A stretch of DNA of 64,000 nucleotides, from the NCBI RefSeq assembly GCF_000758665.1, contig NZ_CP009285.1:7254001-7318000 (forward strand), given 5' to 3'. The notes below the pieces were generated by a model. It worked only from the letters and a program-made list of their open reading frames with translations. It had not been told where the DNA came from and ran no database searches. The position numbers were made by a program, and so were the translations under genes. Below, one piece after another: positions 1 through 64,000 of the stretch (within the stretch, counting starts at the first letter, position 1; each line of letters begins with the position of its first letter). The stretch is from Paenibacillus borealis (lineage in GTDB: Bacteria; Bacillota; Bacilli; Paenibacillales; Paenibacillaceae).

Positions 1-388
1 TATCCGTAGCTTCATTGATCTGCGAAGCCAGCGGGTCCCCCTCCGGTCTGCCGTCAATCATCAGCTGCGGCTGATTAGCTTCATCGATCCTGACAAAGTA
101 TACATAACGCGCACCGATCGATTTCCGGAACTGATCCAATTCATTGCGGAGCGACCAATACAGGTCCGACTCCTGCGGATCGGCCAGGAACTCACTGTAA
201 CGGCCCGTATCCATCTGCGTAACATAATGGCTGGCAATACTCATGTTGTAACTGCTGATCGTCCCTTTCACCGCTGATCCGGTGTTCACCCACTGAATAG
301 CGATGTTCCCTGCCGTGATGCATAGAATCACTACGGTCATGACACAGAGAATACGGGCAATAAGTCTTGTTCGGATAAAAGAAAACAT
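1..388 (-). CDS. membrane sensor protein, N-terminal part (cut by window edge)
   Basis: The first 129 codons of a gene that runs off the left edge. The start ATG is at 386-388, with AAAGGGAA a few bases upstream. Residues 5-28 form one hydrophobic segment (MTVVILCITAGN region), followed by a polar extracytoplasmic stretch with YVYFVRIDE, typical of the sensing domain of chemoreceptors and other membrane sensors in Bacillales. The signalling domain is outside the window, so chemoreceptor, histidine kinase and phosphatase remain possible. It is the last gene seen on this side of the 527-574 terminator and is transcribed away from it. Confidence 0.6.
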   Translation of the reverse strand, partial: MFSFIRTRLIARILCVMTVVILCITAGNIAIQWVNTGSAVKGTISSYNMSIASHYVTQMDTGRYSEFLADPQESDLYWSLRNELDQFRKSIGARYVYFVRIDEANQPQLMIDGRPEGDPLASQINEATD

Positions 389-526
389 GTAGGCATTCCC
401 TTTCGCGCACGGCAATTGCGTTAATAAAGTAGGGTCATCCCTGAAAATGCAATGACAAATGTCCCTCTACCGGAAAATTTCGACAAATTTTTCGAAAATC
501 CTTTTTCCTGCCGCAAAAGATAGTAG

Positions 527-574
527 AAAAAAAGAGGCTGCCTCTGAAGCATAAATTGCTCCAAAGACAGCCTC
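527..574 (-). terminator. intrinsic terminator after sulP
   Basis: On the minus strand GAGGCTGTCTTTGGAGC pairs over 17 positions (with G-U pairs) with GCTTCAGAGGCAGCCTC across a 7-nt loop, followed by TTTTTTTC. It lies 16 bases past the stop of the SulP gene. Confidence 0.9.
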
Positions 575-590
575 TCATCAGCTGTATTAA

Positions 591-2045
591 TTAGTGTCCG
601 CCCGACAAGCTCAGGCCAATCCGCTTCACCAGCCGGGCACTTTCTTCATTTAATCCGGTAATCGTTACCTTTTTGCCCAGTGCCGCGTATTTGTCCAGTG
701 TTTTGGAAATGGCGCCCACTGCCGACTGATCCCACACATGGGAATGGGAGAAGTCGATAATGACCTGCTGCGGATCACTCTCATACATAAATTCATGCAC
801 GAAATGACTCGTTGTTCCGAAGAACAGCTGGCCCGATACTTTGTAGGTAGTTACAGATGCCGTCGTATGGACACTGAGCTTTATGGAAGCCATTTTCCAG
901 GCAAAAGACAAAGCGCTCAGCAGAACACCGAACAGCACGCCGATCGACAGGTTATCTGTCGCTACTACGGTAACTACCGTAACAATCATGACCAGTGCAT
1001 CGCTGAGCGGCACCTTGGCTAATGTCTTCAGTGAACCCCACTCGAAGGTGCTAATGCAGACCATGATCATAACACCGACCAATGCGCCCATCGGAATCTG
1101 CTTCACCACATCGCCCAGGACCAGAATCAGGAACAGGAGAAAGATCCCCGATACAAAAGTAGACAACCGCGTCCGCCCGCCCGACTTCATATTGACCATC
1201 GACTGTCCAATCATTGCACAGCCCGCCATCCCGCCGAAGAAGCCGGTCACGATATTGGCCAGGCCTTGTCCCTTTGCTTCCCGGTTCTTATCACTGCCGG
1301 TGCCGGTAATATCATCAATCAGCGTTGCAGTCATCAGGGATTCCAGCAATCCGACTACAGCGAGCGACAGCGAATAAGGCAGAATGATCAGCAGTGTATC
1401 CAGAGTGAAGGGAAGATCCGGCAGATGGAACACCGGCAGAGCCGAAGTAATGGTGCCCATATCCCCTACGGTCCGTACATCCAGATTCAGAACAATACTG
1501 AGTACGGAAACTGCGATAATTGCTACAAGCGCCGAAGGGACCGCCTTGGTGATCCGCGGAACTGTATAAATGATGACCAGTGTAAGTGCCACCAGTGCAT
1601 ACATAATCCAGCCCTGTCCTTCAAAATGCACCAGTTGGGCCATGAAGATAAGAATGGCTAATGCATTGACGAATCCGGTCATTACCGGCTGCGGCAGGAA
1701 GGTGATGAATCTGCCAAGCTTCAGCATCCCCATCAGAATCTGAAAGATTCCCGCCAGTACCGTAGCCGCGAACAGATACTCAATTCCATGTGACAGCACC
1801 AGACTGCCGACCAATAGCGCCATCGCCCCTGTCGCCGCTGAGATCATGCCCGGTCTTCCGCCGGCAAATGCAGTCACGATAGCAATGCAGAAAGATGCGT
1901 ACAATCCAACCATCGGGCTTACGCCGGCGAGGATGGAGAAAGCAATCGCTTCAGGGATTAAGGCAATGGCCACGGTCATGCCCGACAGAACATCGCTCCG
2001 TGTGTTGGAAAACCAACCGTTGTTGTATAAGCTGGACTGCTTCAA
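591..2045 (-). CDS. SulP-family inorganic anion transporter with STAS domain
   Basis: A 484-residue membrane protein of the SLC26/SulP family, which moves sulfate, bicarbonate or other anions across the cytoplasmic membrane. Residues 15-375 hold about ten to twelve hydrophobic segments, including the family-typical [17 protein letters not shown] and [13 protein letters not shown] stretches. Residues 385-475 look like a cytoplasmic STAS domain with [19 protein letters not shown]. The start appears to be a TTG at 2043-2045, because AGGAGG sits 10 bases upstream and no better ATG is near. Family members of this length are common in Bacillales; the substrate (sulfate or bicarbonate) cannot be told from sequence alone. 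It is a single-gene unit ending at a strong terminator. A weak cre-like site lies upstream. Confidence 0.9.
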
Positions 2046-2173
2046 GTTTGCTCTTCCTCCTGTGTCTTGTTAAAGGTTATCAGGCTCTTTCACAAAGCCC
2101 GGGGCCGGTGCACCGCCAATGCTTCTTATTGTACCTGACCCGCCTTAACCTCCACAAAAGTCCAACCTGTGCT

Positions 2174-2187
2174 TGTAAGCGCTACTT
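2174..2187. promoter_or_regulatory. weak cre-like (CcpA) site
   Basis: TGTAAGCGCTACTT keeps the core TGTAAGCG of the CcpA box but departs in the last four bases. It lies about 130 bp upstream of the sulP start, between aroG and sulP. Treat it as a weak candidate. Confidence 0.25.
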
Positions 2188-2241
2188 CCTGCCCCGTTCT
2201 CACCGATTCTGCTATTTTCGCCTGAACTCTAGATATTAAAA

Positions 2242-3318
2242 TTAACGGTACAGCCCGGATGCTTTCACTTCATTGAAGAAGGTGTTGAACTCTTCAATAT
2301 TAAGCTGCTGCGCCGCATCCGATAAGGCGGTTGCCGGATCGGGATGCACTTCCACCATAATGCCGTCGGCTCCGGCGGCAAGTGCTGCTTTGGCGCAAGG
2401 TATCAGGATATCCTTGCGTCCGGTGGAATGGGTCACATCGACCAGCACCGGCAGATGGCATTCCTGCTTGAGAATCGGTACTGCCGAAATATCCAGCGTG
2501 TTACGGGTCGCTTTCTCATAGGTACGGATGCCGCGTTCAATCAGTATGATCTCCATATTGCCCCGGGACATAATGTATTCTGCCGCATGGACGAATTCAT
2601 CCAGTGTAGCGGATAATCCGCGCTTCAGCAGTACCGGCTTGTTCACTTCCCCTACCGCTTTGAGCAGTTCGAAGTTGTGCATGTTCCGTGCACCGACCTG
2701 AATAACATCGACATAATCAAGGGCCTCTTCAATATGACGCGGGTCTACAATTTCGCTGATGGTCAGAAGCCCGTACTCATTCGCCGCTTCACGCAGAATT
2801 CTCAGGCCGTCCATCCCGAGTCCCTGGAAGTCATACGGGGAGGTACGGGGCTTGAAGGCTCCGCCGCGCATAACCTTTACTCCTGCCTTCTGCAGGGCAG
2901 CGGCAACTGTACGGGTCTGCAGTTCACTCTCCACCGAGCATGGCCCGGCAACCATCAGCGAAGATAATCCGCCGACGGTTACATTACCCGGAAGAGTAAT
3001 TACTGTATCTTCGGCGTGATTTTTCCGGGCTACCAGCAGGGACTTCTTATGCTCCGTACTTTGCAGATCCAGTGAAGCAGAGAAAATCTGCTTGAACAGG
3101 GTACGGATCGTTCCGCTGGTGAAAGGTCCCTTGTTGCTTGCTACCAGCTTATCCAGCATTGCCTTCTCCCGTTCAGGATCGAACTTCGGCACGCCCTGCT
3201 TCTCCTTGAGTGTTCCAATTTCCTGAACGATTCCCGCACGCTCTGAGATTAGCTCCAGCAGCTGTCCATTAATTTCATCAAGCCGTGCTCTCAGCTCATC
3301 CAATTCCACATTACTCAT
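2242..3318 (-). CDS. aroG: bifunctional chorismate mutase / DAHP synthase
   Basis: A 358-residue fusion enzyme of the shikimate pathway. The N-terminal 90 residues are an AroQ-type chorismate mutase helix bundle ([20 protein letters not shown], then [12 protein letters not shown]). In Bacillus this part mainly senses prephenate and chorismate. Residues 100-358 are the class I-beta 3-deoxy-7-phosphoheptulonate synthase barrel with [19 protein letters not shown] and HSTGRK motifs, joining phosphoenolpyruvate and erythrose 4-phosphate. An upstream in-frame ATG exists, but it lies inside the T-box leader. The ATG at 3316-3318 has AAGGGAG 10 bases upstream and gives the usual family length. It is called aroA in Bacillus subtilis. 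Confidence 0.95.
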
Positions 3319-3367
3319 TTCCCGACACTCCCTTGTGTAGTTAATTGTTAACTCTATGAACGAACGC

Positions 3368-3668
3368 AAAAAGGCCCCCCGCCGCAAGGGACGAGGAGCC
3401 GTGGTACCACCCTTATTTAGAGATGAACCCTGCTGACGCGTCAGCACCCGGAAAGCTGTTGCATCATCCCGGACTGGATTAACTCTGTCTTACACCCGTT
3501 AACGCTGGAAGCGGGCCTCCCTACTCATACCTGCTGCAGCAGTGTACTTCAGGGGCCGACTCGGAAGTGAACTTCGGCACTAAGCGTCAAATGAGGGTGC
3601 TCTCAGTCTCCGGCACACCTTCCCTGTTAAGATCCGCTATAAAGTGCTTACTCTCTTCGTCATCGTCA
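3368..3668 (-). promoter_or_regulatory. T-box leader upstream of DAHP synthase, probable Phe (UUC) specifier
   Basis: Read on the minus strand, this leader has the AGAGAGTAA / CGAA loop-E pair of stem I, the T-box core GGGTGGTACCACGG (about 3399-3412) and a GC-rich terminator ending in TTTTTG (about 3368-3400). Stem I is flanked by GACGAAG/CTTC..GTC below and GCACT/AGTGC above the specifier loop. The codon three bases after the conserved GAA is TTC (3569-3571), the phenylalanine codon. A UAC further on was considered but does not sit in the loop. Uncharged tRNA-Phe would then switch on aromatic amino acid synthesis. Confidence 0.85.
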
Positions 3669-3709
3669 TTTAATGGTATATTGATGCGTCTTCTGCATCA
3701 GTTTCTGCT

Positions 3710-3738
3710 ATCTTAATCAAAAAGACTTTCACATGCAA
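3710..3738 (-). promoter_or_regulatory. promoter of the T-box/aroG unit
   Basis: Minus-strand TTGCAT (3733-3738), a 17-base spacer and TAAGAT (3710-3715), ending about 42 bases before the start of stem I of the T-box. Confidence 0.55.
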
Positions 3739-3814
3739 GATATCAGAGTGACGCTCCACAGCTTTGCCGCAACATAGTGAACGAAGTGTGAATAGGCATA
3801 TGTTTACCTGCTGC

Positions 3815-6091
3815 TCAGAAAAATTTTGAGATAACGTTCACAATGGTTTCGCTTCTCAGCGGCTTGCTGATATACTCATCCATCCCCGCTTCCATGCACA
3901 GTTCACGGTCGCCTTTCAGCGCATTGGCTGTTACAGCAACAATGACCGGCTGCGAGCCTGACGGCTGTGTCTGACGGATTCTCGACGTTGCTTCCAGGCC
4001 GTTCATGCCGGGCATCTGCACATCCATGAAGATCAGGTCATAGCTGCGCTGACGGACCATCTCAACTACCTGCATCCCGTCTTCGGCAACATCTACGGCG
4101 AACCCGCGCTTCTCCAGAATTTTGCGCAGTACAAGCTGATTAATGACATTATCTTCTGCCACCAGAATGCGCAAAGAACGTTGCAGCTGCTGAGGACTTG
4201 GCATATCCGGATCAGTCTCCCCTGCATTCAGGGTCTGCATTTCAGTCCGGAGCGCCACGGTAAATACAAAGGTCGCCCCCTGCCCGGTCTGCGGCTCCAG
4301 ATGAATCCTGCCTCCCATCATTTCAACCAGCTGCTTGCTGATCGCCAGCCCCAGACCACTTCCTTCATGTTTGCGGCTCATGTAATGATCCAGCTGGTAG
4401 AACGGTTCAAACAACCGGCTGCGTGCATCCTCCGGAATGCCTATTCCTGTATCCGCCACTGTAAACTGCAGCGTTACCCCTTCAGCGGCTTCTGCTCCCC
4501 GTATCCTCTGCACACCGACTGTAATACCGCCTGTGTGAGTGAACTTCACCGCATTGCCGACCAGATTGATCAGGATCTGTTTCAGCCGTTCTCCGTCCCC
4601 GATCAGATCACCGGGCACATCAGGATCCACCTCCACCCGGATGGCGAGGCCCTTATTCTCTGCCTTAAGCTGCAGCAGCTCCAGAGCGGAATCCATGCAG
4701 TGCTGAAGGACAAACGGTTCTTCATGCAATGAGGTTTTGCCCGCCTCAATCTTGGACAGATCCAGAATATCGTTAATGATATTCAGCAGGGATTCCCCGC
4801 TCTGGCGGATAATCTCCAGGTACTCCCTTTCCTGTGAATCCGGATCACTTAGGTCCAGCAGCAGATCGGTCATCCCGATCACACCGTTCATCGGCGTGCG
4901 GATTTCATGGCTCATCATAGCCAGAAATTCACTTTTGGCCCGGTTTGTATTCTCGGCGGTTTCTTTGGCGATCAGCAGCTTCTTCTGCTCGGTAATATCC
5001 TTGACAATAATATAAAAGCCCACTGTATCCTTGTTGATAATGATGGGGGCAATCGTTGTCAGCACCTCTACAGAATGCCCGTCCTTATGCCAGATGAGGT
5101 CGATATTCCGCTCCATAGAGCCCTTCTTCTGGCAGAAGCTGATCACATCATGAAGATGGTGGTTCCCGATAATCCGGCCGACACTCATTCCTACCATCTC
5201 AGGGATCGTATAACCCGTCAATTGTACCGCCTTCTCATTCCCGTTGATGATATTGCCTTCCAGATCCAGGGAAATGATCGCATCATGGTTATATTTCTTC
5301 AGCGAGGTATACCTCTCTACCGATTCCTGCAGCCTCTGCTCCATGATCTTGCGCTGCGTCACATCACGGCCTACGGCAAGCACGCTCCAGTTCCCGCTGT
5401 CTTCCACGATCCGCAGCGTGAATTCGATCCAAAGGTACCGCCCGTCGCTATGAAGAATCCTCAGCTGTACACTCTGAAACTCCGCCGCCTGCGGAGCCTT
5501 CATGAATTCCATATCCCCGGGGTGAACCAGTCCGCGGATATCTCGGCCGATCAGTTCCTCCGGCTTATATCCGAGCACTTCCACAATCGAAGGGGAGCAG
5601 TACCGGCAGATCCCGTCGGGTGAAGCATAATATACTATATCTCTAATATTGGCTGCGATCAGCCGGTACAGCTCATCAGGAGGTGCAGGAAGTTCATCCA
5701 TGGACTTAGCTTCCGGGTGCGGCAGTCCAGCCAAATGAACGATATAATACAAGCCCATTCCCGTAGAGGGTTCGCTAATCAGAGAAACATGCAGCAGCGC
5801 TGCAACCACAGAGCCGTCTGCATGCCGGAAATTCAGTTCGCATTCAAAAAAGGGAGCCTCTCCCGCTCTTAGAGTCCCCATCTTTTGCCTATGTACCTGC
5901 AGGGATTCTTCATACAGAAACTCCGTGAAGCTATGTCCCAGCAGTTGTTCTTCGGTATACCCGAGCAACAGGGTTACCGCCGGATTCACACTGGTCCATT
6001 CTTCGGAAATGGAGAGAAATGCGACTCCGGCAGTTCCTGTCTTGAATGCATGTTCAAATAGAGAAGATGCCTCTGCATGCTGTCTTAGCAT
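3815..6091 (-). CDS. hybrid sensor histidine kinase with three PAS domains and a receiver
   Basis: About 758 residues with no clear membrane segment, so probably a cytoplasmic sensor. In order: PAS (about 10-125), PAS/PAC (about 140-260), PAS (about 265-385), HisKA with the phospho-acceptor in MMSHEIRTPMNGV (about 405), HATPase_c with DTGIGIPE and GSGLGLAISK, and a C-terminal receiver with phospho-acceptor Asp in LIFMDVQMPGMNG. The last Lys of the receiver is in EYISKPL. I chose the ATG at 6089-6091, behind GGCGGTGG, over an ATG 12 codons upstream with no ribosome binding site. The hybrid layout suggests signalling through a phosphorelay; the stand-alone receiver just upstream may be a partner. 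The signal is unknown. Confidence 0.88.
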   Translation of the reverse strand: MLRQHAEASSLFEHAFKTGTAGVAFLSISEEWTSVNPAVTLLLGYTEEQLLGHSFTEFLYEESLQVHRQKMGTLRAGEAPFFECELNFRHADGSVVAALLHVSLISEPSTGMGLYYIVHLAGLPHPEAKSMDELPAPPDELYRLIAANIRDIVYYASPDGICRYCSPSIVEVLGYKPEELIGRDIRGLVHPGDMEFMKAPQAAEFQSVQLRILHSDGRYLWIEFTLRIVEDSGNWSVLAVGRDVTQRKIMEQRLQESVERYTSLKKYNHDAIISLDLEGNIINGNEKAVQLTGYTIPEMVGMSVGRIIGNHHLHDVISFCQKKGSMERNIDLIWHKDGHSVEVLTTIAPIIINKDTVGFYIIVKDITEQKKLLIAKETAENTNRAKSEFLAMMSHEIRTPMNGVIGMTDLLLDLSDPDSQEREYLEIIRQSGESLLNIINDILDLSKIEAGKTSLHEEPFVLQHCMDSALELLQLKAENKGLAIRVEVDPDVPGDLIGDGERLKQILINLVGNAVKFTHTGGITVGVQRIRGAEAAEGVTLQFTVADTGIGIPEDARSRLFEPFYQLDHYMSRKHEGSGLGLAISKQLVEMMGGRIHLEPQTGQGATFVFTVALRTEMQTLNAGETDPDMPSPQQLQRSLRILVAEDNVINQLVLRKILEKRGFAVDVAEDGMQVVEMVRQRSYDLIFMDVQMPGMNGLEATSRIRQTQPSGSQPVIVAVTANALKGDRELCMEAGMDEYISKPLRSETIVNVISKFF

Positions 6092-6312
6092 AAATTCCAC
6101 CGCCCGTTTGTGGAGTAATAAATGCAATTATTATATATCAAATCTGTAATATAAATATCTTGCATATTCGGGCGAAAGTCAAATGATTGTGTCGAAAAAT
6201 AAACTATAAAATGCAAAGCTGAATATAACAGCCTGCGAACCGGCCTTCAGACAGAGTTCTCCCCAGTTCCCCACCTTTGTTCAATTCATTCCTGCAGTAC
6301 TATATCCTTGAT

Positions 6313-6702
6313 TTATAGCCCGCCGCCCAGCAGCCTTTCCACCGTTTCGGTGAGTAATTTGACCTGAAAGGGTTTGGTAATATATGCGGCAAAACCTTTA
6401 TTCCTGGCTTTTTCGATATCCGATACTTGAGCAAACGCACTGGTTCCCAGTACCGGAATATGGCATGTAGCCTCATCCTGCTGCAGGATATCCAGAGCTT
6501 CATATCCGTTAAGGCCGGGCAGCCCGATATCCAGGATGATCAGATCCGGCAGTGTCTCCCGGGCTATACTTAGTCCGAGCTCTGCCGTTTCAGCTTTCAG
6601 CAGCAATATGGAGGGCAGGTTTTTTTTGAAGATATGATGCATTAGGGCCATGTTGAGTTGATTATCTTCCACATATAAAACTGTCCGCTTGTATTCCTCC
6701 AT
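6313..6702 (-). CDS. stand-alone response regulator receiver (CheY/Spo0F-like)
   Basis: A 129-residue single receiver domain: acidic pair in YVEDNQ near the start, phospho-acceptor Asp in LIILDIGLPG, conserved Thr/Ser region GTSAFA, and Lys in YITKPF. No output domain follows. The start is the ATG at 6700-6702, which has AGGAGG nine bases upstream; an ATG ten codons earlier lacks one. It is transcribed ahead of the hybrid kinase (gap about 220 bp) and could take phosphate from it. That partnership is inferred from position only. Confidence 0.88.
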   Translation of the reverse strand: MEEYKRTVLYVEDNQLNMALMHHIFKKNLPSILLLKAETAELGLSIARETLPDLIILDIGLPGLNGYEALDILQQDEATCHIPVLGTSAFAQVSDIEKARNKGFAAYITKPFQVKLLTETVERLLGGGL

Positions 6703-6754
6703 CCGGCATATCCTCCTAAAATGTCCCAGCACAATAGGCTATAAACAGACAGAA

Positions 6755-6797
6755 AATAAAAAAGCCGAAGAAAGGGACCATTCCCCCTTCTCCGGCT
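6755..6797 (-). terminator. intrinsic terminator after the MpsC-family gene
   Basis: Minus-strand AGCCGGAGAAGGGG pairs with CCCTTTCTTCGGCT, followed by TTTTTTATTTTC. Confidence 0.85.
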
Positions 6798-6851
6798 CAT
6801 GTTCGGCTCATTCGCATGTCCGACTCATTTCCGCCTTATTTATAGTTAAAC

Positions 6852-7526
6852 TTATTGAAAAGTATAAGCTATTACACTGGTATCTTTGTCGAAATCCCAG
6901 TCCACATATATATCCGACAGCTCCTTGGCGAGCATCGGGGCAATCGTGGTGGTATCCTCCAAATAGCGTTTTTCCATCTTGCGTTTGGTGGTCTTAAGCG
7001 TATTCTCGTAACCGAGGCCAATCAGTTCCTTCTCCAGCGGGATCAGGATACCCTCGCGCTTGATAATCAGAATGCGCGGGCCCAGCCACCAGGAATCAGT
7101 ATGAACCGGTTCCTTCTGTACCTTTCTGCTCACTTCATTAATCTGGGCATGGACTTCTTGACGCCCGGCATAATCGTCAATAATCACAGCGTCATTCTTA
7201 ATGAGCGCAACGATCATTCCAGACGCGTTATGTATACCCCAATCATAAAAAAGCTCGCCGACCTCAATAGCCATCGTATCCTTCAGGTAAACCGCAAGCT
7301 CGGGAAGCAGGGACTTCATCAGCAGCTCCCGTGTGTAGCGAAACGCCTGTTCTTCTTCCTTATTTAACAAAAATCTCTCTACCGGCCCGATGAAATTACG
7401 GATATGCAGTGCAATACATTGCTTCCCAATGGAGGCATGTACCGACTCAGGCCCTTTCCCAAAGCGTTCCCGCAGTAACCTTCCGGTGAAACTGGAAAGT
7501 TGGCTAGTAAGTTCAGTAGTGCTCAT
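6852..7526 (-). CDS. MpsC-family protein (DUF2294), two repeats
   Basis: A 224-residue soluble protein made of two related halves of about 110 residues. The halves share an LxxELSDxYVDWxxxxxxxVIxY-like end (first ELFYDWGIHNASGMIVALI, then DIYVDWDFDKDTSVIAYTF). This is the pattern of DUF2294 proteins, now often named MpsC after the staphylococcal membrane-potential-generating MpsABC system. No mpsA or mpsB genes are adjacent, so a role in ion transport is not supported by context. It stands alone with its own terminator. Confidence 0.7.
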   Translation of the reverse strand: MSTTELTSQLSSFTGRLLRERFGKGPESVHASIGKQCIALHIRNFIGPVERFLLNKEEEQAFRYTRELLMKSLLPELAVYLKDTMAIEVGELFYDWGIHNASGMIVALIKNDAVIIDDYAGRQEVHAQINEVSRKVQKEPVHTDSWWLGPRILIIKREGILIPLEKELIGLGYENTLKTTKRKMEKRYLEDTTTIAPMLAKELSDIYVDWDFDKDTSVIAYTFQ

Positions 7527-7739
7527 TCAATTTCCTCCAGCATAATAGTCTTGTGTCTGTGTTATACGTATGGGGAGACGCTCCGCCTGCTGAAAAAACG
7601 GCTCGTTCGCTTTAGTATAATCTTAACTGGGGGGCTTCGTATATATAAATATATAAAAGTTCATAAGATCTCGCGGTGCTTAACCTTTACCTATATGCAG
7701 GGGCATGGTAATAGTATTGCCCAACTATTCCTTAATAAT

Positions 7740-7773
7740 TTGACACTCCAAATTAAATTGTGTACAATTAAAT
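7740..7773 (+). promoter_or_regulatory. gpx promoter with OhrR-like operator
   Basis: TTGACA (7740-7745), exactly 17 bases, then TACAAT (7763-7768). The -10 is embedded in the inverted repeat AATTGTGTACAATT (7755-7768), with AATTA/TAAAT flanks spanning 7751-7773. From memory this matches the core of the Bacillus OhrR operator, which is also built of AATTGT/ACAATT. A repressor bound here would block the promoter, fitting control by organic peroxides. Confidence 0.6.
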
Positions 7774-7816
7774 AATGATAAATATTTATTACATATCCCG
7801 GGAGGATGAAGCAGCA

Positions 7817-8362
7817 ATGAGCGTCTATCAGTATGAAGCCCGCAATATCCGGGGGAAAGAAACCCGGCTTGAACAGTATAAGGATAAAGTTCTGCTAATC
7901 GTAAATACTGCCAGCAAATGCGGATATACTCCACAATATTCCGACCTTCAGAAGCTCTATGAAAAATACCAGGACCAGGGGCTGCAAATCCTCGGCTTCC
8001 CCAGCAATCAGTTTGGCGAACAGGAGCCCGGCACCAATGACGAGGTCAATGTGTTCTGCCAGATCAATTACGGCGTGACCTTCCCGCTCTTCGAGAAGAT
8101 TGATGTTAAGGGGGATGGCCGTCATCCTCTGTTCGCTTATCTGACCGAACAGGCCGGCTTCCGGGGCTTCGATGATACAGACTCCAACAGCAGGCTGCTG
8201 CACACCATGCTGCAAGAACGTGATCCTGCAACGCTCACGAACGATGAAATTAAATGGAACTTCACTAAGTTCCTGATTGACCGTAACGGCAACGTGGTGG
8301 AACGCTTCGAATCTCCGGTGGATCCGCTGGACATGGAGCCGGCTATTCTGAAGCTGCTGTAA
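7817..8362 (+). CDS. gpx: glutathione peroxidase-family thiol peroxidase
   Basis: A 181-residue enzyme of the Gpx/BsaA family, reducing hydroperoxides with thioredoxin or bacillithiol-type thiols. Visible motifs are the peroxidatic Cys35 in NTASKCGYTPQY, the Gln motif FPSNQFGEQEPGT and the Trp motif WNFTKFLID. It uses Cys, not selenocysteine. The start is the ATG at 7817 behind GGGAGG (11 bases); upstream in-frame ATGs lie within the promoter region. It is monocistronic and ends at a strong hairpin. The OhrR-like operator fits its role against organic peroxides. Confidence 0.93.
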   Translation: MSVYQYEARNIRGKETRLEQYKDKVLLIVNTASKCGYTPQYSDLQKLYEKYQDQGLQILGFPSNQFGEQEPGTNDEVNVFCQINYGVTFPLFEKIDVKGDGRHPLFAYLTEQAGFRGFDDTDSNSRLLHTMLQERDPATLTNDEIKWNFTKFLIDRNGNVVERFESPVDPLDMEPAILKLL

Positions 8363-8408
8363 AGCGGAAACCGGTTCATCATTGTGAAACCTATAAACTA
8401 TATGTACA

Positions 8409-8452
8409 CAAAAGGTGTTCCGCTGCCGGCAAGGGCTGCAGAACACCTTTTG
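8409..8452. terminator. bidirectional terminator between gpx and the flavoprotein operon
   Basis: AAAAGGTGTTC (8410-8420) pairs perfectly with GAACACCTTTT (8441-8451) around a 20-base partly paired loop, with T runs on both strands. The two converging units end here. Confidence 0.85.
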
Positions 8453-8474
8453 TACTTACTTGCCTCTCCCCTGA

Positions 8475-8819
8475 TTACTTGCCGCGGTAAGTCTCGGTGA
8501 AGACCTCGAAGAAAGGGGTCGTGTCCCGCTCCGCCATCGTATCCTCCGCACCCGGATTCCAGCCGATCTCTGCCCGCCAGCTGCCCAGCAGGCCTGATTC
8601 AATCAGCTCCTGCTCATCCTGGGCGATGGACAGATCTGCCTGCGGCGCCACATACAGCGCATCCACCGGACAATATGCCTCGCACATGAAACAGGTCTGG
8701 CAATCCTCCTGGCGGGCAATGACGGCAAGCTTGCCCTGCATCTCGAAGACATTCGTCGGGCACACCTTCACGCACAGCTTGCAGCCGATGCAGCGGTCCT
8801 GGCTGACCAGTTCAATCAT
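8475..8819 (-). CDS. 2x[4Fe-4S] ferredoxin subunit (copy 1)
   Basis: A 114-residue dicluster ferredoxin. The two cluster motifs are DRCIGCKLCVKVCP and EDCQTCFMCEAYCP, about 26 residues apart, as in the iron-sulfur subunit of adenylylsulfate reductase (AprB) and related two-subunit enzymes. A C-terminal tail of about 45 residues follows. Its ATG overlaps the stop of the flavoprotein by four bases (ATGA), so the two are translationally coupled and probably form one complex, the ferredoxin passing electrons to or from the FAD. Last gene of the operon. The second pair (12479-14415) repeats this arrangement. Confidence 0.85.
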   Translation of the reverse strand: MIELVSQDRCIGCKLCVKVCPTNVFEMQGKLAVIARQEDCQTCFMCEAYCPVDALYVAPQADLSIAQDEQELIESGLLGSWRAEIGWNPGAEDTMAERDTTPFFEVFTETYRGK

Positions 8820-10426
8820 ATCGCCCGCTCCTCTCTCGGAATCCGCAGCTCATGGGCATGCGGCACGCTTTCGGTGCGGATGCCGATCGTATCAATGCCG
8901 GAGAGGATCAGCCGGTGGGTCTGGCGCGGGTCCAGCGCCGGATACTCGGCCAGGCGCTGCAGCCCGCGGCTCTCCTTGCGGGCCAGCGCGGCGGTGTAGA
9001 TCCAGCGGCCGACATTCAGCATGGCGGCCGCTTCACGCGATTGCACGATGCCCTGAACCGTCGCGGGCACCTGCCCGCTGAGCTCGGGCATCAGGCTGTT
9101 CAGCCGCTGCAGGGCTGCAGCGACTACGGGTTCGCTGCGGAAGTAGTTGATCCGCAGCGGCAGGATCTCCCGCTGGACCGCCGCGATCAGCGGCTTCGCG
9201 TCCAGCGTCCTTGCAGTGCCGGCGCCAGCCGGCATCCCGTAGCGGCCCGCCGCGCGGAGCAGCCGGCTGTCCGCCGGACGCGGCTCCTGCAGAGCGTGCC
9301 GCGCCGCGCCTTGTCCTGCCCAGCTGCCGCTGCAGATGGCCCAGGATGCATTGTAGGCGCCGCCGCCGGAGATGGCGCCGGTGACTTTCTCGCGGGATGC
9401 GGCATCCCCGGCCGCATACAGCCCCGGCACCGAGGTGGCACAATCGGTGCCGGTCAGGCGCAGGCCGCCCGTGCCGCGCATCGTGCCTTCATAGCGCAGC
9501 GTGAGCGGGAATTTATCCTTGAACGGATCGATCCCCGCCCGCTCCAGCGGCATGAAGAAGATCGGATGGGCATTGCGGAGGAAATCCTGCTTCTCCTTCG
9601 TATCAGCCAGATCCAGCGAGGCGTAGACCGGTCCCTTCAGCATCAGCTCGGGGATGCTGCCGAAGGTGCGGTCGCCCTGGTGCAGCGGCCTTCCCGCTTC
9701 ATCATACAGCGTGGCCCAGGCCAGCATCCGCCCGCGCGTCACCGTTCCATCCGCGAAGCTCGGAGCATACTGCCGGGTGAATTCCATGCCCGACAGCTCG
9801 GCACCGGCTTCGGCTGACATCAGCAGCCCTTCGCCTGTGAGCACATTACAGCCCAGCCCCTTGCTAAGGAAGGCGCAGCCTCCGGTAGCCATAATCACCG
9901 CATTCGCCTTCACTTCCCAGCTCTCTCCGGTCAGGCGGTTAATTCCGCGCGCTCCGCCCACGCCGTGCTGATCATGAAGCAGCTCCAGTGCCGGCGATTG
10001 ATCCCAGATGCGCACTCCCGCCTTGCGCACCACTCTGCGCATAATCTTCATGTATTCCGGGCCATGCAGATGCGTCCGCAGCGGCCTGCCATCCTCATCC
10101 TTCGGAAAGGGGTATCCCCACGCCTCTACCAGCTCCAGATTCTGTTCGACCTGATCCAGCACACGGTGAATCCAGGCATTCTCCGACAGATAGCCGCCTG
10201 CCTTAAGTCTGGCCTGCACAGCCTGCTCCCGCAGCTCTGCTACCGGCGGAATCACCAGCAGCGTTGTTCCTCCCGGCGCGGTAGCCCCGCTTGTTCCGAG
10301 ATATCCCTTATCGGCCAGAATTACCTTCGCTCCCTGAGAAGCTGCACTCCATGCCGCCCATGCTCCGGCCGGGCCTCCGCCCAGCACTAGAACATCTGTT
10401 GTTGCCTGCTGATGCTGCTGCGGCAT
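8816..10426 (-). CDS. FAD-dependent oxidoreductase, fumarate reductase/AprA-like (copy 1)
   Basis: A 536-residue flavoprotein with an N-terminal dinucleotide-binding fold (VLVLGGGPAGAWAAWSAAS, then LADKGYLGTSGATAPGG). A middle part has ATGGCAFLSKGLGCNVLTGEG, and a C-terminal FAD motif reads VPGLYAAGDAAS. The arrangement is that of the succinate dehydrogenase/fumarate reductase flavoprotein superfamily, and the partner ferredoxin makes it most like AprA of adenylylsulfate reductase. The substrate is not evident. It follows an alpha/beta hydrolase and a sulfonate-type importer in one operon. GAGGAGG precedes the start. G+C is higher around 9000-9400 than in neighbouring genes. Confidence 0.82.
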   Translation of the reverse strand: MPQQHQQATTDVLVLGGGPAGAWAAWSAASQGAKVILADKGYLGTSGATAPGGTTLLVIPPVAELREQAVQARLKAGGYLSENAWIHRVLDQVEQNLELVEAWGYPFPKDEDGRPLRTHLHGPEYMKIMRRVVRKAGVRIWDQSPALELLHDQHGVGGARGINRLTGESWEVKANAVIMATGGCAFLSKGLGCNVLTGEGLLMSAEAGAELSGMEFTRQYAPSFADGTVTRGRMLAWATLYDEAGRPLHQGDRTFGSIPELMLKGPVYASLDLADTKEKQDFLRNAHPIFFMPLERAGIDPFKDKFPLTLRYEGTMRGTGGLRLTGTDCATSVPGLYAAGDAASREKVTGAISGGGAYNASWAICSGSWAGQGAARHALQEPRPADSRLLRAAGRYGMPAGAGTARTLDAKPLIAAVQREILPLRINYFRSEPVVAAALQRLNSLMPELSGQVPATVQGIVQSREAAAMLNVGRWIYTAALARKESRGLQRLAEYPALDPRQTHRLILSGIDTIGIRTESVPHAHELRIPREERAI

Positions 10427-10470
10427 TCCGCTTCCTCCTCTTCATGGTCCTCTGAAATGTAGAAATAAGA

Positions 10471-11271
10471 TCAGACCAGCTTCTCCTGCAAAAATGCTAT
10501 CGTCGAGGCAACAGCCTCATTCAGCGCAGACGTGGAGCCTTCGTACGGGTCCACCGTGCCGAAAGTGTGATCTGCACCCCGGATGCTCAGGTACCGGTGC
10601 TGCGGCGCCTGTTCCCTGAAGCCTGCATGCTGCAGCAGCAGGGCTTCACGGTCCTGATCACCCTGTATCAGCAGCGCCGCGGCCGATACTCTGCCCAGCG
10701 CGTCCTCCAGATTGAAGCGCTCCTTGTTTCGCTGCTGATCCTCGCGGATCGCCCGCTCCTGCGGCGTAAGCGCCGGAGCACCTTCATCCTGCTGCGGCTG
10801 CGGCGCAGAACCGCCGTTCCAGACCACCAGCGCCTTCACCTCAGGATGCTCTGCCGCGAACAGAATGTTGCTTCCGCCTGCACGGCTGTGCCCCAGAACC
10901 GCTATCCGCTCCGTGTCAGCCAATCCGGCAAGCGGCAGACTGCCTTCCTTGAGACTATTCAGTACCTGCTCCAGATCGAGCAGCTCCCGGCTCAGCGTAG
11001 CCGCTTCGGCAGCTTCCTCCGGGTTAATCCCGTCAATATTACGGGCAGCGATACGCGAGAAGTTGAAGCTTACGGTGTAGAACCCGCTTCCGGCAAGTCT
11101 GCCGGAGACCTCCGGCCAGAATGCCCAGTCCTTATGTCCTCTGAAGCCATGGCTGATCAGGATGACGGGCTTCGGTGCAGTCCCCGCAGGAACCCGCACC
11201 TCACCCTCCAGATTCAGCCCGTTCTCCAGCGGCAGCTTGAAATGTTCAATGGTTAAGGTTTCTTCGGACAT
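10471..11271 (-). CDS. alpha/beta hydrolase (dienelactone hydrolase-like)
   Basis: About 266 residues with the alpha/beta hydrolase signature: oxyanion region ISHGFRGHKDW, nucleophile Ser129 in LGHSRAGGSN, acid in IQGDQDREALL, and catalytic His in RGADHTFGT. It resembles peptidase S9/dienelactone-type esterases. The ATG at 11269-11271 lies seven bases after GGAGGG; the ATG two codons earlier is too close. It sits between the solute-binding protein and flavoprotein copy 1, so it may hydrolyse an ester or amide intermediate of the imported compound (inference). Confidence 0.8.
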   Translation of the reverse strand: MSEETLTIEHFKLPLENGLNLEGEVRVPAGTAPKPVILISHGFRGHKDWAFWPEVSGRLAGSGFYTVSFNFSRIAARNIDGINPEEAAEAATLSRELLDLEQVLNSLKEGSLPLAGLADTERIAVLGHSRAGGSNILFAAEHPEVKALVVWNGGSAPQPQQDEGAPALTPQERAIREDQQRNKERFNLEDALGRVSAAALLIQGDQDREALLLQHAGFREQAPQHRYLSIRGADHTFGTVDPYEGSTSALNEAVASTIAFLQEKLV

Positions 11272-11306
11272 CCGCATTCCCTCCGTTCACCTGTATTTAT
11301 ATTTAT

Positions 11307-12377
11307 TTACTGGAGCTGCCAGTCGCTGATATTGAAATCCTTCTTGGCCAGCTTCTCTTCAACAAGGAAATTCTTGGTGCCCTCCAGCAGCTTCGTGCCG
11401 TCTTCCGTGAAGGCGGTATCCTTGATATCGCTGATCGGATTCACCTGCTTCGCAAGTTCCGGGGTTGTATCCCCGATCTCGGCCAGGAACTCATAATACT
11501 CATCTTCATGCTGCTTCAGGTCAGCCAGCGCCTTCTCCCGTGCCGCATTCCAGACCTTCGGGAAATCCGGGAATTTCGCAAGGTATTCCTCTGACACTAC
11601 GGTAGCACTGCTTCCGAGCAGATCCGGATGGGTCGAAGCATCATCCAAATGGGTGTACCCCTGCTCGATCTGCTTAAGTGCCGCTACACCGTTATTGGTG
11701 GTTGCGTCTACATCTCCGCGGGCCAGTGCTGCGGTTGCATCCGGAATCAGCATATGAACCAGCTTATAGTCAGTTACGCCCTCCTGCTTCAGCAGGCCGA
11801 CTACGTAACGGTGCATAAACGAACCTTTTTGGATCGCAATTGTCTTGCCCTTCAGGTCCTGCACCGTCTTCGGTCCATCCTTCTTGCCGATTAGATAACC
11901 GACCGTATGCGCTGAAGTCTGGGCGATCAGCCGGGTCTTGGCTCCTGAGGCGTAGGCGATAATTGCCGGGGTATCCCCGAGGCTGCCGAAATCTAGTCTT
12001 CCGCTGATTAAGGATTCCGTCTGATCCGGTCCGTTCGGGAAGCCGGTCAGCTTCACTTCGGTAATTCCGTATTTCTTCAGCTCTTCCTGGATAATGCCTT
12101 TATAGAGGCCCCAGCCTTCCGCGCCGCCCGGCACATTCAGCTTATTGGAACCGATGTAGCCGAAATTCAGCACAGCCGGAACATTGCTTGCCGTCTCACT
12201 GCCCGCCGCTTCAGCCGTATTCGTTCCTGCGCCGTTCGCTGCTGTCCCGCTGTTCCCGGAGCCGGTATTATTACCGCAAGCCTGCAGCACCAGCATGATC
12301 ATCACCACACCTGTTATCAGCGTGAGGCGTCCCCCTTTGCTCCATACACCTTTAATCTCTCTGTACAATTTGCTCAT
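11307..12377 (-). CDS. ABC transporter substrate-binding lipoprotein, SsuA/TauA/NrtA type
   Basis: A 356-residue lipoprotein: signal peptide at residues 15-33 ending in the lipobox LQAC, then a linker rich in Asn, Gly, Thr and Ala. The mature part shows the aliphatic sulfonate/nitrate-type fold (LNFGYIGSNKLNVPGGAEGWG; LDFGSLGDTPAIIAYASGA; KGKTIAIQKGSFMHRYVVGLL). The family binds sulfonates, taurine, nitrate or thiamine precursors at the outer face. Two SsuC-like permeases and an SsuB-like ATPase in the same operon complete the importer. GAGGGGAG precedes the start. Confidence 0.88.
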   Translation of the reverse strand: MSKLYREIKGVWSKGGRLTLITGVVMIMLVLQACGNNTGSGNSGTAANGAGTNTAEAAGSETASNVPAVLNFGYIGSNKLNVPGGAEGWGLYKGIIQEELKKYGITEVKLTGFPNGPDQTESLISGRLDFGSLGDTPAIIAYASGAKTRLIAQTSAHTVGYLIGKKDGPKTVQDLKGKTIAIQKGSFMHRYVVGLLKQEGVTDYKLVHMLIPDATAALARGDVDATTNNGVAALKQIEQGYTHLDDASTHPDLLGSSATVVSEEYLAKFPDFPKVWNAAREKALADLKQHEDEYYEFLAEIGDTTPELAKQVNPISDIKDTAFTEDGTKLLEGTKNFLVEEKLAKKDFNISDWQLQ

Positions 12378-12478
12378 TGCTTTATTCTCCCCTCAGTCGT
12401 CTGCTCGATGTTTGATATTGGATGGTTGTATAAGGACACTTGCCTGTATTCTAATTAGGTTCTATAACGATGCATCAT

Positions 12479-12811
12479 TCAGAATCCAGCCCGGGCCGCC
12501 AGCTTATACATAAAGTCATGACTTGCCACCGGCTGTCTGCCCTTGCCCCAGCCTACCTTCTCGCGGTAACCGCCGAGCAGCCCCTGCTGTTCCAGCTCCG
12601 CCTCTGTAATCCCGGTAATCCCCTCGGAATCCGGAGCCACATACAGGGCATCCACCGGACAATACAGCTCACACATGAAGCAGGTCTGGCAGTCACTCTG
12701 CCGGGCGATGACCGGAATTCCGTCCTCCACCCGGTCGAATACATTGGTCGGGCAGACAGATACACATTGATTGCATTCTACACACCGGTCAGCGCTGATG
12801 ACTTCAATCAC
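12479..12811 (-). CDS. 2x[4Fe-4S] ferredoxin subunit (copy 2)
   Basis: A 110-residue dicluster ferredoxin with DRCVECNQCVSVCP and SDCQTCFMCELYCP, closely similar to copy 1 at 8475-8819. I place the start at GTG 12809-12811, since GGAGAG lies about nine bases upstream and the GTGA overlaps the flavoprotein stop by four bases, mirroring the ATGA overlap of the other pair. Longer in-frame readings run into the flavoprotein gene and are not supported. Confidence 0.82.
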   Translation of the reverse strand: MIEVISADRCVECNQCVSVCPTNVFDRVEDGIPVIARQSDCQTCFMCELYCPVDALYVAPDSEGITGITEAELEQQGLLGGYREKVGWGKGRQPVASHDFMYKLAARAGF

Positions 12812-14415
12812 AACAATACACTCTCCTTCGCTACCTCTTCTGTCTTCACCCATACCTGATCCAGTCCGCCGCTGATCAGGCGGTGATGCTGGCTGTCGTC
12901 GCTTCCCTTGAAATCCTCCCGCTTGTGCATTCCCCGGGTTTCGGTGCGGGCCAGAGCGGAGCTGTACATCCAGCGTGCCGTTGCCGTCATCGCTTCGGCT
13001 TCGCGTGCCTTCACACCTTCCGGAGTGCGCTGGATTTCCCGGCTGCGCTGCTCTTTCCATAGTCCGTCCAGACGTTCCAGCGAAGATGCCAGTCCCTGCT
13101 CTGTACGGAACAGATTAATATCGTACGGTTTGACTTCTGCCTGTACCGCCTCCACGTATTCTGCGGTTCTGGCAGCGGCTCCCGCCTTCACTTCCTGGTG
13201 AACCAGCGGTGAAGAGGATAACCCGACGGGTGCGCGGTGATCCGAATGCCGGCCGAGTCCGGCTGCATAGGCTGCCGCCCCTTCTCCTGCGAAGGAGCCG
13301 GAAGACATCGCCCAAGCGGCGTTATGGCTACCGCCTCCGGTGAACCCTCCGCAGATCAGCTCACGGGTGGCCGCATCCCCTGCGGCATATAACCCTGGAA
13401 CGCCAGTGCCGCAATTCTCGTCTGTAATCCGGATGCCGCCTGTTCCGCGGACCGTGCCTTCCAGCCGCAGCGTCACCGGGAAGACATCCTTGAAGGGATT
13501 AATGCCCCGCCGGTCAAACGGCAGGAAGAAATTCGTCTGCGCCACCCGCAGCAGCGGCTGCAATGCCTCATCGGCTCCGTCAAGCTTCGCAAATACCTGG
13601 CGGCCCGCCAGCAGATTTCTGGCAATTACAGAGCGGCCCTTCTTGGAACCCGCTCCTTCCACCACACTGCCGTCCTCATAGTAGAAGCTGGCGTAGCTGT
13701 AATAAGCGGTCTTCGTTACGGAGGAGAAGGTCGGGCAGATCGCGTAGGCATTGGAGAACTCCATACCCGACAAGCTCGCCCCTGCTTCAGCGGCGAATAA
13801 GTACCCGTCACCCGTCAATACGTTGCAGCCCAGCGCCTTGCTGAGGAAAGCGCAGCCCCCGGTAGCGATAACTACCGCCCCGGCATGCACACTCCAGGCC
13901 TCTCCGCTCTGGGTCTGCACTCCGGCGGCTCCGGCTACCCCGTGCTCATCGGCGAGCAGCTCCAGCACCGGGCTGTGGTCCAGAATCTTCACCCCCGCCT
14001 TCTTCACCAGCTTGCGCATCAGGCGCATATATTCAGGTCCTTGCAGGCTCCGGCGGTATTGATTGCCTTCCTCATCCACCGGGAACGGATAGCCGGCAAC
14101 GCCCAGTCTATTCATGTTCTCATAGGTCCGGTCCAGCACCCTGTCCATCCAGCGGTGCTCAGCCAGCTTGCCGCCCATCGTGTAGCGGCTGGCCTTCGCT
14201 GCTTCACGCAGCTCCTCCTCCGGCTTCACGTACCACACTCCTGTGCCCGACGGGGCAGTCGCACCGCTGGAGCCGCAGTATCCCTTATCAGCCAGGATCA
14301 CCTTTGCTCCCTTAGCTGCGGCTGTAAGTGCCGCCCATGTTCCTGCCGGACCACCGCCGATTACCAATACATCCGCCGTCAGTTTCAATGTTTCCTTCAG
14401 TGCCGGTTGGTTCAT
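12808..14415 (-). CDS. FAD-dependent oxidoreductase, fumarate reductase/AprA-like (copy 2)
   Basis: A 535-residue flavoprotein, paralogous to 8816-10426 along its whole length: VLVIGGGPAGTWAAL, LADKGYCGSSGATAPSGT, ATGGCAFLSKALGCNVLTGDG and VPGLYAAGDAATRE are nearly the same. It is coupled to its own ferredoxin by a GTGA overlap. Differences are concentrated in the middle (around residues 200-290) and the C-terminal helices, as expected if the two pairs act on different substrates or different steps. AAGGGGG precedes the ATG. It lies directly after the two permeases. Confidence 0.83.
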   Translation of the reverse strand: MNQPALKETLKLTADVLVIGGGPAGTWAALTAAAKGAKVILADKGYCGSSGATAPSGTGVWYVKPEEELREAAKASRYTMGGKLAEHRWMDRVLDRTYENMNRLGVAGYPFPVDEEGNQYRRSLQGPEYMRLMRKLVKKAGVKILDHSPVLELLADEHGVAGAAGVQTQSGEAWSVHAGAVVIATGGCAFLSKALGCNVLTGDGYLFAAEAGASLSGMEFSNAYAICPTFSSVTKTAYYSYASFYYEDGSVVEGAGSKKGRSVIARNLLAGRQVFAKLDGADEALQPLLRVAQTNFFLPFDRRGINPFKDVFPVTLRLEGTVRGTGGIRITDENCGTGVPGLYAAGDAATRELICGGFTGGGSHNAAWAMSSGSFAGEGAAAYAAGLGRHSDHRAPVGLSSSPLVHQEVKAGAAARTAEYVEAVQAEVKPYDINLFRTEQGLASSLERLDGLWKEQRSREIQRTPEGVKAREAEAMTATARWMYSSALARTETRGMHKREDFKGSDDSQHHRLISGGLDQVWVKTEEVAKESVLL

Positions 14416-14469
14416 GTTGTTGCCCCCTTGGTTTCATTAGCATTTCAGAAGCGTTTCAGCAACTTGTCA

Positions 14470-15357
14470 TTAGCCTTGATAGCTGTCACGCCAGTACAGG
14501 AATTTGCGTTCGATGACGCGGAATAGAGAATCAATCAGCTTGCCGACCACTGCAAAAATAATAATTCCGACAAAAATAACTGCCGTATTGGAATTCTGCT
14601 TCGCCTCATTAATTAGGAATCCAACACCGGACTGTGATCCGATCAGTTCGGCAACCACCAGACCGATCCAGGCCACAGCCATCGACAGGCGCAGTCCCAG
14701 CAGAATGCCCGGCAGCGCCGCCGGCAGGATCAGCCGCCGCAGCTTCTGCAGCGGGCTGAATCCGAGCACCCGGGCTACTTCAAACAGCTTGTTGTCCACT
14801 CCCCGGATGCCCATAAAAGTATTAATATAGAGCGGGAAGAAAGAGCCGCTCATAATAATAACCACCTTCGAAATCTCCCCGAAGCCGAACCATAGAATGA
14901 TCAGCGGGGCAATAGCCAGATGGGGAACCAGCCGCAGAATCTGCACGCTCGGGTCCAGCAGATAGGCTGCGCTGCGGAAGAGGCCGGTCAGTGTCCCCAG
15001 CAGCAGGCCGAGAATTCCTCCAATCAGGAACCCGATGCCAGCCCGTCCGATACTGACGCCCAGATGATGAATAAGCTCCCCGCTAACCGCCAGATCCGCA
15101 AATGCGGAGAGAATGCTCAGCGGTGCCGGAAGAAATTCCGGCGAGATCCAGCCTGCACTCCCGGCAAGCTGCCATAAGGCGATTACGGCTACGGGAATTA
15201 GCGCCCCGGTGCCCCAGTCGGACAAGAGAGCTTTCCAGGAAGCAACAGTTAATCTTCTCTTGTTGTTATGCGTAGTAATTGAAGCCGTTCCGCTATAATC
15301 ACGGGCTTCCCTTACCCCCTTGGCGGTCTTGATTATTGCTTCTATCCCTTCACTCAT
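14470..15357 (-). CDS. ABC transporter permease, SsuC type (second)
   Basis: A 295-residue BPD-type permease with six likely membrane segments and the sulfonate/nitrate permease EAA region (VDNKLFEVARVLGFSPLQKLRRLILPAALPGIL). The N-terminal 45 residues are polar and basic. It starts behind AGGAGGGG, 15 bp after the preceding permease, which it strongly resembles (shared ends with RWRDSYQG / YWRDSYQG). The two probably form a heterodimeric channel. Confidence 0.88.
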   Translation of the reverse strand: MSEGIEAIIKTAKGVREARDYSGTASITTHNNKRRLTVASWKALLSDWGTGALIPVAVIALWQLAGSAGWISPEFLPAPLSILSAFADLAVSGELIHHLGVSIGRAGIGFLIGGILGLLLGTLTGLFRSAAYLLDPSVQILRLVPHLAIAPLIILWFGFGEISKVVIIMSGSFFPLYINTFMGIRGVDNKLFEVARVLGFSPLQKLRRLILPAALPGILLGLRLSMAVAWIGLVVAELIGSQSGVGFLINEAKQNSNTAVIFVGIIIFAVVGKLIDSLFRVIERKFLYWRDSYQG

Positions 15358-15372
15358 GCGGTTCTTCCCCTC

Positions 15373-16194
15373 CTATCCTTGATAGCTGTCCCGCCACCGC
15401 AGCAGCCGCTGCTCGATCAGGCGGACAATCGTGTCACTCAGCAATCCGGCAGCGGCAAATACAATAATCCCGACAAACACTACAGGCGTATCGGCAAACT
15501 GGCGGGCATCCGACATCATGTAGCCGATCCCAGAGGTGGAAGCAATCAGCTCCGCCACCACCAGACCCAGCCATGAGAGGCCCAGCGACAAGCGCACACC
15601 GAGCATAATATTCGGCACTGCTGCCGGGAGCACCAGCCGTACAATCTGTTTCCCTCTGCTGAAGCCAAGCACCCGGGCAACTTCGAACAGCTTGTTATCC
15701 GTTCCGCGTATGCCCATGAAGGTATTAATATAAATCGGGAAAAAAGCCCCTTTAGCAATCAGCAGCACCTTGGATTCCTCGCCGATGCCGAACCAGAGAA
15801 TGAACAGCGGCACTACGGCCAGACTGGGTATCATCCGGATCATTTGCAGCGAAGGATCCAGCAGCTTCTCCGATCTGCGGAATAATCCGACCAGAATGCC
15901 GAACAGCAGACCCAGCCCGCCGCCAAGCAGAAATCCTGACAATGCCCGCACAACACTGATTCTGAGGTTGCTCCATAAATCCCCGGTAGACGCCAGCGTA
16001 ATGAACGACTGGACAATCGTATAAGGAGCCGGGAACAGCATCTCCGAGATCATTCCGTAATGGCTCAGGATCTGCCACAGGATCAACACCCCTGCCGGAA
16101 GCAGCAACCCCAGACCGGCAATTGCCGCTTTTCCGGGTCCTTCAGGCCTGCCGGTTCTTCCGGCATTCCCTGCAGCTATAGCGCGTTCAGCCAT
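15373..16194 (-). CDS. ABC transporter permease, SsuC type (first)
   Basis: A 273-residue permease with the same architecture as its neighbour: six hydrophobic segments and the coupling loop DNKLFEVARVLGFSRGKQIVRLVLPAAVPNIM. AAGGAGGG sits ahead of the ATG. Having two different permeases is less common than the single SsuC of Bacillus subtilis and points to a heterodimer. A 408-bp gap containing a dispersed repeat separates it from the ATPase gene upstream. Confidence 0.88.
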   Translation of the reverse strand: MAERAIAAGNAGRTGRPEGPGKAAIAGLGLLLPAGVLILWQILSHYGMISEMLFPAPYTIVQSFITLASTGDLWSNLRISVVRALSGFLLGGGLGLLFGILVGLFRRSEKLLDPSLQMIRMIPSLAVVPLFILWFGIGEESKVLLIAKGAFFPIYINTFMGIRGTDNKLFEVARVLGFSRGKQIVRLVLPAAVPNIMLGVRLSLGLSWLGLVVAELIASTSGIGYMMSDARQFADTPVVFVGIIVFAAAGLLSDTIVRLIEQRLLRWRDSYQG

Positions 16195-16350
16195 GGCTGT
16201 CCCTCCTTCTGAATTAATTAATATATTCGCATGGATTAAGTCGGATATAAGCCGGCACTTGCTCTCTCTTTTTCACAATACAGCCCTCCTGCACCGTCTT
16301 CCTGCATAACCGTTAAGACCGCTGTAGCTCCTCCTTTACGATCACATTCT

Positions 16351-16530
16351 GAAATCCTGCACAAAATACATCATTTCCCTCATCATATCGTTCATAACTC
16401 AAAATTGTTGTACAAAAGGCATCAATTGTTCCTCTCCAAGCCTCTCAGCGGGATAATTCTTGTATTCTGTACAACATCCCTTCGAACTCGCCTGGTATCG
16501 TTGATCAAAGTTGTATTACGTACAACAATA
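16351..16530 (+). repeat. dispersed GTTGTA/TACAAC four-unit element, copy A
   Basis: About 180 bp holding four near-palindromic 16-mers centred near 16366, 16413, 16467 and 16518 (for example TTGTATTCTGTACAAC and TTGTATTACGTACAAC), spaced 47, 54 and 51 bp. Copy B at 58393-58572 aligns along its full length, and copy C at 42670-42855 is inverted. No protein is encoded. It lies inside the transport operon, between the ATPase and first permease genes. The rest of 16195-16602 shows nothing recognisable. Confidence 0.8.
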
Positions 16531-16602
16531 TGCGTTTACCGTGTCTACCCAAGAGTCTCCATTCAGACAACAACGAACTACGAACCACGAATAAGGAGTC
16601 AC

Positions 16603-17379
16603 TTATATTCCCGCCCCATCCTTCAGCTCAAGCTCGTCGACCTTCTCAAAGTAGTTCAATACCTTCAGGCGCAGCTCTTGAAAGGAGGTTGTTGTTTTTT
16701 TGCGCGGATAGGGGAGGTCGACAGGAACGATCTTGCGGATTTTACCCGGGCGGGGTTCAAGGATGACGACCCGGTTGCCGAGGAATACTGCTTCATCAAT
16801 ATCATGGGTTACAAAAATCATCGTAGTCCGGTTCCGCCGCCAAATATCGAGCAGCACCGTCTGCATATGCGCCCGGGTGAAGGCATCCAGCGCACCAAAG
16901 GGTTCGTCAAGCAGCAGAATCTTCGGATTCCGCAGCAGCGCACGGGCAATTGCCACACGCTGAGCCATCCCGCCCGACAGCTCGCGGGGGTAGGATTTCT
17001 CGAAGCCGCCCAGCTTCACGAGATCAATCAGCTCATCTACCCTCTTCCGGATATCCGGCCTGCCCAGCGGCAGATCAGAGGCAATGTTCTTCTCTACCGT
17101 AAGCCACGGGAACAAGCGGTGCTCCTGAAAAATAAACCCCTTGTCGATTCCCGGCCCGCCTATCTCTGCACCTTCCAGCGTAACTTTACCGGTATAGCCG
17201 GTATCCAGACCGGCAACGATGCGCAGCAGGGTGCTTTTGCCGCAGCCGCTGGGACCAATCACCGTGATGAATTCCCCTTCCTCTACATGCAGCTCCACAT
17301 CCTGCAATGCCTGTACATGTCCTCCGGCGGTATCAAAGCGCTTATTCAGCTGTGTGATGGACAATAAAGCCTCTCCCAT
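16603..17379 (-). CDS. ABC transporter ATP-binding protein, SsuB/TauB type
   Basis: A 258-residue ATPase: Walker [11 protein letters not shown]-loop [11 protein letters not shown], signature LSGGMAQR, Walker [13 protein letters not shown], and H-loop [10 protein letters not shown]. Family members energise sulfonate, taurine or nitrate import. The true start is the ATG at 17377-17379 behind AAGGAGGAG; the longer frame extends into the leader terminator. It is the first gene of the nine-gene operon ending at 8475. Confidence 0.92.
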
Positions 17380-17419
17380 ATCTGCTCCTCCTTCTGGTTG
17401 AACTATCATGTATGAATAC

Positions 17420-17465
17420 AAAAAAACAGAGGAACCTCGCGATCGGACTCGCGCGGCACCTCTGT
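17420..17465 (-). terminator. leader terminator (attenuator) ahead of the sulfonate-type operon
   Basis: On the minus strand ACAGAGG-CC-CGCGA pairs with TCGCG-GG-CCTCTGT, followed by seven Ts. It lies between the promoter at 17520-17548 and the first gene, 41 bp ahead of its ATG. No minus-strand gene lies upstream, so it can only act on this operon's own leader. Confidence 0.65.
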
Positions 17466-17485
17466 CTGTACAGTCGGCTGTGTTT

Positions 17486-17509
17486 ATTCCTAAGTAAATC
17501 AATTGGAAT
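17486..17509. promoter_or_regulatory. ATTCC-N14-GGAAT dyad, possible CymR-type operator
   Basis: An inverted repeat ATTCC/GGAAT over 24 bp just downstream of the -10 of the operon promoter. It recalls the A/T-rich ATTCC..GGAAT sites of Rrf2-type cysteine regulators such as CymR, which controls ssu genes in Bacillus. The match is by eye and from memory. Confidence 0.35.
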
Positions 17510-17519
17510 TTGTAAATTT

Positions 17520-17548
17520 AAAATATCACCTATCTGTAAATCTGTCAA
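17520..17548 (-). promoter_or_regulatory. promoter of the sulfonate-type operon
   Basis: Minus-strand TTGACA (17543-17548), 17-base spacer, TATTTT (17520-17525). Predicted leader is about 135 bases. Confidence 0.65.
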
Positions 17549-17707
17549 TGAAAATACACAAATTCCGCCCGGATTAATTATTTTTGATATAGACATTGCG
17601 GAAATCTCCATATCCCTTCAGGTGTATACGCAAAAAAAAACGGCATTGCTCTTTTGGTGATACTTGCTGTATGATCCCCTCCCCATTTCACAAACTTACA
17701 CTCATAT

Positions 17708-17738
17708 ACTTACATTTTGTAAGTAATTATGATATAGT
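17708..17738 (+). promoter_or_regulatory. LLM gene promoter with 17-bp palindrome
   Basis: ACTTACATTTTGTAAGT (17708-17724) is a perfect palindrome around a 3-bp centre, covering the -35 TTACAT (17710-17715). After 17 bases comes TATAGT (17733-17738). The shape suits a MarR- or HxlR-type dimer; no such regulator gene is adjacent. Confidence 0.5.
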
Positions 17739-17815
17739 AGACTATATCCTTGCTGTAACGGACAAGCTTAACTTTAAACATCATAAATATTCTGGATAAT
17801 AAGGGGTCTGTACCA

Positions 17816-18955
17816 ATGAACAATCAAGGGAACAATCAAGGGAACAATCAAGGGAATGATCAAGCGAAACAAGCGGCTGAACCGGAGTTCGAGTTCGGTA
17901 TTTATACACTCGGAGATATCGTAGCCGATTGCCAAACGGGGCAGCGGATCAGTCCCCGCCAGCGGCTGCATGAAGTGATTGCTGCAGCGAAGCTTGCCGA
18001 TGAAGCAGGTCTGGACGTATTCGGCGTGGGCGAACATCACCGGCTGGATTTCGTCATCTCGTCAGTGCCGGTTGTGCTGGCAGCTATTGCCCAGGTTACA
18101 GAGCGGATTAAGCTCACCAGTGCAACCACCGTACTGAGTACGATTGATCCGGTTCGTGTCTTCGAGGATTTCGCTACACTGGATCTGCTGTCAGACGGCC
18201 GGGCAGAGATTATCGCCGGACGCGGCGCTTTCCTGGAATCCTTCCCGCTGTTCGGCTATGAGCTGGAGGATTACAAGCAGCTGTTCAGCGAGAATCTCGA
18301 CCTGCTGCTCACGCTGAACCAGCATGAGGTCATGAACTGGGAAGGCAAGTTCCGCTCCCCGCTGCATAACGCTGAGATTGCTCCGCGTCCGCTGCAGCAG
18401 AAGCTCCCGCTCTGGGTCGGCATCGGCGGTTCGGCCGAAAGTGCCCAGAAAGCCGGCGCGCTGGGTGTAGGTATGGCTATCGCCATTCTGAGCGGCAGTC
18501 CGGAGCCTTTCCAGAATCTGGCCGACACCTACCGCCGCTCTGGCGCCGCAGCAGGGCACGGGCCGGAAGACTTGAAGATCGCCATTACGAGCCACGGTTA
18601 CATCGCCAAGACATCCCAGCAGGCACTGGATGAGTATTATCCTTATTACTATAGCTACCGCAATGCGATCAGCCCGAAACCCGGCCAGGAATACCGTGTC
18701 TCACGCAAGGAATTCGGCCGGTTCACCTCTCCGGACAATACCCTGGCAGTGGGCAGCCCGCAGCAGATTGTTGAGAAAATCCTCTATCAGCATGAGCTGT
18801 TCGGCCATCACCGCTTCATGACCCAGCTGGATATCGGCGGCCTTCCCTATGCCAAGGTCGCAGAAGCCATCGAGCTGCTGGCAACAGAAGTAGCTCCGGT
18901 TGTGCGGCGTGAGCTCGCCAAGAAGCGCAGCGGAATCTCCGCTCCGCAATCATAA
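17816..18955 (+). CDS. LLM-class flavin-dependent monooxygenase (luciferase-like)
   Basis: A 379-residue bacterial luciferase-family enzyme that would use reduced FMN and oxygen. Key stretches: [70 protein letters not shown]. The N terminus carries three copies of Asn-Asn-Gln-Gly encoded by a 12-bp tandem repeat, which is probably unstructured. It is divergent from the flavoprotein/importer operon (gap about 440 bp), so desulfonation or a related monooxygenation of the imported compound is a reasonable guess. It is less like SsuD than like the broad LLM group. A paralogue is at 49336-50406. Confidence 0.85.
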   Translation: MNNQGNNQGNNQGNDQAKQAAEPEFEFGIYTLGDIVADCQTGQRISPRQRLHEVIAAAKLADEAGLDVFGVGEHHRLDFVISSVPVVLAAIAQVTERIKLTSATTVLSTIDPVRVFEDFATLDLLSDGRAEIIAGRGAFLESFPLFGYELEDYKQLFSENLDLLLTLNQHEVMNWEGKFRSPLHNAEIAPRPLQQKLPLWVGIGGSAESAQKAGALGVGMAIAILSGSPEPFQNLADTYRRSGAAAGHGPEDLKIAITSHGYIAKTSQQALDEYYPYYYSYRNAISPKPGQEYRVSRKEFGRFTSPDNTLAVGSPQQIVEKILYQHELFGHHRFMTQLDIGGLPYAKVAEAIELLATEVAPVVRRELAKKRSGISAPQS

Positions 18956-18963
18956 ACAAGACC

Positions 18964-19003
18964 AAAAAGTTGCCGCCCTATAACCGGGCAGCAATTTTTT
19001 TTG
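18964..19003. terminator. terminator between converging LLM and regulator genes
   Basis: AAAAGTTGC-GCCC pairs with GGGC-GCAATTTTTTTT. The T run favours the plus strand, but AAAAA on the left arm also serves the minus-strand gene. Confidence 0.8.
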
Positions 19004-19025
19004 CGCAAAATAAATAGCATATGTA

Positions 19026-19892
19026 TCAGAATATATCCGGCAGATGGAGCCGGCACACCTGCTGCAGCGCGTCATAACTGCCCGTGAACTCAAGCTGCCG
19101 GAGAATATCAAGGTAACTCAATAACTGGTCCGTATCGACTTTATGCTTCAGACAAAGCAGCGTGATCTCATAGTACACCAATGTGACAATTTTATCGTAC
19201 AGCAGATTCGTCTTATCCGCCAAGGGCAGCGCCTTCATAAGAAAGAACAGGCTTTGTTCATAGTTCTGCTCTTTCAGGCAAATTTTCGCGATGTTCTGCA
19301 TCAGATGCTGCTGAATGGTCCGGCTCTCGGCGAAGTCATGGTATTTATCAAACTCATCTGCAGCCCTTCGTCCAAAAAAGATCGCATCGCCGCTGCTCAA
19401 AGTGAACAGGAAATTATTCAGCAGCTTGAACTCATACAGATACCATATATCTGCCCCCATCAGATAAGGCTTGATCTCCTCCGCTAATTCGCTTAATTGC
19501 CGGATCTCATCCTCCCGCTGATACTGAATCAGAAAACCCTGGCCCAGCAGATACAAATGATAATAAGCCTCCGTGCGGGTCACTTCATACAAGGAGCGGC
19601 ATTCATAGCTAATTGTCCGCACCTTACCGAATTCATAGCGGTTCGCCACCTCTACCAGACTTAAGTGAAGCGTCCGTTTCTCCGGCTGTGCATAACCATT
19701 ATGCAGGAACAGCAGCTCCTCAAGGGACATTTCCAGCTTGTCCAGCAGCAGAATCAGCTTGTCATATCCGGGATAATATTTCCCGCCCTCAAAACGTGAC
19801 AAGTTGGAACGGCTCATAATCCCATCCGCCAGAATCGACTGGCTGATTCCTTTGGAGGAACGGATTTGCTTAATTGCAGGTCCCAGAAACAT
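19026..19892 (-). CDS. Rgg/GadR-like XRE-family regulator
   Basis: 288 residues with an N-terminal helix-turn-helix (IKQIRSSKGISQSILADGIMSRSNLSRFEGGK, residues 7-40) and a long helical C-terminal region resembling the TPR-like peptide-binding domain of Rgg/MutR proteins (KALPLADKTNLLYDKIV, CLKHKVDTDQLLSYLDIL). Family members often respond to short peptides, but no peptide gene was found nearby. It is divergent from an MFS transporter across a 116-bp gap and probably controls it. The ribosome binding site is weak (AAAGAG). Confidence 0.75.
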   Translation of the reverse strand: MFLGPAIKQIRSSKGISQSILADGIMSRSNLSRFEGGKYYPGYDKLILLLDKLEMSLEELLFLHNGYAQPEKRTLHLSLVEVANRYEFGKVRTISYECRSLYEVTRTEAYYHLYLLGQGFLIQYQREDEIRQLSELAEEIKPYLMGADIWYLYEFKLLNNFLFTLSSGDAIFFGRRAADEFDKYHDFAESRTIQQHLMQNIAKICLKEQNYEQSLFFLMKALPLADKTNLLYDKIVTLVYYEITLLCLKHKVDTDQLLSYLDILRQLEFTGSYDALQQVCRLHLPDIF

Positions 19893-20008
19893 AACTCTTT
19901 ACCACTCCGCTCTGCCATGTGAGTATACAGCACAATGTCCAAATCTAATTTTCATTGTATGCTACACTCGCCACAAATAAAATCACAAATTGCGGAGGAA
20001 GATTTACC

Positions 20009-21262
20009 ATGGGTTATCAAATGTCACGGAAGCTAAACAGCAGGGTATGGAATATTCTGGCCGGAACTTTTTTCACGAGAACTGCGCTTTTTATGAGCGT
20101 CCCTTATTTAGCCATCTTTCTGACGGGTCAAAAGCATATTTCCATCTTCCTGGCCGGCTGTGTTCTCAGTATCAATCCGCTTGTCAATGTAGTCTTCAGC
20201 GGCTTCGGCGGGGCGCTTGCGGACCGGCTTCCCCTGCACAGAATCATCGCCGTTGTCCCCATCGTCTGGGGAGTCATATTCATTCTCTTCTATTATGCAG
20301 ACAGCTTCCCGGCCTTCCTGCTGCTTAACGGCCTTAACGGATTATGCTACTCCATCTTCGAGCCTGCCAGCAAAAAAGTGCTCTCCGCAGAAACACTCCC
20401 CGAGAACCGGCTGCTCGTCTTCAATCTGCGGTATACGGCAATTAACCTTGGCTGTTTTCTCGGCCCGCTGTTAAGCCTGTTGTTCAATATGAAGCTGACG
20501 CTCTTTCCTTATATCATCCTGGGCAGTCTATATATTCTGTATGGTGTCTCTACGCAGTTCTTCTTCCGGCACGGGGGCCGTATCCACGCTTCTGTTGCAT
20601 CCCGGGGTATTGGCAGCCTCAAAAATCTTGGCGTAATCCGCAAGGATTATGTATTCATCTTCCTGCTGGCCGGAATGAGCTTCTCATTCTTCGGATACTC
20701 ACAGCTGAACGGAACCGTATCTCAATATTTAAGCGCCACTTCTGCCTTGGCAGATGGTGCCCGGATGTATTCTCTGATTCTGTCGCTCAATGCGGTCGTT
20801 ATTCTGGCTGCGCAATTTGCCATACTGCGCTGGATCTCGAAGTGGAACCCTTTCAACGTGGTGCTTGCCAGCAATCTGCTCATTGCCGCAAGCTTCCTGT
20901 TCTTTGTCCTGCCCGTCTCCCCGGTGATGCCGCTCCTGTTCATTACCGTGTTCAGTCTGGGGGAGCTGCTGATTGGCGCAAGGTTCGATGCCTTGGTGGA
21001 TGAGCTGTCCCCGGAGAGTAATAAAGGGTTATATTTCGGCTGCTCTGAGTTTGTTAAGATCGGAACCACTTTCGGCCCCATGCTTGGGGCAGGTCTGCTG
21101 GGGCTGTACGGAGCAGAATCTCCTGTTCCGGTGTTCGGACTGATCGGCGGGATTACTGCTGCGGGGGCTGCTCTGATCGGACTGGCCAAATTCCGGTATC
21201 TGCGGAAAATCCGGCAGCCGGCGGATGCTAAATATACGGGAGTGCATCAGGAAGGCGCGTAA
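20009..21262 (+). CDS. MFS transporter
   Basis: A 417-residue major facilitator with about twelve hydrophobic segments. The MFS signature is near GFGGALADRLPLHRI, after helix 2. The start is the ATG at 20009 behind GGAGGAAG; an ATG 18 codons upstream lacks one. It belongs to the drug-efflux-like group by layout, but the substrate is unknown. Divergent from the Rgg-like regulator. Confidence 0.82.
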   Translation: MGYQMSRKLNSRVWNILAGTFFTRTALFMSVPYLAIFLTGQKHISIFLAGCVLSINPLVNVVFSGFGGALADRLPLHRIIAVVPIVWGVIFILFYYADSFPAFLLLNGLNGLCYSIFEPASKKVLSAETLPENRLLVFNLRYTAINLGCFLGPLLSLLFNMKLTLFPYIILGSLYILYGVSTQFFFRHGGRIHASVASRGIGSLKNLGVIRKDYVFIFLLAGMSFSFFGYSQLNGTVSQYLSATSALADGARMYSLILSLNAVVILAAQFAILRWISKWNPFNVVLASNLLIAASFLFFVLPVSPVMPLLFITVFSLGELLIGARFDALVDELSPESNKGLYFGCSEFVKIGTTFGPMLGAGLLGLYGAESPVPVFGLIGGITAAGAALIGLAKFRYLRKIRQPADAKYTGVHQEGA

Positions 21263-21291
21263 AAGAACAAACTACTTCTGGAGTAGCATCC

Positions 21292-21984
21292 GGTAAAATC
21301 AAGAGGAATTGCGCTCCTCATTTCCTCATTTGGCCCGTACCCGGTGAATTCAGGGGCACTAATGCCCTTCATTTCCTCATTTGGCCCGTAGCTGGTGAAT
21401 TCAGGGGCACTAGTGCCCCTCATTTCCTCGTTTGGCCCGTAGCCGGCGAATTCAGGGGCACTTATGCCCTTCATTTCCTCATTTTGCCCGTACCCGGTGA
21501 ATTCAGGGGCACTAGTGCCCCTCATTTCCTCGTTTGGTCCGTAGCTGGTGAATTCAGGGGCACTAATGCCCTTCATTTCCTCATTTGGCCCGTAGCCGGT
21601 GAATTCAGGGGCACTAGTGCCCCTCATTTCCTCGTTTGGCCCGTAGCTGGTGAATTCAGGGGCACTAGTGCCCCTCATTTCCTCGTTTGGCCCGTAGCCG
21701 GCGAATTCAGGGGCACTTATGCCCTTCATTTCCTCATTTTGCCCGTACCCGGTGAATTCAGGGGCATTAATGCCCCTGAATTCCTCATTTGGCCCGTAGC
21801 TGGTGAATTCAGGGGCACTAGTGCCCCTCATTTCCTCACTTGGCCCGTAGCTGGTGAATTCAGGGGCACTAGTGCCCTTCATTTCCTCATTTGGCCGACA
21901 TTCCGTGAAATCAAGGGCACTTGTGCTCCTCATTTCCTCCTTTGGCCCGTAGCCGGCGGAATCAGAGGGATTTATACTTTTAAT
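21292..21984. repeat. 51-bp tandem repeat array, 13 units
   Basis: Thirteen units in exact 51-bp register (CATTTCCTC-like word at 21319 and every 51 bp up to 21931), with no insertions or deletions. Each unit has a palindrome such as GGGGCACTAGTGCCCC or GGGGCATTAATGCCCC, followed by CATTTCCTCNTTTGGCCCGTA and a GAATTC-containing spacer. Because 51 is a multiple of three, reading frames stay open across the array on both strands, including a 275-codon minus-strand frame of 17-residue repeats. Variation lies mostly in the palindrome and between first and third positions alike, so I do not call a gene. Confidence 0.9.
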
Positions 21985-22061
21985 TTGGTGCTGTGAGCCA
22001 CTTTCGGCGGAAATAGAGGGATGCTGTCTCTCCGGGTCCAAATACAAGCCAAATCTGACCC

Positions 22062-22248
22062 TTACGGACACCACAGCCCTTATCTACTCATAATAGGCCC
22101 TTTTGACGGGTTTGCAGACACCACAGCCCTTATCCACCACTTTTCATATACCAGCTCCACTTTTCGAGCGGAATAAATGCGCTGGTGTCCGTAAGGACCG
22201 GCACTCAAGTGCTTTTCACAGGCTTAACGTCTCTGCTGTCCGTAACGA
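22062..22248. repeat. GGACACC four-unit element, copy 1
   Basis: Two forward motifs, TTACGGACACCACAGCCCTT at 22062 and a close copy at 22112 (50 bp apart), then two reversed motifs ending GGTGTCCGTAA (to 22194) and CTGTCCGTAA (to 22245), 51 bp apart. The same layout occurs at 35034-35212. Confidence 0.7.
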
Positions 22249-22261
22249 TAAGCTATTCACT

Positions 22262-22304
22262 CGAAAAACCGTTGTGTGACGTCTATTTTCTTGACAGAGG
22301 TCCA
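22262..22304. repeat. orphan right end of an IS3-type element
   Basis: GTCTATTTTCTTGACAGAGG followed by TCCA matches the right end of the intact insertion sequence (23603-23624) with one change, and the preceding GAAAAACCG recalls its last codons. The bases after it (TTATCCCTTTAATTTCC) are identical to those after the intact element. Confidence 0.65.
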
Positions 22305-22358
22305 TTATCCCTTTAATTTCCTCATATCGCCCACTTCCGGCGGGATCAGAGGGATTTA
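22305..22358. repeat. single 51-bp repeat unit left of the IS
   Basis: ATCCCTTTAATTTCCTCATA, CCGGCGGGATCAGAGGGA: one unit of the AGGGAT/ATCCCT subtype, nearly identical (three differences over 79 bp with the IS end) to 23625-23679. Confidence 0.75.
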
Positions 22359-22428
22359 TGCTGTTAGTATTAATCGTGGACACCCGTTAAGAGAATAGGG
22401 ATAATGAGATTAACGAGGAGGTGCCCAC

Positions 22429-22725
22429 ATGAGTGGAACACGGAGAAGCTACAATGAAGAATATAAAAAACAGACCGTAAAGTATATCCAGGAGCAAACC
22501 AAGACGGTGGCAGAACTCGCCCTGGAACTGGACATCCCCGCCAAAACCCTGCACCAATGGCTGGGGAAGTACCGGTCGTTTCAGAGTGAGCCCATAGCCA
22601 CCCCAGACAAAGTCAGAGAGTTGGAACGTCAACTGAAGGAACGCGACCAACAGGTGGCAGACCTGACGGAGGAAATGGCCATCCTAAAAAAAGCAGTGCA
22701 CATCTTCAGCAACCCAAAGAACTGA
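22429..22725 (+). CDS. IS3-family transposase OrfA
   Basis: 98 residues with a helix-turn-helix (KTVAELALELDIPAKTLHQWLGKY) and a leucine-zipper-like C-terminal helix (VRELERQLKERDQQVADLTEEMAIL). It binds the element's ends. The heptamer A AAA AAA followed by G at 22686-22692, near the end of the frame, would allow a -1 slip into orfB, giving the full OrfAB transposase. GAGGAGG precedes the ATG. Confidence 0.92.
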   Translation: MSGTRRSYNEEYKKQTVKYIQEQTKTVAELALELDIPAKTLHQWLGKYRSFQSEPIATPDKVRELERQLKERDQQVADLTEEMAILKKAVHIFSNPKN

Positions 22726-22763
22726 GATTCCAGTTTATAGAAGATCATCGCTCCGAGTTCCCA

Positions 22764-23594
22764 GTGGAGAAGATGTGCAACGTCTTTCAGGTATCACGGA
22801 GCGGTTATTACAAATGGAGAACAGCGAAGCCCAGCCCCCAAGCCACCCGCAAAGCGTTACTGCTTAAGCGGATTACCTATCATTTTCACGACTCGCATGG
22901 TCGTTACGGTAGCCCCAAAATTACGGTTCTCTTGAAGCGTGAGGGGTACAAGGTAAGCGAACGCACAGTAGGAAAGTACATGAGAGAACTGGGCCTGCGC
23001 TCCTGTGTCGCGAAGAGGTTTCGCGTACACACGACCGACTCTAACCATCCTTTGCCCATTGCCCCTAACTTGCTGAACCAGCAATTCCAAACCGAAAAGC
23101 CAAACCAGGCGTGGGTCGCAGATATTACTTACATTCCCTGTCGGGAAGGGCGGATGTACTTGGCGAGCGTGCTGGACCTATGCACCCGGGAGATCGTAGG
23201 CTGGCGGCTGGGCGACCGGATGACCACAGACCTCGTACAGGGCGCTCTAGACGATGCCTACCAAGCGAAACGCCCCGGGAAGGGCTTGATTCACCATTCG
23301 GATCGAGGCTCGCAGTATGCCTCTGCAGACTACCGGGGACGCCTGGAGAAGTACCAGATGACTGCAAGTATGAGCCGCAAAGGGAACTGTTATGATAACG
23401 CCTGTATCGAATCTTTTCACAGCCTCTTGAAAAAAGAGTTTGTGTACTGGACTCGATTTAAAACAAAGAAGCAGGCCTATGATTCCATCTACCAATACAT
23501 TGAATTTTTCTACAACTGTAAACGAATCCATGGGGCACTGGGTTACGTATCTCCGGTTCAGTTTGCAGCAACATTTAAGCGGAAAACCGCTTAG
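22764..23594 (+). CDS. IS3-family transposase OrfB (DDE catalytic part)
   Basis: 276 residues from its first ATG; the frame is open upstream to the slippery run and reads KKSSAHLQQPKELRF in phase with OrfA minus one base, as in other IS3 elements. The rve integrase core shows the catalytic triad: Asp in AWVADITYIP, Asp in HHSDRGSQYAS, and Glu in NACIESFHSLLKKEF. It cuts and joins the element's ends, mainly as the OrfAB fusion. Intact, with no stops. Confidence 0.93.
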   Translation: MEKMCNVFQVSRSGYYKWRTAKPSPQATRKALLLKRITYHFHDSHGRYGSPKITVLLKREGYKVSERTVGKYMRELGLRSCVAKRFRVHTTDSNHPLPIAPNLLNQQFQTEKPNQAWVADITYIPCREGRMYLASVLDLCTREIVGWRLGDRMTTDLVQGALDDAYQAKRPGKGLIHHSDRGSQYASADYRGRLEKYQMTASMSRKGNCYDNACIESFHSLLKKEFVYWTRFKTKKQAYDSIYQYIEFFYNCKRIHGALGYVSPVQFAATFKRKTA

Positions 23595-23624
23595 GTTCAC
23601 GTCTACTTTCTTGACAGAGGTCCA

Positions 23625-23782
23625 TTATCCCTTTAATTTCCTCATATTGCCCACGTCCGGCGGGATCAGAGGGATTTATCCCTTTAATTTCCTCATTCTG
23701 CCCACTTCCGGCGGGATCAAAGGGATTTATCCCTTTAATTTCCTCATTCTGCCCACTTTCGGCCGAATCAGAGGGATTTACG
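23625..23782. repeat. 51-bp repeat array right of the IS, 3 units
   Basis: Three units with AATTTCCTC at 23635, 23686 and 23737 (exactly 51 bp apart) and the palindrome AAAGGGATTTATCCCTTT between them. This is the same repeat family as 21292-21984, with different palindrome arms. Confidence 0.85.
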
Positions 23783-23891
23783 ATATAAGAACTCTTTACG
23801 TCCTTCGGGCGATTCAACACATTAAGATACTCCCCCCCAATTTGGGCATACCTTATCCACAACAAATGAGTGTAAGAATTTCCTGAATGCC

Positions 23892-23920
23892 AAAAAAAAG
23901 CCCCCGGCAATGCCGGAGAC
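23892..23920 (-). terminator. terminator of the TIR-like unit
   Basis: Minus strand CTCCGGCATTGCCGGGGG followed by CTTTTTTTT. Confidence 0.75.
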
Positions 23921-23954
23921 CTGCTTAATATTCATATACATATGTTAGCGAATG

Positions 23955-24182
23955 TTATGCGAATGATGGCTTGTTATTATCAACTTTGCCGCTGACCAGC
24001 TTCTTGTACTCGTCGTCTCCGCCCTCCAGCGAAGGCGCTAAATATACATTGAGCGCGGACGGAGAGAGCTTGGTGCCGGATTTGCGTCTGGAACGGCCTT
24101 TGCCTCCCGCACTGTTGCCGTTACCGCCTGCAGACCGGCGGACGCTACTGGATATACTTACTGCATTCTTCATGTTCTTCAT
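23955..24182 (-). CDS. small basic protein of unknown function
   Basis: 75 residues: a Ser/Gly/Arg/Lys-rich first half (SSSVRRSAGGNGNSAGGKGR) and a more ordered second half (LSPSALNVYLAPSLEGGDDEYKKL). No membrane segment or known motif. AAGGGG lies nine bases ahead of the ATG, inside the last codons of the TIR-like gene, whose stop is only four bases away, so the two are translationally coupled. It ends before a terminator. I do not recognise a family. Its place suggests a partner or modulator of the TIR-like protein. Confidence 0.65.
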   Translation of the reverse strand: MKNMKNAVSISSSVRRSAGGNGNSAGGKGRSRRKSGTKLSPSALNVYLAPSLEGGDDEYKKLVSGKVDNNKPSFA

Positions 24183-24186
24183 CCTG

Positions 24187-25188
24187 TCAGTCCCCTTCCA
24201 CTAAATGATTGACGGTACGGAACAAATCCCGGTTATAGGCAACTACTGCGGTAAGATCCTCTGCCGATAATCCCCCGCTTCCGGAGAAATGTACAGAAAT
24301 AACGTGGTTCTCCCCTAAAGGATAGCATAGGATATATACCTCCGCAACTTCCGTACGCTGTAAAAAAGTCCATTCCTTGGCCAAAAAAGCATCCAGCACA
24401 CCCGGTTTTCCGGCTCCCTCTTCCGAGGTCGAGAACGGATAGATATGCCCGCGGCCTACATTGCCGCCCACCTGTTTAAGGCCTACCCCCTCTTCGGCCC
24501 GCCACATGGCGGCTCCGATCACCCGGCAATCCTCCGGAGCTACAAATGAATTACGGACTGCTTCGCTGAGCGCCTGATATTTCTCGCCCGGCTGGGGAGG
24601 CGTCACATTATTATTATATTGCCAAAAGAAGTGAAGGATACTTTCTTTTCGCCTAAGCTCTAATCTAAGCTGCTTAAGTTCAACAGCCGGGTCATGATAC
24701 ATCCCATGCTCCTGAATGATGTCTATGATCTTACCGCAGCTGACATCTACTGCCGCTGTGATATTCTCATGCTGCCACTCGTATTCCAGCGGCGTCAGCC
24801 CCGACAGGTCGGACAGCAGGTGATACTCTTCCACATTCTCACCCGGAATCAGATCACTGCGGGAGGGCACCTGATCCGGCAGCAGGCAGAAGACCCGGCC
24901 GCGCCTTAATCTGGACCAGAACAAGCCCATTTCAAACTGGGTGTTATCCCGGGTTACATAATAATATTTACCCCTAATCCGGGCCACATCATCAGGCGAG
25001 AACACGAAGACGGCAAAATCACTGATATCCAGATTCCGCTCCAGTGCCTCCATCGTGTATTCATTAGCCCGGAAAGCAGCGGCATACCAAGGATGAACCT
25101 CGGCGGTCCGCTTCAGCTGTTCGTGGATGGCCCTGGCATAGCGGATAGATTCTCTGGAGGATCCAATGAATAATCTAGGTCTGATCAC
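24187..25188 (-). CDS. TIR-like (PF10137-type) protein with GAF-like C-terminal domain
   Basis: A 333-residue soluble protein. Residues 4-135 match the pattern of the TIR-like 'predicted nucleotide-binding' family (CAP12/PCTIR, PF10137): LFIGSSRES, DFAVFVFSPDD at 57-67, RDNTQFEMGLFWSRL at 80-94 with the conserved Glu86 expected at the active site of NAD-cleaving relatives, and a LTPLEY end. Residues 165-190 are a charged helix. Residues 205-330 have the alternating beta/alpha pattern of a GAF sensor (CRVIGAAMWRAEEGVG, EVYILCYPLGENHVISVHFS), which is my inference. A sensor joined to an NADase-like module suggests defence or stress signalling. It is followed by a coupled 75-residue gene. The segment neighbours an insertion sequence. 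Confidence 0.75.
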   Translation of the reverse strand: MIRPRLFIGSSRESIRYARAIHEQLKRTAEVHPWYAAAFRANEYTMEALERNLDISDFAVFVFSPDDVARIRGKYYYVTRDNTQFEMGLFWSRLRRGRVFCLLPDQVPSRSDLIPGENVEEYHLLSDLSGLTPLEYEWQHENITAAVDVSCGKIIDIIQEHGMYHDPAVELKQLRLELRRKESILHFFWQYNNNVTPPQPGEKYQALSEAVRNSFVAPEDCRVIGAAMWRAEEGVGLKQVGGNVGRGHIYPFSTSEEGAGKPGVLDAFLAKEWTFLQRTEVAEVYILCYPLGENHVISVHFSGSGGLSAEDLTAVVAYNRDLFRTVNHLVEGD

Positions 25189-25412
25189 GGCGGCACTCCT
25201 TTATCTGCTTCCCCAATATGTAATAATTATACAGACATTTCCCCCTTAGGAATAGGGTCGCCAGTTATATTAAGCAACGAGATCCAATGGTCTGAATTAT
25301 CGTTGTTATCCGAATAAACGAAGGATAACTATCTTCAATTTTAACAAATCATTGTTCTCCGGCCGATGAAACGGGTAATAGAAATTTATCTATCCGGGAA
25401 AAGAGGCTTTAT

Positions 25413-26552
25413 ATGAACAGAATATTACATACCGCCGTGCTGGCAGCCTGTCTGTTGACTTCATATGCGCTGCCGTCTTCTGCTGCCCATGCTGCAGATA
25501 CCTACACAGCCAAAGTATACGCGAACTCCCTGAATGTCCGCAGTGAGCCCGCTGCAAGCGCAGCCATCACCGGTTCTCTGGCGGGCGGAGCTGTGGTTAC
25601 CGTCACCGATGAGCAGCATGGCTGGCTTAAAGTACGGGCCGGATCTGTATCGGGATGGGTCGCAGGGTACTATCTTAAGCGGACCAGCGGAGCCGCTTCC
25701 GCAGGAACCACATCATCAGCCAATACAACAGTTAAGACATCCTCAGCCTCCAGCGGAACAGCTGTTGTCACCGCCTCTTCCCTGCGTATCCGGGGAGGTC
25801 CGGGAACCAGTTATGAGGTAGTGGGTTCGCTGCAGTCCGGGAATGCGGTTACAATTCTGCTCCGCCAGAACGGATGGTCGCGGATCCGTACAGCCGGAGG
25901 GACTGTCGGCTGGGTATCCACCCAGTACCTTGCCGGGGGAAGCGTCCCAAATATAAGCACTGCCAGTTCAAACGCCCAAAGCGGAAGTGTAGTGCGGAAA
26001 TCCGGCACCATCCGCGGCAAGCTGATTGTCGTCGATCCCGGCCATGGCGGCAGTGATCCCGGTATGCTCGGCACCACCTATGACACGATGGAGAAGGATC
26101 TGACACTGCAGACCTCTCTATATCTGCGGGATTACCTCACCGCCAAGGGGGCCAGGGTAGAGCTGACCCGCACCCGAGGAGACCAGAAGCCGGCGCTCTC
26201 GCGGCGGGTGCAGATCGGGACGCAGCTCGGCGCGGATGCTTTTGTCAGCATCCATTATAATTCCTCTCCGAAGAATGTCTCCGGCACGCTAACCTTCTTC
26301 TACTCGGAGCTGAACGATCTGCGGCTGGCCCGGGCGATTGAAACCCGGCTTGGCGCGGGAACCGGCCTCCGGAGCAACGGTCTCTCCTTCGGCAATTATC
26401 ACATTCTGAGGGAAAATCCGCTCCCCGCAGCCCTTATAGAGCTTGGGTTCCTCAGCAATCCGTACGACGAGTCGATTGTCCGCAAAGCCGCTTATCAGCG
26501 GAAGGCAGCTCAGGCTGTCGCTGAAGGTCTGGCTGATTATTTTAATAACTGA
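25413..26552 (+). CDS. N-acetylmuramoyl-L-alanine amidase with two SH3 domains
   Basis: A 379-residue exported cell-wall hydrolase. Signal peptide 1-28 ends AAHAAD. Two bacterial SH3 domains (about 32-90 and 115-172) each have the NVRSEPAASA / RIRGGPGTSY motif and end GWVAGYYL / GWVSTQYL. They are followed by a Ser/Asn linker and an Amidase_3 catalytic domain (about 200-377) with zinc ligands in VVDPGHGGSDPG, a Glu in DTMEKDLTLQTS, His in FVSIHYNSS, and the final Glu in LIELGFLSN. It cleaves the stem peptide from muramic acid. AAGAGG precedes the start. Monocistronic. Confidence 0.92.
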   Translation: MNRILHTAVLAACLLTSYALPSSAAHAADTYTAKVYANSLNVRSEPAASAAITGSLAGGAVVTVTDEQHGWLKVRAGSVSGWVAGYYLKRTSGAASAGTTSSANTTVKTSSASSGTAVVTASSLRIRGGPGTSYEVVGSLQSGNAVTILLRQNGWSRIRTAGGTVGWVSTQYLAGGSVPNISTASSNAQSGSVVRKSGTIRGKLIVVDPGHGGSDPGMLGTTYDTMEKDLTLQTSLYLRDYLTAKGARVELTRTRGDQKPALSRRVQIGTQLGADAFVSIHYNSSPKNVSGTLTFFYSELNDLRLARAIETRLGAGTGLRSNGLSFGNYHILRENPLPAALIELGFLSNPYDESIVRKAAYQRKAAQAVAEGLADYFNN

Positions 26553-26569
26553 ACTGAAGACGGTTAGAG

Positions 26570-27571
26570 CTATATGCTGATTTCGCGGATATTGAGTTCT
26601 TTGATTTTACTGAGGTCGATATATTCATCATTAATGCGGATGAGCGGTGTTTCGATATCATGCGGGTTCAAATAGACAATCTCGCCGACCCGGCCATCGG
26701 TTAAGACCACCTCACGGCCAACGGTCCGCTTCACAATATTCTCCAGAAAAACGGAAACAATATGCGGGTCCAGCGCGCCAAAGCTGCCTCTTCTCATCTG
26801 ATCGACAATCACGTGGAACGGCATAGCTTCATGATAGGGGCGTTTGCTGGACATGGCATGAAAAATATCGGCAACCGCAATAATTTTGCTGTAAGAATCA
26901 ATCTGTTCATCCTTAAGTCCCAACGGATATCCTTTGCCGTCGTTCCTCTCATGATGCTGCAGAGCCGCCAGTGTAATGCGCGAATTGGCCCCGGTGGTTT
27001 CTTTCAGCATCTCATAGCCGTATATCGTATGCTTCTTCACCAGGCTGAACTCTTCGTCCGTCAGCTTGCCGGGCTTGTTCAGAATTTCGACAGGAATCTT
27101 CAGCTTGCCGATGTCATGCAGGGTTGCAGCCAGGGAGAGCACCGACAGCTCTGCTTCACTCATATTTAACCATCTGCCGATTAGGGTGGACAGTACACCA
27201 ACTCCAACGTTGTGCTGGTATGTATAATCATCTTTGCCCTGGACCGAACTGAACAAAGCAAAAATATCAGGATTACGCGAGATCTCCTGTATGACCGGAA
27301 CGACATCCTTCCTGATATCGGCCAGCGGGATTTTCCGGGATATTCTGTAGGATTCGAACAATTCTTTGGAGCTATCTACTACACTGTTTGCCATTTGACG
27401 ATAAGAGGGAGCCTGCTGTTCATCCACAAAAATGATATCAAGCACATCAATTCTTTGTTTGCGGATGAGTTCGAGATGTTCTGCATTCAATTTGCTCTTG
27501 GCAGGAATAACTGTAACTCCGTATGCATTGATCAGATCATTCTTAATCGTTCTTCCCAGATAGTTGTCCAT
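26570..27571 (-). CDS. HD-GYP domain protein, probable cyclic-di-GMP phosphodiesterase
   Basis: 333 residues. An N-terminal region of about 115 residues of unknown fold is followed by an HD-GYP domain (about 120-290) with HNVGVGV, the HD pair in TLHDIGKLKIP, and HHERNDGKGYPLG, the signature that separates this group from plain HD proteins. A short beta-rich tail follows (VLTDGRVGEIVYLNPHD). No membrane segment. Family members open cyclic-di-GMP to pGpG or GMP. GGGAGG precedes the ATG. It converges on the amidase gene 17 bp away. Confidence 0.88.
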   Translation of the reverse strand: MDNYLGRTIKNDLINAYGVTVIPAKSKLNAEHLELIRKQRIDVLDIIFVDEQQAPSYRQMANSVVDSSKELFESYRISRKIPLADIRKDVVPVIQEISRNPDIFALFSSVQGKDDYTYQHNVGVGVLSTLIGRWLNMSEAELSVLSLAATLHDIGKLKIPVEILNKPGKLTDEEFSLVKKHTIYGYEMLKETTGANSRITLAALQHHERNDGKGYPLGLKDEQIDSYSKIIAVADIFHAMSSKRPYHEAMPFHVIVDQMRRGSFGALDPHIVSVFLENIVKRTVGREVVLTDGRVGEIVYLNPHDIETPLIRINDEYIDLSKIKELNIREISI

Positions 27572-27676
27572 ACCTTCCAGCCCTCCCAGATAACCGAAAC
27601 AATATATAAATTGCCCATACAGATATTATCGGTTTAACGCTGGAAAATGTTGAAAGGTAATTAAAGCCGGTTGTTC

Positions 27677-29254
27677 TTATTCCTCCTCTTGCTTGCGATA
27701 CTCCCGCGGCGTCACTCCAGTGGACTTTTTGAAAACACGGCTGAAATATTTCTCGTCCTCATACCCTACCAGCTCCGCGATCTGTGACAGCCGCAAATGC
27801 GTATTCTGCAGCAGTGTCTTCGCCTTATCCACCCGGAGGCTCGTTAAATAATCCGACAGATTCTCCCCGGTGATCTGCTTGAATTTGCGGGAGACATTCT
27901 CTCTGCTGATGAAAAAGCGTTCCGCAATATGCTGCAGCGTCATCTCCTGTGCATAGTTCTGGTTCAGGTATTCCCTGATTTCCAGCACAAGTCTGCTATC
28001 CGGAGCCTGAGCGATACCTTTGGAGAGGTGCTGCAGCAGAGATTTAAGCTGACTCTCCCAGTTCTCCACCGAGAACAGCCCCTGTGAGTCATAACAAAGC
28101 TCCAGGCTAATCTCCTCCTCCGGCCGCCAGCGCTTCAGAACCGCACGGATCTCCTCCTGCTGGTGGAGAAAGCTGCTCTCCGGAAGCAGCGGCAACCCGG
28201 CAAGCTCCCTCGCCCACTCCTCCACAACCCGCTGCATCCGTTCCAGATCGCCCGACAATACCGCGATTCTAAGCTTGTCCAGCTGCATATCCGGAGCGTA
28301 GTCTCCTTTAGGCCTACTCTCATCCCCGGCCGCTCTGCAGAGGTGTATCCGTCCGTCACGCTGAAGGAGATTCCGTTCCTCCAGCCCTTGGCGCGCCTGG
28401 GTATAGGCCTGCTGCAGCCCTTCCGGCAAAGGGTTAAGCAGGCTGAGCCCGATATCCACCTGCACGCCATACGCCTGGCGGATCGATTCATTAATGCCGT
28501 TCAGTACCGTCTCCGCCTGTTGAACAGCATTCCACAGCAGAATCACAAGCTCTCCCCCGCTCTGCCAGCTGCGGAAGGCATAACCGCTGTAGTGCGGTGC
28601 CATGACTTCATTGCAGACGTTGGCCAGCACGAAAGCCGTCAGCGCCACATCGCCGTGAAATCTCTGCAGCAGACGGCAGTCTGCGCCCTGCATTGAGATG
28701 ACGGCAACTCTGCAGGAGGCTGCCGCAATCGGCAGCCCCAGCTCCTCGCAGAGCGCCAGCTTCAGCTCCTGAAAAGAGGCATGCCCGTAGACCAGATCGG
28801 ACAGCATCTTGTCCCAGTAGAGCGGACGCAGCACATTCAGCTGCATGTTCTGGCGCTGCGACTGCTTCCGCTCCGCCTCCTCCTCCATCCACAGCTTGAA
28901 GGCATGCTCCGCCGAGGCAATCAGCTGCTTGCTGTTCAGCGGCTTCAGCAGATAATCGGTCCCGCCATAGACAATGGCCGGCTTCACGTAATTGAAATCC
29001 TGATACCCGCTGATGACAATGGTCTTCGTGTTCGGAAAATGCAAATGCAGCCATTCCAGCAGCTCCGCCCCGTCCATCAGCGGCATCCGCATATCCGTGA
29101 AGACAATTGCCGGCTGATGCTCCTGCATAATCAGGGTCGCTTCCTGGCCGTTGGTAGCCTCATATATATCGGAGATATTATATTTGTCCCACGCAACAAA
29201 ATAACGGATCGCCTCCCGCACATGCTTCTCATCATCTACAATCAGCACCTTCAT
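27677..29254 (-). CDS. YesN-type response regulator with AraC DNA-binding domain
   Basis: 525 residues: receiver domain 1-120 (LIVDDEKHVREAI; phospho-acceptor Asp in IVFTDMRMPLMDG; Lys in LLKPLN), a variable linker domain, and a C-terminal AraC pair of helix-turn-helices (about 420-520: MTLQHIAERFFISRENVSRKFK, LSQIAELVGYEDEKYFSRVFKKSTGVTPREYR). The ATG at 29252-29254 has AAAGGAG upstream; the longer frame overlaps the kinase end region. It is the partner of the YesM-like kinase 113 bp upstream and very likely activates the divergent sugar importer operon. Confidence 0.93.
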   Translation of the reverse strand: MKVLIVDDEKHVREAIRYFVAWDKYNISDIYEATNGQEATLIMQEHQPAIVFTDMRMPLMDGAELLEWLHLHFPNTKTIVISGYQDFNYVKPAIVYGGTDYLLKPLNSKQLIASAEHAFKLWMEEEAERKQSQRQNMQLNVLRPLYWDKMLSDLVYGHASFQELKLALCEELGLPIAAASCRVAVISMQGADCRLLQRFHGDVALTAFVLANVCNEVMAPHYSGYAFRSWQSGGELVILLWNAVQQAETVLNGINESIRQAYGVQVDIGLSLLNPLPEGLQQAYTQARQGLEERNLLQRDGRIHLCRAAGDESRPKGDYAPDMQLDKLRIAVLSGDLERMQRVVEEWARELAGLPLLPESSFLHQQEEIRAVLKRWRPEEEISLELCYDSQGLFSVENWESQLKSLLQHLSKGIAQAPDSRLVLEIREYLNQNYAQEMTLQHIAERFFISRENVSRKFKQITGENLSDYLTSLRVDKAKTLLQNTHLRLSQIAELVGYEDEKYFSRVFKKSTGVTPREYRKQEEE

Positions 29255-29367
29255 GTATAGCCGCTCCTTTAGGTTATGTCTGCACCCTTCTTCATTCATC
29301 ACTCTAAAATCAATAATTCATCGCGTTAAACATTAATACTGTTACTGCCTCTCCGGGGAAGCCGGCA

Positions 29368-31191
29368 TTATCCGCCCGGCGCGTCCAGCGGAATGATGAG
29401 GGTAACCGTAACCCCTTGGCCCTCTTCATTGTGCAGCTGCATCTCCGCTTCGCTGCCGAACTGCAGCCGCAGGCGGGCCAGCACATTATACAGGCCGATC
29501 TCTTCATTCTCTGATTGGCCGCTGCTTCTAAGTCCGGCTGTGATCTCCTCCAGCCGTTCCGGGCTAATGCCCTTGCCGTTATCCTTGACGGCAAGCACCA
29601 GCCGAGACTGCCCCTCCAGCGTGCAGTCTATCCGGATGACGCCTTCGCGGATTCCGTCCGCGAAGGCATGCTTGAAGATATTCTCGACGATCGGCTGCAG
29701 GATCATCTTCGGTACAATGATTTCCTGCGCGGCTTCCGCCGCATGGATCTCCAGGCGCAGATTCTCTTCGCCGAACCGCTCCGTCTGCAGAATTACATAA
29801 TTCTGCACATGCTCGATTTCATCGCGCAGCGGCACCTGCGTCCGTTCCGTATTCATGGAATAACGCATCATGCTGCCCAGGGAATAGATGAGATCATACA
29901 CCTTCGGCGCATTATAGCGCAAGGATAGGCTGGCGATGGACTGCAGGGCATTGTAGAGAAAATGCGGATTGACCTGGGCCTGCAGCGCCTTCAGCTGATT
30001 CGTCTTATTCGCCAGCTCCAGCCGGTATTCCTTGACGATCAGGTCATTGATGGTCCGGGTCATGCCGGTGATTTTGCGGGTCAGCAGGCCGAACTCATCC
30101 TCGCGCTCAGCATCCATATGCGCATCCAGCTGGCCGATCTGCACCTTCTGGGTGAAGTTGATCAGCTTCTTGATCGGCCGGGTGAACCCGATGGAGATCA
30201 GCACGGCACTGATTCCGCCGATCAACAGGAACAGCAGCCCGATTCCCATATTGAAGCGGGTGATAACCCTTGCGTCGCCATACAGGTCCTCATAAGGCAC
30301 CAGCTTGATGATGCTGCCGCGAAATAGCGGGTCCTTGATATGCTTGTACATGACAATGCCTTGGAAGCCGTCCTTTTTCCAGGTGAAATGGCCGCTGTCA
30401 CTGTCTTCGGGAAGACGGCTCCAGCCCGTCTCAACCGTTTTACCCACCCAGTCCGGATCAGAAGCGAACAAGGCCTGTCCCTGCTCATTCAGCACATATA
30501 GACGCTCCGTGTCCGAATTGTACATCGATTTGACGATGCCTTCCAGCTCCTCAAGGCTGTAATCAATCGACAGATCGGCCAGTACACTGTCGCTGGGCGT
30601 GCGGTAGATGGGAAAATGCGCAGTGAAGACCGGAACGCTCCCCGGCTTCAGATTCGGGAAGCCGGACTTCACGCCGTATTGATGATCCAGGTGCGTCACT
30701 TCGATGTATGGCCGGTAGGTCTCTTCGGGATGCATCGCCTTGGCATAATCCGCATTCTCCTCCCGGCGGAACAATCCGCCCAGCAGCAGATTGGACTGCT
30801 TCGCCGCTCTGACATACAAATGGATCTGGAAGGTATTCCGGTCCGAGAGGAACAGATTGTACAGCTGGGTAGAGATGATTGCGCGGGTATCCGGCACGAC
30901 CGTGCCCTCTGGAACCTGCCTGTTGCTTTTGACCGTAAGCAGCGTGGTGTAGAAGGAGCTCGGAACATTGATTCCGCTGTATAGCGACATGGCCTGCTGA
31001 TTCATACCGCTGAAATAACTGCTGAGATTCGCTTCCCCCAGCGTAAGCAGCTTCGTATTCTGCTTCACGGACTGCTCCGTAACCGACTGCTTGGTATAGA
31101 GATAGGAGAAGGTAACGGATATACCTGACGGAATCACTGACGCCAGCAGCACTAAGGCCATCAGCCGCGTCCGGATGCTGTTTCTGAACAT
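29368..31191 (-). CDS. YesM-type membrane sensor histidine kinase
   Basis: 607 residues: a membrane segment at 9-31, an extracytoplasmic dCache-like sensor region (about 35-310), a second membrane segment near 315-335, HAMP (about 336-390), the His_kinase motif LKALQAQVNPHFLYNALQSI with the phospho-acceptor His, and a HATPase domain (IVENIFKHAF; VKDNGKGIS). Such LytS/YesM kinases sense sugars, often through the binding protein of the linked importer. CAGGAGGG precedes the ATG. Transcribed divergently from the importer. Confidence 0.93.
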   Translation of the reverse strand: MFRNSIRTRLMALVLLASVIPSGISVTFSYLYTKQSVTEQSVKQNTKLLTLGEANLSSYFSGMNQQAMSLYSGINVPSSFYTTLLTVKSNRQVPEGTVVPDTRAIISTQLYNLFLSDRNTFQIHLYVRAAKQSNLLLGGLFRREENADYAKAMHPEETYRPYIEVTHLDHQYGVKSGFPNLKPGSVPVFTAHFPIYRTPSDSVLADLSIDYSLEELEGIVKSMYNSDTERLYVLNEQGQALFASDPDWVGKTVETGWSRLPEDSDSGHFTWKKDGFQGIVMYKHIKDPLFRGSIIKLVPYEDLYGDARVITRFNMGIGLLFLLIGGISAVLISIGFTRPIKKLINFTQKVQIGQLDAHMDAEREDEFGLLTRKITGMTRTINDLIVKEYRLELANKTNQLKALQAQVNPHFLYNALQSIASLSLRYNAPKVYDLIYSLGSMMRYSMNTERTQVPLRDEIEHVQNYVILQTERFGEENLRLEIHAAEAAQEIIVPKMILQPIVENIFKHAFADGIREGVIRIDCTLEGQSRLVLAVKDNGKGISPERLEEITAGLRSSGQSENEEIGLYNVLARLRLQFGSEAEMQLHNEEGQGVTVTLIIPLDAPGG

Positions 31192-31211
31192 AGGGAACCC
31201 TCCTGAGATTC

Positions 31212-31225
31212 TGCGAGCGTTTACA
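31212..31225. promoter_or_regulatory. cre-like (CcpA) site upstream of yesM homologue
   Basis: TGCGAGCGTTTACA fits the CcpA box TGWNANCGNTNWCA at all but one position. It lies 21 bp ahead of the kinase start, where a bound protein would block transcription of the kinase/regulator pair. Confidence 0.5.
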
Positions 31226-31322
31226 ATAATGGATCTGCTGCGGGCACAACCCGCCCTGCAAGCCTATGCCTATTCTGCAGAAAATCCGCTCCGGGCGCAA
31301 TAGCTAATCCGGCTGCAATATA

Positions 31323-31378
31323 ATCCACTTTTCTCATCATCAAATTGAGTGTTGGCGATGGCCCGGGCTTTCTATAAT
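31323..31378 (+). promoter_or_regulatory. importer promoter 1 with ATCCACTTTT-N12-TTGAGTGT site
   Basis: Candidate activator site at 31323-31352 (imperfect CACTT/AAGTG-like dyad), then 20 bases to TATAAT at 31373-31378. A good -35 is lacking (TTGGCG at 15 bases), as expected for an activator-dependent promoter. The same site and spacing recur at 33172-33227. Confidence 0.55.
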
Positions 31379-31421
31379 GAAGCTATCAACACGTAGAAAT
31401 ATTATACAAAGGAGATTCCAT

Positions 31422-32312
31422 ATGAGAAAAGATCTGCGCTTGCAACGAGGCTGGGGACAGCAAATCGTATTTCTCGGTCCCTGTCTGCTCTTTTTCCTGA
31501 CCATTGTGGTCACCCCCTTCTTCCTCGGCTTCTATTACTCTTCCACCGACTGGAACGGGCTCGATCTGGACAAAGCGGTCTGGACCGGCGCGGCCAACTG
31601 GAGACGGATTTTTACGAACGACGATAAGTTCTGGGAGTCTCTGCTCTTTACGCTCCGCTTCACCGTAATCTCCGTAGTGGCCGCCAACGTACTGGCGCTG
31701 CTGCTTGCCTTCATTCTGATGACGACGCTGAAGACGAAGAAGCTGCTCCGCACCATCTTCTTTATGCCCAATGTAATCGGCGGCATTCTGCTCGGCTACA
31801 TCTGGCAGTTCATCTTCACCAAAGGCTTCGCCACGATCGGCGAGCTCACCGGTATTTCCTTCTTCAAGCTCCCTTGGCTGGGTACGCCCAGCACAGGATT
31901 CTGGGGTCTGGTCATTGTGTTCGTCTGGCAGACTGCCGGGTATATGATGGTCATTTATATCGCGGCGCTGGCCGGTATTCCGAAGGATCTGGTTGAAGCG
32001 GCCAAGATTGACGGCGCCCGTGCCCCGCAGCTGTTCAAGAGTGTCTATGTACCGCTGATTATGCCGGCAATCACCATCTGCCTGTTCCTTACAACCTCTA
32101 ATGCGTTCAAAATGTTCGATCTCAACCTGTCGCTGACCAAAGGCGGACCGGGCACCTCGACCCAGTCGCTGGCCTATAACATTTATGCGGAAGCGCTGAT
32201 CAACAACCGTTACGGCCTCGGCACGGCCAAAGCGCTGCTCTTCTTCGCCGCCGTTTCACTGATCACGGTCACACAGGTCTGGCTTACCAAAAGAAAAGAG
32301 GTGTCGGCGTAA
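31422..32312 (+). CDS. carbohydrate ABC transporter permease, MalF/UgpA type
   Basis: A 296-residue permease with six likely membrane segments and the EAA coupling loop (DLVEAAKIDGARAPQLFKSVYVPLIMP). The start is the ATG at 31422 behind AAAGGAG; an ATG 15 codons earlier sits at the promoter. Its stop overlaps the next start (TAATG). First gene of permease-permease-binding protein. No ATPase gene is present, so a shared MsmX-type ATPase encoded elsewhere is expected. Confidence 0.9.
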   Translation: MRKDLRLQRGWGQQIVFLGPCLLFFLTIVVTPFFLGFYYSSTDWNGLDLDKAVWTGAANWRRIFTNDDKFWESLLFTLRFTVISVVAANVLALLLAFILMTTLKTKKLLRTIFFMPNVIGGILLGYIWQFIFTKGFATIGELTGISFFKLPWLGTPSTGFWGLVIVFVWQTAGYMMVIYIAALAGIPKDLVEAAKIDGARAPQLFKSVYVPLIMPAITICLFLTTSNAFKMFDLNLSLTKGGPGTSTQSLAYNIYAEALINNRYGLGTAKALLFFAAVSLITVTQVWLTKRKEVSA

Positions 32313-33148
32313 TGAACAGCAGCAGATACCGGCCCAGAAACTTCATTCTGGAGATAGCCGCCATACTTCTGGCCATTATTTTCTTATCCCCCTTCTACCT
32401 GGTACTGAGCAATTCGGTTAAGGGGCTTAAAGACATCCTGATTGATGCCGCTTCCTGGCCTCAGGTGTTTCACTGGGATAATTACTCCAAGGTCTGGGAT
32501 GCCATTGACTTCCCGCAAGCCTTCTTCAGTTCCCTGCAAATCACTGTCTTAAGCGTAATCTTCATTGTCCTGTTCAGCTCGATGGCCGCTTATCAGATTG
32601 TACGGAAGCCGACGCGCTTCAATTCCTTCGTCTTCCTGCTGCTGGTCTCGGCGATGATTATTCCGTTCCAGTCGCTGATGTTGCAATTAGTCCGTGTGAC
32701 CAGTATTCTGGAGCTCCGCGGAGAATTATACGGAATCGTGGCCTGCTATCTCGGCTTCGGAATGCCGCTGTCGGTGTTTCTGTTCCACGGGTTCATCAAG
32801 ACAGTGCCTTTTGAGCTGGAGGAAGCAGCGCGGGTGGACGGCTCCAATCCATACGGCGTATTCTTCAAAATTGTGTTCCCCCTGCTCATGCCGATTATTG
32901 TAACGGTCATCATCCTTAATACGCTGTGGATCTGGAATGACTATCTGCTGCCGGTGCTCGTCATCGGGGGAAATAAGGATCTGACGACCCTGCCGGTTGC
33001 CGTGACCAAGTTCTTCGGGCAGTACACCAAGAAGTGGGATCTGGCCCTTGCGGGTCTCGTGATGGCGATTACGCCTATCCTCATATTCTTTCTGTCCCTG
33101 CAGCGTTATATTGTCGAAGGTGTAACCACAGGCTCCATTAAGGGATGA
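32312..33148 (+). CDS. carbohydrate ABC transporter permease, MalG/UgpE type
   Basis: A 278-residue permease with six membrane segments and EAA loop FELEEAARVDGSNPYGVFFKIVFPLLMP. It starts on the ATG overlapping the stop of the previous permease by one base, so the two are made in step. It forms the channel with MalF-type 31422-32312. Substrate unknown; the YesMN-type regulators usually accompany oligosaccharide or plant-polysaccharide uptake. Confidence 0.9.
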   Translation: MNSSRYRPRNFILEIAAILLAIIFLSPFYLVLSNSVKGLKDILIDAASWPQVFHWDNYSKVWDAIDFPQAFFSSLQITVLSVIFIVLFSSMAAYQIVRKPTRFNSFVFLLLVSAMIIPFQSLMLQLVRVTSILELRGELYGIVACYLGFGMPLSVFLFHGFIKTVPFELEEAARVDGSNPYGVFFKIVFPLLMPIIVTVIILNTLWIWNDYLLPVLVIGGNKDLTTLPVAVTKFFGQYTKKWDLALAGLVMAITPILIFFLSLQRYIVEGVTTGSIKG

Positions 33149-33171
33149 TTGTGAGATCCCCTTGCAACAAT

Positions 33172-33227
33172 ATCCACTTTTTCGAGCAAAATATTAAGTG
33201 TAATCCCACTCTCATTTGCTTTACGAT
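33172..33227 (+). promoter_or_regulatory. importer promoter 2 with ATCCACTTTT-N12-TTAAGTGT site
   Basis: The site at 33172-33201 repeats 31323-31352 with the same internal 12-base gap and the same 20 bases to a -10-like TACGAT (33222-33227). It would give the binding-protein gene its own regulated promoter. Part of it (TCCACTTTT.CGAGC) also resembles a piece of the repeat near 22156, so a repeat origin is possible. Confidence 0.45.
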
Positions 33228-33263
33228 TTAGTTGCAGGAACCACAGACCAGGGAGGTTATTCT

Positions 33264-34580
33264 ATGAAAAGAAAGTTCGCGTTCGTTATCGCAACCGTTT
33301 GCACACTGATTATCGCAGGTTGCGGGAATAGCGGCAATACGAATTCCGCAGGCAATGGAAATGCAACGGGTGCTCCTAACGCGTCAACCGAAACCACAGC
33401 ACCGGAAGCAACCAAGGCACCTGCCAAGGATGTTACGATCAAAATGTTCCAGTTCAAGGTTGAAATTGCCGAGCAGCTGAATGCACTCGCCGAAGAATAT
33501 GAGAAAGAAACCGGTGTGAAGGTCGAAGTGGAAACGCATGGCGGCGGTGAAGACTACGGCGCGTTGCTCAAAGCGGAAATTGCTTCCGGCTCTGAACCTG
33601 AAATTTTCAATAACGGCGGTTATACTGCCCTCGTACCTTATATGGACCGTGCCACTGATTTGAGCAATGAGCCTTGGGCAGCGAATCTGATCCCAACCTC
33701 CAAAACTCCGGCAACCGTGGACGGCAAGCTCTATGGTATGCCAATGAACGTTGAAGGCTATGGACTGATCTATAACAAGGATCTGTTCGCCAAAGCCGGC
33801 ATTACGGAAGAGCCTAAGACCCTCTCGCAGCTAAAAGATACGGCAGCCAAGCTGAAAGCCGCCGGCATCACACCGTTTGAAGCCACTAATGAGTGGTGGT
33901 CGATGGGGATTCACCTTGTCAACGTAGGCCTGGCCCACCAGCCTGATCCGAAGCAGTTCATTGATGATGTCAAAGCCGGCACGCAGACGATCAAGGGCAA
34001 CGCCGTATTCGAGCAGTGGCTGGATCTGGTAGACGTGATCTTCGACAACGCCCAGGATAACAAGATGACTACCGACTATGCTACCCAGGTTGCTGAGTTC
34101 GCATCCGGCAAAGCTGCAATGATGCTGCAGGGTAACTGGACGCAAGGCGATATCGACAAAATCGATCCTGCCCTGAATCTGGGCCTCCTCCCGCTTCCGA
34201 TCAGCGACGAAGAAGGCACCATCCTGGTAGGCGTACCTAACAACTATGTGGTGAACAGCAAATCCGAGCATCCGGAAGAAGCCAAAGCCTTCCTGAATTG
34301 GCTCGTAAGCTCGGAGACCGGCCAGAAGTATCTGACCAAGGAATTCAAATTCATTCCGGCTGAAACTAACGTTACCGCTGACGCGGCAGACATCGGCCAG
34401 GTTGCCGTTGCCGTGCAGGAGAAATCCGCTACCGCCCTCGGCTGGAACTGGGATATGTTCCCTGACGGCGTAACCCAGGGCTTCGGCGCTGCGATGCAGG
34501 AATATCTCGGCGGACAGCTTGACCGTGATAAGCTGCTGGAGAAGCTGGATAAGGCTGTGCAGGATATTGTGAAGCAATAG
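33264..34580 (+). CDS. sugar ABC transporter substrate-binding lipoprotein
   Basis: A 438-residue extracellular binding protein (family 1). Signal peptide with lipobox IIAGC at residues 16-20, a linker rich in Asn, Gly, Thr and Ala, then the SBP fold (LAEEYEKETGVKVEVETHGGGEDY, YGMPMNVEGYGLIYNKDLF, GKAAMMLQGNW). GGGAGG precedes the ATG at 33264. Codon choice is more biased than in its neighbours, as expected for a highly expressed binding protein. It delivers sugar to the two permeases upstream and may pass the signal to the YesM-like kinase. Confidence 0.92.
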   Translation: MKRKFAFVIATVCTLIIAGCGNSGNTNSAGNGNATGAPNASTETTAPEATKAPAKDVTIKMFQFKVEIAEQLNALAEEYEKETGVKVEVETHGGGEDYGALLKAEIASGSEPEIFNNGGYTALVPYMDRATDLSNEPWAANLIPTSKTPATVDGKLYGMPMNVEGYGLIYNKDLFAKAGITEEPKTLSQLKDTAAKLKAAGITPFEATNEWWSMGIHLVNVGLAHQPDPKQFIDDVKAGTQTIKGNAVFEQWLDLVDVIFDNAQDNKMTTDYATQVAEFASGKAAMMLQGNWTQGDIDKIDPALNLGLLPLPISDEEGTILVGVPNNYVVNSKSEHPEEAKAFLNWLVSSETGQKYLTKEFKFIPAETNVTADAADIGQVAVAVQEKSATALGWNWDMFPDGVTQGFGAAMQEYLGGQLDRDKLLEKLDKAVQDIVKQ

Positions 34581-34592
34581 TTTAATAAAAAG

Positions 34593-34655
34593 CAAGAGGT
34601 GCCTCAAAGCCAAAATGGCTTGGGCACCTCTTTTTTGTTTTTGTTTTTGTTTTTG
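34593..34655 (+). terminator. strong terminator after the binding-protein gene
   Basis: AGAGGTGCC..AAGCCA pairs with TGGCTT..GGCACCTCT, followed by a long T-rich tail with four runs of T5-T6. Confidence 0.92.
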
Positions 34656-35542
34656 AGCAGGATTTACGTCGGGCACTTTAGAGCACGCTTTTCCACAATC
34701 ATTCCGTCCGCTCCGCTGTTTAAGAGGGGGAGCTTCTAAAACCTTGAAGACCAACTGCAATCTTCAAGACCAATCACAATCTACAAACCCATCACAATGC
34801 TCAAAGACCAACCATAATCTTCAAGACCCCGTAGAAAATAGGCGGCCTGTCTGCATTTGTGCATCACTATACAATACATCTCTGCCTCCTCCTGCTCCTG
34901 ACTCATTTATTCCGGTAATTCTCTCGGACTTGGGCAGGTTTTCTCCATTCAATTCGCAGAACATAGCAGCATTCCCCTCCCATAGCCGAATCCTAGCCGC
35001 CTCCTCACCTGAACGCCAAGTAACCCCAGCTTTTAACGGACTCAGGAGCCCTTATCTCTGACGGAAATCCCATTTTCGCAAGCTAACGGACACCAGTGCA
35101 CTTAATGCATGATTTCCACCTGATTCTAGCTTATTTGAGAGGTAATAAGTGCACCTCAGTCCGTTAGCCCGGATAAATGCGGATTTTCAAGCAAATAAGG
35201 GCTGTACGGTCTGCATGGGTTAGAAAGAGCCCCTGTTGCATTCATCCACCATCCCCATCTTGCCGCTTCCGGCGGAATCAAAAGCACCTCTCCCCCTCCT
35301 TCTATCCATACGCTCGTCCATCGCCAAATCAAGCGCCTCTCCCCTCATTCCATCCATACGCTCATTTACCGCCAATCAAGGGCGCTTCTATCCCTTACTC
35401 CCCGCGCAGCCTGCTTCCGCAAACTCAAAGTTACTCCCTGTACCAAACAACAAAAGACCATCCCAAACCACCATTTCATGGCGTTGGAACGGCCTTATAG
35501 ATGAATAATTCATAGCGTAAAACATTATTGTCGCTACAGGTA
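34656..35542. other. 887-bp non-coding stretch with short repeats
   Basis: No convincing gene on either strand. At 34745-34830 the word AAGACCAAC or a variant recurs every 20 to 30 bp with CAATCTTC. The GGACACC element fills 35034-35212. Degenerate relatives of the 51-bp repeat (CCGGCGGAATCAA) and a 48-bp direct repeat around CCATACGCTC (35307 and 35355) follow. Reading frames here are short and lack ribosome binding sites. Confidence 0.6.
35034..35212. repeat. GGACACC four-unit element, copy 2
   Basis: Forward motifs TAACGGACTC (35034) and TAACGGACACCAGTGCACTT (35084), exactly 50 bp apart; reversed motifs AATAAGTGCACCTCAGTCCG (35144) and AATAAGGGCTGTACGGTCTG (35194), exactly 50 bp apart. 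Same order as 22062-22248. Confidence 0.7.
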
Positions 35543-36841
35543 TTACACAAACATCTCCACAACCAGGAACAGGTTCAGCGACACAACCAGAGCGGAGATA
35601 ATCCAGCCGAGGAAGGTGGTGATACGGTGGTTCACGAGGCCCTTCATGATCTTGCGGTCGCTGGTGAAGATGACCAGTGGAATCAGGGCGAAGGCAATCC
35701 CGAAGGACAGGACGACCTGGCTCATCACCAGTGCGCTGGTCGCGTTAATACCGAAGGCGATGATGGTCAGGGGTGGGATGATCGTAATCGCCCGCCGGAG
35801 GTAGAGATTGATCTTTTTATTAATGAAGCCCTGCATGACCACATCACCGGCCATCGTGCCGACTGACGAGCTCGACAGACCTGCAATCAGGAGGCCGAGG
35901 CCGAAGGAGATGGCTGTAACCGGTCCTGCCAAATTGCGGAACTGCTCGAAGGCAATATCCAAATCCTCAACGACCAGACCATTCTTGAAGAACAGCGCTG
36001 CAGCTACAACCACCATGGCCATATTCACCGCACCGGCAATCAGCATGGCAATCAGAATATCGATGAATTCCAGCCGGAAAATCTGTTTCTTCTCCCGCTC
36101 ATCAATCCCGACGACCCGGCTCTGGGTCAGCGAGGAATGCAGGTAAATTGCATGCGGCATAACGGTTGCGCCGAGAATTCCGGCAGCCAGCAGAATGCTA
36201 TCCACACCCTCGAATCTTGGGGTAAACATTCCAGCAACCACACTGCCCGCATCCGGCTTCGCCATAATGACCTGGAACGCAAAAGCCAGAACGACAATCA
36301 TCACCATACCGGCAATTCCAGCCTCAAGGGTACGGTAGCCGCGCCGCTGGAGCTCCAGAATAGCGAATGACCCGACGGCGGTAATTAATGCGGCTGGCAG
36401 CATCGGTATGCCGAACAGTAAGTATAATCCAAGGGCGGCTCCGATAAACTCGGCCAGATCGGTAGCAATAATGACCAGTTCACTCTGAATCCACAGGAAG
36501 ATCGACACGCCCTTCGGGAATTTCTCCCGGGCTACCTCAGGCAGATTCTTGCCGGTAGCAATACCGAGCTTGGCGGATAAGGATTGTATAAGGACGGCCA
36601 TCAGATTCGAGGCAAAAATAACCCATAACAGCAGATACCCGTATTTCGAGCCTGCTGTAATATTAGTGGCGAAATTGCCGGGGTCCAGGTACGCTACGGA
36701 AGCGATAAAAGCCGGGCCCAGGAAAGGAAGGAGTCTCTTCAGTCCTTTGACATCTCCATTAAGCACCGATTGTGCCGAATGTTTATTAGTATGTCCTTTT
36801 AGTATAGGGGATGATTCAACTGCTGTATTCTGCTCCATCAT
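35543..36841 (-). CDS. mntH: Nramp-family Mn2+ transporter
   Basis: A 432-residue proton-coupled divalent metal importer with about eleven membrane segments. Family motifs: helix 1 SVAYLDPGNFATNI with the metal-binding DPGN, helix 6 region GATVMPHAIYLHSSL with the conserved MPH, and the loop ALGLYLLFGIPM. The N-terminal 38 residues are polar. GAGGAGGG precedes the ATG. The promoter carries an MntR-like site, supporting manganese as the physiological substrate. Confidence 0.95.
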   Translation of the reverse strand: MMEQNTAVESSPILKGHTNKHSAQSVLNGDVKGLKRLLPFLGPAFIASVAYLDPGNFATNITAGSKYGYLLLWVIFASNLMAVLIQSLSAKLGIATGKNLPEVAREKFPKGVSIFLWIQSELVIIATDLAEFIGAALGLYLLFGIPMLPAALITAVGSFAILELQRRGYRTLEAGIAGMVMIVVLAFAFQVIMAKPDAGSVVAGMFTPRFEGVDSILLAAGILGATVMPHAIYLHSSLTQSRVVGIDEREKKQIFRLEFIDILIAMLIAGAVNMAMVVVAAALFFKNGLVVEDLDIAFEQFRNLAGPVTAISFGLGLLIAGLSSSSVGTMAGDVVMQGFINKKINLYLRRAITIIPPLTIIAFGINATSALVMSQVVLSFGIAFALIPLVIFTSDRKIMKGLVNHRITTFLGWIISALVVSLNLFLVVEMFV

Positions 36842-36875
36842 TGTCTGTCCCTCCTCTTGCCCGGAAAAAGTTGTC

Positions 36876-36904
36876 TATATACACGAAAGTTTCCCTGATG
36901 CAAC
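36876..36904 (-). promoter_or_regulatory. mntH promoter with MntR-like operator
   Basis: Minus strand TTGCAT (36898-36903), 16 bases, TATATA (36876-36881). The stretch TTGCATCAGGGAAACTTT (36886-36903) closely resembles the MntR box of the Bacillus subtilis mntH gene as I remember it. Binding of Mn-loaded MntR between -35 and -10 would switch the gene off. Confidence 0.7.
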
Positions 36905-37091
36905 ATTTGATTTATTTTTATTATAATCCGCTAAGTAAGAAATGTAAATGTATTTTCATTGGTTTTTTCATACGGGCTGGGCTGCCCCGAATTATATTAT
37001 GTGCAAACCCCCTGTAAAGTGATGCTCCAGCCTAAGAAGTCATTACCCCGCCCGAAACTTCACAAACTTATTTCAACAGGCACTGCCGCAT

Positions 37092-37136
37092 AAAAAAACG
37101 GGCGAGCTTCAGGAGGTAATCCTGACTCTCGCCCGA
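37092..37136 (-). terminator. terminator after the 67-residue membrane protein gene
   Basis: Minus strand CGGGCGAG..TCAGGA pairs with TCCTGA..CTCGCCCG, then TTTTTTT. Confidence 0.9.
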
Positions 37137-37163
37137 CGGGCCTTCCAGTGTGATCCACACTGC

Positions 37164-37367
37164 TTAAGAGGTAATACTGTGGATATCTGCACGCATCTGT
37201 TCATTCTGCAGCTTCAGCTCATTCAGCTCTTGCTGCAATTCCTCCACATCCGGCTTCTTACGCGAATGGCCTCCATGTCCGTGCATACCGCGCATGCCGG
37301 GCATTCCGAACATCATAAGGATCATCATCAGCGGACAGATCAGTGTGATTAACCAGGACCAGTTCAT
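37164..37367 (-). CDS. small membrane protein with Met/His-rich segment and coiled coil
   Basis: 67 residues: a membrane segment at 4-20 (LITLICPLMMILMMFGM), then a Met/His/Gly-rich stretch (MRGMHGHGGHSRKK) that could bind a metal, then a heptad-patterned helix (VEELQQELNELKLQNEQMRADI). Similar short proteins occur beside metal transporters in Bacillales, but I cannot name a family with confidence. GAGGAGGAG precedes the ATG and it has its own terminator. Confidence 0.75.
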   Translation of the reverse strand: MNWSWLITLICPLMMILMMFGMPGMRGMHGHGGHSRKKPDVEELQQELNELKLQNEQMRADIHSITS

Positions 37368-37442
37368 GGCTTCTCCTCCTCATAAAGATTCAAGGTGCTG
37401 CCATTAGTATAACGGCCGTTTGTGGAGAAAGAATGTTGAAGC

Positions 37443-39176
37443 TTATTTTTCCGCTTTCCCTTTCCAGGTGTCCTTCAGCGGGACGATCCGGTTGAATACC
37501 AGACGTTCCTCACTGTTAAGCTTGTTGTCCACACAGAAATAGCCGTGGCGCAGGAATTGAAATTTATCTCCGGGCTGTGGTTTATCCGCAAGCGGCTCCA
37601 GCAGGCAATCTTTAAGCAGGGTTACAGAATCCGGGTTGATGTATTCCTCCCAGGTCTCCCCTTCTTCCTTCGGCCCGTCGTTATCTGTAAGCAGCTTTTC
37701 ATAAAGGTACACGTCGCTTTTGACCGCATGGGCAGCTGACACCCAGTGAATGGTTCCTTTTACCTTCCGCCCGTCAAAGCCATTTCCGCTCTTTGTATCC
37801 GGGTCATAGGTGCAGCGCAGCTCACTGATCTCACCTGTAGCCTCGTTCTTAATAACTTCATTACACTTGATAAAATACCCGCCCTTAAGCCGCACCTCTC
37901 CGCCTGGAGTCAGTCTGCGGAACCCTTTGACGGGTTCTTCCATGAAGTCATCGCGCTCGATATAGAGCGTGCCGGAGAACGGAACATTCCTTGTGCCGAG
38001 CTCAGCATTCTCGCTGTTGTACTCAATGTTAAGAAATTCAGAAGCCCCGGCTTCGTAATTGGTAAGCACGACCTTCAGCGGATTCAGCACGGCCATAATG
38101 GCCGGCGCCTCCGCCTTAAGATCCTGTCTTACACAATGCTCCAGCAGTGAGAAATCCACCATCGTCGTATTGCGTACCATGCCAATCTCCCGGACAAAAG
38201 CCTTGATGCTCTCCGGCGTGAAACCGCGTCTGCGCAGTCCACGGAGAGTAGGCAGACGCGGATCATCCCAGCCGTCCACGTAATTCCCGGCAACCAGCGC
38301 CCGGAGATAACGTTTGCTTGTAACCACTCCCGTCAGATTCACCCGGCCGAATTCCCTTTGCTTGGGCGGTTCTGGGATGCTCAGCTCGTTCAGCACCCAC
38401 TCATACAGCGGCCGGTGATCCTTGAACTCAATGGAGCACAGCGAATGTGTCACGCCTTCGATGGCATCCTGAATCGGATGAGCGAAGTCATACATCGGGT
38501 AGATGCACCAGGCATCCCCCGTGCGGTAGTGCTCCGCATGAATGATCCGGTAGAGTACCGGGTCGCGCAGATTGATGTTCGGTGAAGACATGTCGATTCT
38601 GGCCCGCAGCACCTTTGAACCGTTTGGATAATTTCCATCGCGCATCCCTCTGAACAACCGCAGATTCTCTTCCGGAGAGCGGTCCCGGAACGGGCTATCC
38701 TTCCCCGGTTCGGTTAATGTTCCCCGATAAGAGGTCACTTCCTCCGGAGTCAGGTCGCAGACATAAGCCTTCCCCTTAAGAATCAGCTCTTCTGCGCTGC
38801 GGAAGATTTCCTCCGAATAATCAGAGCCGTAATAGATATGATCTCCAGGGCTACAGCCCAGCCATTCGATATCTTCGATGATGGCATTCACATACTCCAT
38901 ATCCTCTTTCAGCGGATTGGTATCATCGAAGCGCAGATGGAATCTGCCGCCGTTCTTACGCGCAACCTCATAGTTCGTGTGGATGGCAAAAGCACTCCCG
39001 ATATGCAGATAGCCATTGGGCTCCGGCGGGAACCTCGTGCAGATCTCCCTGCTGTAGACTCCGCTCTCCACATCCTCCCTGATGATCTTATCCATATAAT
39101 TCTCCGGCAGGGCCGGCTCGTTAGCAGCATTAACATCATTAACAGCATTAACAGCATTAACATTACCGAGAGTCAT
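37443..39176 (-). CDS. glnS: glutaminyl-tRNA synthetase
   Basis: 577 residues, class I aminoacyl-tRNA synthetase charging tRNA-Gln. HIGH-type motif in PPEPNGYLHIGSA, KMSKS-type motif in VVTSKRYLR, tRNA-acceptor-binding YDFAHPIQDAIEGVTHS, and a C-terminal beta-barrel anticodon-binding region. Start at the ATG 39174-39176 (eight bases after GGAGG); the ATG one codon earlier is also possible, and the much longer frame is leader. The N terminus has an odd repeat NAVNAVNDVNAAN. Many Bacillales rely on GatCAB for Gln-tRNA, so glnS here may be an acquired addition. Confidence 0.93.
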   Translation of the reverse strand: MTLGNVNAVNAVNDVNAANEPALPENYMDKIIREDVESGVYSREICTRFPPEPNGYLHIGSAFAIHTNYEVARKNGGRFHLRFDDTNPLKEDMEYVNAIIEDIEWLGCSPGDHIYYGSDYSEEIFRSAEELILKGKAYVCDLTPEEVTSYRGTLTEPGKDSPFRDRSPEENLRLFRGMRDGNYPNGSKVLRARIDMSSPNINLRDPVLYRIIHAEHYRTGDAWCIYPMYDFAHPIQDAIEGVTHSLCSIEFKDHRPLYEWVLNELSIPEPPKQREFGRVNLTGVVTSKRYLRALVAGNYVDGWDDPRLPTLRGLRRRGFTPESIKAFVREIGMVRNTTMVDFSLLEHCVRQDLKAEAPAIMAVLNPLKVVLTNYEAGASEFLNIEYNSENAELGTRNVPFSGTLYIERDDFMEEPVKGFRRLTPGGEVRLKGGYFIKCNEVIKNEATGEISELRCTYDPDTKSGNGFDGRKVKGTIHWVSAAHAVKSDVYLYEKLLTDNDGPKEEGETWEEYINPDSVTLLKDCLLEPLADKPQPGDKFQFLRHGYFCVDNKLNSEERLVFNRIVPLKDTWKGKAEK

Positions 39177-39225
39177 CATGATCTCCTCCTGTATATTGGT
39201 AATACCTGCCCTTACGGGGCAACAA

Positions 39226-39510
39226 AAAAGAACCTCACCTCCAAGACTGTAGTCTTGGGGACGAGATTCTCGCAGTACCACCCCAGGTTTATTAATATGT
39301 CGCCATATTAATCTCATCAAGTACGGCGCCGCCGTCAGGCAGGGCTTATACTCTAGCTCTGTAACAGGAGCTCCTGTTGTACCATCCCCGGCCCATAGCC
39401 GGTTCCGATACACCGCTCAGAGGCTTGTTTCGGTCCAGCCTTCCCTGCTCCTTCGCACCAGCCGGAGCTCTCTGTAAGGGAGTGAATGGACCTACTCTTC
39501 TCGTCATCGC
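39226..39510 (-). promoter_or_regulatory. T-box leader of glnS, specifier CAA (Gln)
   Basis: Minus strand: stem I begins GATGACGAGAAGAGTAGGTCC, with GGTCC pairing with GGACC. The loop reads GAAACAAGCC, putting CAA (39425-39427), a glutamine codon, at the specifier position. The T-box core is GGGTGGTACTGCGAG (39269-39283), and the terminator CCAAGACT/AGTCTTGG with flanking GAG/CTC pairs ends in TTTTTT. Uncharged tRNA-Gln would relieve termination. Confidence 0.9.
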
Positions 39511-39527
39511 GTTTCATCATTTGATCC

Positions 39528-39556
39528 AGAATAACAAATCACAGGCCGGGTGTAAA
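39528..39556 (-). promoter_or_regulatory. promoter of the glnS T-box unit
   Basis: Minus strand TTTACA (39551-39556), 17 bases, TATTCT (39528-39533). Confidence 0.5.
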
Positions 39557-39598
39557 GTGCCGGAGCAGCCGCCTGTATCAGCAGGCTGCGCAGCATCG

Positions 39599-41155
39599 TT
39601 ACCCCTGGCTCAGCGCCGCCAAAAGCTCCAGGGCTTCCTCATGCTCCGGTTCAATCAGAAGCGATCTGCGCGTGTAATCCAGCGCCGCTTCGTCATCCTC
39701 CTGCTCGTAGCTGCATATAGCCAGGCAGTACAATACAGTAATTACCGGCTCCTCATCACTGGACGCAAGTGAATGCTCCAGGAAGCGGCGGGACTCCCCG
39801 TACTGCTCCATTTCGAACAGCAGCAGACCGCAGTCCAGAGCCAGATCATATTTCTGCGGCATCGGATAGAAGCCTTTCCACATCAGATCAATGCCCCGCT
39901 GGAGATCCAGCAGCTCTTCGTCGCTGGCATCCGGCAGCAGAGCAGAGATACGCTCCGCACTCTGGATGAACAGCTCGGCATCATATCCGCCCAGCCGCCA
40001 GAAGGCCAGGATCTGCTGCATGCCGATCGTACCGTAATTCTTGTCGATCCATACCTTCAGGCTGAAGAAATCATCCGGTCCGAACCGCTCCACAAACCGC
40101 CGGTAGGCCAAGCGGGTATGGGGATGGAGCATCGGCTCTTCAAGCATCAGAATGCAGCCGACATTCAGATTCTTATAGTGATGCTGCGTGAACCGGGACT
40201 GTGCGCCCTTCCGTTCAAAATAATGCACCAGCGCATGGTAATTCGCCGTGAGTGATATGCTGCCGTGGTGAATCAGCTTCGGCGGCTCGGCGAATTCCCA
40301 GTTCTCCAGCCGGTGGTCTCCTTTGTCTGCAGTAAGCAGCAGGAAGCTGCCCTGCGAGAGCGCCCCCAGCCGCTCCATACAGGAGAGTGCTGCGGCCGGG
40401 AACAGGATATGCGAATCCTCCAGCTTGTCCAGATAGAACGAAATCACTTCATGGTACTTGTATGAAGGGTCCTCATAGCCTTCGGCCCGCTTGTAATGAT
40501 ATTCCGGCACCAGATCCCTCAGTACTTCGGACGTGCTCATCGAGCCGGACTGCTCGGGATATTTTAAAGAAACCTCACATTCATAAATCTTGCCTTCATC
40601 AATATAGAGCAGCTCCTGCTGAATACTATCGAAGAAGTAGTTGGCGATCACCATCAGCGGCTGCTGCAGCCCGCCAGGCTTAATCACCAATCCGCTCTGC
40701 GTTAAGGACAGCTCCGTATCCTGCACAGCATCAAAGCGGGCGAAATCAAGAATACCCTGCTCCACAAAAGGCTTCAAGCCTTCATGCTTCTGCCAGCCCT
40801 CAATATTCTTCCAGGGCAGATCGCTCATGACGTAGCGGAAAGGAGGCAGCAGCACGCCTGCATACTGGATCAGCTCACACAGCTGCTGCAGCACATGGAA
40901 CGCCAGACGTCCCACACCTGCACCAAGCTCCAGAATAATAACCGGTTCCGTAGTATGCCCCTTCTCTGCACGGTCCTGCAGAAACCCGAAGATCATCTCC
41001 GCATACGCTGTTCCGATCATCGGATTGCTTGTAATGTACTGCGGGACCTGGTCATTCGCCCAAGCCTGCAGCCCCAGCTGCTCATAATACCTGCGCTGCA
41101 GTTCCCATATTGGCGCTTCACTGAAGCGGTAGCGTTCTTGTCCGTCTATTGTCAT
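39599..41155 (-). CDS. SAM-dependent methyltransferase-like protein with TPR-like tail
   Basis: 518 residues. Residues 40-300 have the Rossmann-like methyltransferase pattern with motif I VIILELGAGVGRLAFHVL and a later MSDLPWKN. The C-terminal 120 residues are helical repeats (LALDCGLLLFEMEQYGESRRFLEHSL; VLYCLAICSYEQEDDEAALDYTRRSLLIEPEHEEALELL) like a TPR. The substrate is not known; proteins of this form are annotated only as methyltransferases. The ribosome binding site is modest (CAGGG). It stands alone between glnS and the oxalate decarboxylase. Confidence 0.72.
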   Translation of the reverse strand: MTIDGQERYRFSEAPIWELQRRYYEQLGLQAWANDQVPQYITSNPMIGTAYAEMIFGFLQDRAEKGHTTEPVIILELGAGVGRLAFHVLQQLCELIQYAGVLLPPFRYVMSDLPWKNIEGWQKHEGLKPFVEQGILDFARFDAVQDTELSLTQSGLVIKPGGLQQPLMVIANYFFDSIQQELLYIDEGKIYECEVSLKYPEQSGSMSTSEVLRDLVPEYHYKRAEGYEDPSYKYHEVISFYLDKLEDSHILFPAAALSCMERLGALSQGSFLLLTADKGDHRLENWEFAEPPKLIHHGSISLTANYHALVHYFERKGAQSRFTQHHYKNLNVGCILMLEEPMLHPHTRLAYRRFVERFGPDDFFSLKVWIDKNYGTIGMQQILAFWRLGGYDAELFIQSAERISALLPDASDEELLDLQRGIDLMWKGFYPMPQKYDLALDCGLLLFEMEQYGESRRFLEHSLASSDEEPVITVLYCLAICSYEQEDDEAALDYTRRSLLIEPEHEEALELLAALSQG

Positions 41156-41305
41156 TAGTCCAAACCCTGCTCTCTGATTATCGTACGGAAATTTGTCCGG
41201 TAGTCAAATATTATCACATTTCGCTCAGCCCTTCATAACTCATAAGTGGCATACTGGCGCATATATTTCTTGGAGTGCTGTGCGATCCAGAAAGGAGCTT
41301 TTGCA

Positions 41306-42553
41306 ATGAACCCTGCCGAATCCGGTTCTTCAAGCAAGCCAAGCATCCCCCAGCCTATACGCAGCGACGGTGCAGGCAATGTCGACCTCGGCCCCCGTGA
41401 TGTTCTGCGCGACCGGGAGAATCCCGATATGTTCGTCCCGCCCCCTACGGATAACGGGCTGATTCCCAATCTTAAATTCTCTTTCTCCGATGCCCATATG
41501 CAGCTGAACTTCGGCGGATGGTCCCGGGAGGTTACCGTCAGAGAGCTGCCAATTGCCACCACCCTTGCCGGGGTGAATATGAGCCTGACGCCGGGCGGAG
41601 TACGCGAGCTGCACTGGCATCAGCAGGCGGAGTGGTCCTATATGCTGCTCGGCAGCGCCCGGATTACCGCCGTGGACCAGAACGGACGGAACTTCATCGC
41701 CGACGTCGGCCCGGGCGATCTGTGGTATTTCCCGCCGGGAATCCCGCATTCGATCCAGGGGCTGGAGAACGGCTGCGAGTTCCTGCTTGTTTTTGACGAT
41801 GGAAGCTTCTCGGATCTGAACACCCTGTCGATCTCCGACTGGTTCGCCCATACGCCGCCCGAGGTCCTGTCCGCCAACTTCGGCGTACCTGAATCTGCAT
41901 TTGAGTGTATTCCGAAGGAACAAGTGTATATTTATCAGGACCAGGTGCCCGGCCCCCTCCAGAGCCAGCAGGTAGAATCACCCTACGGGGAGATTCCGCT
42001 GAGCTTCAAGCATCAGCTGCTGGCCCAGCCGCCGCTTCGGACACCCGGAGGAAGTGTGCGAATTGTCGACTCCGGCAATTTCCCCATCTCCCGGAACATT
42101 GCCGCGGCGCTGGTAGAGATTGAGCCCGGCGCCATGCGTGAGCTCCACTGGCATCCGAATAATGACGAGTGGCAGTATTATCTGACCGGGCAAGGCCGGA
42201 TGACGGTCTTCAGCGGGAACGGCGCGGCGCGTACATTTAATGTCAGAGCCGGAGATGTCGGCTATGTGCCTTTTGCCCAGGGGCATTATATTCAGAATAC
42301 CGGGACAGATACGCTCTGGTTCCTGGAAATGTTCCGGAGCGACCGGTTCGCCGATGTCTCCCTGAACCAGTGGATGGCGCTCACTCCCCATGAACTGGTC
42401 AGCAGCAATCTGAATGTGGGGCCGGAGCTGATGGATGCCCTGCGCAAAGTGAAATGGCCAGTCGTGAAATACCCGGATCAGGGACCCGGGCATGAGTACG
42501 GGCAGGAGTACGGGCATGAGCATAAGCATGGGCATGGGAAGCAGAAGGAATAG
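41306..42553 (+). CDS. bicupin oxalate decarboxylase-like enzyme
   Basis: A 415-residue two-cupin protein. Mn ligands of the first cupin are His103, His105, Glu109 and His148 ([17 protein letters not shown]); the second cupin repeats the pattern ([21 protein letters not shown]). The family turns oxalate into formate and CO2. Aligned with Bacillus OxdC (offset eight), the lid SENST becomes SDLNT, so the catalytic Glu162 is Asp170 here. The C-terminal tail is His-rich ([10 protein letters not shown]). The start at 41306 lies behind AAAGGAG. No signal peptide. With a changed lid, oxidase or other activity is possible. Confidence 0.85.
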
Positions 42554-42669
42554 CGCGTTGTTTTGCTCAGTTTGAGACTGGATTGGGAAGGTCAGTCTGC
42601 CCTATAGCCTTGTCTTTAACACAACCAAGCGGCTGAAGTGAAAATCCTTAAGGTCAGCTGTATAGACCG

Positions 42670-42855
42670 GCCTTAATGTTGTACATTCTGCAACTTGAAC
42701 ATCTGAATATCCGGCTGTTTGGGGAATTGTTGCACAAAATACAATAATATCCTCCATTAAGAAGCTTAAACATTAAAAATGTTGTATTTCATACAACACT
42801 CTTGCTTAAGAAGGAATATCCGGAGAAAATTGTTGTATTTTCTGCAAGATTTTAA
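42670..42855 (-). repeat. dispersed GTTGTA/TACAAC four-unit element, copy C (inverted)
   Basis: Four 16-mers centred near 42685, 42735, 42790 and 42838 (for example TGTTGTATTTCATACAACA), spaced 50, 55 and 48 bp: the reverse of the spacing in copies A and B. Less similar in sequence between the units. The rest of 42554-42997 holds only the following terminator. Confidence 0.7.
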
Positions 42856-42917
42856 TGATCGCCCTATAATTAATGGGTAACTCCAATTGTTCGATCTGTA
42901 TTCTTTCCAAAAAACAT

Positions 42918-42956
42918 AAAAAGCGGTCAGACACCCCGTCTGCACCGCTTTTTATT
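42918..42956. terminator. bidirectional terminator between oxdC-like gene and arsC
   Basis: AAAAAGCGGT-AGAC pairs with GTCT-ACCGCTTTTT, T runs on both strands. Confidence 0.85.
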
Positions 42957-42997
42957 CTTAATCATTAGTTTGTGTTTCGTTCCCGTATAGGAAACCT

Positions 42998-43417
42998 CTA
43001 TTCTCCGGTCTCAGCAAACCGCTTGATCCGCTCGCCGACTGCATCCCGGACCCGCTGGAACACTGCCCACTTCTCTTCCTCGCTGCCCTGCGCCTTGGCC
43101 GGATCATCGAACCCCCAGTGCTCCCGCCGAACCTGCGGAGGGGTTACCGGACATTTATCAGCGGCGTCCCCGCATAATGTAACCACAAGATCTGCACTGC
43201 TGAGCAGCTGCGGATCAATAATATCCGAGGTCTGGGCAGAAATATCTATCCCCACCTCGTTCATTGCCTGTACTGCCTTGGGATTCAAGCCATGGGCTTC
43301 AATTCCTGCACTGTACACATTCCAGGTGTCCCCGAGAAATTGTTTCCCCCAGCCCTCCGCCATTTGGCTCCGGCAGGAATTGCCCGTACACAGGAAATAG
43401 ATCGTCTTCTTGCTCAT
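42998..43417 (-). CDS. arsC: thioredoxin-type arsenate reductase
   Basis: A 139-residue enzyme of the low-molecular-weight phosphatase fold that reduces arsenate to arsenite. The P-loop is CTGNSCRS with Cys10, and the redox relay is Cys82 and Cys89 in [11 protein letters not shown]; all three catalytic cysteines are present. AAGGAG precedes the start. It follows arsB by 25 bp in the arsR-arsB-arsC unit and supplies arsenite to the pump. Confidence 0.96.
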
Positions 43418-43442
43418 GTCTGATTTCTCCTTCGGAATTAGA

Positions 43443-44732
43443 TTAGAACAGCTTCAGTTCCAGATACAAACCTAACAATGTGATAAATAACGTCGGAATC
43501 GTTAAGATAATTCCTGTTTTGAAATAGGTACCCCAAGAGATCTTTACACCCTTGCCCGACAGCACATGCAGCCACAGCAGAGTGGCAAGTGAGCCGATCG
43601 GCGTAATCTTCGGACCCAGATCAGAGCCGATGACATTAGCATAGATCAGAGCTTCCTTAATAAGACCTGCGGCCTGGGCGTTATCGATAGCCAGCGCCCC
43701 GATCAGCACCGTCGGCAGATTATTCATGACCGAGGAGAGGATCGCGGCGAGGAAGCCCATCCCCATCGTTGCTGCGAACAAACCGCGTTCCGCCACCTCA
43801 CTGATCATCTCTGCAAGCACATCGGTCAGTCCGGCATTGCGCAAGCCATACACCACGACATACATGCCAATGGAGAAAAAGACAATCGCCCACGGCGCTC
43901 CTTTGACCACTTCCATCGTCTTGACGTAGGGACTGCGGCGGGCCATGACCAGGAAACAAACCGCGATTACACCTGCCACGACAGAGACCGGAATGTTCAG
44001 AAATTCACTGACAAAATACCCGGCCAGCAGAAGCGCCAGCACGCCCCAGGATAACCGGAACATCCGCTTATCCTTAATCGCTTCCTCCGGACGCTTCATT
44101 CCGGCAGTGTCATATACTTTGGGTATACTTCTGCGGAAGAACAGGTATAAGACCAGAATACTGGCGGCTAGCGAGAACAGCGTAGGCAGCAGCATACGTC
44201 CTGCATACTCCGTGAAGCTGATGCCGAAGAAATCCACGGATACAATATTGACAAGATTGCTGACGATCAGCGGCAGCGAAGTGGTGTCGGCGATGAAGCC
44301 GCTGGCGATAATGAAGGGAAATACTTTCCTCTCATCAAAATTCAGCGCCCGGACCATCGCCAGCACAATCGGCGTCAGGATCAGCGCCGCCCCGTCATTG
44401 GCAAACAATGCCGCCACGACTGCGCCCAGCAGGATAACATAGATGAACATCAGCGAACCATTGCCGCGTGCTGCCGCCGCCATATGCAGGGCCGCCCATT
44501 CGAAGAATCCGATACGATCGAGGATCAAAGAAATCAGAATAATAGCTACAAATGCAAGCGTGGCATTCCACACAATCAGCGTCACATCGCGGACATCCCC
44601 GAAGCTGACCACGCCTGCTGCCAGCGCCAGCAGCGCCCCGCCGCAGGCTGACCAGCCAATGGATAAATTCCGCGGCTGCCAGATCACAAAAACCAAAGTA
44701 ATGACAAAAATCAGGCAGGCTAGAGCAACCAT
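43443..44732 (-). CDS. arsB: arsenite efflux permease ArsB
   Basis: A 429-residue membrane protein with about twelve segments of the ArsB/NhaD ion transporter superfamily ([64 protein letters not shown]). It exports arsenite or antimonite. The ATG at 44730-44732 has GGGAGG upstream and gives the usual length; the frame extends 35 codons further without a ribosome binding site. Second gene of the arsRBC unit. Confidence 0.93.
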
Positions 44733-44852
44733 AGTCCAGCCTCCCGTTTGACCCGCAGCAACATTTCCCGCAGCACTCCCCAATCCGATTAATTTATATA
44801 TAAGAGTAACGCCAGCCTGTCCTCCAGACGTTCTCATCGATCTAATCTTGTG

Positions 44853-45179
44853 TCAGTCGCAGCAGGCAGTAACTCCTATCTTATTCAATGAGGACAGCAG
44901 AGCATGTGAATCCGGCAGTTCATGCAGGACAGCTGTGATATGCGGCTTGCCCTCCACATTCAGGGAGTAATGCACCCACTGCCCGCGTTTGCTCTCCTTC
45001 ACTATTCCCTTGTCCTTCAGTTTGCGCAGATGCTGGCTGATGGCCGGCTGTGAGATCTCGAAGAGTTCGACGAACTCACAGACGCACCACTCCCGCTCCT
45101 GCAGCAGTCCAAGCATCATCAGGCGGGTCTTGTCGCCCAGAAGCTTCAGGTCATCAGCCACCTCGTTAAGCTTATCCAT
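44853..45179 (-). CDS. arsR: arsenical resistance operon repressor ArsR
   Basis: A 108-residue winged-helix repressor. The As(III)-binding pair Cys32/Cys34 lies in REWCVCEFVE at the start of the recognition region, followed by the DNA-binding helix SQPAISQHLRKL. A second Cys pair (CC at 106-107) ends the protein and may add metal binding. Its gene starts straight after the palindromic operator, with AAGGAGG between. It represses arsRBC until arsenite binds. Confidence 0.95.
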   Translation of the reverse strand: MDKLNEVADDLKLLGDKTRLMMLGLLQEREWCVCEFVELFEISQPAISQHLRKLKDKGIVKESKRGQWVHYSLNVEGKPHITAVLHELPDSHALLSSLNKIGVTACCD

Positions 45180-45195
45180 CGCGGTTCAGCCTCCT

Positions 45196-45246
45196 TAGTA
45201 TATAAGCCAATGCTTATATACTAAAACAGCCTTATCAAAAGGACAA
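45196..45246 (-). promoter_or_regulatory. ars promoter and ArsR operator
   Basis: A perfect inverted repeat of TAGTATATAAGC and GCTTATATACTA around CAAT (45196-45223) overlaps the -10 TAGTAT. The -35 TTGTCC (45241-45246) is 17 bases upstream. Confidence 0.85.
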
Positions 45247-45266
45247 GAGGTAATATTCCGATTCTT

Positions 45267-45298
45267 TAGTTGCACTTTACAAATATATACGCTATAAC
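45267..45298 (+). promoter_or_regulatory. marR-arsM promoter with first copy of a shared operator
   Basis: TTGCAC (45270-45275), 17 bases, TATAAC (45293-45298). The -35 lies in TAGTTGCACTTTACAAATA, which recurs almost unchanged ahead of arsM at 45784. Confidence 0.65.
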
Positions 45299-45319
45299 TG
45301 AAATACGAGGTGAACTTTA

Positions 45320-45769
45320 ATGGAAAATGCACGCGAGCTCTTTCAGATCATGACCCGGCGCTTCGGCCTGCTTAACAAAAACTGCTGCACCGTAGGCGGC
45401 CATGACATCTCCCTGGCCCAGAGCCATCTGCTCTACGAAGTGCAGCGGAGGCATAATCCCTCCATGCAGCAGATTGCGGAAGTGCTGGGAACAGATGTTA
45501 CAACCTTCAGCCGCCAGGTCCAGACACTGGCCAAAATGGGACTGGTCCGCAAAACTCCCGATCCCTCCGACGGCAGGGTATTTGTCTTGTCTTTAACGGA
45601 GCAAGGCTCATCTGTAGCCGCTACCATCGACCGGCAAATGAATGAATATCTGGAGGAAGTCTTCTCCTACATGTCTGAGTTTGAACAGGAAACCGTGCTG
45701 CGGTCGGTGAAGATCTTCAATGAAGCTATGGGGAAATCAAGCAAATGCTGCGCGCCTGTCTCAGGCTGA
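45320..45769 (+). CDS. MarR-family regulator with Cys pairs
   Basis: A 149-residue winged-helix protein (MQQIAEVLGTDVTTFSRQVQTLAKMGLVRKTPDPSDGR as recognition helix and wing). Two Cys pairs, Cys22-Cys23 near the dimer helix and Cys143-Cys144 near the end, would suit arsenical binding. It is divergent from arsR and heads a unit with arsM and arsN1. The operator-like word upstream occurs again before arsM, so it probably controls itself and the two resistance genes. Confidence 0.85.
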   Translation: MENARELFQIMTRRFGLLNKNCCTVGGHDISLAQSHLLYEVQRRHNPSMQQIAEVLGTDVTTFSRQVQTLAKMGLVRKTPDPSDGRVFVLSLTEQGSSVAATIDRQMNEYLEEVFSYMSEFEQETVLRSVKIFNEAMGKSSKCCAPVSG

Positions 45770-45783
45770 TTTCTCTCATTACA

Positions 45784-45806
45784 TAGTTGCAATTTGCAAT
45801 TAATAC
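45784..45806 (+). promoter_or_regulatory. second copy of the marR-region operator, ahead of arsM
   Basis: TAGTTGCAATTTGCAATTA, with a TTGCAA-TTTGCAA dyad, matches the site at 45267 in 17 of the first 20 positions. It lies between the MarR stop and the arsM ribosome binding site. Confidence 0.55.
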
Positions 45807-45815
45807 GAAGGAGTG

Positions 45816-46634
45816 ATGAACTTGAACCAACCAACTCATGATGGAATCCGCCAAAATGTACGAACCCGTTATCAGCAAATCGCTGTTACTGGGCGATCCG
45901 CTCCCTCCGTTTGTTCCCCGGAGGAGACTTCCTCTGGCTGCTGTTCGGCACCAGCCGATTTCAACAGTATTTCCGCAAGTCTTGGTTATTCCGGCGAAGA
46001 ATTGAACGCTGTGCCGGAAGGCGCGAATCTTGGACTTGGCTGCGGCAATCCGCAGGCAATTGCCGGACTGCAGCCTGGAGAAACCGTTCTGGATCTTGGC
46101 AGCGGCGGCGGCTTTGACTGTTTCCTGGCTTCCCGCCAGGTGGGGGCATCCGGTTCTGTCATAGGCGTCGACATGACCCCTGAAATGATCAGCCGGGCAC
46201 GTGATAATGCCACCCGGGGACATTACGCCAATACCAGCTTCCGGCTGGGAGAGATCGAACATCTGCCTGTCGCCGATGCCAGCATAGACGTCATTATCTC
46301 CAACTGCGTAATCAACCTCTCTCCTGATAAGCAGCAAGTATTCAATGAAGCGTTCCGCGTACTGTTACCCGGCGGAAGGCTGGCGATTTCCGACATCGTC
46401 ACCACTGCCGAGCTGCCTCCAGAAATCGCACAGGATTTGGGCAACCTTTATTCCGGCTGTATCTCAGGAGCCTCCTCCATGCCTGCCCTGCATACCATGC
46501 TGGCGAACAGCGGTTTCATCCGGATATCAGTCGAGCCTAAGGATGAATCCCGCACCTTCATTAAAGACTGGGTTCCCGGTGCAGACATTGACCAGTATAT
46601 TGCCTCAGCAGTAATTACTGCTGTGAAGCCATAA
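45816..46634 (+). CDS. arsM: arsenite S-adenosylmethionine methyltransferase ArsM
   Basis: About 272 residues. SAM-binding motif VLDLGSGGGFDCFLA; the arsenite-binding cysteines seen in the family occur in SNCVINLS and YSGCISGA, with further Cys in VCSPEE and GCCSAP near the N terminus and GLGCGNP. It methylates As(III) to volatile or trivalent products. Start is uncertain: the ATG at 45816 is only two bases after AAGGAG, while a TTG at 45822 has ideal spacing. Together with arsN1 it extends the island from efflux to organoarsenical chemistry. Confidence 0.93.
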   Translation: MNLNQPTHDGIRQNVRTRYQQIAVTGRSAPSVCSPEETSSGCCSAPADFNSISASLGYSGEELNAVPEGANLGLGCGNPQAIAGLQPGETVLDLGSGGGFDCFLASRQVGASGSVIGVDMTPEMISRARDNATRGHYANTSFRLGEIEHLPVADASIDVIISNCVINLSPDKQQVFNEAFRVLLPGGRLAISDIVTTAELPPEIAQDLGNLYSGCISGASSMPALHTMLANSGFIRISVEPKDESRTFIKDWVPGADIDQYIASAVITAVKP

Positions 46635-46663
46635 TTCGCAAGGTACCTTAGGAGGCCGATAAT

Positions 46664-47164
46664 ATGCTTTCGACATTAATGATTCGTCCCGCCACATTCC
46701 AAGATCTTACCAGCATCCAGCATATCTATAATCAGGGGATTGAAGACCGGATTGCTACACTGGAAAGCTCAGCTAAAGATTTGAATGCGATGTCTGACTG
46801 GTTCCAGGAACATCAAGGACGCTTTATTATACTCGTTGCTGAAGCCGAAGGCAGTGTTCTGGGCTGGGCTTCACTCAATCGTTATTCCCACCGCTGCGCT
46901 TATGACGGTGTCGCCGATCTCTCCATTTATATTGAACGGGCCTCCCGCGGCCGTGGCATTGGCAGTCTATTACTGCATGCCCTCGAGGAAAAGGCTGTAG
47001 CAGCTGATTTCTATAAAATTGTGCTGTTCACTTTTCCATTTAACCCGATGGCTCAGGGCTTATACCGCAAAGGCGGTTACCGTGAGGTTGGCGTCTTCGA
47101 GAAACAGGGAAAACTGGACGGCCGCATGACTGATGTGATGATTATGGAGAAGCTGCTGCTTTAA
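46664..47164 (+). CDS. arsN1: GNAT acetyltransferase, ArsN1-like (arsinothricin/phosphinothricin type)
   Basis: 166 residues of the phosphinothricin acetyltransferase branch: IRPATFQDLTSIQHIYNQGIEDR, VLGWASLNRYSHRCAYDGVADLSIYIE, acetyl-CoA loop RGRGIGSLLLHALEEKA, and the end KIVLFTFPFNPMAQGLYRKGGYREVGVFEKQGKLDG. In ars gene clusters such proteins (ArsN1) acetylate the arsenic antibiotic arsinothricin. It follows arsM by 29 bp with TTAGGAGG ahead of the ATG. The link to arsinothricin is by context and family. Confidence 0.85.
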   Translation: MLSTLMIRPATFQDLTSIQHIYNQGIEDRIATLESSAKDLNAMSDWFQEHQGRFIILVAEAEGSVLGWASLNRYSHRCAYDGVADLSIYIERASRGRGIGSLLLHALEEKAVAADFYKIVLFTFPFNPMAQGLYRKGGYREVGVFEKQGKLDGRMTDVMIMEKLLL

Positions 47165-47300
47165 TGAATATTTTATACGCCTAAGTACTAACCGCATCTA
47201 TCTCTTCATAGGCTAGATTATGGGGAACGCAGCAGCTTCTTGGAGAGGAGATGCAGGTCCGAAGAGCCATCCTTGCCAGTGGATTGGAGGCCGGACCACC

Positions 47301-47381
47301 ATGAGTACAGATCAGCTCATCGCATTGCTCGTTCTTATCATTATGATCGTACAGCTTGCTGTCAAAAAGGATAAATCCTGA
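47301..47381 (+). CDS. 26-residue membrane peptide, possible type I toxin
   Basis: MSTDQLIALLVLIIMIVQLA then VKKDKS: one hydrophobic helix with a charged end, like short holin-like toxins of Bacillales type I toxin-antitoxin pairs (TxpA/BsrG kind). GGAGG lies ten bases ahead of the ATG, and a strong hairpin follows 12 bp after the stop. The 130-base region upstream (47165-47300) has no other gene. No antitoxin RNA could be proven from sequence, though a transcript from the opposite strand over the terminator would be the usual design. Confidence 0.5.
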   Translation: MSTDQLIALLVLIIMIVQLAVKKDKS

Positions 47382-47392
47382 GGACAGCAAAC

Positions 47393-47437
47393 AGCCAAGC
47401 GAATCCGGGGGTCACCCCGGTTTGCTTGGCTTTGTTT
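47393..47437 (+). terminator. terminator after the 26-residue peptide gene
   Basis: AGCCAAGC..CCGGGG pairs with CCCCGG..GCTTGGCT, followed by TTTGTTT. Confidence 0.75.
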
Positions 47438-47460
47438 GGCTGGGCTTCGGTTCCGGCCGG

Positions 47461-49164
47461 TTATTTCACAAAAATGCGAATCTGACGTTCACCCGTACGC
47501 TTCATTACCCGGTACCCGCTATCCGCTGCCGTTGCCATTCCGTTGTCATCCGGGCGGCAGTAGCCCCCGGCTATGCAGGTGCCGTCATCACGGACAAGCA
47601 GCTTGCCGACGATCCCTACAGCTACCCATTCTTCTCTATCCTGGCGGGAAACATATTCAAGGGAACCATCCCATTCAGGGTTAAGTACCGGTTCTGATTT
47701 CGTACCCGCCTCACGGACAATATCGCCGTATTCATTTCTAACCTCAGCGACCTCTACCTCATGATACAGAATCCGGTCCCATTCATCAGTCACGAACATG
47801 CCGTTCCAGCGCAGATCACTCGAATCGGCAACAATAGCTGGCCTGGCACTGATAACACCAAGAATATATTCATCCGCTGCCTTGGCTTTACGGATTCTGT
47901 CACTGGCTTCATCAAATGTAACGAAATAACCTGCGTCAATGGTGCGCCCGTCCGCGGTCTCGAACATTTCTGCATAATCCGCTGCACCTGGAGACATCAG
48001 CGTACCATCCAGATAAATATTACCCGTAAGCCCTTCAATCACTGCCGAGTTAAAAGTCGGACCGACTGCCATCCCGTTGGCCAGATGCCACGAGTACGGA
48101 AACCGCGTTGAGCCGTTCTGGCCCATGATATGGGCGCCTGTATGCTCCGCAAGTACAACTGTCGCTTCTCCCTCTGCATGTGAGTTCGGAGCAAATGCCT
48201 GGGTCTGGAACCCTTCCGCATGGGAAGCCTGGCCGGAAGCCGTGGTATCCGCTCCTTCGGCATGCGCATAAGGAGCATTCGCCAGTGTACCGACCCCCTC
48301 GGCGTGGGAAAAGGAACCACTAGCTTGTGTGTTGGCCCCTTCGGCATGGCCGGAAGCTCCGCTGGCTGTAGTCTGGAAGCCCTCGGCGTGCGAAGCTGTT
48401 CCGCTGGCTGTTGTGCTCTGCCCTTCGGCATGCGAACCAACATTGCCGCTGGCTGTTGTTGCTAATCCTTCGGCATGGGATGAGGTTCCGCTGGCTACAG
48501 TGTTCTGCCCCTCAGCATGTGAATAATCGCCAAGGGCAGAAGGTCCTGCACCTAACATGATATCCGCTGTACCGCCTTCCGCATGGGAAGCGAAGCCCAT
48601 GGAGGTGGTCCCCACCCCTTCGGCATGTGAACCGGAACCACTGGCGAAGTTGGGGGCCGGATTACCCTGAGCGTCCACACCGCCGCCCTCAACGTGAGAT
48701 GCCCGGCCGCTGGCTGAATTCCCCTCTCCCTCCGCATGGGCATTGATCGCTGTCGTCTGCGTTGATGTATTGAAGCCTTCTGTATGTGAACGGGCACCCC
48801 ACGCCTGTGTACCGAATCCCTCGGAGTGGGCCTCGAGGCCGGCAGCCAGCGTCGTCGAGCCCTCCGCGTGTGAGCCTTCGCCCAGCGCGTTGGTTAAATA
48901 ACCTTCTGCATGCGCCGCCACTCCGCTGGCGATGGTAGAAGACCCTTCTGCATGTGCCGTATCATTCGTTGCCTGGGAGAGATACCCTTCCGCATGCGAT
49001 GCGCTTCCGCTGGCAATAGTAGTATTACCTTCGGCATGCGAGGTATCTCCGCTGGCAAGTGTGGAGAATCCTTCAGAATGAGCGGCTGCACCGCTCGCCG
49101 TTGTATTCAGCCCCTCGGCATGCGCAGCAAAGCCGCTCGCCGTATTCCCTACTCCGCTTCCCAT
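47461..49164 (-). CDS. YadA-like head-repeat protein with C-terminal peptidase G2 domain
   Basis: About 567 residues. Residues 1-345 consist of some two dozen degenerate repeats of 13 to 16 residues around SHAEGxxTxASG, the pattern of YadA-like left-handed beta-roll heads, which trimerise. The C-terminal 200 residues (from about IEGLTGNIYLDGTLMSPGAADYAEMFE, including DGRTIDAGYFVTFD and ILGVISARPAIV) match the peptidase G2 autoproteolytic domain of phage tail and spore or surface fibres, which folds as a trimer and then cuts itself off. No signal peptide and no phage genes nearby. Start at the ATG 49162-49164; a GTG three codons earlier is possible. Confidence 0.85.
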   Translation of the reverse strand: MGSGVGNTASGFAAHAEGLNTTASGAAAHSEGFSTLASGDTSHAEGNTTIASGSASHAEGYLSQATNDTAHAEGSSTIASGVAAHAEGYLTNALGEGSHAEGSTTLAAGLEAHSEGFGTQAWGARSHTEGFNTSTQTTAINAHAEGEGNSASGRASHVEGGGVDAQGNPAPNFASGSGSHAEGVGTTSMGFASHAEGGTADIMLGAGPSALGDYSHAEGQNTVASGTSSHAEGLATTASGNVGSHAEGQSTTASGTASHAEGFQTTASGASGHAEGANTQASGSFSHAEGVGTLANAPYAHAEGADTTASGQASHAEGFQTQAFAPNSHAEGEATVVLAEHTGAHIMGQNGSTRFPYSWHLANGMAVGPTFNSAVIEGLTGNIYLDGTLMSPGAADYAEMFETADGRTIDAGYFVTFDEASDRIRKAKAADEYILGVISARPAIVADSSDLRWNGMFVTDEWDRILYHEVEVAEVRNEYGDIVREAGTKSEPVLNPEWDGSLEYVSRQDREEWVAVGIVGKLLVRDDGTCIAGGYCRPDDNGMATAADSGYRVMKRTGERQIRIFVK

Positions 49165-49278
49165 CCTGATCACCGCTTTCGTCGTATTACAATATATTTA
49201 TGTCTGCGGACGAGCGGCGGTAACGGCGGTATGGCCAAGTTATAGGGCGCTTTTCATTTCGGATTCCACTTACTAAAG

Positions 49279-49307
49279 TTGAGAAACATTAAAAAGTATA
49301 GTAGAAT
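49279..49307 (+). promoter_or_regulatory. promoter of the second LLM gene
   Basis: TTGAGA (49279-49284), 17 bases, TAGAAT (49302-49307), 28 bp ahead of the ATG. Confidence 0.6.
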
Positions 49308-49335
49308 GATTATATGAAGAAGGGGGCGGATTGAT

Positions 49336-50406
49336 ATGGCCGAGGAGAAACAATTGATGGAAATAGGAATAAGCACGTTTTTGGAGACTACGCCTGATCC
49401 GGTAACGGGCAAAACGATCAGCCATGCGGAGAGACTGCGCGAAGCTGTAGAAGAAATTGTGCTCGCTGATCAGGCGGGCCTGGACGTATATGGAATAGGT
49501 GAACATCACCGGGCGGACTATGCAGGCAGCGCTCCGGCTGTAGTTCTTGCCGCAGCAGCAGCTACGACCAAACGGATCAGATTGACCAGTGCTGTCAGCG
49601 TCTTGTCTTCGGATGACCCGGTTCGGGTATACCAGGATTTCGCTACTCTGGATGGGCTGTCGAATGGCCGGGCGGAGATTATGGCGGGCCGCGGATCATT
49701 CATCGAGTCTTTCCCGCTGTTTGGCTACAGCCTGGATGATTATGATGAATTGTTCGAAGAGAACCTGGAGCTGCTGCTGGCGATCCGCGCTTCCGAGAAG
49801 GTCACCTGGCGCGGCGGCCATCGCCCGGCGATTCATAACCTTGCGGTCTATCCCCGCGCCGTCCAGGAGCCGCTTCCCGTCTGGGTGGCGAGCGGCGGCA
49901 ATCCCGAATCCGCCGTGCGGGCCGGAACGCTCGGCCTTCCGATCGCCTTCGCGATCATTGGCGGCATGCCGGAGCGGTTCGCTCCGCTCGTCGCCTTATA
50001 CAAGGAAGCCGCTGTACGCGCGGGACATAATCCTGACAAGCTGCAGATTGCCACGCACTCCCACGGCTTCGTAGGTGAAACTAACGAACAGGCAGCCGCC
50101 TTGTTCTACCCGTCCACCGCAGCCCAGATGAATGTCATCGGACGCGAACGGGGCTGGGGCGGAACCTACAACCGTGCGGCCTTTGACGATGCCCGCAGCC
50201 TGCGCGGCGCCCTCTATGTCGGCGACGCTGAATATGTAGCCGAGAAGATCATCCTGCTGCGCAAGAATCTTGGCGTGACCCGCTTCTTCCTGCATGTGAA
50301 TGTCGGCACCATGCCGCATCGCGAGGTGCTGCGCGCCATTGAGCTATTGGGCACCAAGGTTGCCCCAATCGTGCATCAGGAATTAGCCCGTATCGAGGCT
50401 AAATAA
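49336..50406 (+). CDS. LLM-class flavin-dependent oxidoreductase (second)
   Basis: A 356-residue luciferase-like enzyme paralogous to 17816-18955: [69 protein letters not shown] line up closely. It would use reduced FMN and oxygen on an unknown substrate. AAGGGGG precedes the ATG. It lacks the Asn/Gln/Gly-rich N terminus of its paralogue and has no sulfur-related neighbours. Monocistronic with its own promoter and terminator. Confidence 0.85.
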
Positions 50407-50421
50407 ATGATATTTTGACCC

Positions 50422-50479
50422 TAATACACCAAAAACACTTCAGGCGCTTATCGGCTCTTGAAGTGTTTTTGGTGTATTC
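50422..50479. terminator. bidirectional terminator after LLM gene 2
   Basis: AATACACCAAAAACACTTCA (50423-50442) pairs perfectly with its complement at 50459-50478. Confidence 0.85.
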
Positions 50480-50495
50480 TTATTAAAAGGCGGTG

Positions 50496-51281
50496 TTACA
50501 GCGGTCTCAGCAACCCCTGCATCGCCGCCGCCACATCTGCCGGATTGGTAATCGGCAGGAAATGGTAGCCGCTCCCGATTATTCGTACATCCGCCTCAGG
50601 ATGGGTGTCCCTGAAATGCTGCATTTTCTCCAGACCGAATTCATCCAGGCTCATTTCGGCCAACAGCAATAACATAGGGATATCTGTAGCTTGTTTCAGG
50701 CAATAATCGTTGTCTGTTACTTCCCTGCTCAGACTATTTAAGGCCTGTTCACGGCTATGATGAATATAGGAATCATCCAGCGGATAGAAGTTATTCATCA
50801 AATAGTCCTTGAATAATTGTTGTTCGGGTTCAGCAAGCTTGTCCATCGCCAGGACGGTTTCATCCACTGCCTGTTCAAGCTCCTTCAGACTATCAATGAC
50901 GGGTAACGTAATCTCCCCCTCATCCTCTTCCCTGTCTGCAAGGAAATAATATCCGCCATCGAGCAAAGTAAGTGACTTCACATAAGCAGGATACTCTGCA
51001 TAAAAGGCCTCACATATCCAAGCGCCAATGGAATTCCCTGCGAAATGCGCTGCCGGAACCTGCAGATCATTCAGAATCCGCTTAATCTCCCGTACAAAAG
51101 CTCCAATAGACACATCTGCCTGATCGTCCTGGTTATGCCCTGGCAGGTCTACGGCGATGATCTTATACTCCTCCATCTCAGCAGCTAGAGGAGCGTATAT
51201 TTCTTTTCGTTCACCAAGCGCCGGAAGCGCAACCAGCACTTCACTGCCGTGTCCGGCATTGTAGACAATATACCGTTCCAT
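50496..51281 (-). CDS. alpha/beta hydrolase
   Basis: 261 residues with the fold's markers: VLVALPALGERKEIYAPL, DLPGHNQDD, nucleophile Ser84 in AGNSIGAW, and catalytic His in GSGYHFLPI near the end. The type is that of small esterases, lactonases or C-C hydrolases; the substrate is unknown. CTGGAGG precedes the ATG. It follows an isochorismatase-like gene by 29 bp in the same direction, so the two probably form an operon. Confidence 0.8.
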   Translation of the reverse strand: MERYIVYNAGHGSEVLVALPALGERKEIYAPLAAEMEEYKIIAVDLPGHNQDDQADVSIGAFVREIKRILNDLQVPAAHFAGNSIGAWICEAFYAEYPAYVKSLTLLDGGYYFLADREEDEGEITLPVIDSLKELEQAVDETVLAMDKLAEPEQQLFKDYLMNNFYPLDDSYIHHSREQALNSLSREVTDNDYCLKQATDIPMLLLLAEMSLDEFGLEKMQHFRDTHPEADVRIIGSGYHFLPITNPADVAAAMQGLLRPL

Positions 51282-51310
51282 TGTTTTTCCTCCAGCCTTG
51301 CAGGACTCCC

Positions 51311-51796
51311 TTACTGCACTAACGCTTCAATCACAGGATACGAGATCAGTTTGCGGTCCCTGTAGGTTGCAGGAATCACGTCAATCTTCGAGCTTAGAAT
51401 CCCATCCTGCAGAAGTACAGCCTTGAACCCTCTTTCCATAGCCCCGTTATAGGTGAACAGTACGCAGTGCTCAGCGGCATATCCCGAGAGAATCAGCAGA
51501 TCGATGCCTTGCTCCAGCACAATCTTTTCCAGATCCGTCTTCCAAAAAGCATTCGAATATTCCTTCGTCACTCTTAGATCTGTCTCCTTAACATCAATGC
51601 CCGGAATAATCTTGAATTTCTCCTCATCGGAAGGCTGCATCCCCTCGATGTCCTGGATATGAATCACAGTATGATCTTTGGAGCGCAGCAGCTCCGAGAC
51701 ATAATTAATGAACTCGCAGGCTTGATCTATTGCCTTCTGCTCCACCTTGCTCAAATGAACCTCTTGCACGTCAATAATTAACAAACCGATCTTCAT
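51311..51796 (-). CDS. isochorismatase-family cysteine hydrolase
   Basis: 161 residues with the catalytic triad of the family: Asp9 in LLIIDVQ, Lys78 in RVTKEYSNAF, and Cys111 in LSGYAAEHCVLFT. Members hydrolyse amides or ureides such as nicotinamide, N-carbamoylsarcosine or isochorismate. It lacks longer insertions and is close to nicotinamidase-related small hydrolases. First gene of a two-gene unit with the alpha/beta hydrolase. Confidence 0.85.
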   Translation of the reverse strand: MKIGLLIIDVQEVHLSKVEQKAIDQACEFINYVSELLRSKDHTVIHIQDIEGMQPSDEEKFKIIPGIDVKETDLRVTKEYSNAFWKTDLEKIVLEQGIDLLILSGYAAEHCVLFTYNGAMERGFKAVLLQDGILSSKIDVIPATYRDRKLISYPVIEALVQ

Positions 51797-51898
51797 CCAT
51801 TCTTCCTCCCTATTAGCTAAATAAAAGGAACTTCACATAATCCTCTCCAATTGTACAACAGGCTCCGATCAGCTGCATCAATAGAAGCAGCTTTCAAT

Positions 51899-51924
51899 AC
51901 AAAAAGGCTGCCCTCGGCAGCCTC
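51899..51924 (-). terminator. terminator after the SDR/GNAT-remnant unit
   Basis: Minus strand AGGCTGCC/GGCAGCCT with loop GAG, then TTTTTG. Confidence 0.8.
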
Positions 51925-51943
51925 TTTGAAACTCTACTGAAAT

Positions 51944-52218
51944 TTAATTCAGCATTTTTTTCAGATCAATTCTCGTATAGGTTGTTTCGTTCCCACGGAA
52001 GGCCTCTTGTACATAGAGGTCACTTAATTTAGGGCCCGGACTCCCGCTTAACTTCAGAACCTCAAGCCAATGATCGTTTCGTTGTTCTCAGCTACTATTA
52101 AGCATACATCCCCTTGGTTATGTTGTTCCAGATACCCCAGAAACAGGCCCTCGTGATTTCTGATCCTCAATAAACTATTCAAATCACTGCCGTTCGCAGG
52201 TCTTATCTTGTAATTCAT
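51944..52218 (-). pseudogene. frameshifted, shortened GNAT acetyltransferase remnant
   Basis: From the ATG at 52216-52218 (GGAGG seven bases ahead) the frame reads MNYKIRPANGSDLNSLLRIR and on to ETIIGL, then stops after 54 codons. Shifting frame at that point continues VLKLSGSPGPKLSDLYVQEAFRG to a stop at 51944. The joined text matches the order of a GNAT domain up to the acetyl-CoA loop, where it turns into unrelated residues. It starts two bases past the SDR stop, so it was once translationally coupled. Confidence 0.7.
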
Positions 52219-52220
52219 CT

Positions 52221-53120
52221 CTACCTCCGTGTGAAATACTGCTCCCGGTCAAGATCAGGAAGGAGCGCAGGATGCACAGGACGCCAGCCAAGCTGCTCTT
52301 GAGTCCAGGTGCCCGAAGCCGGGATATCCATTGACACAAAATGCGTCAGCCAGCCGAAATGCTCCGCTGCCTCTTCGGGAGGAACACTGACCACCGGAAG
52401 TCCAAGCCGGCGGCCGATTACGCCAGCCATATCACGAATCGGAACGCCCTCATCGCTGATCGCATGCAGCGTGGTTCCGGCTGGAGCCGCCTCCAGCGCC
52501 AGCCGGTAGAGCTGTGCTGCATCAAGCCGGTGCACAGCGGGCCAGCGGTTCGCGCCATCTCCCACATATGCCGAGACGCCCTTGGTGCGGGCGATCTGGA
52601 TCAGCCCCGGAACAAAACCGGTATCGCCATCGCCATGAACGGACAGCGGAAGCCGCACCACTGATACGCGTACGCCCTGCGAAGCCAGCGCAAGCGCCGC
52701 TTCCTCCGTAGCCGCGCGATGCTTCCCGGGGGAGCTGGAATTGGGCACAGATGCTTCAGTACCCAGCTGGCCGGGTGTGAGATGCCCGATCACGGAGGTT
52801 ACGACTAACGGCCGGCCCGAATGCGCTAGCTCGGCACCCATCGCCTCGACCGCAAGCTTGTCTGTCACGCCTGCTGCCGTAAGATCGGCGTAGTTGTGAA
52901 TGAAGGCAGCGTGGATCACGCCATCCGCTGCAGCTGCACCCCGCCGCAGGCTGTCCAGATCATCCAAAGAGCCGCGGTGTACAGCGGCCCCGGCAGCAGT
53001 GAGCGTTGCTGCGGCCTCATCCGAACGGGCGAGGCCCAGTACCTCATGTCCCGCATCTATCAGTTCACGTACAATGGCAGAGCCGACGAAACCAGTTGCA
53101 CCCGTAACAAAAACACGCAT
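52221..53120 (-). CDS. NAD(P)-dependent epimerase/dehydratase-like SDR
   Basis: A 299-residue extended SDR: Rossmann motif MRVFVTGATGFVGSAIVREL, DDLDSL, IHAAFIH, and a variant active-site region (SVPNSSSPGKHRAATEEAAL) in which the usual YxxxK is replaced, so classic reductase chemistry is uncertain. The C-terminal part has HAISDEGVPIRDMAGVIGRRLGLP. AGGAGG precedes the ATG. The AraC regulator gene lies upstream on the same strand and may control it. Confidence 0.82.
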   Translation of the reverse strand: MRVFVTGATGFVGSAIVRELIDAGHEVLGLARSDEAAATLTAAGAAVHRGSLDDLDSLRRGAAAADGVIHAAFIHNYADLTAAGVTDKLAVEAMGAELAHSGRPLVVTSVIGHLTPGQLGTEASVPNSSSPGKHRAATEEAALALASQGVRVSVVRLPLSVHGDGDTGFVPGLIQIARTKGVSAYVGDGANRWPAVHRLDAAQLYRLALEAAPAGTTLHAISDEGVPIRDMAGVIGRRLGLPVVSVPPEEAAEHFGWLTHFVSMDIPASGTWTQEQLGWRPVHPALLPDLDREQYFTRR

Positions 53121-53207
53121 AAATAATTCCTCCTAATAACTAATGAGTAATAGAATTCCTGACTCACCTTGGGCTATCCATTGCACCGCTGTTCCAAGGT
53201 TATACTC

Positions 53208-53233
53208 ATTATAGTCTTCGGTTCACCGGAACC
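53208..53233 (-). promoter_or_regulatory. SDR promoter with GGTTC/GAACC dyad
   Basis: Minus strand TATAAT (53208-53213) has no recognisable -35. Instead GGTTCCGGTGAACC (53220-53233) lies at that position, as in activator-dependent promoters. Confidence 0.4.
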
Positions 53234-53302
53234 TTTGCCTGTTCCCTTTCCCTTTTTGCCCGATCCTACAAGAAACGATAACCCGGCCCGTGACCGCCCA
53301 AA

Positions 53303-53331
53303 AACCCGCAAGCCATAGGGCTGCGGGTTTC
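53303..53331 (-). terminator. terminator after the AraC regulator gene
   Basis: AAACCCGCA-CCCTA pairs with its complement to give an 11-bp stem between 53303 and 53331, followed on the minus strand by TTTTGG. Confidence 0.65.
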
Positions 53332-53343
53332 CTAAAGATTAGC

Positions 53344-54306
53344 TCATTCCGATCTTGTAGGCTGCTGACGTAATCTGGCAATGTCTCTGCTTGGCGGACT
53401 TCCGAAGAAGCGGCGGTAATCCCGGCTGAACTGGGAATCGCTCACATAGCCGACAAGCCGGCAGGCCGTGGTCGCATCCATGGGGCCGGTTAACATCAGA
53501 CGTCTGGCTTCGTGAAGGCGCAGCGCCTTTTGATACTGCAGCGGACTCATGGAGGTGACGGACTTGAAATGCACATGAAAGGCGGATGCGCTCATATGTA
53601 CGAGTTCTGCCAGCTCAGCAACCTTCATCTGCTCGGAGAAGTGTTCACGCAGCCAGGCGATCCCCTTCGCGACCCGCTGTACATCTGACTCGGCAAAGCC
53701 CATTTCAACAACCTGGGCACCAATCGGGCTGCGCAGGACCCGCAGCAGAATTTCATCCAGCACAAGCGGAGCCAGAAGTTCCGCATCAGCGGGCTGCTGC
53801 AGGCACTCCACCAGTCTCGTTACTGCATTAACAAGACTCAGATTGGCATCAGCAATATAACCTGTGCTCATCTGGCGTACGGGAGGCAGGCCCTGGGGGT
53901 ACAGCTTCAGGACCCATTCACTGATCCTCTGCGGATCAAGCTCCAGCCTCACGGCAAGATAAGGCTCAGCTGAACTGGCTTCCGTGAGCTGCATCGCTAC
54001 CGGCAGGGCGACAGGCAGCAGGATCATCCGCAGCTTGTTGAAATGATAAACCTCCTGCCCGATCGTAATATTCTTTGCCCCCTGGGCCACGATGATCAGA
54101 GAGGTGGAGTAGAAGGTTTTGACAGTATCCGTATCTATCCGTGAATAGCGGCTGATATACAGACCGGGTATACGCTGGATAAAAGTTCCATCATGAGGAG
54201 TATGGGACGATATCAGACGTGCCAGCCTGGCTGTTTCTGCATCAAGCGAACCCTCAGCCGCACCAGACAGCGTTGTCACCGCATATTCATCTTGTATTCT
54301 CATCAT
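53344..54306 (-). CDS. AraC-family transcriptional regulator (AraC_N type)
   Basis: 320 residues. N-terminal effector-binding cupin-like domain of the AraC_N group (about 35-185: GLYISRYSRIDTDTVKTFYSTSLIIVAQGAKNITIGQEVYHF; ILLPVALPVAMQ). C-terminal pair of helix-turn-helices (about 215-310: MKVAELAELVHMSASAFHVHFKSVTSMSPLQYQKALRLHEAR; VGYVSDSQFSRDYRRFFGSPPSRD). Regulators of this group often sit next to SDR or oxidoreductase genes they activate, matching the SDR downstream. Confidence 0.88.
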   Translation of the reverse strand: MMRIQDEYAVTTLSGAAEGSLDAETARLARLISSHTPHDGTFIQRIPGLYISRYSRIDTDTVKTFYSTSLIIVAQGAKNITIGQEVYHFNKLRMILLPVALPVAMQLTEASSAEPYLAVRLELDPQRISEWVLKLYPQGLPPVRQMSTGYIADANLSLVNAVTRLVECLQQPADAELLAPLVLDEILLRVLRSPIGAQVVEMGFAESDVQRVAKGIAWLREHFSEQMKVAELAELVHMSASAFHVHFKSVTSMSPLQYQKALRLHEARRLMLTGPMDATTACRLVGYVSDSQFSRDYRRFFGSPPSRDIARLRQQPTRSE

Positions 54307-54388
54307 TTAGCCACCGCTCCCTGGTATTCAGACATCTATGAAACTTCATCCTTATGAATAAGTAACGTTTATTATACACATTAATAAT

Positions 54389-54424
54389 AAAAAACTCCCG
54401 ATAATGTTATCCATTATCAGGAGT
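54389..54424 (-). terminator. terminator of the second sugar importer operon
   Basis: Minus strand ACTCC-GATAAT pairs with ATTATC-GGAGT, then TTTTTTATT. Confidence 0.8.
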
Positions 54425-54428
54425 ACGC

Positions 54429-54506
54429 CTGTTGATTAGCCAAAAAATGTAATAGGGAAACCGCTCATTCTGTCGTTACCATAACTATAATTTAGCTAAT
54501 CAACAG
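54429..54506. repeat. perfect 12-bp inverted repeat, 54 bp apart
   Basis: CTGTTGATTAGC (54429-54440) and GCTAATCAACAG (54495-54506). No gene lies between. It could be a long hairpin in the 3' end of the importer mRNA or a mobile-element remnant. Confidence 0.6.
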
Positions 54507-54535
54507 ACTTGGCCTTTAAATGAACCTGAACAGAA

Positions 54536-55390
54536 TTACTCCTTAACGCCGCCCAGTGCCACACCCGCAATAATATACCGGGATAACAGGAAGTAGACCA
54601 CGAACAGCGGTAAAGCCGTCAGTGCCAGCCCCATATAGATCGAGCCGAACTCCGTCTTGTAGATATCCCCGCGCAGCAGGCTGACCATGATCGGCATCGT
54701 ATATTTCTCTTTCTGTGTAAGCAGAATCATCGGCATGAACAGGTTGTTCCAGTTGCCCACGAAGGCAAAGATCGCCTGTGTTGCCACTGCCGGTACCATG
54801 AGCGGCAGGATAATCCGGTTAAAGGTTTTGAATTCACCGGACCCGTCTACACGCGCTGCTTCCACGATCTCAATCGACAGCGTTGCGAGCAGGTATTGGC
54901 GCATAAAGAACACCACCGCCGGTGCGGCAATCGCAGGCAGAATCAGCGGAAGAAAGCTGTTGGTCCAATGTATTTTATACATGAACTGATAGAATCCGAT
55001 CGCACTGGCCTGGGCAGGAATCATCATCACGCACAGGATAAAGGTAAAGAACGCCCCGCGCAGCTTCCAGCTATAGGTTACCAGCCCATATGCCGCCAGG
55101 GACGAGAAATAGACTGTTAAGAGAGTTGCTGAAGCTGAGATAATAAATGAATTCATGAACCCTTGAATCGGATCGAAGCTCTTTTCGAGCAGTACCCGCA
55201 GGTTGCTCATCATATGCGTCGAAGGAATCAGCGAGAGGCCGCTTTGAATTTCCGTTGTAGAGCGGGTGGCGTTTACAAACATGATCCAAAACGGGAGGAT
55301 ACTGAGCACCGCCAGACAGATGCAGACGATATAGACAATCGTCTTGTTTATCTTCCGGGTGACGGTTCCGCCTTTTTGATTATTGTCCAT
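54536..55390 (-). CDS. carbohydrate ABC transporter permease, MalG type (second operon)
   Basis: A 284-residue permease with six membrane segments and the EAA loop IEIVEAARVDGSGEFKTFNRIILPLMVP. Its ATG overlaps the end of the preceding permease by 11 bp; GGGAGG lies inside that gene. Last gene of binding protein-permease-permease. No ATPase gene is present. Confidence 0.9.
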   Translation of the reverse strand: MDNNQKGGTVTRKINKTIVYIVCICLAVLSILPFWIMFVNATRSTTEIQSGLSLIPSTHMMSNLRVLLEKSFDPIQGFMNSFIISASATLLTVYFSSLAAYGLVTYSWKLRGAFFTFILCVMMIPAQASAIGFYQFMYKIHWTNSFLPLILPAIAAPAVVFFMRQYLLATLSIEIVEAARVDGSGEFKTFNRIILPLMVPAVATQAIFAFVGNWNNLFMPMILLTQKEKYTMPIMVSLLRGDIYKTEFGSIYMGLALTALPLFVVYFLLSRYIIAGVALGGVKE

Positions 55391-56360
55391 GTGTTACGCC
55401 TCCCTGGTTGCTCTTGGCGGATTTCCGGTGCATTTTTTCGATTTTTTTAAGTTTCGCCGCGTCGCGGTCACGCATCAAATAGAACACAAATGCAGACAGT
55501 ACTGCTGAAATCACGAACATGATCATGCTCGCCGCTGCAGCACGGTTGTACAAGTAGCTTCCCTTAAAGGCTTGCCCATAAATAAACATGGACGTGGTAA
55601 GCGTAGAGTCATCCGGTCCGCCCGCAAGGAAGAGCTGCGGAATATCAAACATGGTCAAACCGCCGACCATCGATGTAATCAGTGTGAATAGCAGAATCGT
55701 ACGTAAACTTGGCAGCGTGATACGGAAGAAGGTTTGAATTCCGTTGGCGCCGTCAATCGCCGCAGATTCGAAGAGCGCAGGATTAATCCCCATAACGCCT
55801 GCGATCAGTATGATCATGGTGTTGCCGTACCACATCCAGAACTGGATGAACGCCACAATGCCCCGCGCTATCGTCTTATCCTGAAGGAAGTTGATCGGAG
55901 CGTCGGACCATCCCATCATTTCAAAGAAACTGTTTACCGGACTCATCGGATAGGCAAATAGAGTGCTGAAAAGCACGGCAATTGTACCTGCAGTAATAAT
56001 ATTAGGCATATAGAGCAGAACCTTGAAAATACCCTGCCCCTTTATTTTCAGACGCTGGTTCGTGAACCAAGCCGTGAGCAAGAGCGCAAGAACGATCTGA
56101 GGAACGAAGTTCACAATCCAGAGCAGCCCCGTGTTAATTAGAGATTTTCTGAAGGAGGGGTTATCAAAGAGGAGATCTTTGAAATTCTGAAAAGGATTAT
56201 CCAAAATATGTAGTGGTTTTGGTATTAATCCCTGTAAATCGGTAAAACCGATGAATGCGGTATATAAAATGGGATACAGCGAGAAAATCAGAAATGCCAA
56301 AACAAACGGAAATGTAAAGATATAGCCGAATCTAGAGTAGTTCACACCTTTGCGGCGCAT
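55380..56360 (-). CDS. carbohydrate ABC transporter permease, MalF type (second operon)
   Basis: A 326-residue permease with six or seven membrane segments; EAA loop NPALFESAAIDGANGIQTFFRITLPSL. A polar, Lys-rich C-terminal tail (RDRDAAKLKKIEKMHRKS) follows the last segment. It is the partner of the MalG-type protein, with which it overlaps. A strong hairpin separates it from the binding-protein gene upstream. Confidence 0.9.
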   Translation of the reverse strand: MRRKGVNYSRFGYIFTFPFVLAFLIFSLYPILYTAFIGFTDLQGLIPKPLHILDNPFQNFKDLLFDNPSFRKSLINTGLLWIVNFVPQIVLALLLTAWFTNQRLKIKGQGIFKVLLYMPNIITAGTIAVLFSTLFAYPMSPVNSFFEMMGWSDAPINFLQDKTIARGIVAFIQFWMWYGNTMIILIAGVMGINPALFESAAIDGANGIQTFFRITLPSLRTILLFTLITSMVGGLTMFDIPQLFLAGGPDDSTLTTSMFIYGQAFKGSYLYNRAAAASMIMFVISAVLSAFVFYLMRDRDAAKLKKIEKMHRKSAKSNQGGVTHGQ

Positions 56361-56383
56361 GCTCTCACCCCTTTAGTTGATAT

Positions 56384-56413
56384 GAAGGGGCGGGATGACT
56401 CCCCCGCCCCTTC
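56384..56413 (-). other. intercistronic hairpin without T run
   Basis: GAAGGGGCGGG and CCCGCCCCTTC form a perfect 11-bp stem with an 8-base loop between the binding-protein stop and the MalF-type start. Without a T run it is more likely an mRNA-stabilising or processing signal than a terminator. Confidence 0.7.
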
Positions 56414-56422
56414 GATTGCTTC

Positions 56423-57841
56423 TTATTCGCTATCGATATTAAGTTGATCTTTGACTTGCTGCTTGAAGGTTTCGATTGCTTTGGCACGGTCTTTGTTGCC
56501 CGCAGTATATTCGCGTACCTGATCACGCCAGAGCTTGTTGATCGTTTCGTCGAACTGGGTCAAGTTCTTACCTGAAGCGTTGGCATTGGCCGGAACAAAG
56601 ACGTCGAACATGTTCTGTCCGCCAAGCAAAGGTAGTTCCCCGTTAGACTTATCCATTACAACGGAGGAAGCAACACTGTCCTTCGTGCCTTGCTCGCCTT
56701 CTTTCATCGTTCCGTTAGCCCAGTAATACTGGAGACCTGTTTCGGAGGTATCGAGTGTTACCCATTTGATGAAGTCTGCAACAGCCTGTTTCTTGGCATC
56801 GTCCTTGGTTACGTCTTTGTTGGCGAGCAGCCATGTGCCTCCCCAGAAGAAGCCTGTTGGCGGCTCGGTTACTGCCCAGTCACCACTTGTATCCTTTACA
56901 TTGTCGCTTAGAGTATAGTTAACGAGCCAAGCAGGACCGAAGAACCCGAAGACCGGTTGAGCGCCAGTGCCGGACATATCGGCGAACCAGGCTTCTGTCC
57001 AATCTGTCGTATCATTGTGGTATCCATTGTCTTTCAGCTTCTTGGAGAGATCCAGGAACTCTTCGCGCTTAGGATCGATATGAAGCTTGCCGTCAACAAT
57101 CCAACCCTTCTCGGAACTGTTTTCGATCGCGTGCCATATATCGCCGTCACCAGAAACTGCGCCGTATCCTTTGGCCTTCAGCTTCGCAGCCGCTTCGAAG
57201 AATTTATCCCAGCCCGGACCAATTTCAGCCTTGATTGCAGCCGGGTCATCTGTTCCAAATACATCCTTGGCAATCGAGCGGCGATAGATAAAGGCTCCAC
57301 CTGTTGCCTGATAGCCGAGACCTTTCAATTGTCCGTCTTTGCTGCCGATATCAACTGAATATTGAGCGATCCCTGCGTCCTTAACCATTTGGTCATCAAG
57401 ACCCAGGTCAGCATAGTTGGCGGCAAAAGTGGATGCATCGCCTTGTGTATATTTGAGTACGAACGCCGCTTCAGCTGCAAACACATCCGGTGCATCTTTT
57501 CCGCCAGCGGCCAGCGCCTGGTCAAGAGCCGGCTGATAGGCTCCATCTGTAGTTGCGACAATCGTAGTTTTGAACTCTACATTCGCATCTGGATGGGTTT
57601 CGATATACTTTTTAGTCATGTTCGGAATCTCGTCCGTGAAGCTCCAGAGATTAATAGTGACTTTCTCGCCGGATCCTGCTGCTGGAGCAGTTGTAGCCGC
57701 TGCGGCCGTTGTGGCTGCCGGAGCTGTTGTGGCGTTTGCGCCGGATGAGCTTGAATTATTGTTGCCTCCACACGCTGCCAGAGCAGATGACATCAAGACC
57801 AGTGTAGAGATCCCAGCTAGAACACGCTTCATACTTTTCAT
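56423..57841 (-). CDS. sugar ABC transporter substrate-binding lipoprotein (second operon)
   Basis: A 472-residue lipoprotein with signal peptide and lipobox ALAAC at residues 20-24, a linker rich in Asn, Ser, Ala and Thr, and a family 1 binding fold (EKVTINLWSFTDEIPNMTKKYIETHPDANVEFKTTIVATTDGAYQPALDQAL; GFFGPAWLVNYTL). Its charged surface and length fit oligosaccharide binding. GGGGAGG precedes the ATG. First gene of the importer, with promoter and cre-like site upstream. Confidence 0.92.
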   Translation of the reverse strand: MKSMKRVLAGISTLVLMSSALAACGGNNNSSSSGANATTAPAATTAAAATTAPAAGSGEKVTINLWSFTDEIPNMTKKYIETHPDANVEFKTTIVATTDGAYQPALDQALAAGGKDAPDVFAAEAAFVLKYTQGDASTFAANYADLGLDDQMVKDAGIAQYSVDIGSKDGQLKGLGYQATGGAFIYRRSIAKDVFGTDDPAAIKAEIGPGWDKFFEAAAKLKAKGYGAVSGDGDIWHAIENSSEKGWIVDGKLHIDPKREEFLDLSKKLKDNGYHNDTTDWTEAWFADMSGTGAQPVFGFFGPAWLVNYTLSDNVKDTSGDWAVTEPPTGFFWGGTWLLANKDVTKDDAKKQAVADFIKWVTLDTSETGLQYYWANGTMKEGEQGTKDSVASSVVMDKSNGELPLLGGQNMFDVFVPANANASGKNLTQFDETINKLWRDQVREYTAGNKDRAKAIETFKQQVKDQLNIDSE

Positions 57842-57878
57842 ACTTTGCCTCCCCTTTTATATTCATGCCTCGGTTTTA

Positions 57879-57899
57879 TGTAACCGCATTCATATTATA
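57879..57899 (-). promoter_or_regulatory. -10 and cre-like site of the second importer operon
   Basis: Minus strand TATAAT (57894-57899) followed directly by TGAATGCGGTTACA (57879-57892), which fits the CcpA box at 13 of 14 positions. At this place CcpA would block initiation when glucose is present. Confidence 0.55.
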
Positions 57900-57978
57900 G
57901 TTCCAGACTCTATCAGACATAAGGAACCCCTCATTGGGAAAAATACCACTATTTTTGGTTCCTGCTCCAAAGGAGGTA

Positions 57979-58014
57979 TAAAAAAGACGCCAGGGCACTT
58001 TGCCTTAGCGTCTC
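57979..58014 (-). terminator. terminator after the 91-residue gene
   Basis: Minus strand AGACGC..GGC pairs with GCC..GCGTCT, then TTTTTT. The rest of 57842-58057 holds only the importer promoter. Confidence 0.85.
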
Positions 58015-58057
58015 TAGGGTCTATGAAATTTCATTCCGAAAATTTTTGGAAGGTATG

Positions 58058-58333
58058 CTACGCGTAGTACCCGCCTTTAGCCGGATATTCTCCATGCTCC
58101 TGAAAGTGCCGGTATATTTTAGTGAATGCCTTGATAGCACTCCATTGACTCTGATGATTATTTAATAACACCACTACGTCTGCCATCGAGGTGTCACCGG
58201 GTAATTCTCCACTTGTAAATCTGTATAAATCCGTTTCAAACATACCATTCAGCTCTCTCAAGCAATCACCATACCGGTATCTGGCAATCGTATTCTCAAT
58301 CTCAATCAGCTCAAATTCAATGCAGAACGCCAT
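58058..58333 (-). CDS. hypothetical protein, 91 residues
   Basis: A small acidic-to-neutral soluble protein (MAFCIEFELIEIENTIARYR ... WSAIKAFTKIYRHFQEHG) with mixed alpha/beta character, no membrane segment and no motif I can name. GGAGAGG precedes the ATG and a terminator follows, so it is probably a real gene. It stands alone between the importer operon and the repeat copy B. Confidence 0.6.
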   Translation of the reverse strand: MAFCIEFELIEIENTIARYRYGDCLRELNGMFETDLYRFTSGELPGDTSMADVVVLLNNHQSQWSAIKAFTKIYRHFQEHGEYPAKGGYYA

Positions 58334-58392
58334 GCTATGATCCTCTCCTCGAATTCATCCGCTTTTGCTGGCAGAGATCCGGTATTTATTCG

Positions 58393-58572
58393 GAAATCCT
58401 GCACATAATACAACATTTCCCTCAATATATCGGCCCAAATCCAAAATTGTTGTACAAAAGGCAATATTCTTCCTGCTCCAAGCGCCCTAACGGGACAATT
58501 CCTGTATTTCGTACAACAATTCTCCCGCGCACACAGGTATCGAGGAATCAAAGTTGTACAACGTACAACATC
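58393..58572 (+). repeat. dispersed GTTGTA/TACAAC four-unit element, copy B
   Basis: Aligns with copy A (16351-16530) from GAAATCCTGCACA to the last TACAACA, about three quarters identical. Units centred near 58407, 58455, 58510 and 58562 are spaced 48, 55 and 52 bp. Confidence 0.8.
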
Positions 58573-58585
58573 AGCATAATTGCCC

Positions 58586-59401
58586 TCACGAGAACCTATA
58601 CCAGAATATCCGATAGTCAAAATCCGGCTTCATCCCGATTGCTTGGGCGATGCGAATAGAGCCGGTGTTCTCAGGAGTGCAGTCCCAGTAAGGCCGGATT
58701 CCCTTTCGTCTAAATTCTTGTATCAGTGCGGCAGCCACTATGGTACCATAGTTATTTTTTCTGTACCCTTCCAGGGTTTCGATATCAATCGCATGCGTCT
58801 CTTCTGCAACAAATGCCGAGAAACACAAACTCACGGCATGATTACTATGCTCGGCATAATACCCTAGCCCCTGCTGAAGGAACACGTCTGCCGACTCCCA
58901 GTAATGCAGTATTTTCTCCTCTACAAAGGAATGGTTCCCTAATCGACTTGACGTAAGCAGCTCCCTGTCGATTGGCCGGATCGTTACAGCATCAGCGTGA
59001 AATTCTATCGCTCCCGCCTGCTCCCCTAAACAGAACACATGCTGATTATCCGCCGAAATATAGCGGTCCCCGAAGATGGCACTTAGCGTTTCATCCCAGG
59101 TATCCATCTCGGCGCCGATCTCGACCCCATTGATCCCTTGTTTCTGTAGCTCCGGTTCTATACGGGTTCTCATGTATTCGCCCAGTTTCTCTGCAAACAC
59201 TGCACTCCGCGCATCCCCAACAACCTGATACCCCTGCTGCCCTTGAATCCAGATTAACGCTGCTGTCGGTTCTGCCGGATGATCTGCGTAGACCCTGCCC
59301 GGGTTCATCCCATTAACTATAGCCCTGGCCTCAATATTTTTACATGGATCTGTGAGATGCCGTATCTTATAAAAGTCCTGTTTATTAAGCTCTGTAATCA
59401 T
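58586..59401 (-). CDS. GNAT acetyltransferase (GNAT_acetyltran type)
   Basis: About 271 residues. The N-terminal half is a family-specific domain (LIWIQGQQGYQVVGDARSAVFAEKL) and the C-terminal half holds the acetyl-CoA-binding fold (SLCFSAFVAEETHAIDIETLEGYRKNNYGTIVAAALIQEFRRKGIRPYWDCTPENTGSIRIAQAIGM). The start is the ATG at 59399-59401 behind GGAGG. Substrate unknown. Its 3' end abuts repeat copy B. Confidence 0.85.
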   Translation of the reverse strand: MITELNKQDFYKIRHLTDPCKNIEARAIVNGMNPGRVYADHPAEPTAALIWIQGQQGYQVVGDARSAVFAEKLGEYMRTRIEPELQKQGINGVEIGAEMDTWDETLSAIFGDRYISADNQHVFCLGEQAGAIEFHADAVTIRPIDRELLTSSRLGNHSFVEEKILHYWESADVFLQQGLGYYAEHSNHAVSLCFSAFVAEETHAIDIETLEGYRKNNYGTIVAAALIQEFRRKGIRPYWDCTPENTGSIRIAQAIGMKPDFDYRIFWYRFS

Positions 59402-59491
59402 TGTCAGATCCTCCGGTCCTTTCTTCACGCTTATGTTCTTCCCATTCCTCTGTATTCGTGAGTAACCCCGGTCTATCCTCTCTGCAGAACG

Positions 59492-59522
59492 AAAATCAGG
59501 CCGTCCTCAGCTGAGAACGACC
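59492..59522 (-). terminator. probable terminator after the DMT transporter gene
   Basis: Minus strand GGTCGT..CTCAGCTGAG..ACGGCC hairpin followed by TGATTTTCG; a weak T run. Confidence 0.5.
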
Positions 59523-59535
59523 CAATGCTTCACAT

Positions 59536-60408
59536 TCACTTTTGCTTAATAATCAACAGAACCCCTATAAAAATCAGAGCAGTCCCTGCCCAAAAGGACA
59601 AGCCAATCTGCTCCCCGAGTAATAACCATCCCAGAAAAGTGCCCACTACCGGCTGCAGGAAGAAAAACAATCCCCCGCTTGAAGCATTTAGCATTTGCAG
59701 TCCACGATTCCACAGCAGAAAACCGCAGGCTGTAGAGATTACCCCCAGGTATACAAGACCGCCCCAAATTGACGGATGCATCATCGCGCTAACATCCAGC
59801 TCAGGCAAACGGCTAATCGTAACAGGAGTGAGTAAGACAACGGCTACCAGGGCAGCATAGAACGTTACCACAATCTGCGAATAGTGCCCCGGCACCCGTT
59901 TAATAAGCACTGACATAAGCGCCCAGGTAAGCGCCGCAACGAGCAGGGATATCCCGCCGAGCTGAAGCGATGGATCAATGCCCGCATTTCCGACAATAAT
60001 ACCGACACCGAGCGTTGCTAAAATCACGGAAAAGGCCTTTTTAAAGGTTATCTTCTCGTTCAAAAGAATCCGCGCAAACAGCACCATAAATGCCGGTGTC
60101 GCCCCAGTAATAATCGCACCCATTTGTGCTGTAGAGAGCATCGTGCCTATCTCTTGGGTTACGATCGAAATGGTATTTCCAATCACGCCAATCAGGACTA
60201 TGAGCAGGATATCGCGTTTCTCAATACGCCACGATTGTCTGGTAATAATACCAATAAGCAGCAAGGCAATAACCGCTATCACATAGCGGATCCATACTAA
60301 TTCAAGCGGCGGTACAACGTCCACCACATGTTTGACAACAACATACATCCCGCCCCAGATGCTGGCAGCGAGCGATAAATACAAAGAACCTAATAAAGTG
60401 TTTTTCAT
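59536..60408 (-). CDS. EamA/DMT-family transporter
   Basis: 290 residues with ten hydrophobic segments arranged as two EamA halves (5-140, 150-285), each with the family's conserved Trp/Gly and Pro positions (AASIWGGMYVVVKHVVDVVPP; TWALMSVLIKRVPG). Members export amino acids or drug-like metabolites. The start at the ATG 60406-60408 has GGAGGG upstream. Substrate unknown. Confidence 0.85.
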   Translation of the reverse strand: MKNTLLGSLYLSLAASIWGGMYVVVKHVVDVVPPLELVWIRYVIAVIALLLIGIITRQSWRIEKRDILLIVLIGVIGNTISIVTQEIGTMLSTAQMGAIITGATPAFMVLFARILLNEKITFKKAFSVILATLGVGIIVGNAGIDPSLQLGGISLLVAALTWALMSVLIKRVPGHYSQIVVTFYAALVAVVLLTPVTISRLPELDVSAMMHPSIWGGLVYLGVISTACGFLLWNRGLQMLNASSGGLFFFLQPVVGTFLGWLLLGEQIGLSFWAGTALIFIGVLLIIKQK

Positions 60409-60693
60409 TTGTGTACCCTCCGTTGTTCCAGACATTCCTTGTCCTTAACGGAGTTGTAGTTTTCTGCCGTTAAGGAAGAAGAACTACAGGTACATCATTC
60501 TCGAATAGAGGAGACCGCAGCATTAGTTCTCAGCTCACTTTCAGAAGAGATTTTCATATTATTTTATACGAATATCGTCCATCTGGGTATATGTTTTTAA
60601 CAGGCTGAACGGGAAATGTTGAAACTTGTCATATTTTCTAACGTAGATTTGGACCATACAGAGAATGAAAAACTGGAGAGGAGCTTGTACCTG

Positions 60694-63348
60694 ATGGAGT
60701 ATTACCGCCGCAGTGTGACAGACACCCTGGAAGAAGTGCAGAGCTCAGCCAATGGGCTTACATCTGCTGAAGTTGACAACCGGCTCACCAAGGAAGGCTA
60801 CAATGAGTTAAAAGGCAAACAGAAAGACCCGCTCTGGAAGCTGTTTCTGGAGAATTTCAAAGATCCGATGGTCATTGTGCTGCTCATAGCAGCCACTGTT
60901 CAAATTGTGATGGGACATGTGATGGAATCCGTCATCATCTTTGTAGTACTGATTCTCAATGCTGTGATCAGCGTGGTTCAGACCCGTAAGGCCGAGAGCT
61001 CACTTGACGCACTGCGCAAAATGTCCGCGCCTGAAGCCAAGGTCATCCGGGACGGAGCCTTGCTGTCGATTCCGGCGAGGGAACTTGTCCGCGGCGATAT
61101 CGTCTTCCTGGAGGCTGGCGATTACGTACCTGCGGACGGACGGATTATTGATTCCGGGAGCCTGAGAATTGACGAAGGAATGCTGACCGGAGAATCCGAA
61201 GCCGTGGAGAAGCATATTCAGCCAATTGATCATGAGGCTCCGCTAGGAGACCGGCGCAATATGGCTTTCAGCGGCTCGCTCGTTGTCTATGGCCGGGGAA
61301 CGCTGGTCATTACAGGGACTGCACTCGGCACCGAGCTTGGGAAGATTGCCGGTCTGATCGAGAGTGCAGAAGCGAAGCAGACCCCGCTTCAGCGCAAGCT
61401 GGAGAGCTTCGGCAAGAAGCTAGGTCTCGCCGTTCTGGGCTTATCCATCCTCATATTCTCCATCCAGGCTGCACGCGTCTGGCTCTCGAACGATACGGTC
61501 GACACGACCGAAGCGATTCTGAATGCCCTGATGTTCGCCGTGGCTGTAGCCGTCGCCGCAATCCCTGAGGCGTTGTCCTCGATCGTAACCATCGTGCTCT
61601 CCGTAGGTACCAACAAGATGGCCCGGCAGAACGCTATTATCCGCAAGCTGCCCGCTGTTGAAGCTCTGGGATCAACCAGTGTAATCTGTACGGATAAGAC
61701 CGGTACGCTGACACAGAATAAAATGACAGTTGTTGACTACTTCCTGCCGGAAGGATCGCAGGAGCAGTTCAGCCTGCAGGCCGATGAATGGTCGGAAGAA
61801 GCCCGCCGACTGCTGCATATCGCCGTACTCTGCAACGATTCCAACATCAACGAGGAAGGTAAAGAGCTGGGTGACCCTACAGAGGTTGCGCTGATTGCTT
61901 TCAGTAACAGCAAGAATAGGGATTACCGCGAGATCCGCGATAACTTCCCGCGCGAAGCCGAGCTGCCGTTTGACTCAGAACGCAAGCTGATGACGACGCT
62001 CCATACCTTCGACGGCCAGAAAGCCATGCTCACCAAGGGCGGCCCGGATGTCCTGTTCAGCAGATGTACCCACGTGCTGCTGAGCGGCCAGGAGGTCCCG
62101 CTGACACCGGAGGTTCTGGAACGCTTCACCGAAGCTAACGAGCAGTTCTCCAGCAGAGCCTTGCGGGTGCTTGCTTATGCCTATAAGACCGTGCCGAATA
62201 CCGTCACCGAAGTAGGCCTTGAAGATGAACAGAACCTGGTGCTGGTTGGCCTCTCAGCGATGATTGACCCGCCGCGCGAGGCGGTATATGGCTCCATTGC
62301 CGAATCCAACAAAGCGGGTATCCGCACAATTATGATTACCGGGGACCATAAGACCACGGCGCAGGCTATCGGCCGCGATATCGGACTGATGGCTGAGCAT
62401 GAGATCGCAGTCACCGGCCAGGAGCTGGATGCCATGTCCGAGGAGGAGCTGGACAGCAGGCTGGAGCAGATTGGCGTCTATGCCCGAGTCTCTCCGGAGA
62501 ATAAAATCAGAATTGTCCGTGCCTGGCAGCGCAAAGGCAAAATCACCGCCATGACCGGCGATGGCGTCAATGATGCCCCGGCCCTGAAGCAGGCCGATAT
62601 CGGTGTAGCCATGGGCAGCGGAACTGATGTAGCCAAGGATTCCGCAGCCATGATCCTGACCGACGATAACTTCGTATCCATCGTCAATGCAGTCGCTGTC
62701 GGCCGGACGGTGTTCGACAACATCAAGAAAGCCATTGCCTATCTGTTCGCCGGCAATCTTGGGGCAATCATTGCCATCCTGTTCGCACTGATCTTCGACT
62801 GGATCAACCCGTTCACCGCCATCCAGCTGCTGTTCATTAACCTGGCGAACGATTCCCTGCCGGCCATTGCCCTGGGCATGGAGAAAGCCGAGCCGGATGT
62901 GATGAGCCGCAAGCCGCGGGACATTGGCGAAGGCATCTTCGCCGGAGGCATGATGCAGGCTGTCATCACCCGCGGTCTGCTGATCGGGATTGCCGTGATC
63001 GTCTCCCAGTATATCGGGCTGCAGCATTCCGATGAAATGGGCATTGCGATGGCCTTCACAACGCTGATTCTGGCGCGTACCCTCCAGACGTTCGCGGCCC
63101 GTTCCAACAGCCAGACCTCTGTGGAAGCCGGCTTCTTCAGCAACAAATATGTAATCGGAGCCGTCCTGGTCTGCTTTGCCTTCTACGGCATTGCTGTCCT
63201 GCCCGGCGTCAGAGACATTTTCTCCATCCCCGCTTCCTTCGGGATGGACCACTGGCTGACAGCCACAGGCCTTGCCCTTGGCTCGGTCATCGTGATGGAG
63301 CTGGCGAAGCTTGTCCGCCGCGCATTGCCGTCTAGGCAGGCCGCTTAA
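60694..63348 (+). CDS. P-type cation-transporting ATPase (Ca2+ type)
   Basis: 884 residues: N-terminal actuator domain with the TGES loop (LTGESEAV), membrane segment M4 with the Ca-binding PEAL motif (VAAIPEALSSIV), the phosphorylation site in VICTDKTGTLTQNK, nucleotide-binding domain with the KGGPD motif (MLTKGGPDVL), hinge TGDGVNDAPALKQADIGVAM, and a C-terminal group of four to six segments with LLFINLANDSLPAIALGME. This matches SERCA/PMCA-like calcium pumps of Bacillales (YloB kind). The ATG at 60694 has GAGAGGAG upstream; an in-frame ATG 26 codons earlier is less likely. Confidence 0.93.
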   Translation: MEYYRRSVTDTLEEVQSSANGLTSAEVDNRLTKEGYNELKGKQKDPLWKLFLENFKDPMVIVLLIAATVQIVMGHVMESVIIFVVLILNAVISVVQTRKAESSLDALRKMSAPEAKVIRDGALLSIPARELVRGDIVFLEAGDYVPADGRIIDSGSLRIDEGMLTGESEAVEKHIQPIDHEAPLGDRRNMAFSGSLVVYGRGTLVITGTALGTELGKIAGLIESAEAKQTPLQRKLESFGKKLGLAVLGLSILIFSIQAARVWLSNDTVDTTEAILNALMFAVAVAVAAIPEALSSIVTIVLSVGTNKMARQNAIIRKLPAVEALGSTSVICTDKTGTLTQNKMTVVDYFLPEGSQEQFSLQADEWSEEARRLLHIAVLCNDSNINEEGKELGDPTEVALIAFSNSKNRDYREIRDNFPREAELPFDSERKLMTTLHTFDGQKAMLTKGGPDVLFSRCTHVLLSGQEVPLTPEVLERFTEANEQFSSRALRVLAYAYKTVPNTVTEVGLEDEQNLVLVGLSAMIDPPREAVYGSIAESNKAGIRTIMITGDHKTTAQAIGRDIGLMAEHEIAVTGQELDAMSEEELDSRLEQIGVYARVSPENKIRIVRAWQRKGKITAMTGDGVNDAPALKQADIGVAMGSGTDVAKDSAAMILTDDNFVSIVNAVAVGRTVFDNIKKAIAYLFAGNLGAIIAILFALIFDWINPFTAIQLLFINLANDSLPAIALGMEKAEPDVMSRKPRDIGEGIFAGGMMQAVITRGLLIGIAVIVSQYIGLQHSDEMGIAMAFTTLILARTLQTFAARSNSQTSVEAGFFSNKYVIGAVLVCFAFYGIAVLPGVRDIFSIPASFGMDHWLTATGLALGSVIVMELAKLVRRALPSRQAA

Positions 63349-63373
63349 GCTTAGCGGCTCTGGATAATAGCAA

Positions 63374-63412
63374 GAAGCCTGCACGCCCTGTATGGGGTGC
63401 AGGCTTTTTTTA
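63374..63412 (+). terminator. terminator after the P-type ATPase gene
   Basis: AGCCTGCAC-CC pairs with GG-GTGCAGGCT, then TTTTTTT. The minus-strand transporter ends 29 bp away. Confidence 0.9.
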
Positions 63413-63440
63413 TGGATACCGGCATAATGAATGAGACCGA

Positions 63441-64000
63441 TCACTTCTTCAAATGATAAGGCACAGTAGTGACAATAACATCGCTGCGGAACAGTAACCG
63501 GGCACGTATCAGCAGACTCGATTGGTTATGAAGGATGTTATGCCAGCCTTTCTTCGGAATGAACTGCGGAATGATCACCGTTACCCTATGGTTCAACTCT
63601 GCGGCCTTCCAATTGATCGTATCAATGAATTTGGTCAGTGGTTGTACAATACTTCTATACGGAGTATACAAGGTCACTAATCTTATATCCGGCTGCCACT
63701 TTCTCCATTTCTCCTCGAATATGGCTTCCTCTTCTCTTTCGAAAGGTACATACACGGCAATAATCTGCTGCGGATTCAGCGATTTGGCATATTCCAGGGA
63801 GTTCATCACCACATGAGTGATTCCGGCAACCGGCACGATGATAACATTGCCTTCAATCTTAATCGTTTCCTCACAGGTGGTTATCCTGAGCTGGTCAGCG
63901 ACTGCCTCGTAATGCTTATGAATCCGGTGGAACACCAGGAGGAGAATCGGCAGAAATACAAATACAGGCCAGACCTGAGTGAACTTGGTCAAGAAGAACA
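63441..64000 (-). CDS. KimA/YdaO-like K+ uptake permease, C-terminal part (cut by window edge)
   Basis: The last 186 or so residues of an APC-superfamily transporter. The final membrane segment (FFLTKFTQVWPVFVFLPILLLVF) is followed by a cytoplasmic domain with a universal-stress-protein-like pattern (VIIVPVAGITHVVMNSLEYAKSLNPQQIIAVYVPFEREEEAI; VTVIIPQFIPKKGW; LLFRSDVIVTTVPYHLKK). This layout is that of KimA (YdaO), a proton-coupled potassium importer controlled by cyclic-di-AMP. The start is beyond the right edge, so the TTG in frame at 63992 is not a start. Confidence 0.8.
   Translation of the reverse strand, partial: FFLTKFTQVWPVFVFLPILLLVFHRIHKHYEAVADQLRITTCEETIKIEGNVIIVPVAGITHVVMNSLEYAKSLNPQQIIAVYVPFEREEEAIFEEKWRKWQPDIRLVTLYTPYRSIVQPLTKFIDTINWKAAELNHRVTVIIPQFIPKKGWHNILHNQSSLLIRARLLFRSDVIVTTVPYHLKK

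Follow-up and report, generated by a model that had tools for sequence, protein, structure and literature searches.

A Paenibacillus borealis operon with two AsfAB-type modules and a predicted role in sulfur scavenging

Introduction

Why would one operon encode two flavoproteins, each with a ferredoxin of its own, together with a single importer? The question is raised by nine genes, all on the minus strand, whose content was read directly from positions 8475..17379 of a 64,000-nt stretch of DNA from the soil bacterium Paenibacillus borealis (the window). The original prediction saw here a composition without a described pathway, possibly a two-step redox route for an imported organosulfur compound. 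For the core of the operon the first of these claims was wrong, since flavoprotein A and its ferredoxin correspond to AsfA and AsfB, already known as an aromatic sulfonate system. We consider it likely, with a probability of roughly 0.7, that the operon serves sulfur scavenging of the asf kind from sulfonate-type compounds, with two AsfAB modules working in parallel with different specificity.

In Pseudomonas putida S-313, AsfA and AsfB form a reductase-ferredoxin pair within the asf cluster, which is required to obtain sulfur from aromatic sulfonates; according to a review, asfA transposon mutants lose the use of aromatic sulfonates and keep that of aliphatic ones. Reviews assign AsfAB to electron transfer for oxygenation, required on top of ssu, and in soil work asfA is an accepted marker for the use of aromatic sulfonates (PMC4267179, PMC2864759, PMC9694294, PMC10322725, PMC8557817, PMC7661421, PMC4070957, PMC10441942, PMC3506598 and, through citing papers, Vermeij 1999). 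The passages of this literature drawn on here describe AsfAB as electron transfer only, without a chemistry, and the host group (Paenibacillus, Bacillota) is missing from the genera they list for asfA. In open-licence PMC papers we found no report of a tandem A/B pair or of AsfAB in Paenibacillus.

Gene content and order of the operon

The first gene encodes an SsuB/TauB-type ABC ATPase (16603..17379, PF00005, ATG start at 17379), which among NCBIfam models comes closest to SaoA, nitrate, taurine and related ATPases, with every row shown below cut-off. It is followed by two SsuC-type permeases (PF00528) at 15373..16194 and 14470..15357, with 252.9 and 240 bits against the SsuC model (cut-off 347), flavoprotein A (12808..14415), ferredoxin A (12479..12811, GTG start), an SsuA-type (NMT1) substrate-binding protein (11307..12377, PF09084, 136.9 bits against TIGR01728 with a cut-off of 163.5), a DLH-type alpha/beta hydrolase (10471..11277, PF01738, GHSRAGG motif), flavoprotein B (8816..10426) and ferredoxin B (8475..8819). 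Since the binding protein and the permeases fall below the curated NCBIfam cut-offs for SsuA and SsuC, 'sulfonate-type' holds at the family level only. Both AsfA-type flavoproteins carry the Pfam domains FAD_binding_2 and Succ_DH/FRD C-terminal, and both AsfB-type 2x[4Fe-4S] ferredoxins have eight Cys in a Pfam 4Fe-4S dicluster. Each flavoprotein gene overlaps its ferredoxin gene by 4 bases, GTGA at 12808-12811 for pair A and ATGA at 8816-8819 for pair B. On the plus strand, a TIGR03858-like luciferase-like monooxygenase diverges from the operon (17816..18955, PF00296, 405.4 bits, cut-off 462.25). Coordinates and Pfam matches thus confirm what had been predicted of the layout: nine genes with two flavoprotein-ferredoxin pairs, a hydrolase and an SsuABC-like importer, the two permeases, the divergent monooxygenase and both overlaps. 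The flavoproteins are paralogous, as proposed, with 51% identity.

Gene order is conserved beyond chance, the order ATPase-permease-permease-A-ferredoxin-binding protein being kept in 12/12 closest loci (L042-L053), in line with the expectation that relatives would share it. Regarding the luciferase-like monooxygenase, it adjoins the operon in eight of these (L042-L049); L050-L053 have none directly beside it, and two of their genomes (G013, G053) have one ~6–7 kb upstream. It is a putative partner of the operon. The hydrolase is missing from some of the related operons, and close copies (at least 59%, one in two pieces) occur in three of the 60 genomes searched, this genome included.

Relationship to AsfA and AsfB

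CHR2 (replicon 2) of Cupriavidus metallidurans CH34 encodes a single relative, with which flavoprotein A shares 60% identity over 96% of its length and a clade in our tree; flavoprotein B, about 49% identical to that relative, belongs to the sister subfamily. As this relative is the sole match in the replicon record, and the genome paper, in the part drawn on, places asfRAB with AsfA and AsfB on replicon 2, we infer that it is Rmet_4334. On sequence grounds, the flavoprotein-ferredoxin pair is AsfAB. The original prediction named clustering with a family of known function as counter-evidence; A does cluster with AsfA, whose phenotype is known, though the sources drawn on give no settled chemistry for that family.

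As in P. putida S-313 and CH34, both window pairs consist of a flavoprotein directly followed by a 2x[4Fe-4S] ferredoxin, with sulfonate-type ABC genes close by (at the family level, below equivalog cut-offs in the window). Unlike asfRABC, the operon has two such pairs, each from its own subfamily, as well as a hydrolase, two permeases and a leader terminator, and a scan of its nine genes found no LysR gene among them.

We surveyed the neighbourhoods of 79 named loci from a relative search in which the best 80 matches were kept; two other relative searches scored the best 8000 candidates by shared words. Among the matches listed, 76 of the 79 loci have a 2x[4Fe-4S] motif within 700 bp after AsfA. 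The three misses are L083, L096, which reaches a contig end, and L139, for which a ferredoxin does appear by the A copy in the ORF listing. An Ssu-type binding protein was found near AsfA in 49 of these 79 loci, a combination thus common across bacteria, an ABC ATPase in 45 and a permease in 40, counts that come from a simple ORF picker and, for ATPases and permeases, are not confined to sulfonate importers. Luciferase-like monooxygenases (LLMs) were near AsfA in 21 loci, acyl-CoA-dehydrogenase folds in 12 and TauD in 8. In a Nostoc locus, AsfAB is surrounded by ssuD, LLM genes and the gene of a sulfonate binding protein, and HpaB-type oxygenase genes lie near AsfA in L071, the one scanned of five look-alike loci (L071-L075). 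No monooxygenase was constant beside AsfAB in the surveyed loci. Besides, SBP_bac_1- and SBP_bac_5-type binding proteins occur beside some relatives, so the substrate range may exceed sulfonates. In a viral collection, 169 pattern matches contained 0 relatives.

Fold and comparison with known flavoenzymes

The FRD/aspartate oxidase/PAPS reductase fold spans the whole AsfA-type chain, and the structure model of flavoprotein A has a pLDDT of 92. The enzymes of this fold compared here handle small molecules at their own FAD. His232, His355 and Arg390 of E. coli FrdA, which we take to be its catalytic and substrate-binding residues under that numbering, are not kept in the AsfA-type flavoproteins, where the alignment gives Tyr224, Glu319 and Gly360. 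Scores against the curated NadB model were 87.8 bits for B and 85.9 for A (cut-off 452.75), and against AprA 43.5 and 30.3 bits (cut-off 641.75). With these residues lost and scores far below the cut-offs, we rejected fumarate reductase, succinate dehydrogenase and L-aspartate oxidase as the function.

Ferredoxin B matches, among many ferredoxins, 8a8o_C (E 5.7e-9), the beta subunit of the Methanothermococcus thermolithotrophicus PAPS reductase. Like an AprB-like subunit, ferredoxins A and B would each be a separate subunit with eight Cys for two [4Fe-4S] clusters. In contrast, the identity with AprAB and this PAPS reductase (8a8o) is ~20%, and the AprA scores fall far below the cut-off.

Two subfamilies of AsfA

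The AsfA family splits into two subfamilies, with window A in one and B in the other (bootstrap/SH-aLRT of 90/96 in the second tree, which was given 57 rows, left out L135_pairB and has L136_pairB covering 28% of columns). The split is kept in 88% of bootstrap trees; flavoprotein ORFs below 470 or above 620 aa were left out of the first tree. As the FrdA root is unreliable (path length 8.7), we call A and B old sister subfamilies from the unrooted split and from their spread across phyla; gene transfer is also possible. Among the matches listed, 12 of the 79 named loci have A and B together (Bacillota, Actinomycetota, Alphaproteobacteria; one A and one B each, the loci not being mutually independent), 48 have A only and 19 B only.

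We identified 13 A/B-specific sites, six of them within 18 of 535 positions, in a stretch aligned to the substrate-arginine loop of fumarate reductase. The clustering has a p of 2e-6, post hoc because thresholds and stretch were picked on the same data, and the FrdA alignment there is one of distant sequences. The substrate pockets of A and B thus probably differ.

SsuD across AsfA-bearing genomes

SsuD above the curated cut-off is absent from 18 of the 38 AsfA-bearing Paenibacillaceae, two of which (G042, G123) have a weaker match below it. Each of the 18 encodes from 2 to 16 other luciferase-like proteins. Across genomes, the association of AsfA with SsuD is nevertheless positive, SsuD being present in 20/38 genomes with AsfA vs 30/110 without (p 0.006). 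P. borealis itself has an above-cut-off SsuD 1.3 Mb from the operon. The operon is thus like the SsuEADCB alkanesulfonate system in its importer type and in having SsuD elsewhere in the same genome, and unlike it in its other redox proteins and in having no SsuD among its nine genes. The operon proteins (ferredoxins left out) are poor in Cys+Met compared with 40 background ORFs (p 0.006), a background that may include spurious ORFs.

Proposed function and alternative explanations

In the mechanism we propose, the SsuABC-type importer would take up an organosulfonate, probably aromatic, and the dedicated AsfB ferredoxin would pass electrons to the FAD of AsfA, so that the two AsfAB modules would help to free sulfur from the imported compound. 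The substrate class, a sulfonate by analogy, follows AsfA genetics in P. putida and the importer family, and the electron path follows the AprAB/PAPS-reductase-like make-up. Two old subfamilies with probably different pockets make parallel action, most likely widening the compound range, likelier than action in series. We would only tentatively, at slightly less than even odds, make AsfA itself the site of substrate processing and not an electron supplier to a separate oxygenase.

One could argue that AsfAB is electron supply alone, with SsuD or a different luciferase-like protein receiving its electrons, or reduced flavin, for an O2-driven C-S cleavage. We regard this as a real, if less than even, possibility. 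It is the published view in the sources drawn on, and it agrees with the positive association of AsfA and SsuD, the LLM genes near AsfA in 21/79 named loci among the matches listed, the HpaB-type genes of L071, the LLM diverging from the window operon and the other LLMs of all 18 SsuD-less genomes. However, no monooxygenase is constant beside AsfAB, 18/38 AsfA genomes do without above-cut-off SsuD, and the substitutions that distinguish A from B are concentrated in the substrate-loop stretch; the enzymes of the same fold compared above, moreover, act at their own FAD. A possible two-step route was part of the original prediction; in its serial form, A would make an intermediate that B and the hydrolase convert onward. 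A and B do share one operon and importer here, the 12 loci with both (among the matches listed) have one of each in three phyla, and a hydrolase gene separates them in this operon as in several relatives. Against this order of events, of the 79 named loci A stands without B in 48 and B without A in 19, the hydrolase is absent from A+B loci L046, L047, L049-L052 and L010, L079 and L080 carry two and three B copies without A, and A and B lie ~7 kb apart in L086, with importer genes by each, and several kb apart in L139. As B-only loci such as L081, L131, L134, L144 and L147 have their own importer, B does not depend on A, and we hold the series to be unlikely; import and redox conversion of an organosulfur compound remain supported.

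Binding proteins of the NMT1/SsuA type have many ligands, so the importer might carry a compound without sulfur and the flavoproteins be unrelated reductases. The binding protein is indeed below the curated SsuA cut-off, and SBP_bac_1/SBP_bac_5-type proteins lie beside some AsfA relatives; given that sulfur-gene neighbours recur, that the operon proteins are low in Cys+Met and that a sulfonate phenotype is reported for the AsfA family in the sources drawn on, we find this unlikely. Within our preferred reading of parallel sulfur scavenging, a bolder and rather doubtful version would make AsfA1-B1 and AsfA2-B2 ancient, functionally distinct, self-sufficient ferredoxin-fed flavoenzymes that, without SsuD, would break C-S bonds at the FAD, each in its own organosulfonates, either through a flavin-sulfite step as in APS reductase or by flavin oxygenation driven by the ferredoxin. 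If true, this would be a further way of desulfonation beside SsuD-/TauD-type oxygenases and radical or lyase routes. Should AsfA cleave the C-S bond itself, surveys that use asfA as a marker would need revision, as would models of how sulfur is released in soil and perhaps routes for sulfonated pollutants. The SsuD-less AsfA genomes (18/38) and the natural pair of subfamilies make the question of AsfA chemistry testable. What looks new is the A/B split with co-occurrence in three phyla, the A/B-specific sites at the substrate-loop stretch, the SsuD-less AsfA genomes and the conserved leader terminator.

Leader terminator and intergenic repeat

Upstream of the ATPase lies a conserved leader terminator on the minus strand (17420..17477), made of the element CCGACYGTNNNNACRGAGG, a hairpin (-24.1 kcal/mol in the window; z-scores against plain letter shuffles) and a T run. 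From the window and 28 loci, 21 of which gave an ATPase start, 22 leaders were examined; the element is kept in 16 of them, all 16 with hairpin and T run. Its distance to the ATPase start is 191–305 bases in L042, L045 and L048, and 80–116 in the others. A promoter-like consensus match, TTGACA-17-TATTTT (17520..17548, minus strand), is kept in most aligned leaders, with 5 such sites in the region vs 5.5 expected by chance.

Rfam gave no credible match in the operon leader, one weak row nearby (E 4.8, vertebrate RNA) being due to chance; as the window's only gathering-level match is a T-box at 39254-39516, a riboswitch or T-box in the leader was rejected. So was a leader peptide from the TTG at 17502, inside the leader, whose frame is closed in some relatives' leaders (read by eye). 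With up to two mismatches allowed, the motif occurs twice in this genome, once exactly and once with two mismatches (control 2), and the upstream box pattern occurs once (control 0). The motif matched in 23 of 148 family genomes, and the reversed control pattern gave 12 matches in 11 genomes. Fourteen of the 23 have the match at AsfA operons; in G074, G094 and G086 it sits at a relic-looking locus that lacks the operon, and the remaining six look like chance. On these counts we discarded a wider regulon.

Finally, the ATPase-permease gap is 408 bp here vs 71–115 bp in the 12 closest loci, because a dispersed ~180-bp repeat sits there (16352..16530). With 40 of 168 candidates scored, this repeat occurs in at least 39 further places in the genome, not counting the match to itself and two rows that overlap.

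The operon and its asfAB core

Positions 17379 through 8475 of the minus strand carry nine genes, encoding in this order an ATPase, permease 1, permease 2, flavoprotein A, ferredoxin A, a binding protein, a hydrolase, flavoprotein B and ferredoxin B. In both flavoprotein-ferredoxin pairs, the stop of the flavoprotein gene and the start of the ferredoxin gene overlap by four bases. Gene order and overlaps, as read in the window, thus confirm the nine-gene operon with two overlapping pairs of the original prediction. The window spans positions 7,254,001-7,318,000 of a genome that comprises 8.16 Mb in one contig, and the nearest named relatives of the window proteins are from Paenibacillus. Flavoproteins A and B share 51% identity, the next match in the genome showing 36% over 203 residues.

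Pfam places both flavoproteins in the FAD_binding_2/fumarate reductase group, and none of the NCBIfam matches listed (25 of 60 for B, 25 of 67 for A) reaches its curated cut-off. A translated search of plasmid records gave one relative on the second replicon of Cupriavidus metallidurans CH34, with 60% identity over 96%. This relative is overlapped by a 111-aa ferredoxin ORF, and genes for an ABC permease, an ATPase and a binding protein lie further downstream on the opposite strand. The CH34 genome paper locates asfRAB on the second replicon and names Rmet_4334/5 as the reductase-ferredoxin pair AsfA/AsfB; our relative is probably Rmet_4334. According to a review, asfRABC consists of a binding protein, an ABC transporter, the reductase/ferredoxin pair and a LysR regulator, and Pseudomonas putida S-313 requires it in addition to ssu to desulfonate aromatic compounds, where asfA transposon mutants lose the use of aromatic sulfonates and retain that of aliphatic ones. 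Based on the CH34 relative of A, the placement of asfRAB and the review, the core of the operon is an asfAB module; for this core, the view that no pathway of such composition had been described does not hold. The operon exists as described and is kept in relatives, and the known asf module accounts for most of it. To that module we add co-located subfamilies, AsfA genomes without SsuD, and a leader terminator.

The operon also carries a sulfur signature: excluding the ferredoxins, its seven proteins are low in Cys+Met (0.37–2.99% versus a background median of about 3.3%; p 0.006). A paper on Gordonia likewise reports low Cys+Met for induced putative desulfonation proteins.

Distribution and gene neighborhood

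One scan of GTDB genome contigs, with the best 80 matches kept, yielded at least 79 AsfA loci, those listed coming from Pseudomonadota, Cyanobacteriota, Actinomycetota, Bacillota, Planctomycetota, Myxococcota and Armatimonadota. At 76 of these 79 loci, AsfA is followed by a 2x[4Fe-4S] motif. Ssu-type binding proteins are encoded in the neighborhood at 49 loci; the corresponding counts are 45 for ABC ATPases, 40 for permeases, 21 for luciferase-like monooxygenases, 12 for acyl-CoA-dehydrogenase-fold proteins and 8 for TauD-type dioxygenases, with neighbor families assigned by scanning one representative per cluster. Within Paenibacillaceae, 38 of 148 genomes have the AsfA family (E 1e-80). The order from ATPase through both permeases, A and its ferredoxin to the binding protein is kept in all 12 closest loci. 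Among these same loci, the hydrolase and the B pair are variably present, and a divergent luciferase-like monooxygenase directly adjoins the operon in eight. Close copies of the hydrolase were found in three of 60 genomes searched, that of P. borealis included.

Two subfamilies of AsfA

A quick tree of 121 rows and a careful one of 56 rows both split the family into subfamily A, with window A and the CH34 protein, and subfamily B, with window B (SH-aLRT 95 in the former; bootstrap/SH-aLRT 90/96 in the latter). Typing by best match gave 48 loci with A only, 19 with B only and 12 with both among the 79 listed, and 24, 5 and 15, respectively, in another 44 loci, of which 40 are stretches from Paenibacillaceae and four come from plasmid records. 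None of the 123 loci typed has two A copies; L079 and L080 have several B copies and no A. The 12 listed loci with both subfamilies are from Bacillota (six), Actinomycetota (four) and Alphaproteobacteria (two), from which co-location either is ancient or came about repeatedly; we give no probability, since locus rows are not independent. Loci L081, L131, L134, L144 and L147 carry B but not A and have an importer of their own, which argues that B works without A.

In Cohnella ginsengisoli (L109, 12922-14518), the B flavoprotein is read as two ORFs that overlap, which may reflect a frameshift or an error in sequencing. Locus L116 is on a contig whose title names a Rhodococcus MAG and groups with Rhodococcus in the tree, although its lineage lookup gives a cyanobacterial family, probably a label error.

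Possible partner oxygenases

A full-score SsuD is encoded elsewhere in the P. borealis genome. Across the 148 family genomes AsfA and SsuD co-occur, SsuD scoring above the cut-off in 20 of the 38 AsfA genomes versus 30 of the 110 others (Fisher p 0.006). SsuD above cut-off is missing from the remaining 18 AsfA genomes, all of which encode other luciferase-like proteins. Moreover, two HpaB-type oxygenase genes adjoin AsfAB in L071, from a related cluster, and SsuD, luciferase-like monooxygenases and a sulfonate binding protein surround it on a Nostoc plasmid. Taken together, these observations do not tie AsfAB to one oxygenase: either it has several partners or it acts alone.

The related Paenibacillaceae cluster (L071-L075) has, together with AsfAB, two genes for aromatic monooxygenases of the HpaB type (HpaB scanned in L071 alone), an ATPase and genes named CopC/YcnI-like by eye.

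A leader element upstream of the ATPase

Upstream of the ATPase, a promoter-like site is followed by a conserved CCGACYGTNNNNACRGAGG and then by a hairpin with a T run. This element is present in 16 of the 22 leaders examined, where hairpin sequences vary and pairing is retained; CTGT/ACAG, found in 14 leaders, becomes CCGT/ACGG in L062 and L066, with both arms changed so that they still pair. Comparison with Rfam gave no credible match. The element also occurs in two genomes of the same genus and one of another genus that are outside the E 1e-80 AsfA set. Viewing about 1.5 kb on each side, we found it before a truncated SsuB-like ATPase (L172, genome G086), before the apparent antisense, judged by eye, of a GPx-type gene (L181, G094), and before a sensor-kinase-like gene resembling one downstream of the window operon (L187, G074). 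With the element persisting next to a truncated ATPase or to unrelated neighbors of this kind, these sites seem to have lost the operon.

Other elements in the window

A dispersed intergenic repeat of ~180 bp, with boxes TGTTGTAC and GTACAACA, lies at 16352-16530 and at about 58388-58570. The first copy has no match in Rfam, and besides it the repeat is found in at least 39 places in the genome, as judged from 40 scored candidates out of 168; ten copies were aligned. Finally, a T-box leader (110.7 bits) at 39254-39516 on the minus strand overlaps the 5' end of the minus-strand ORF 37443-39413.
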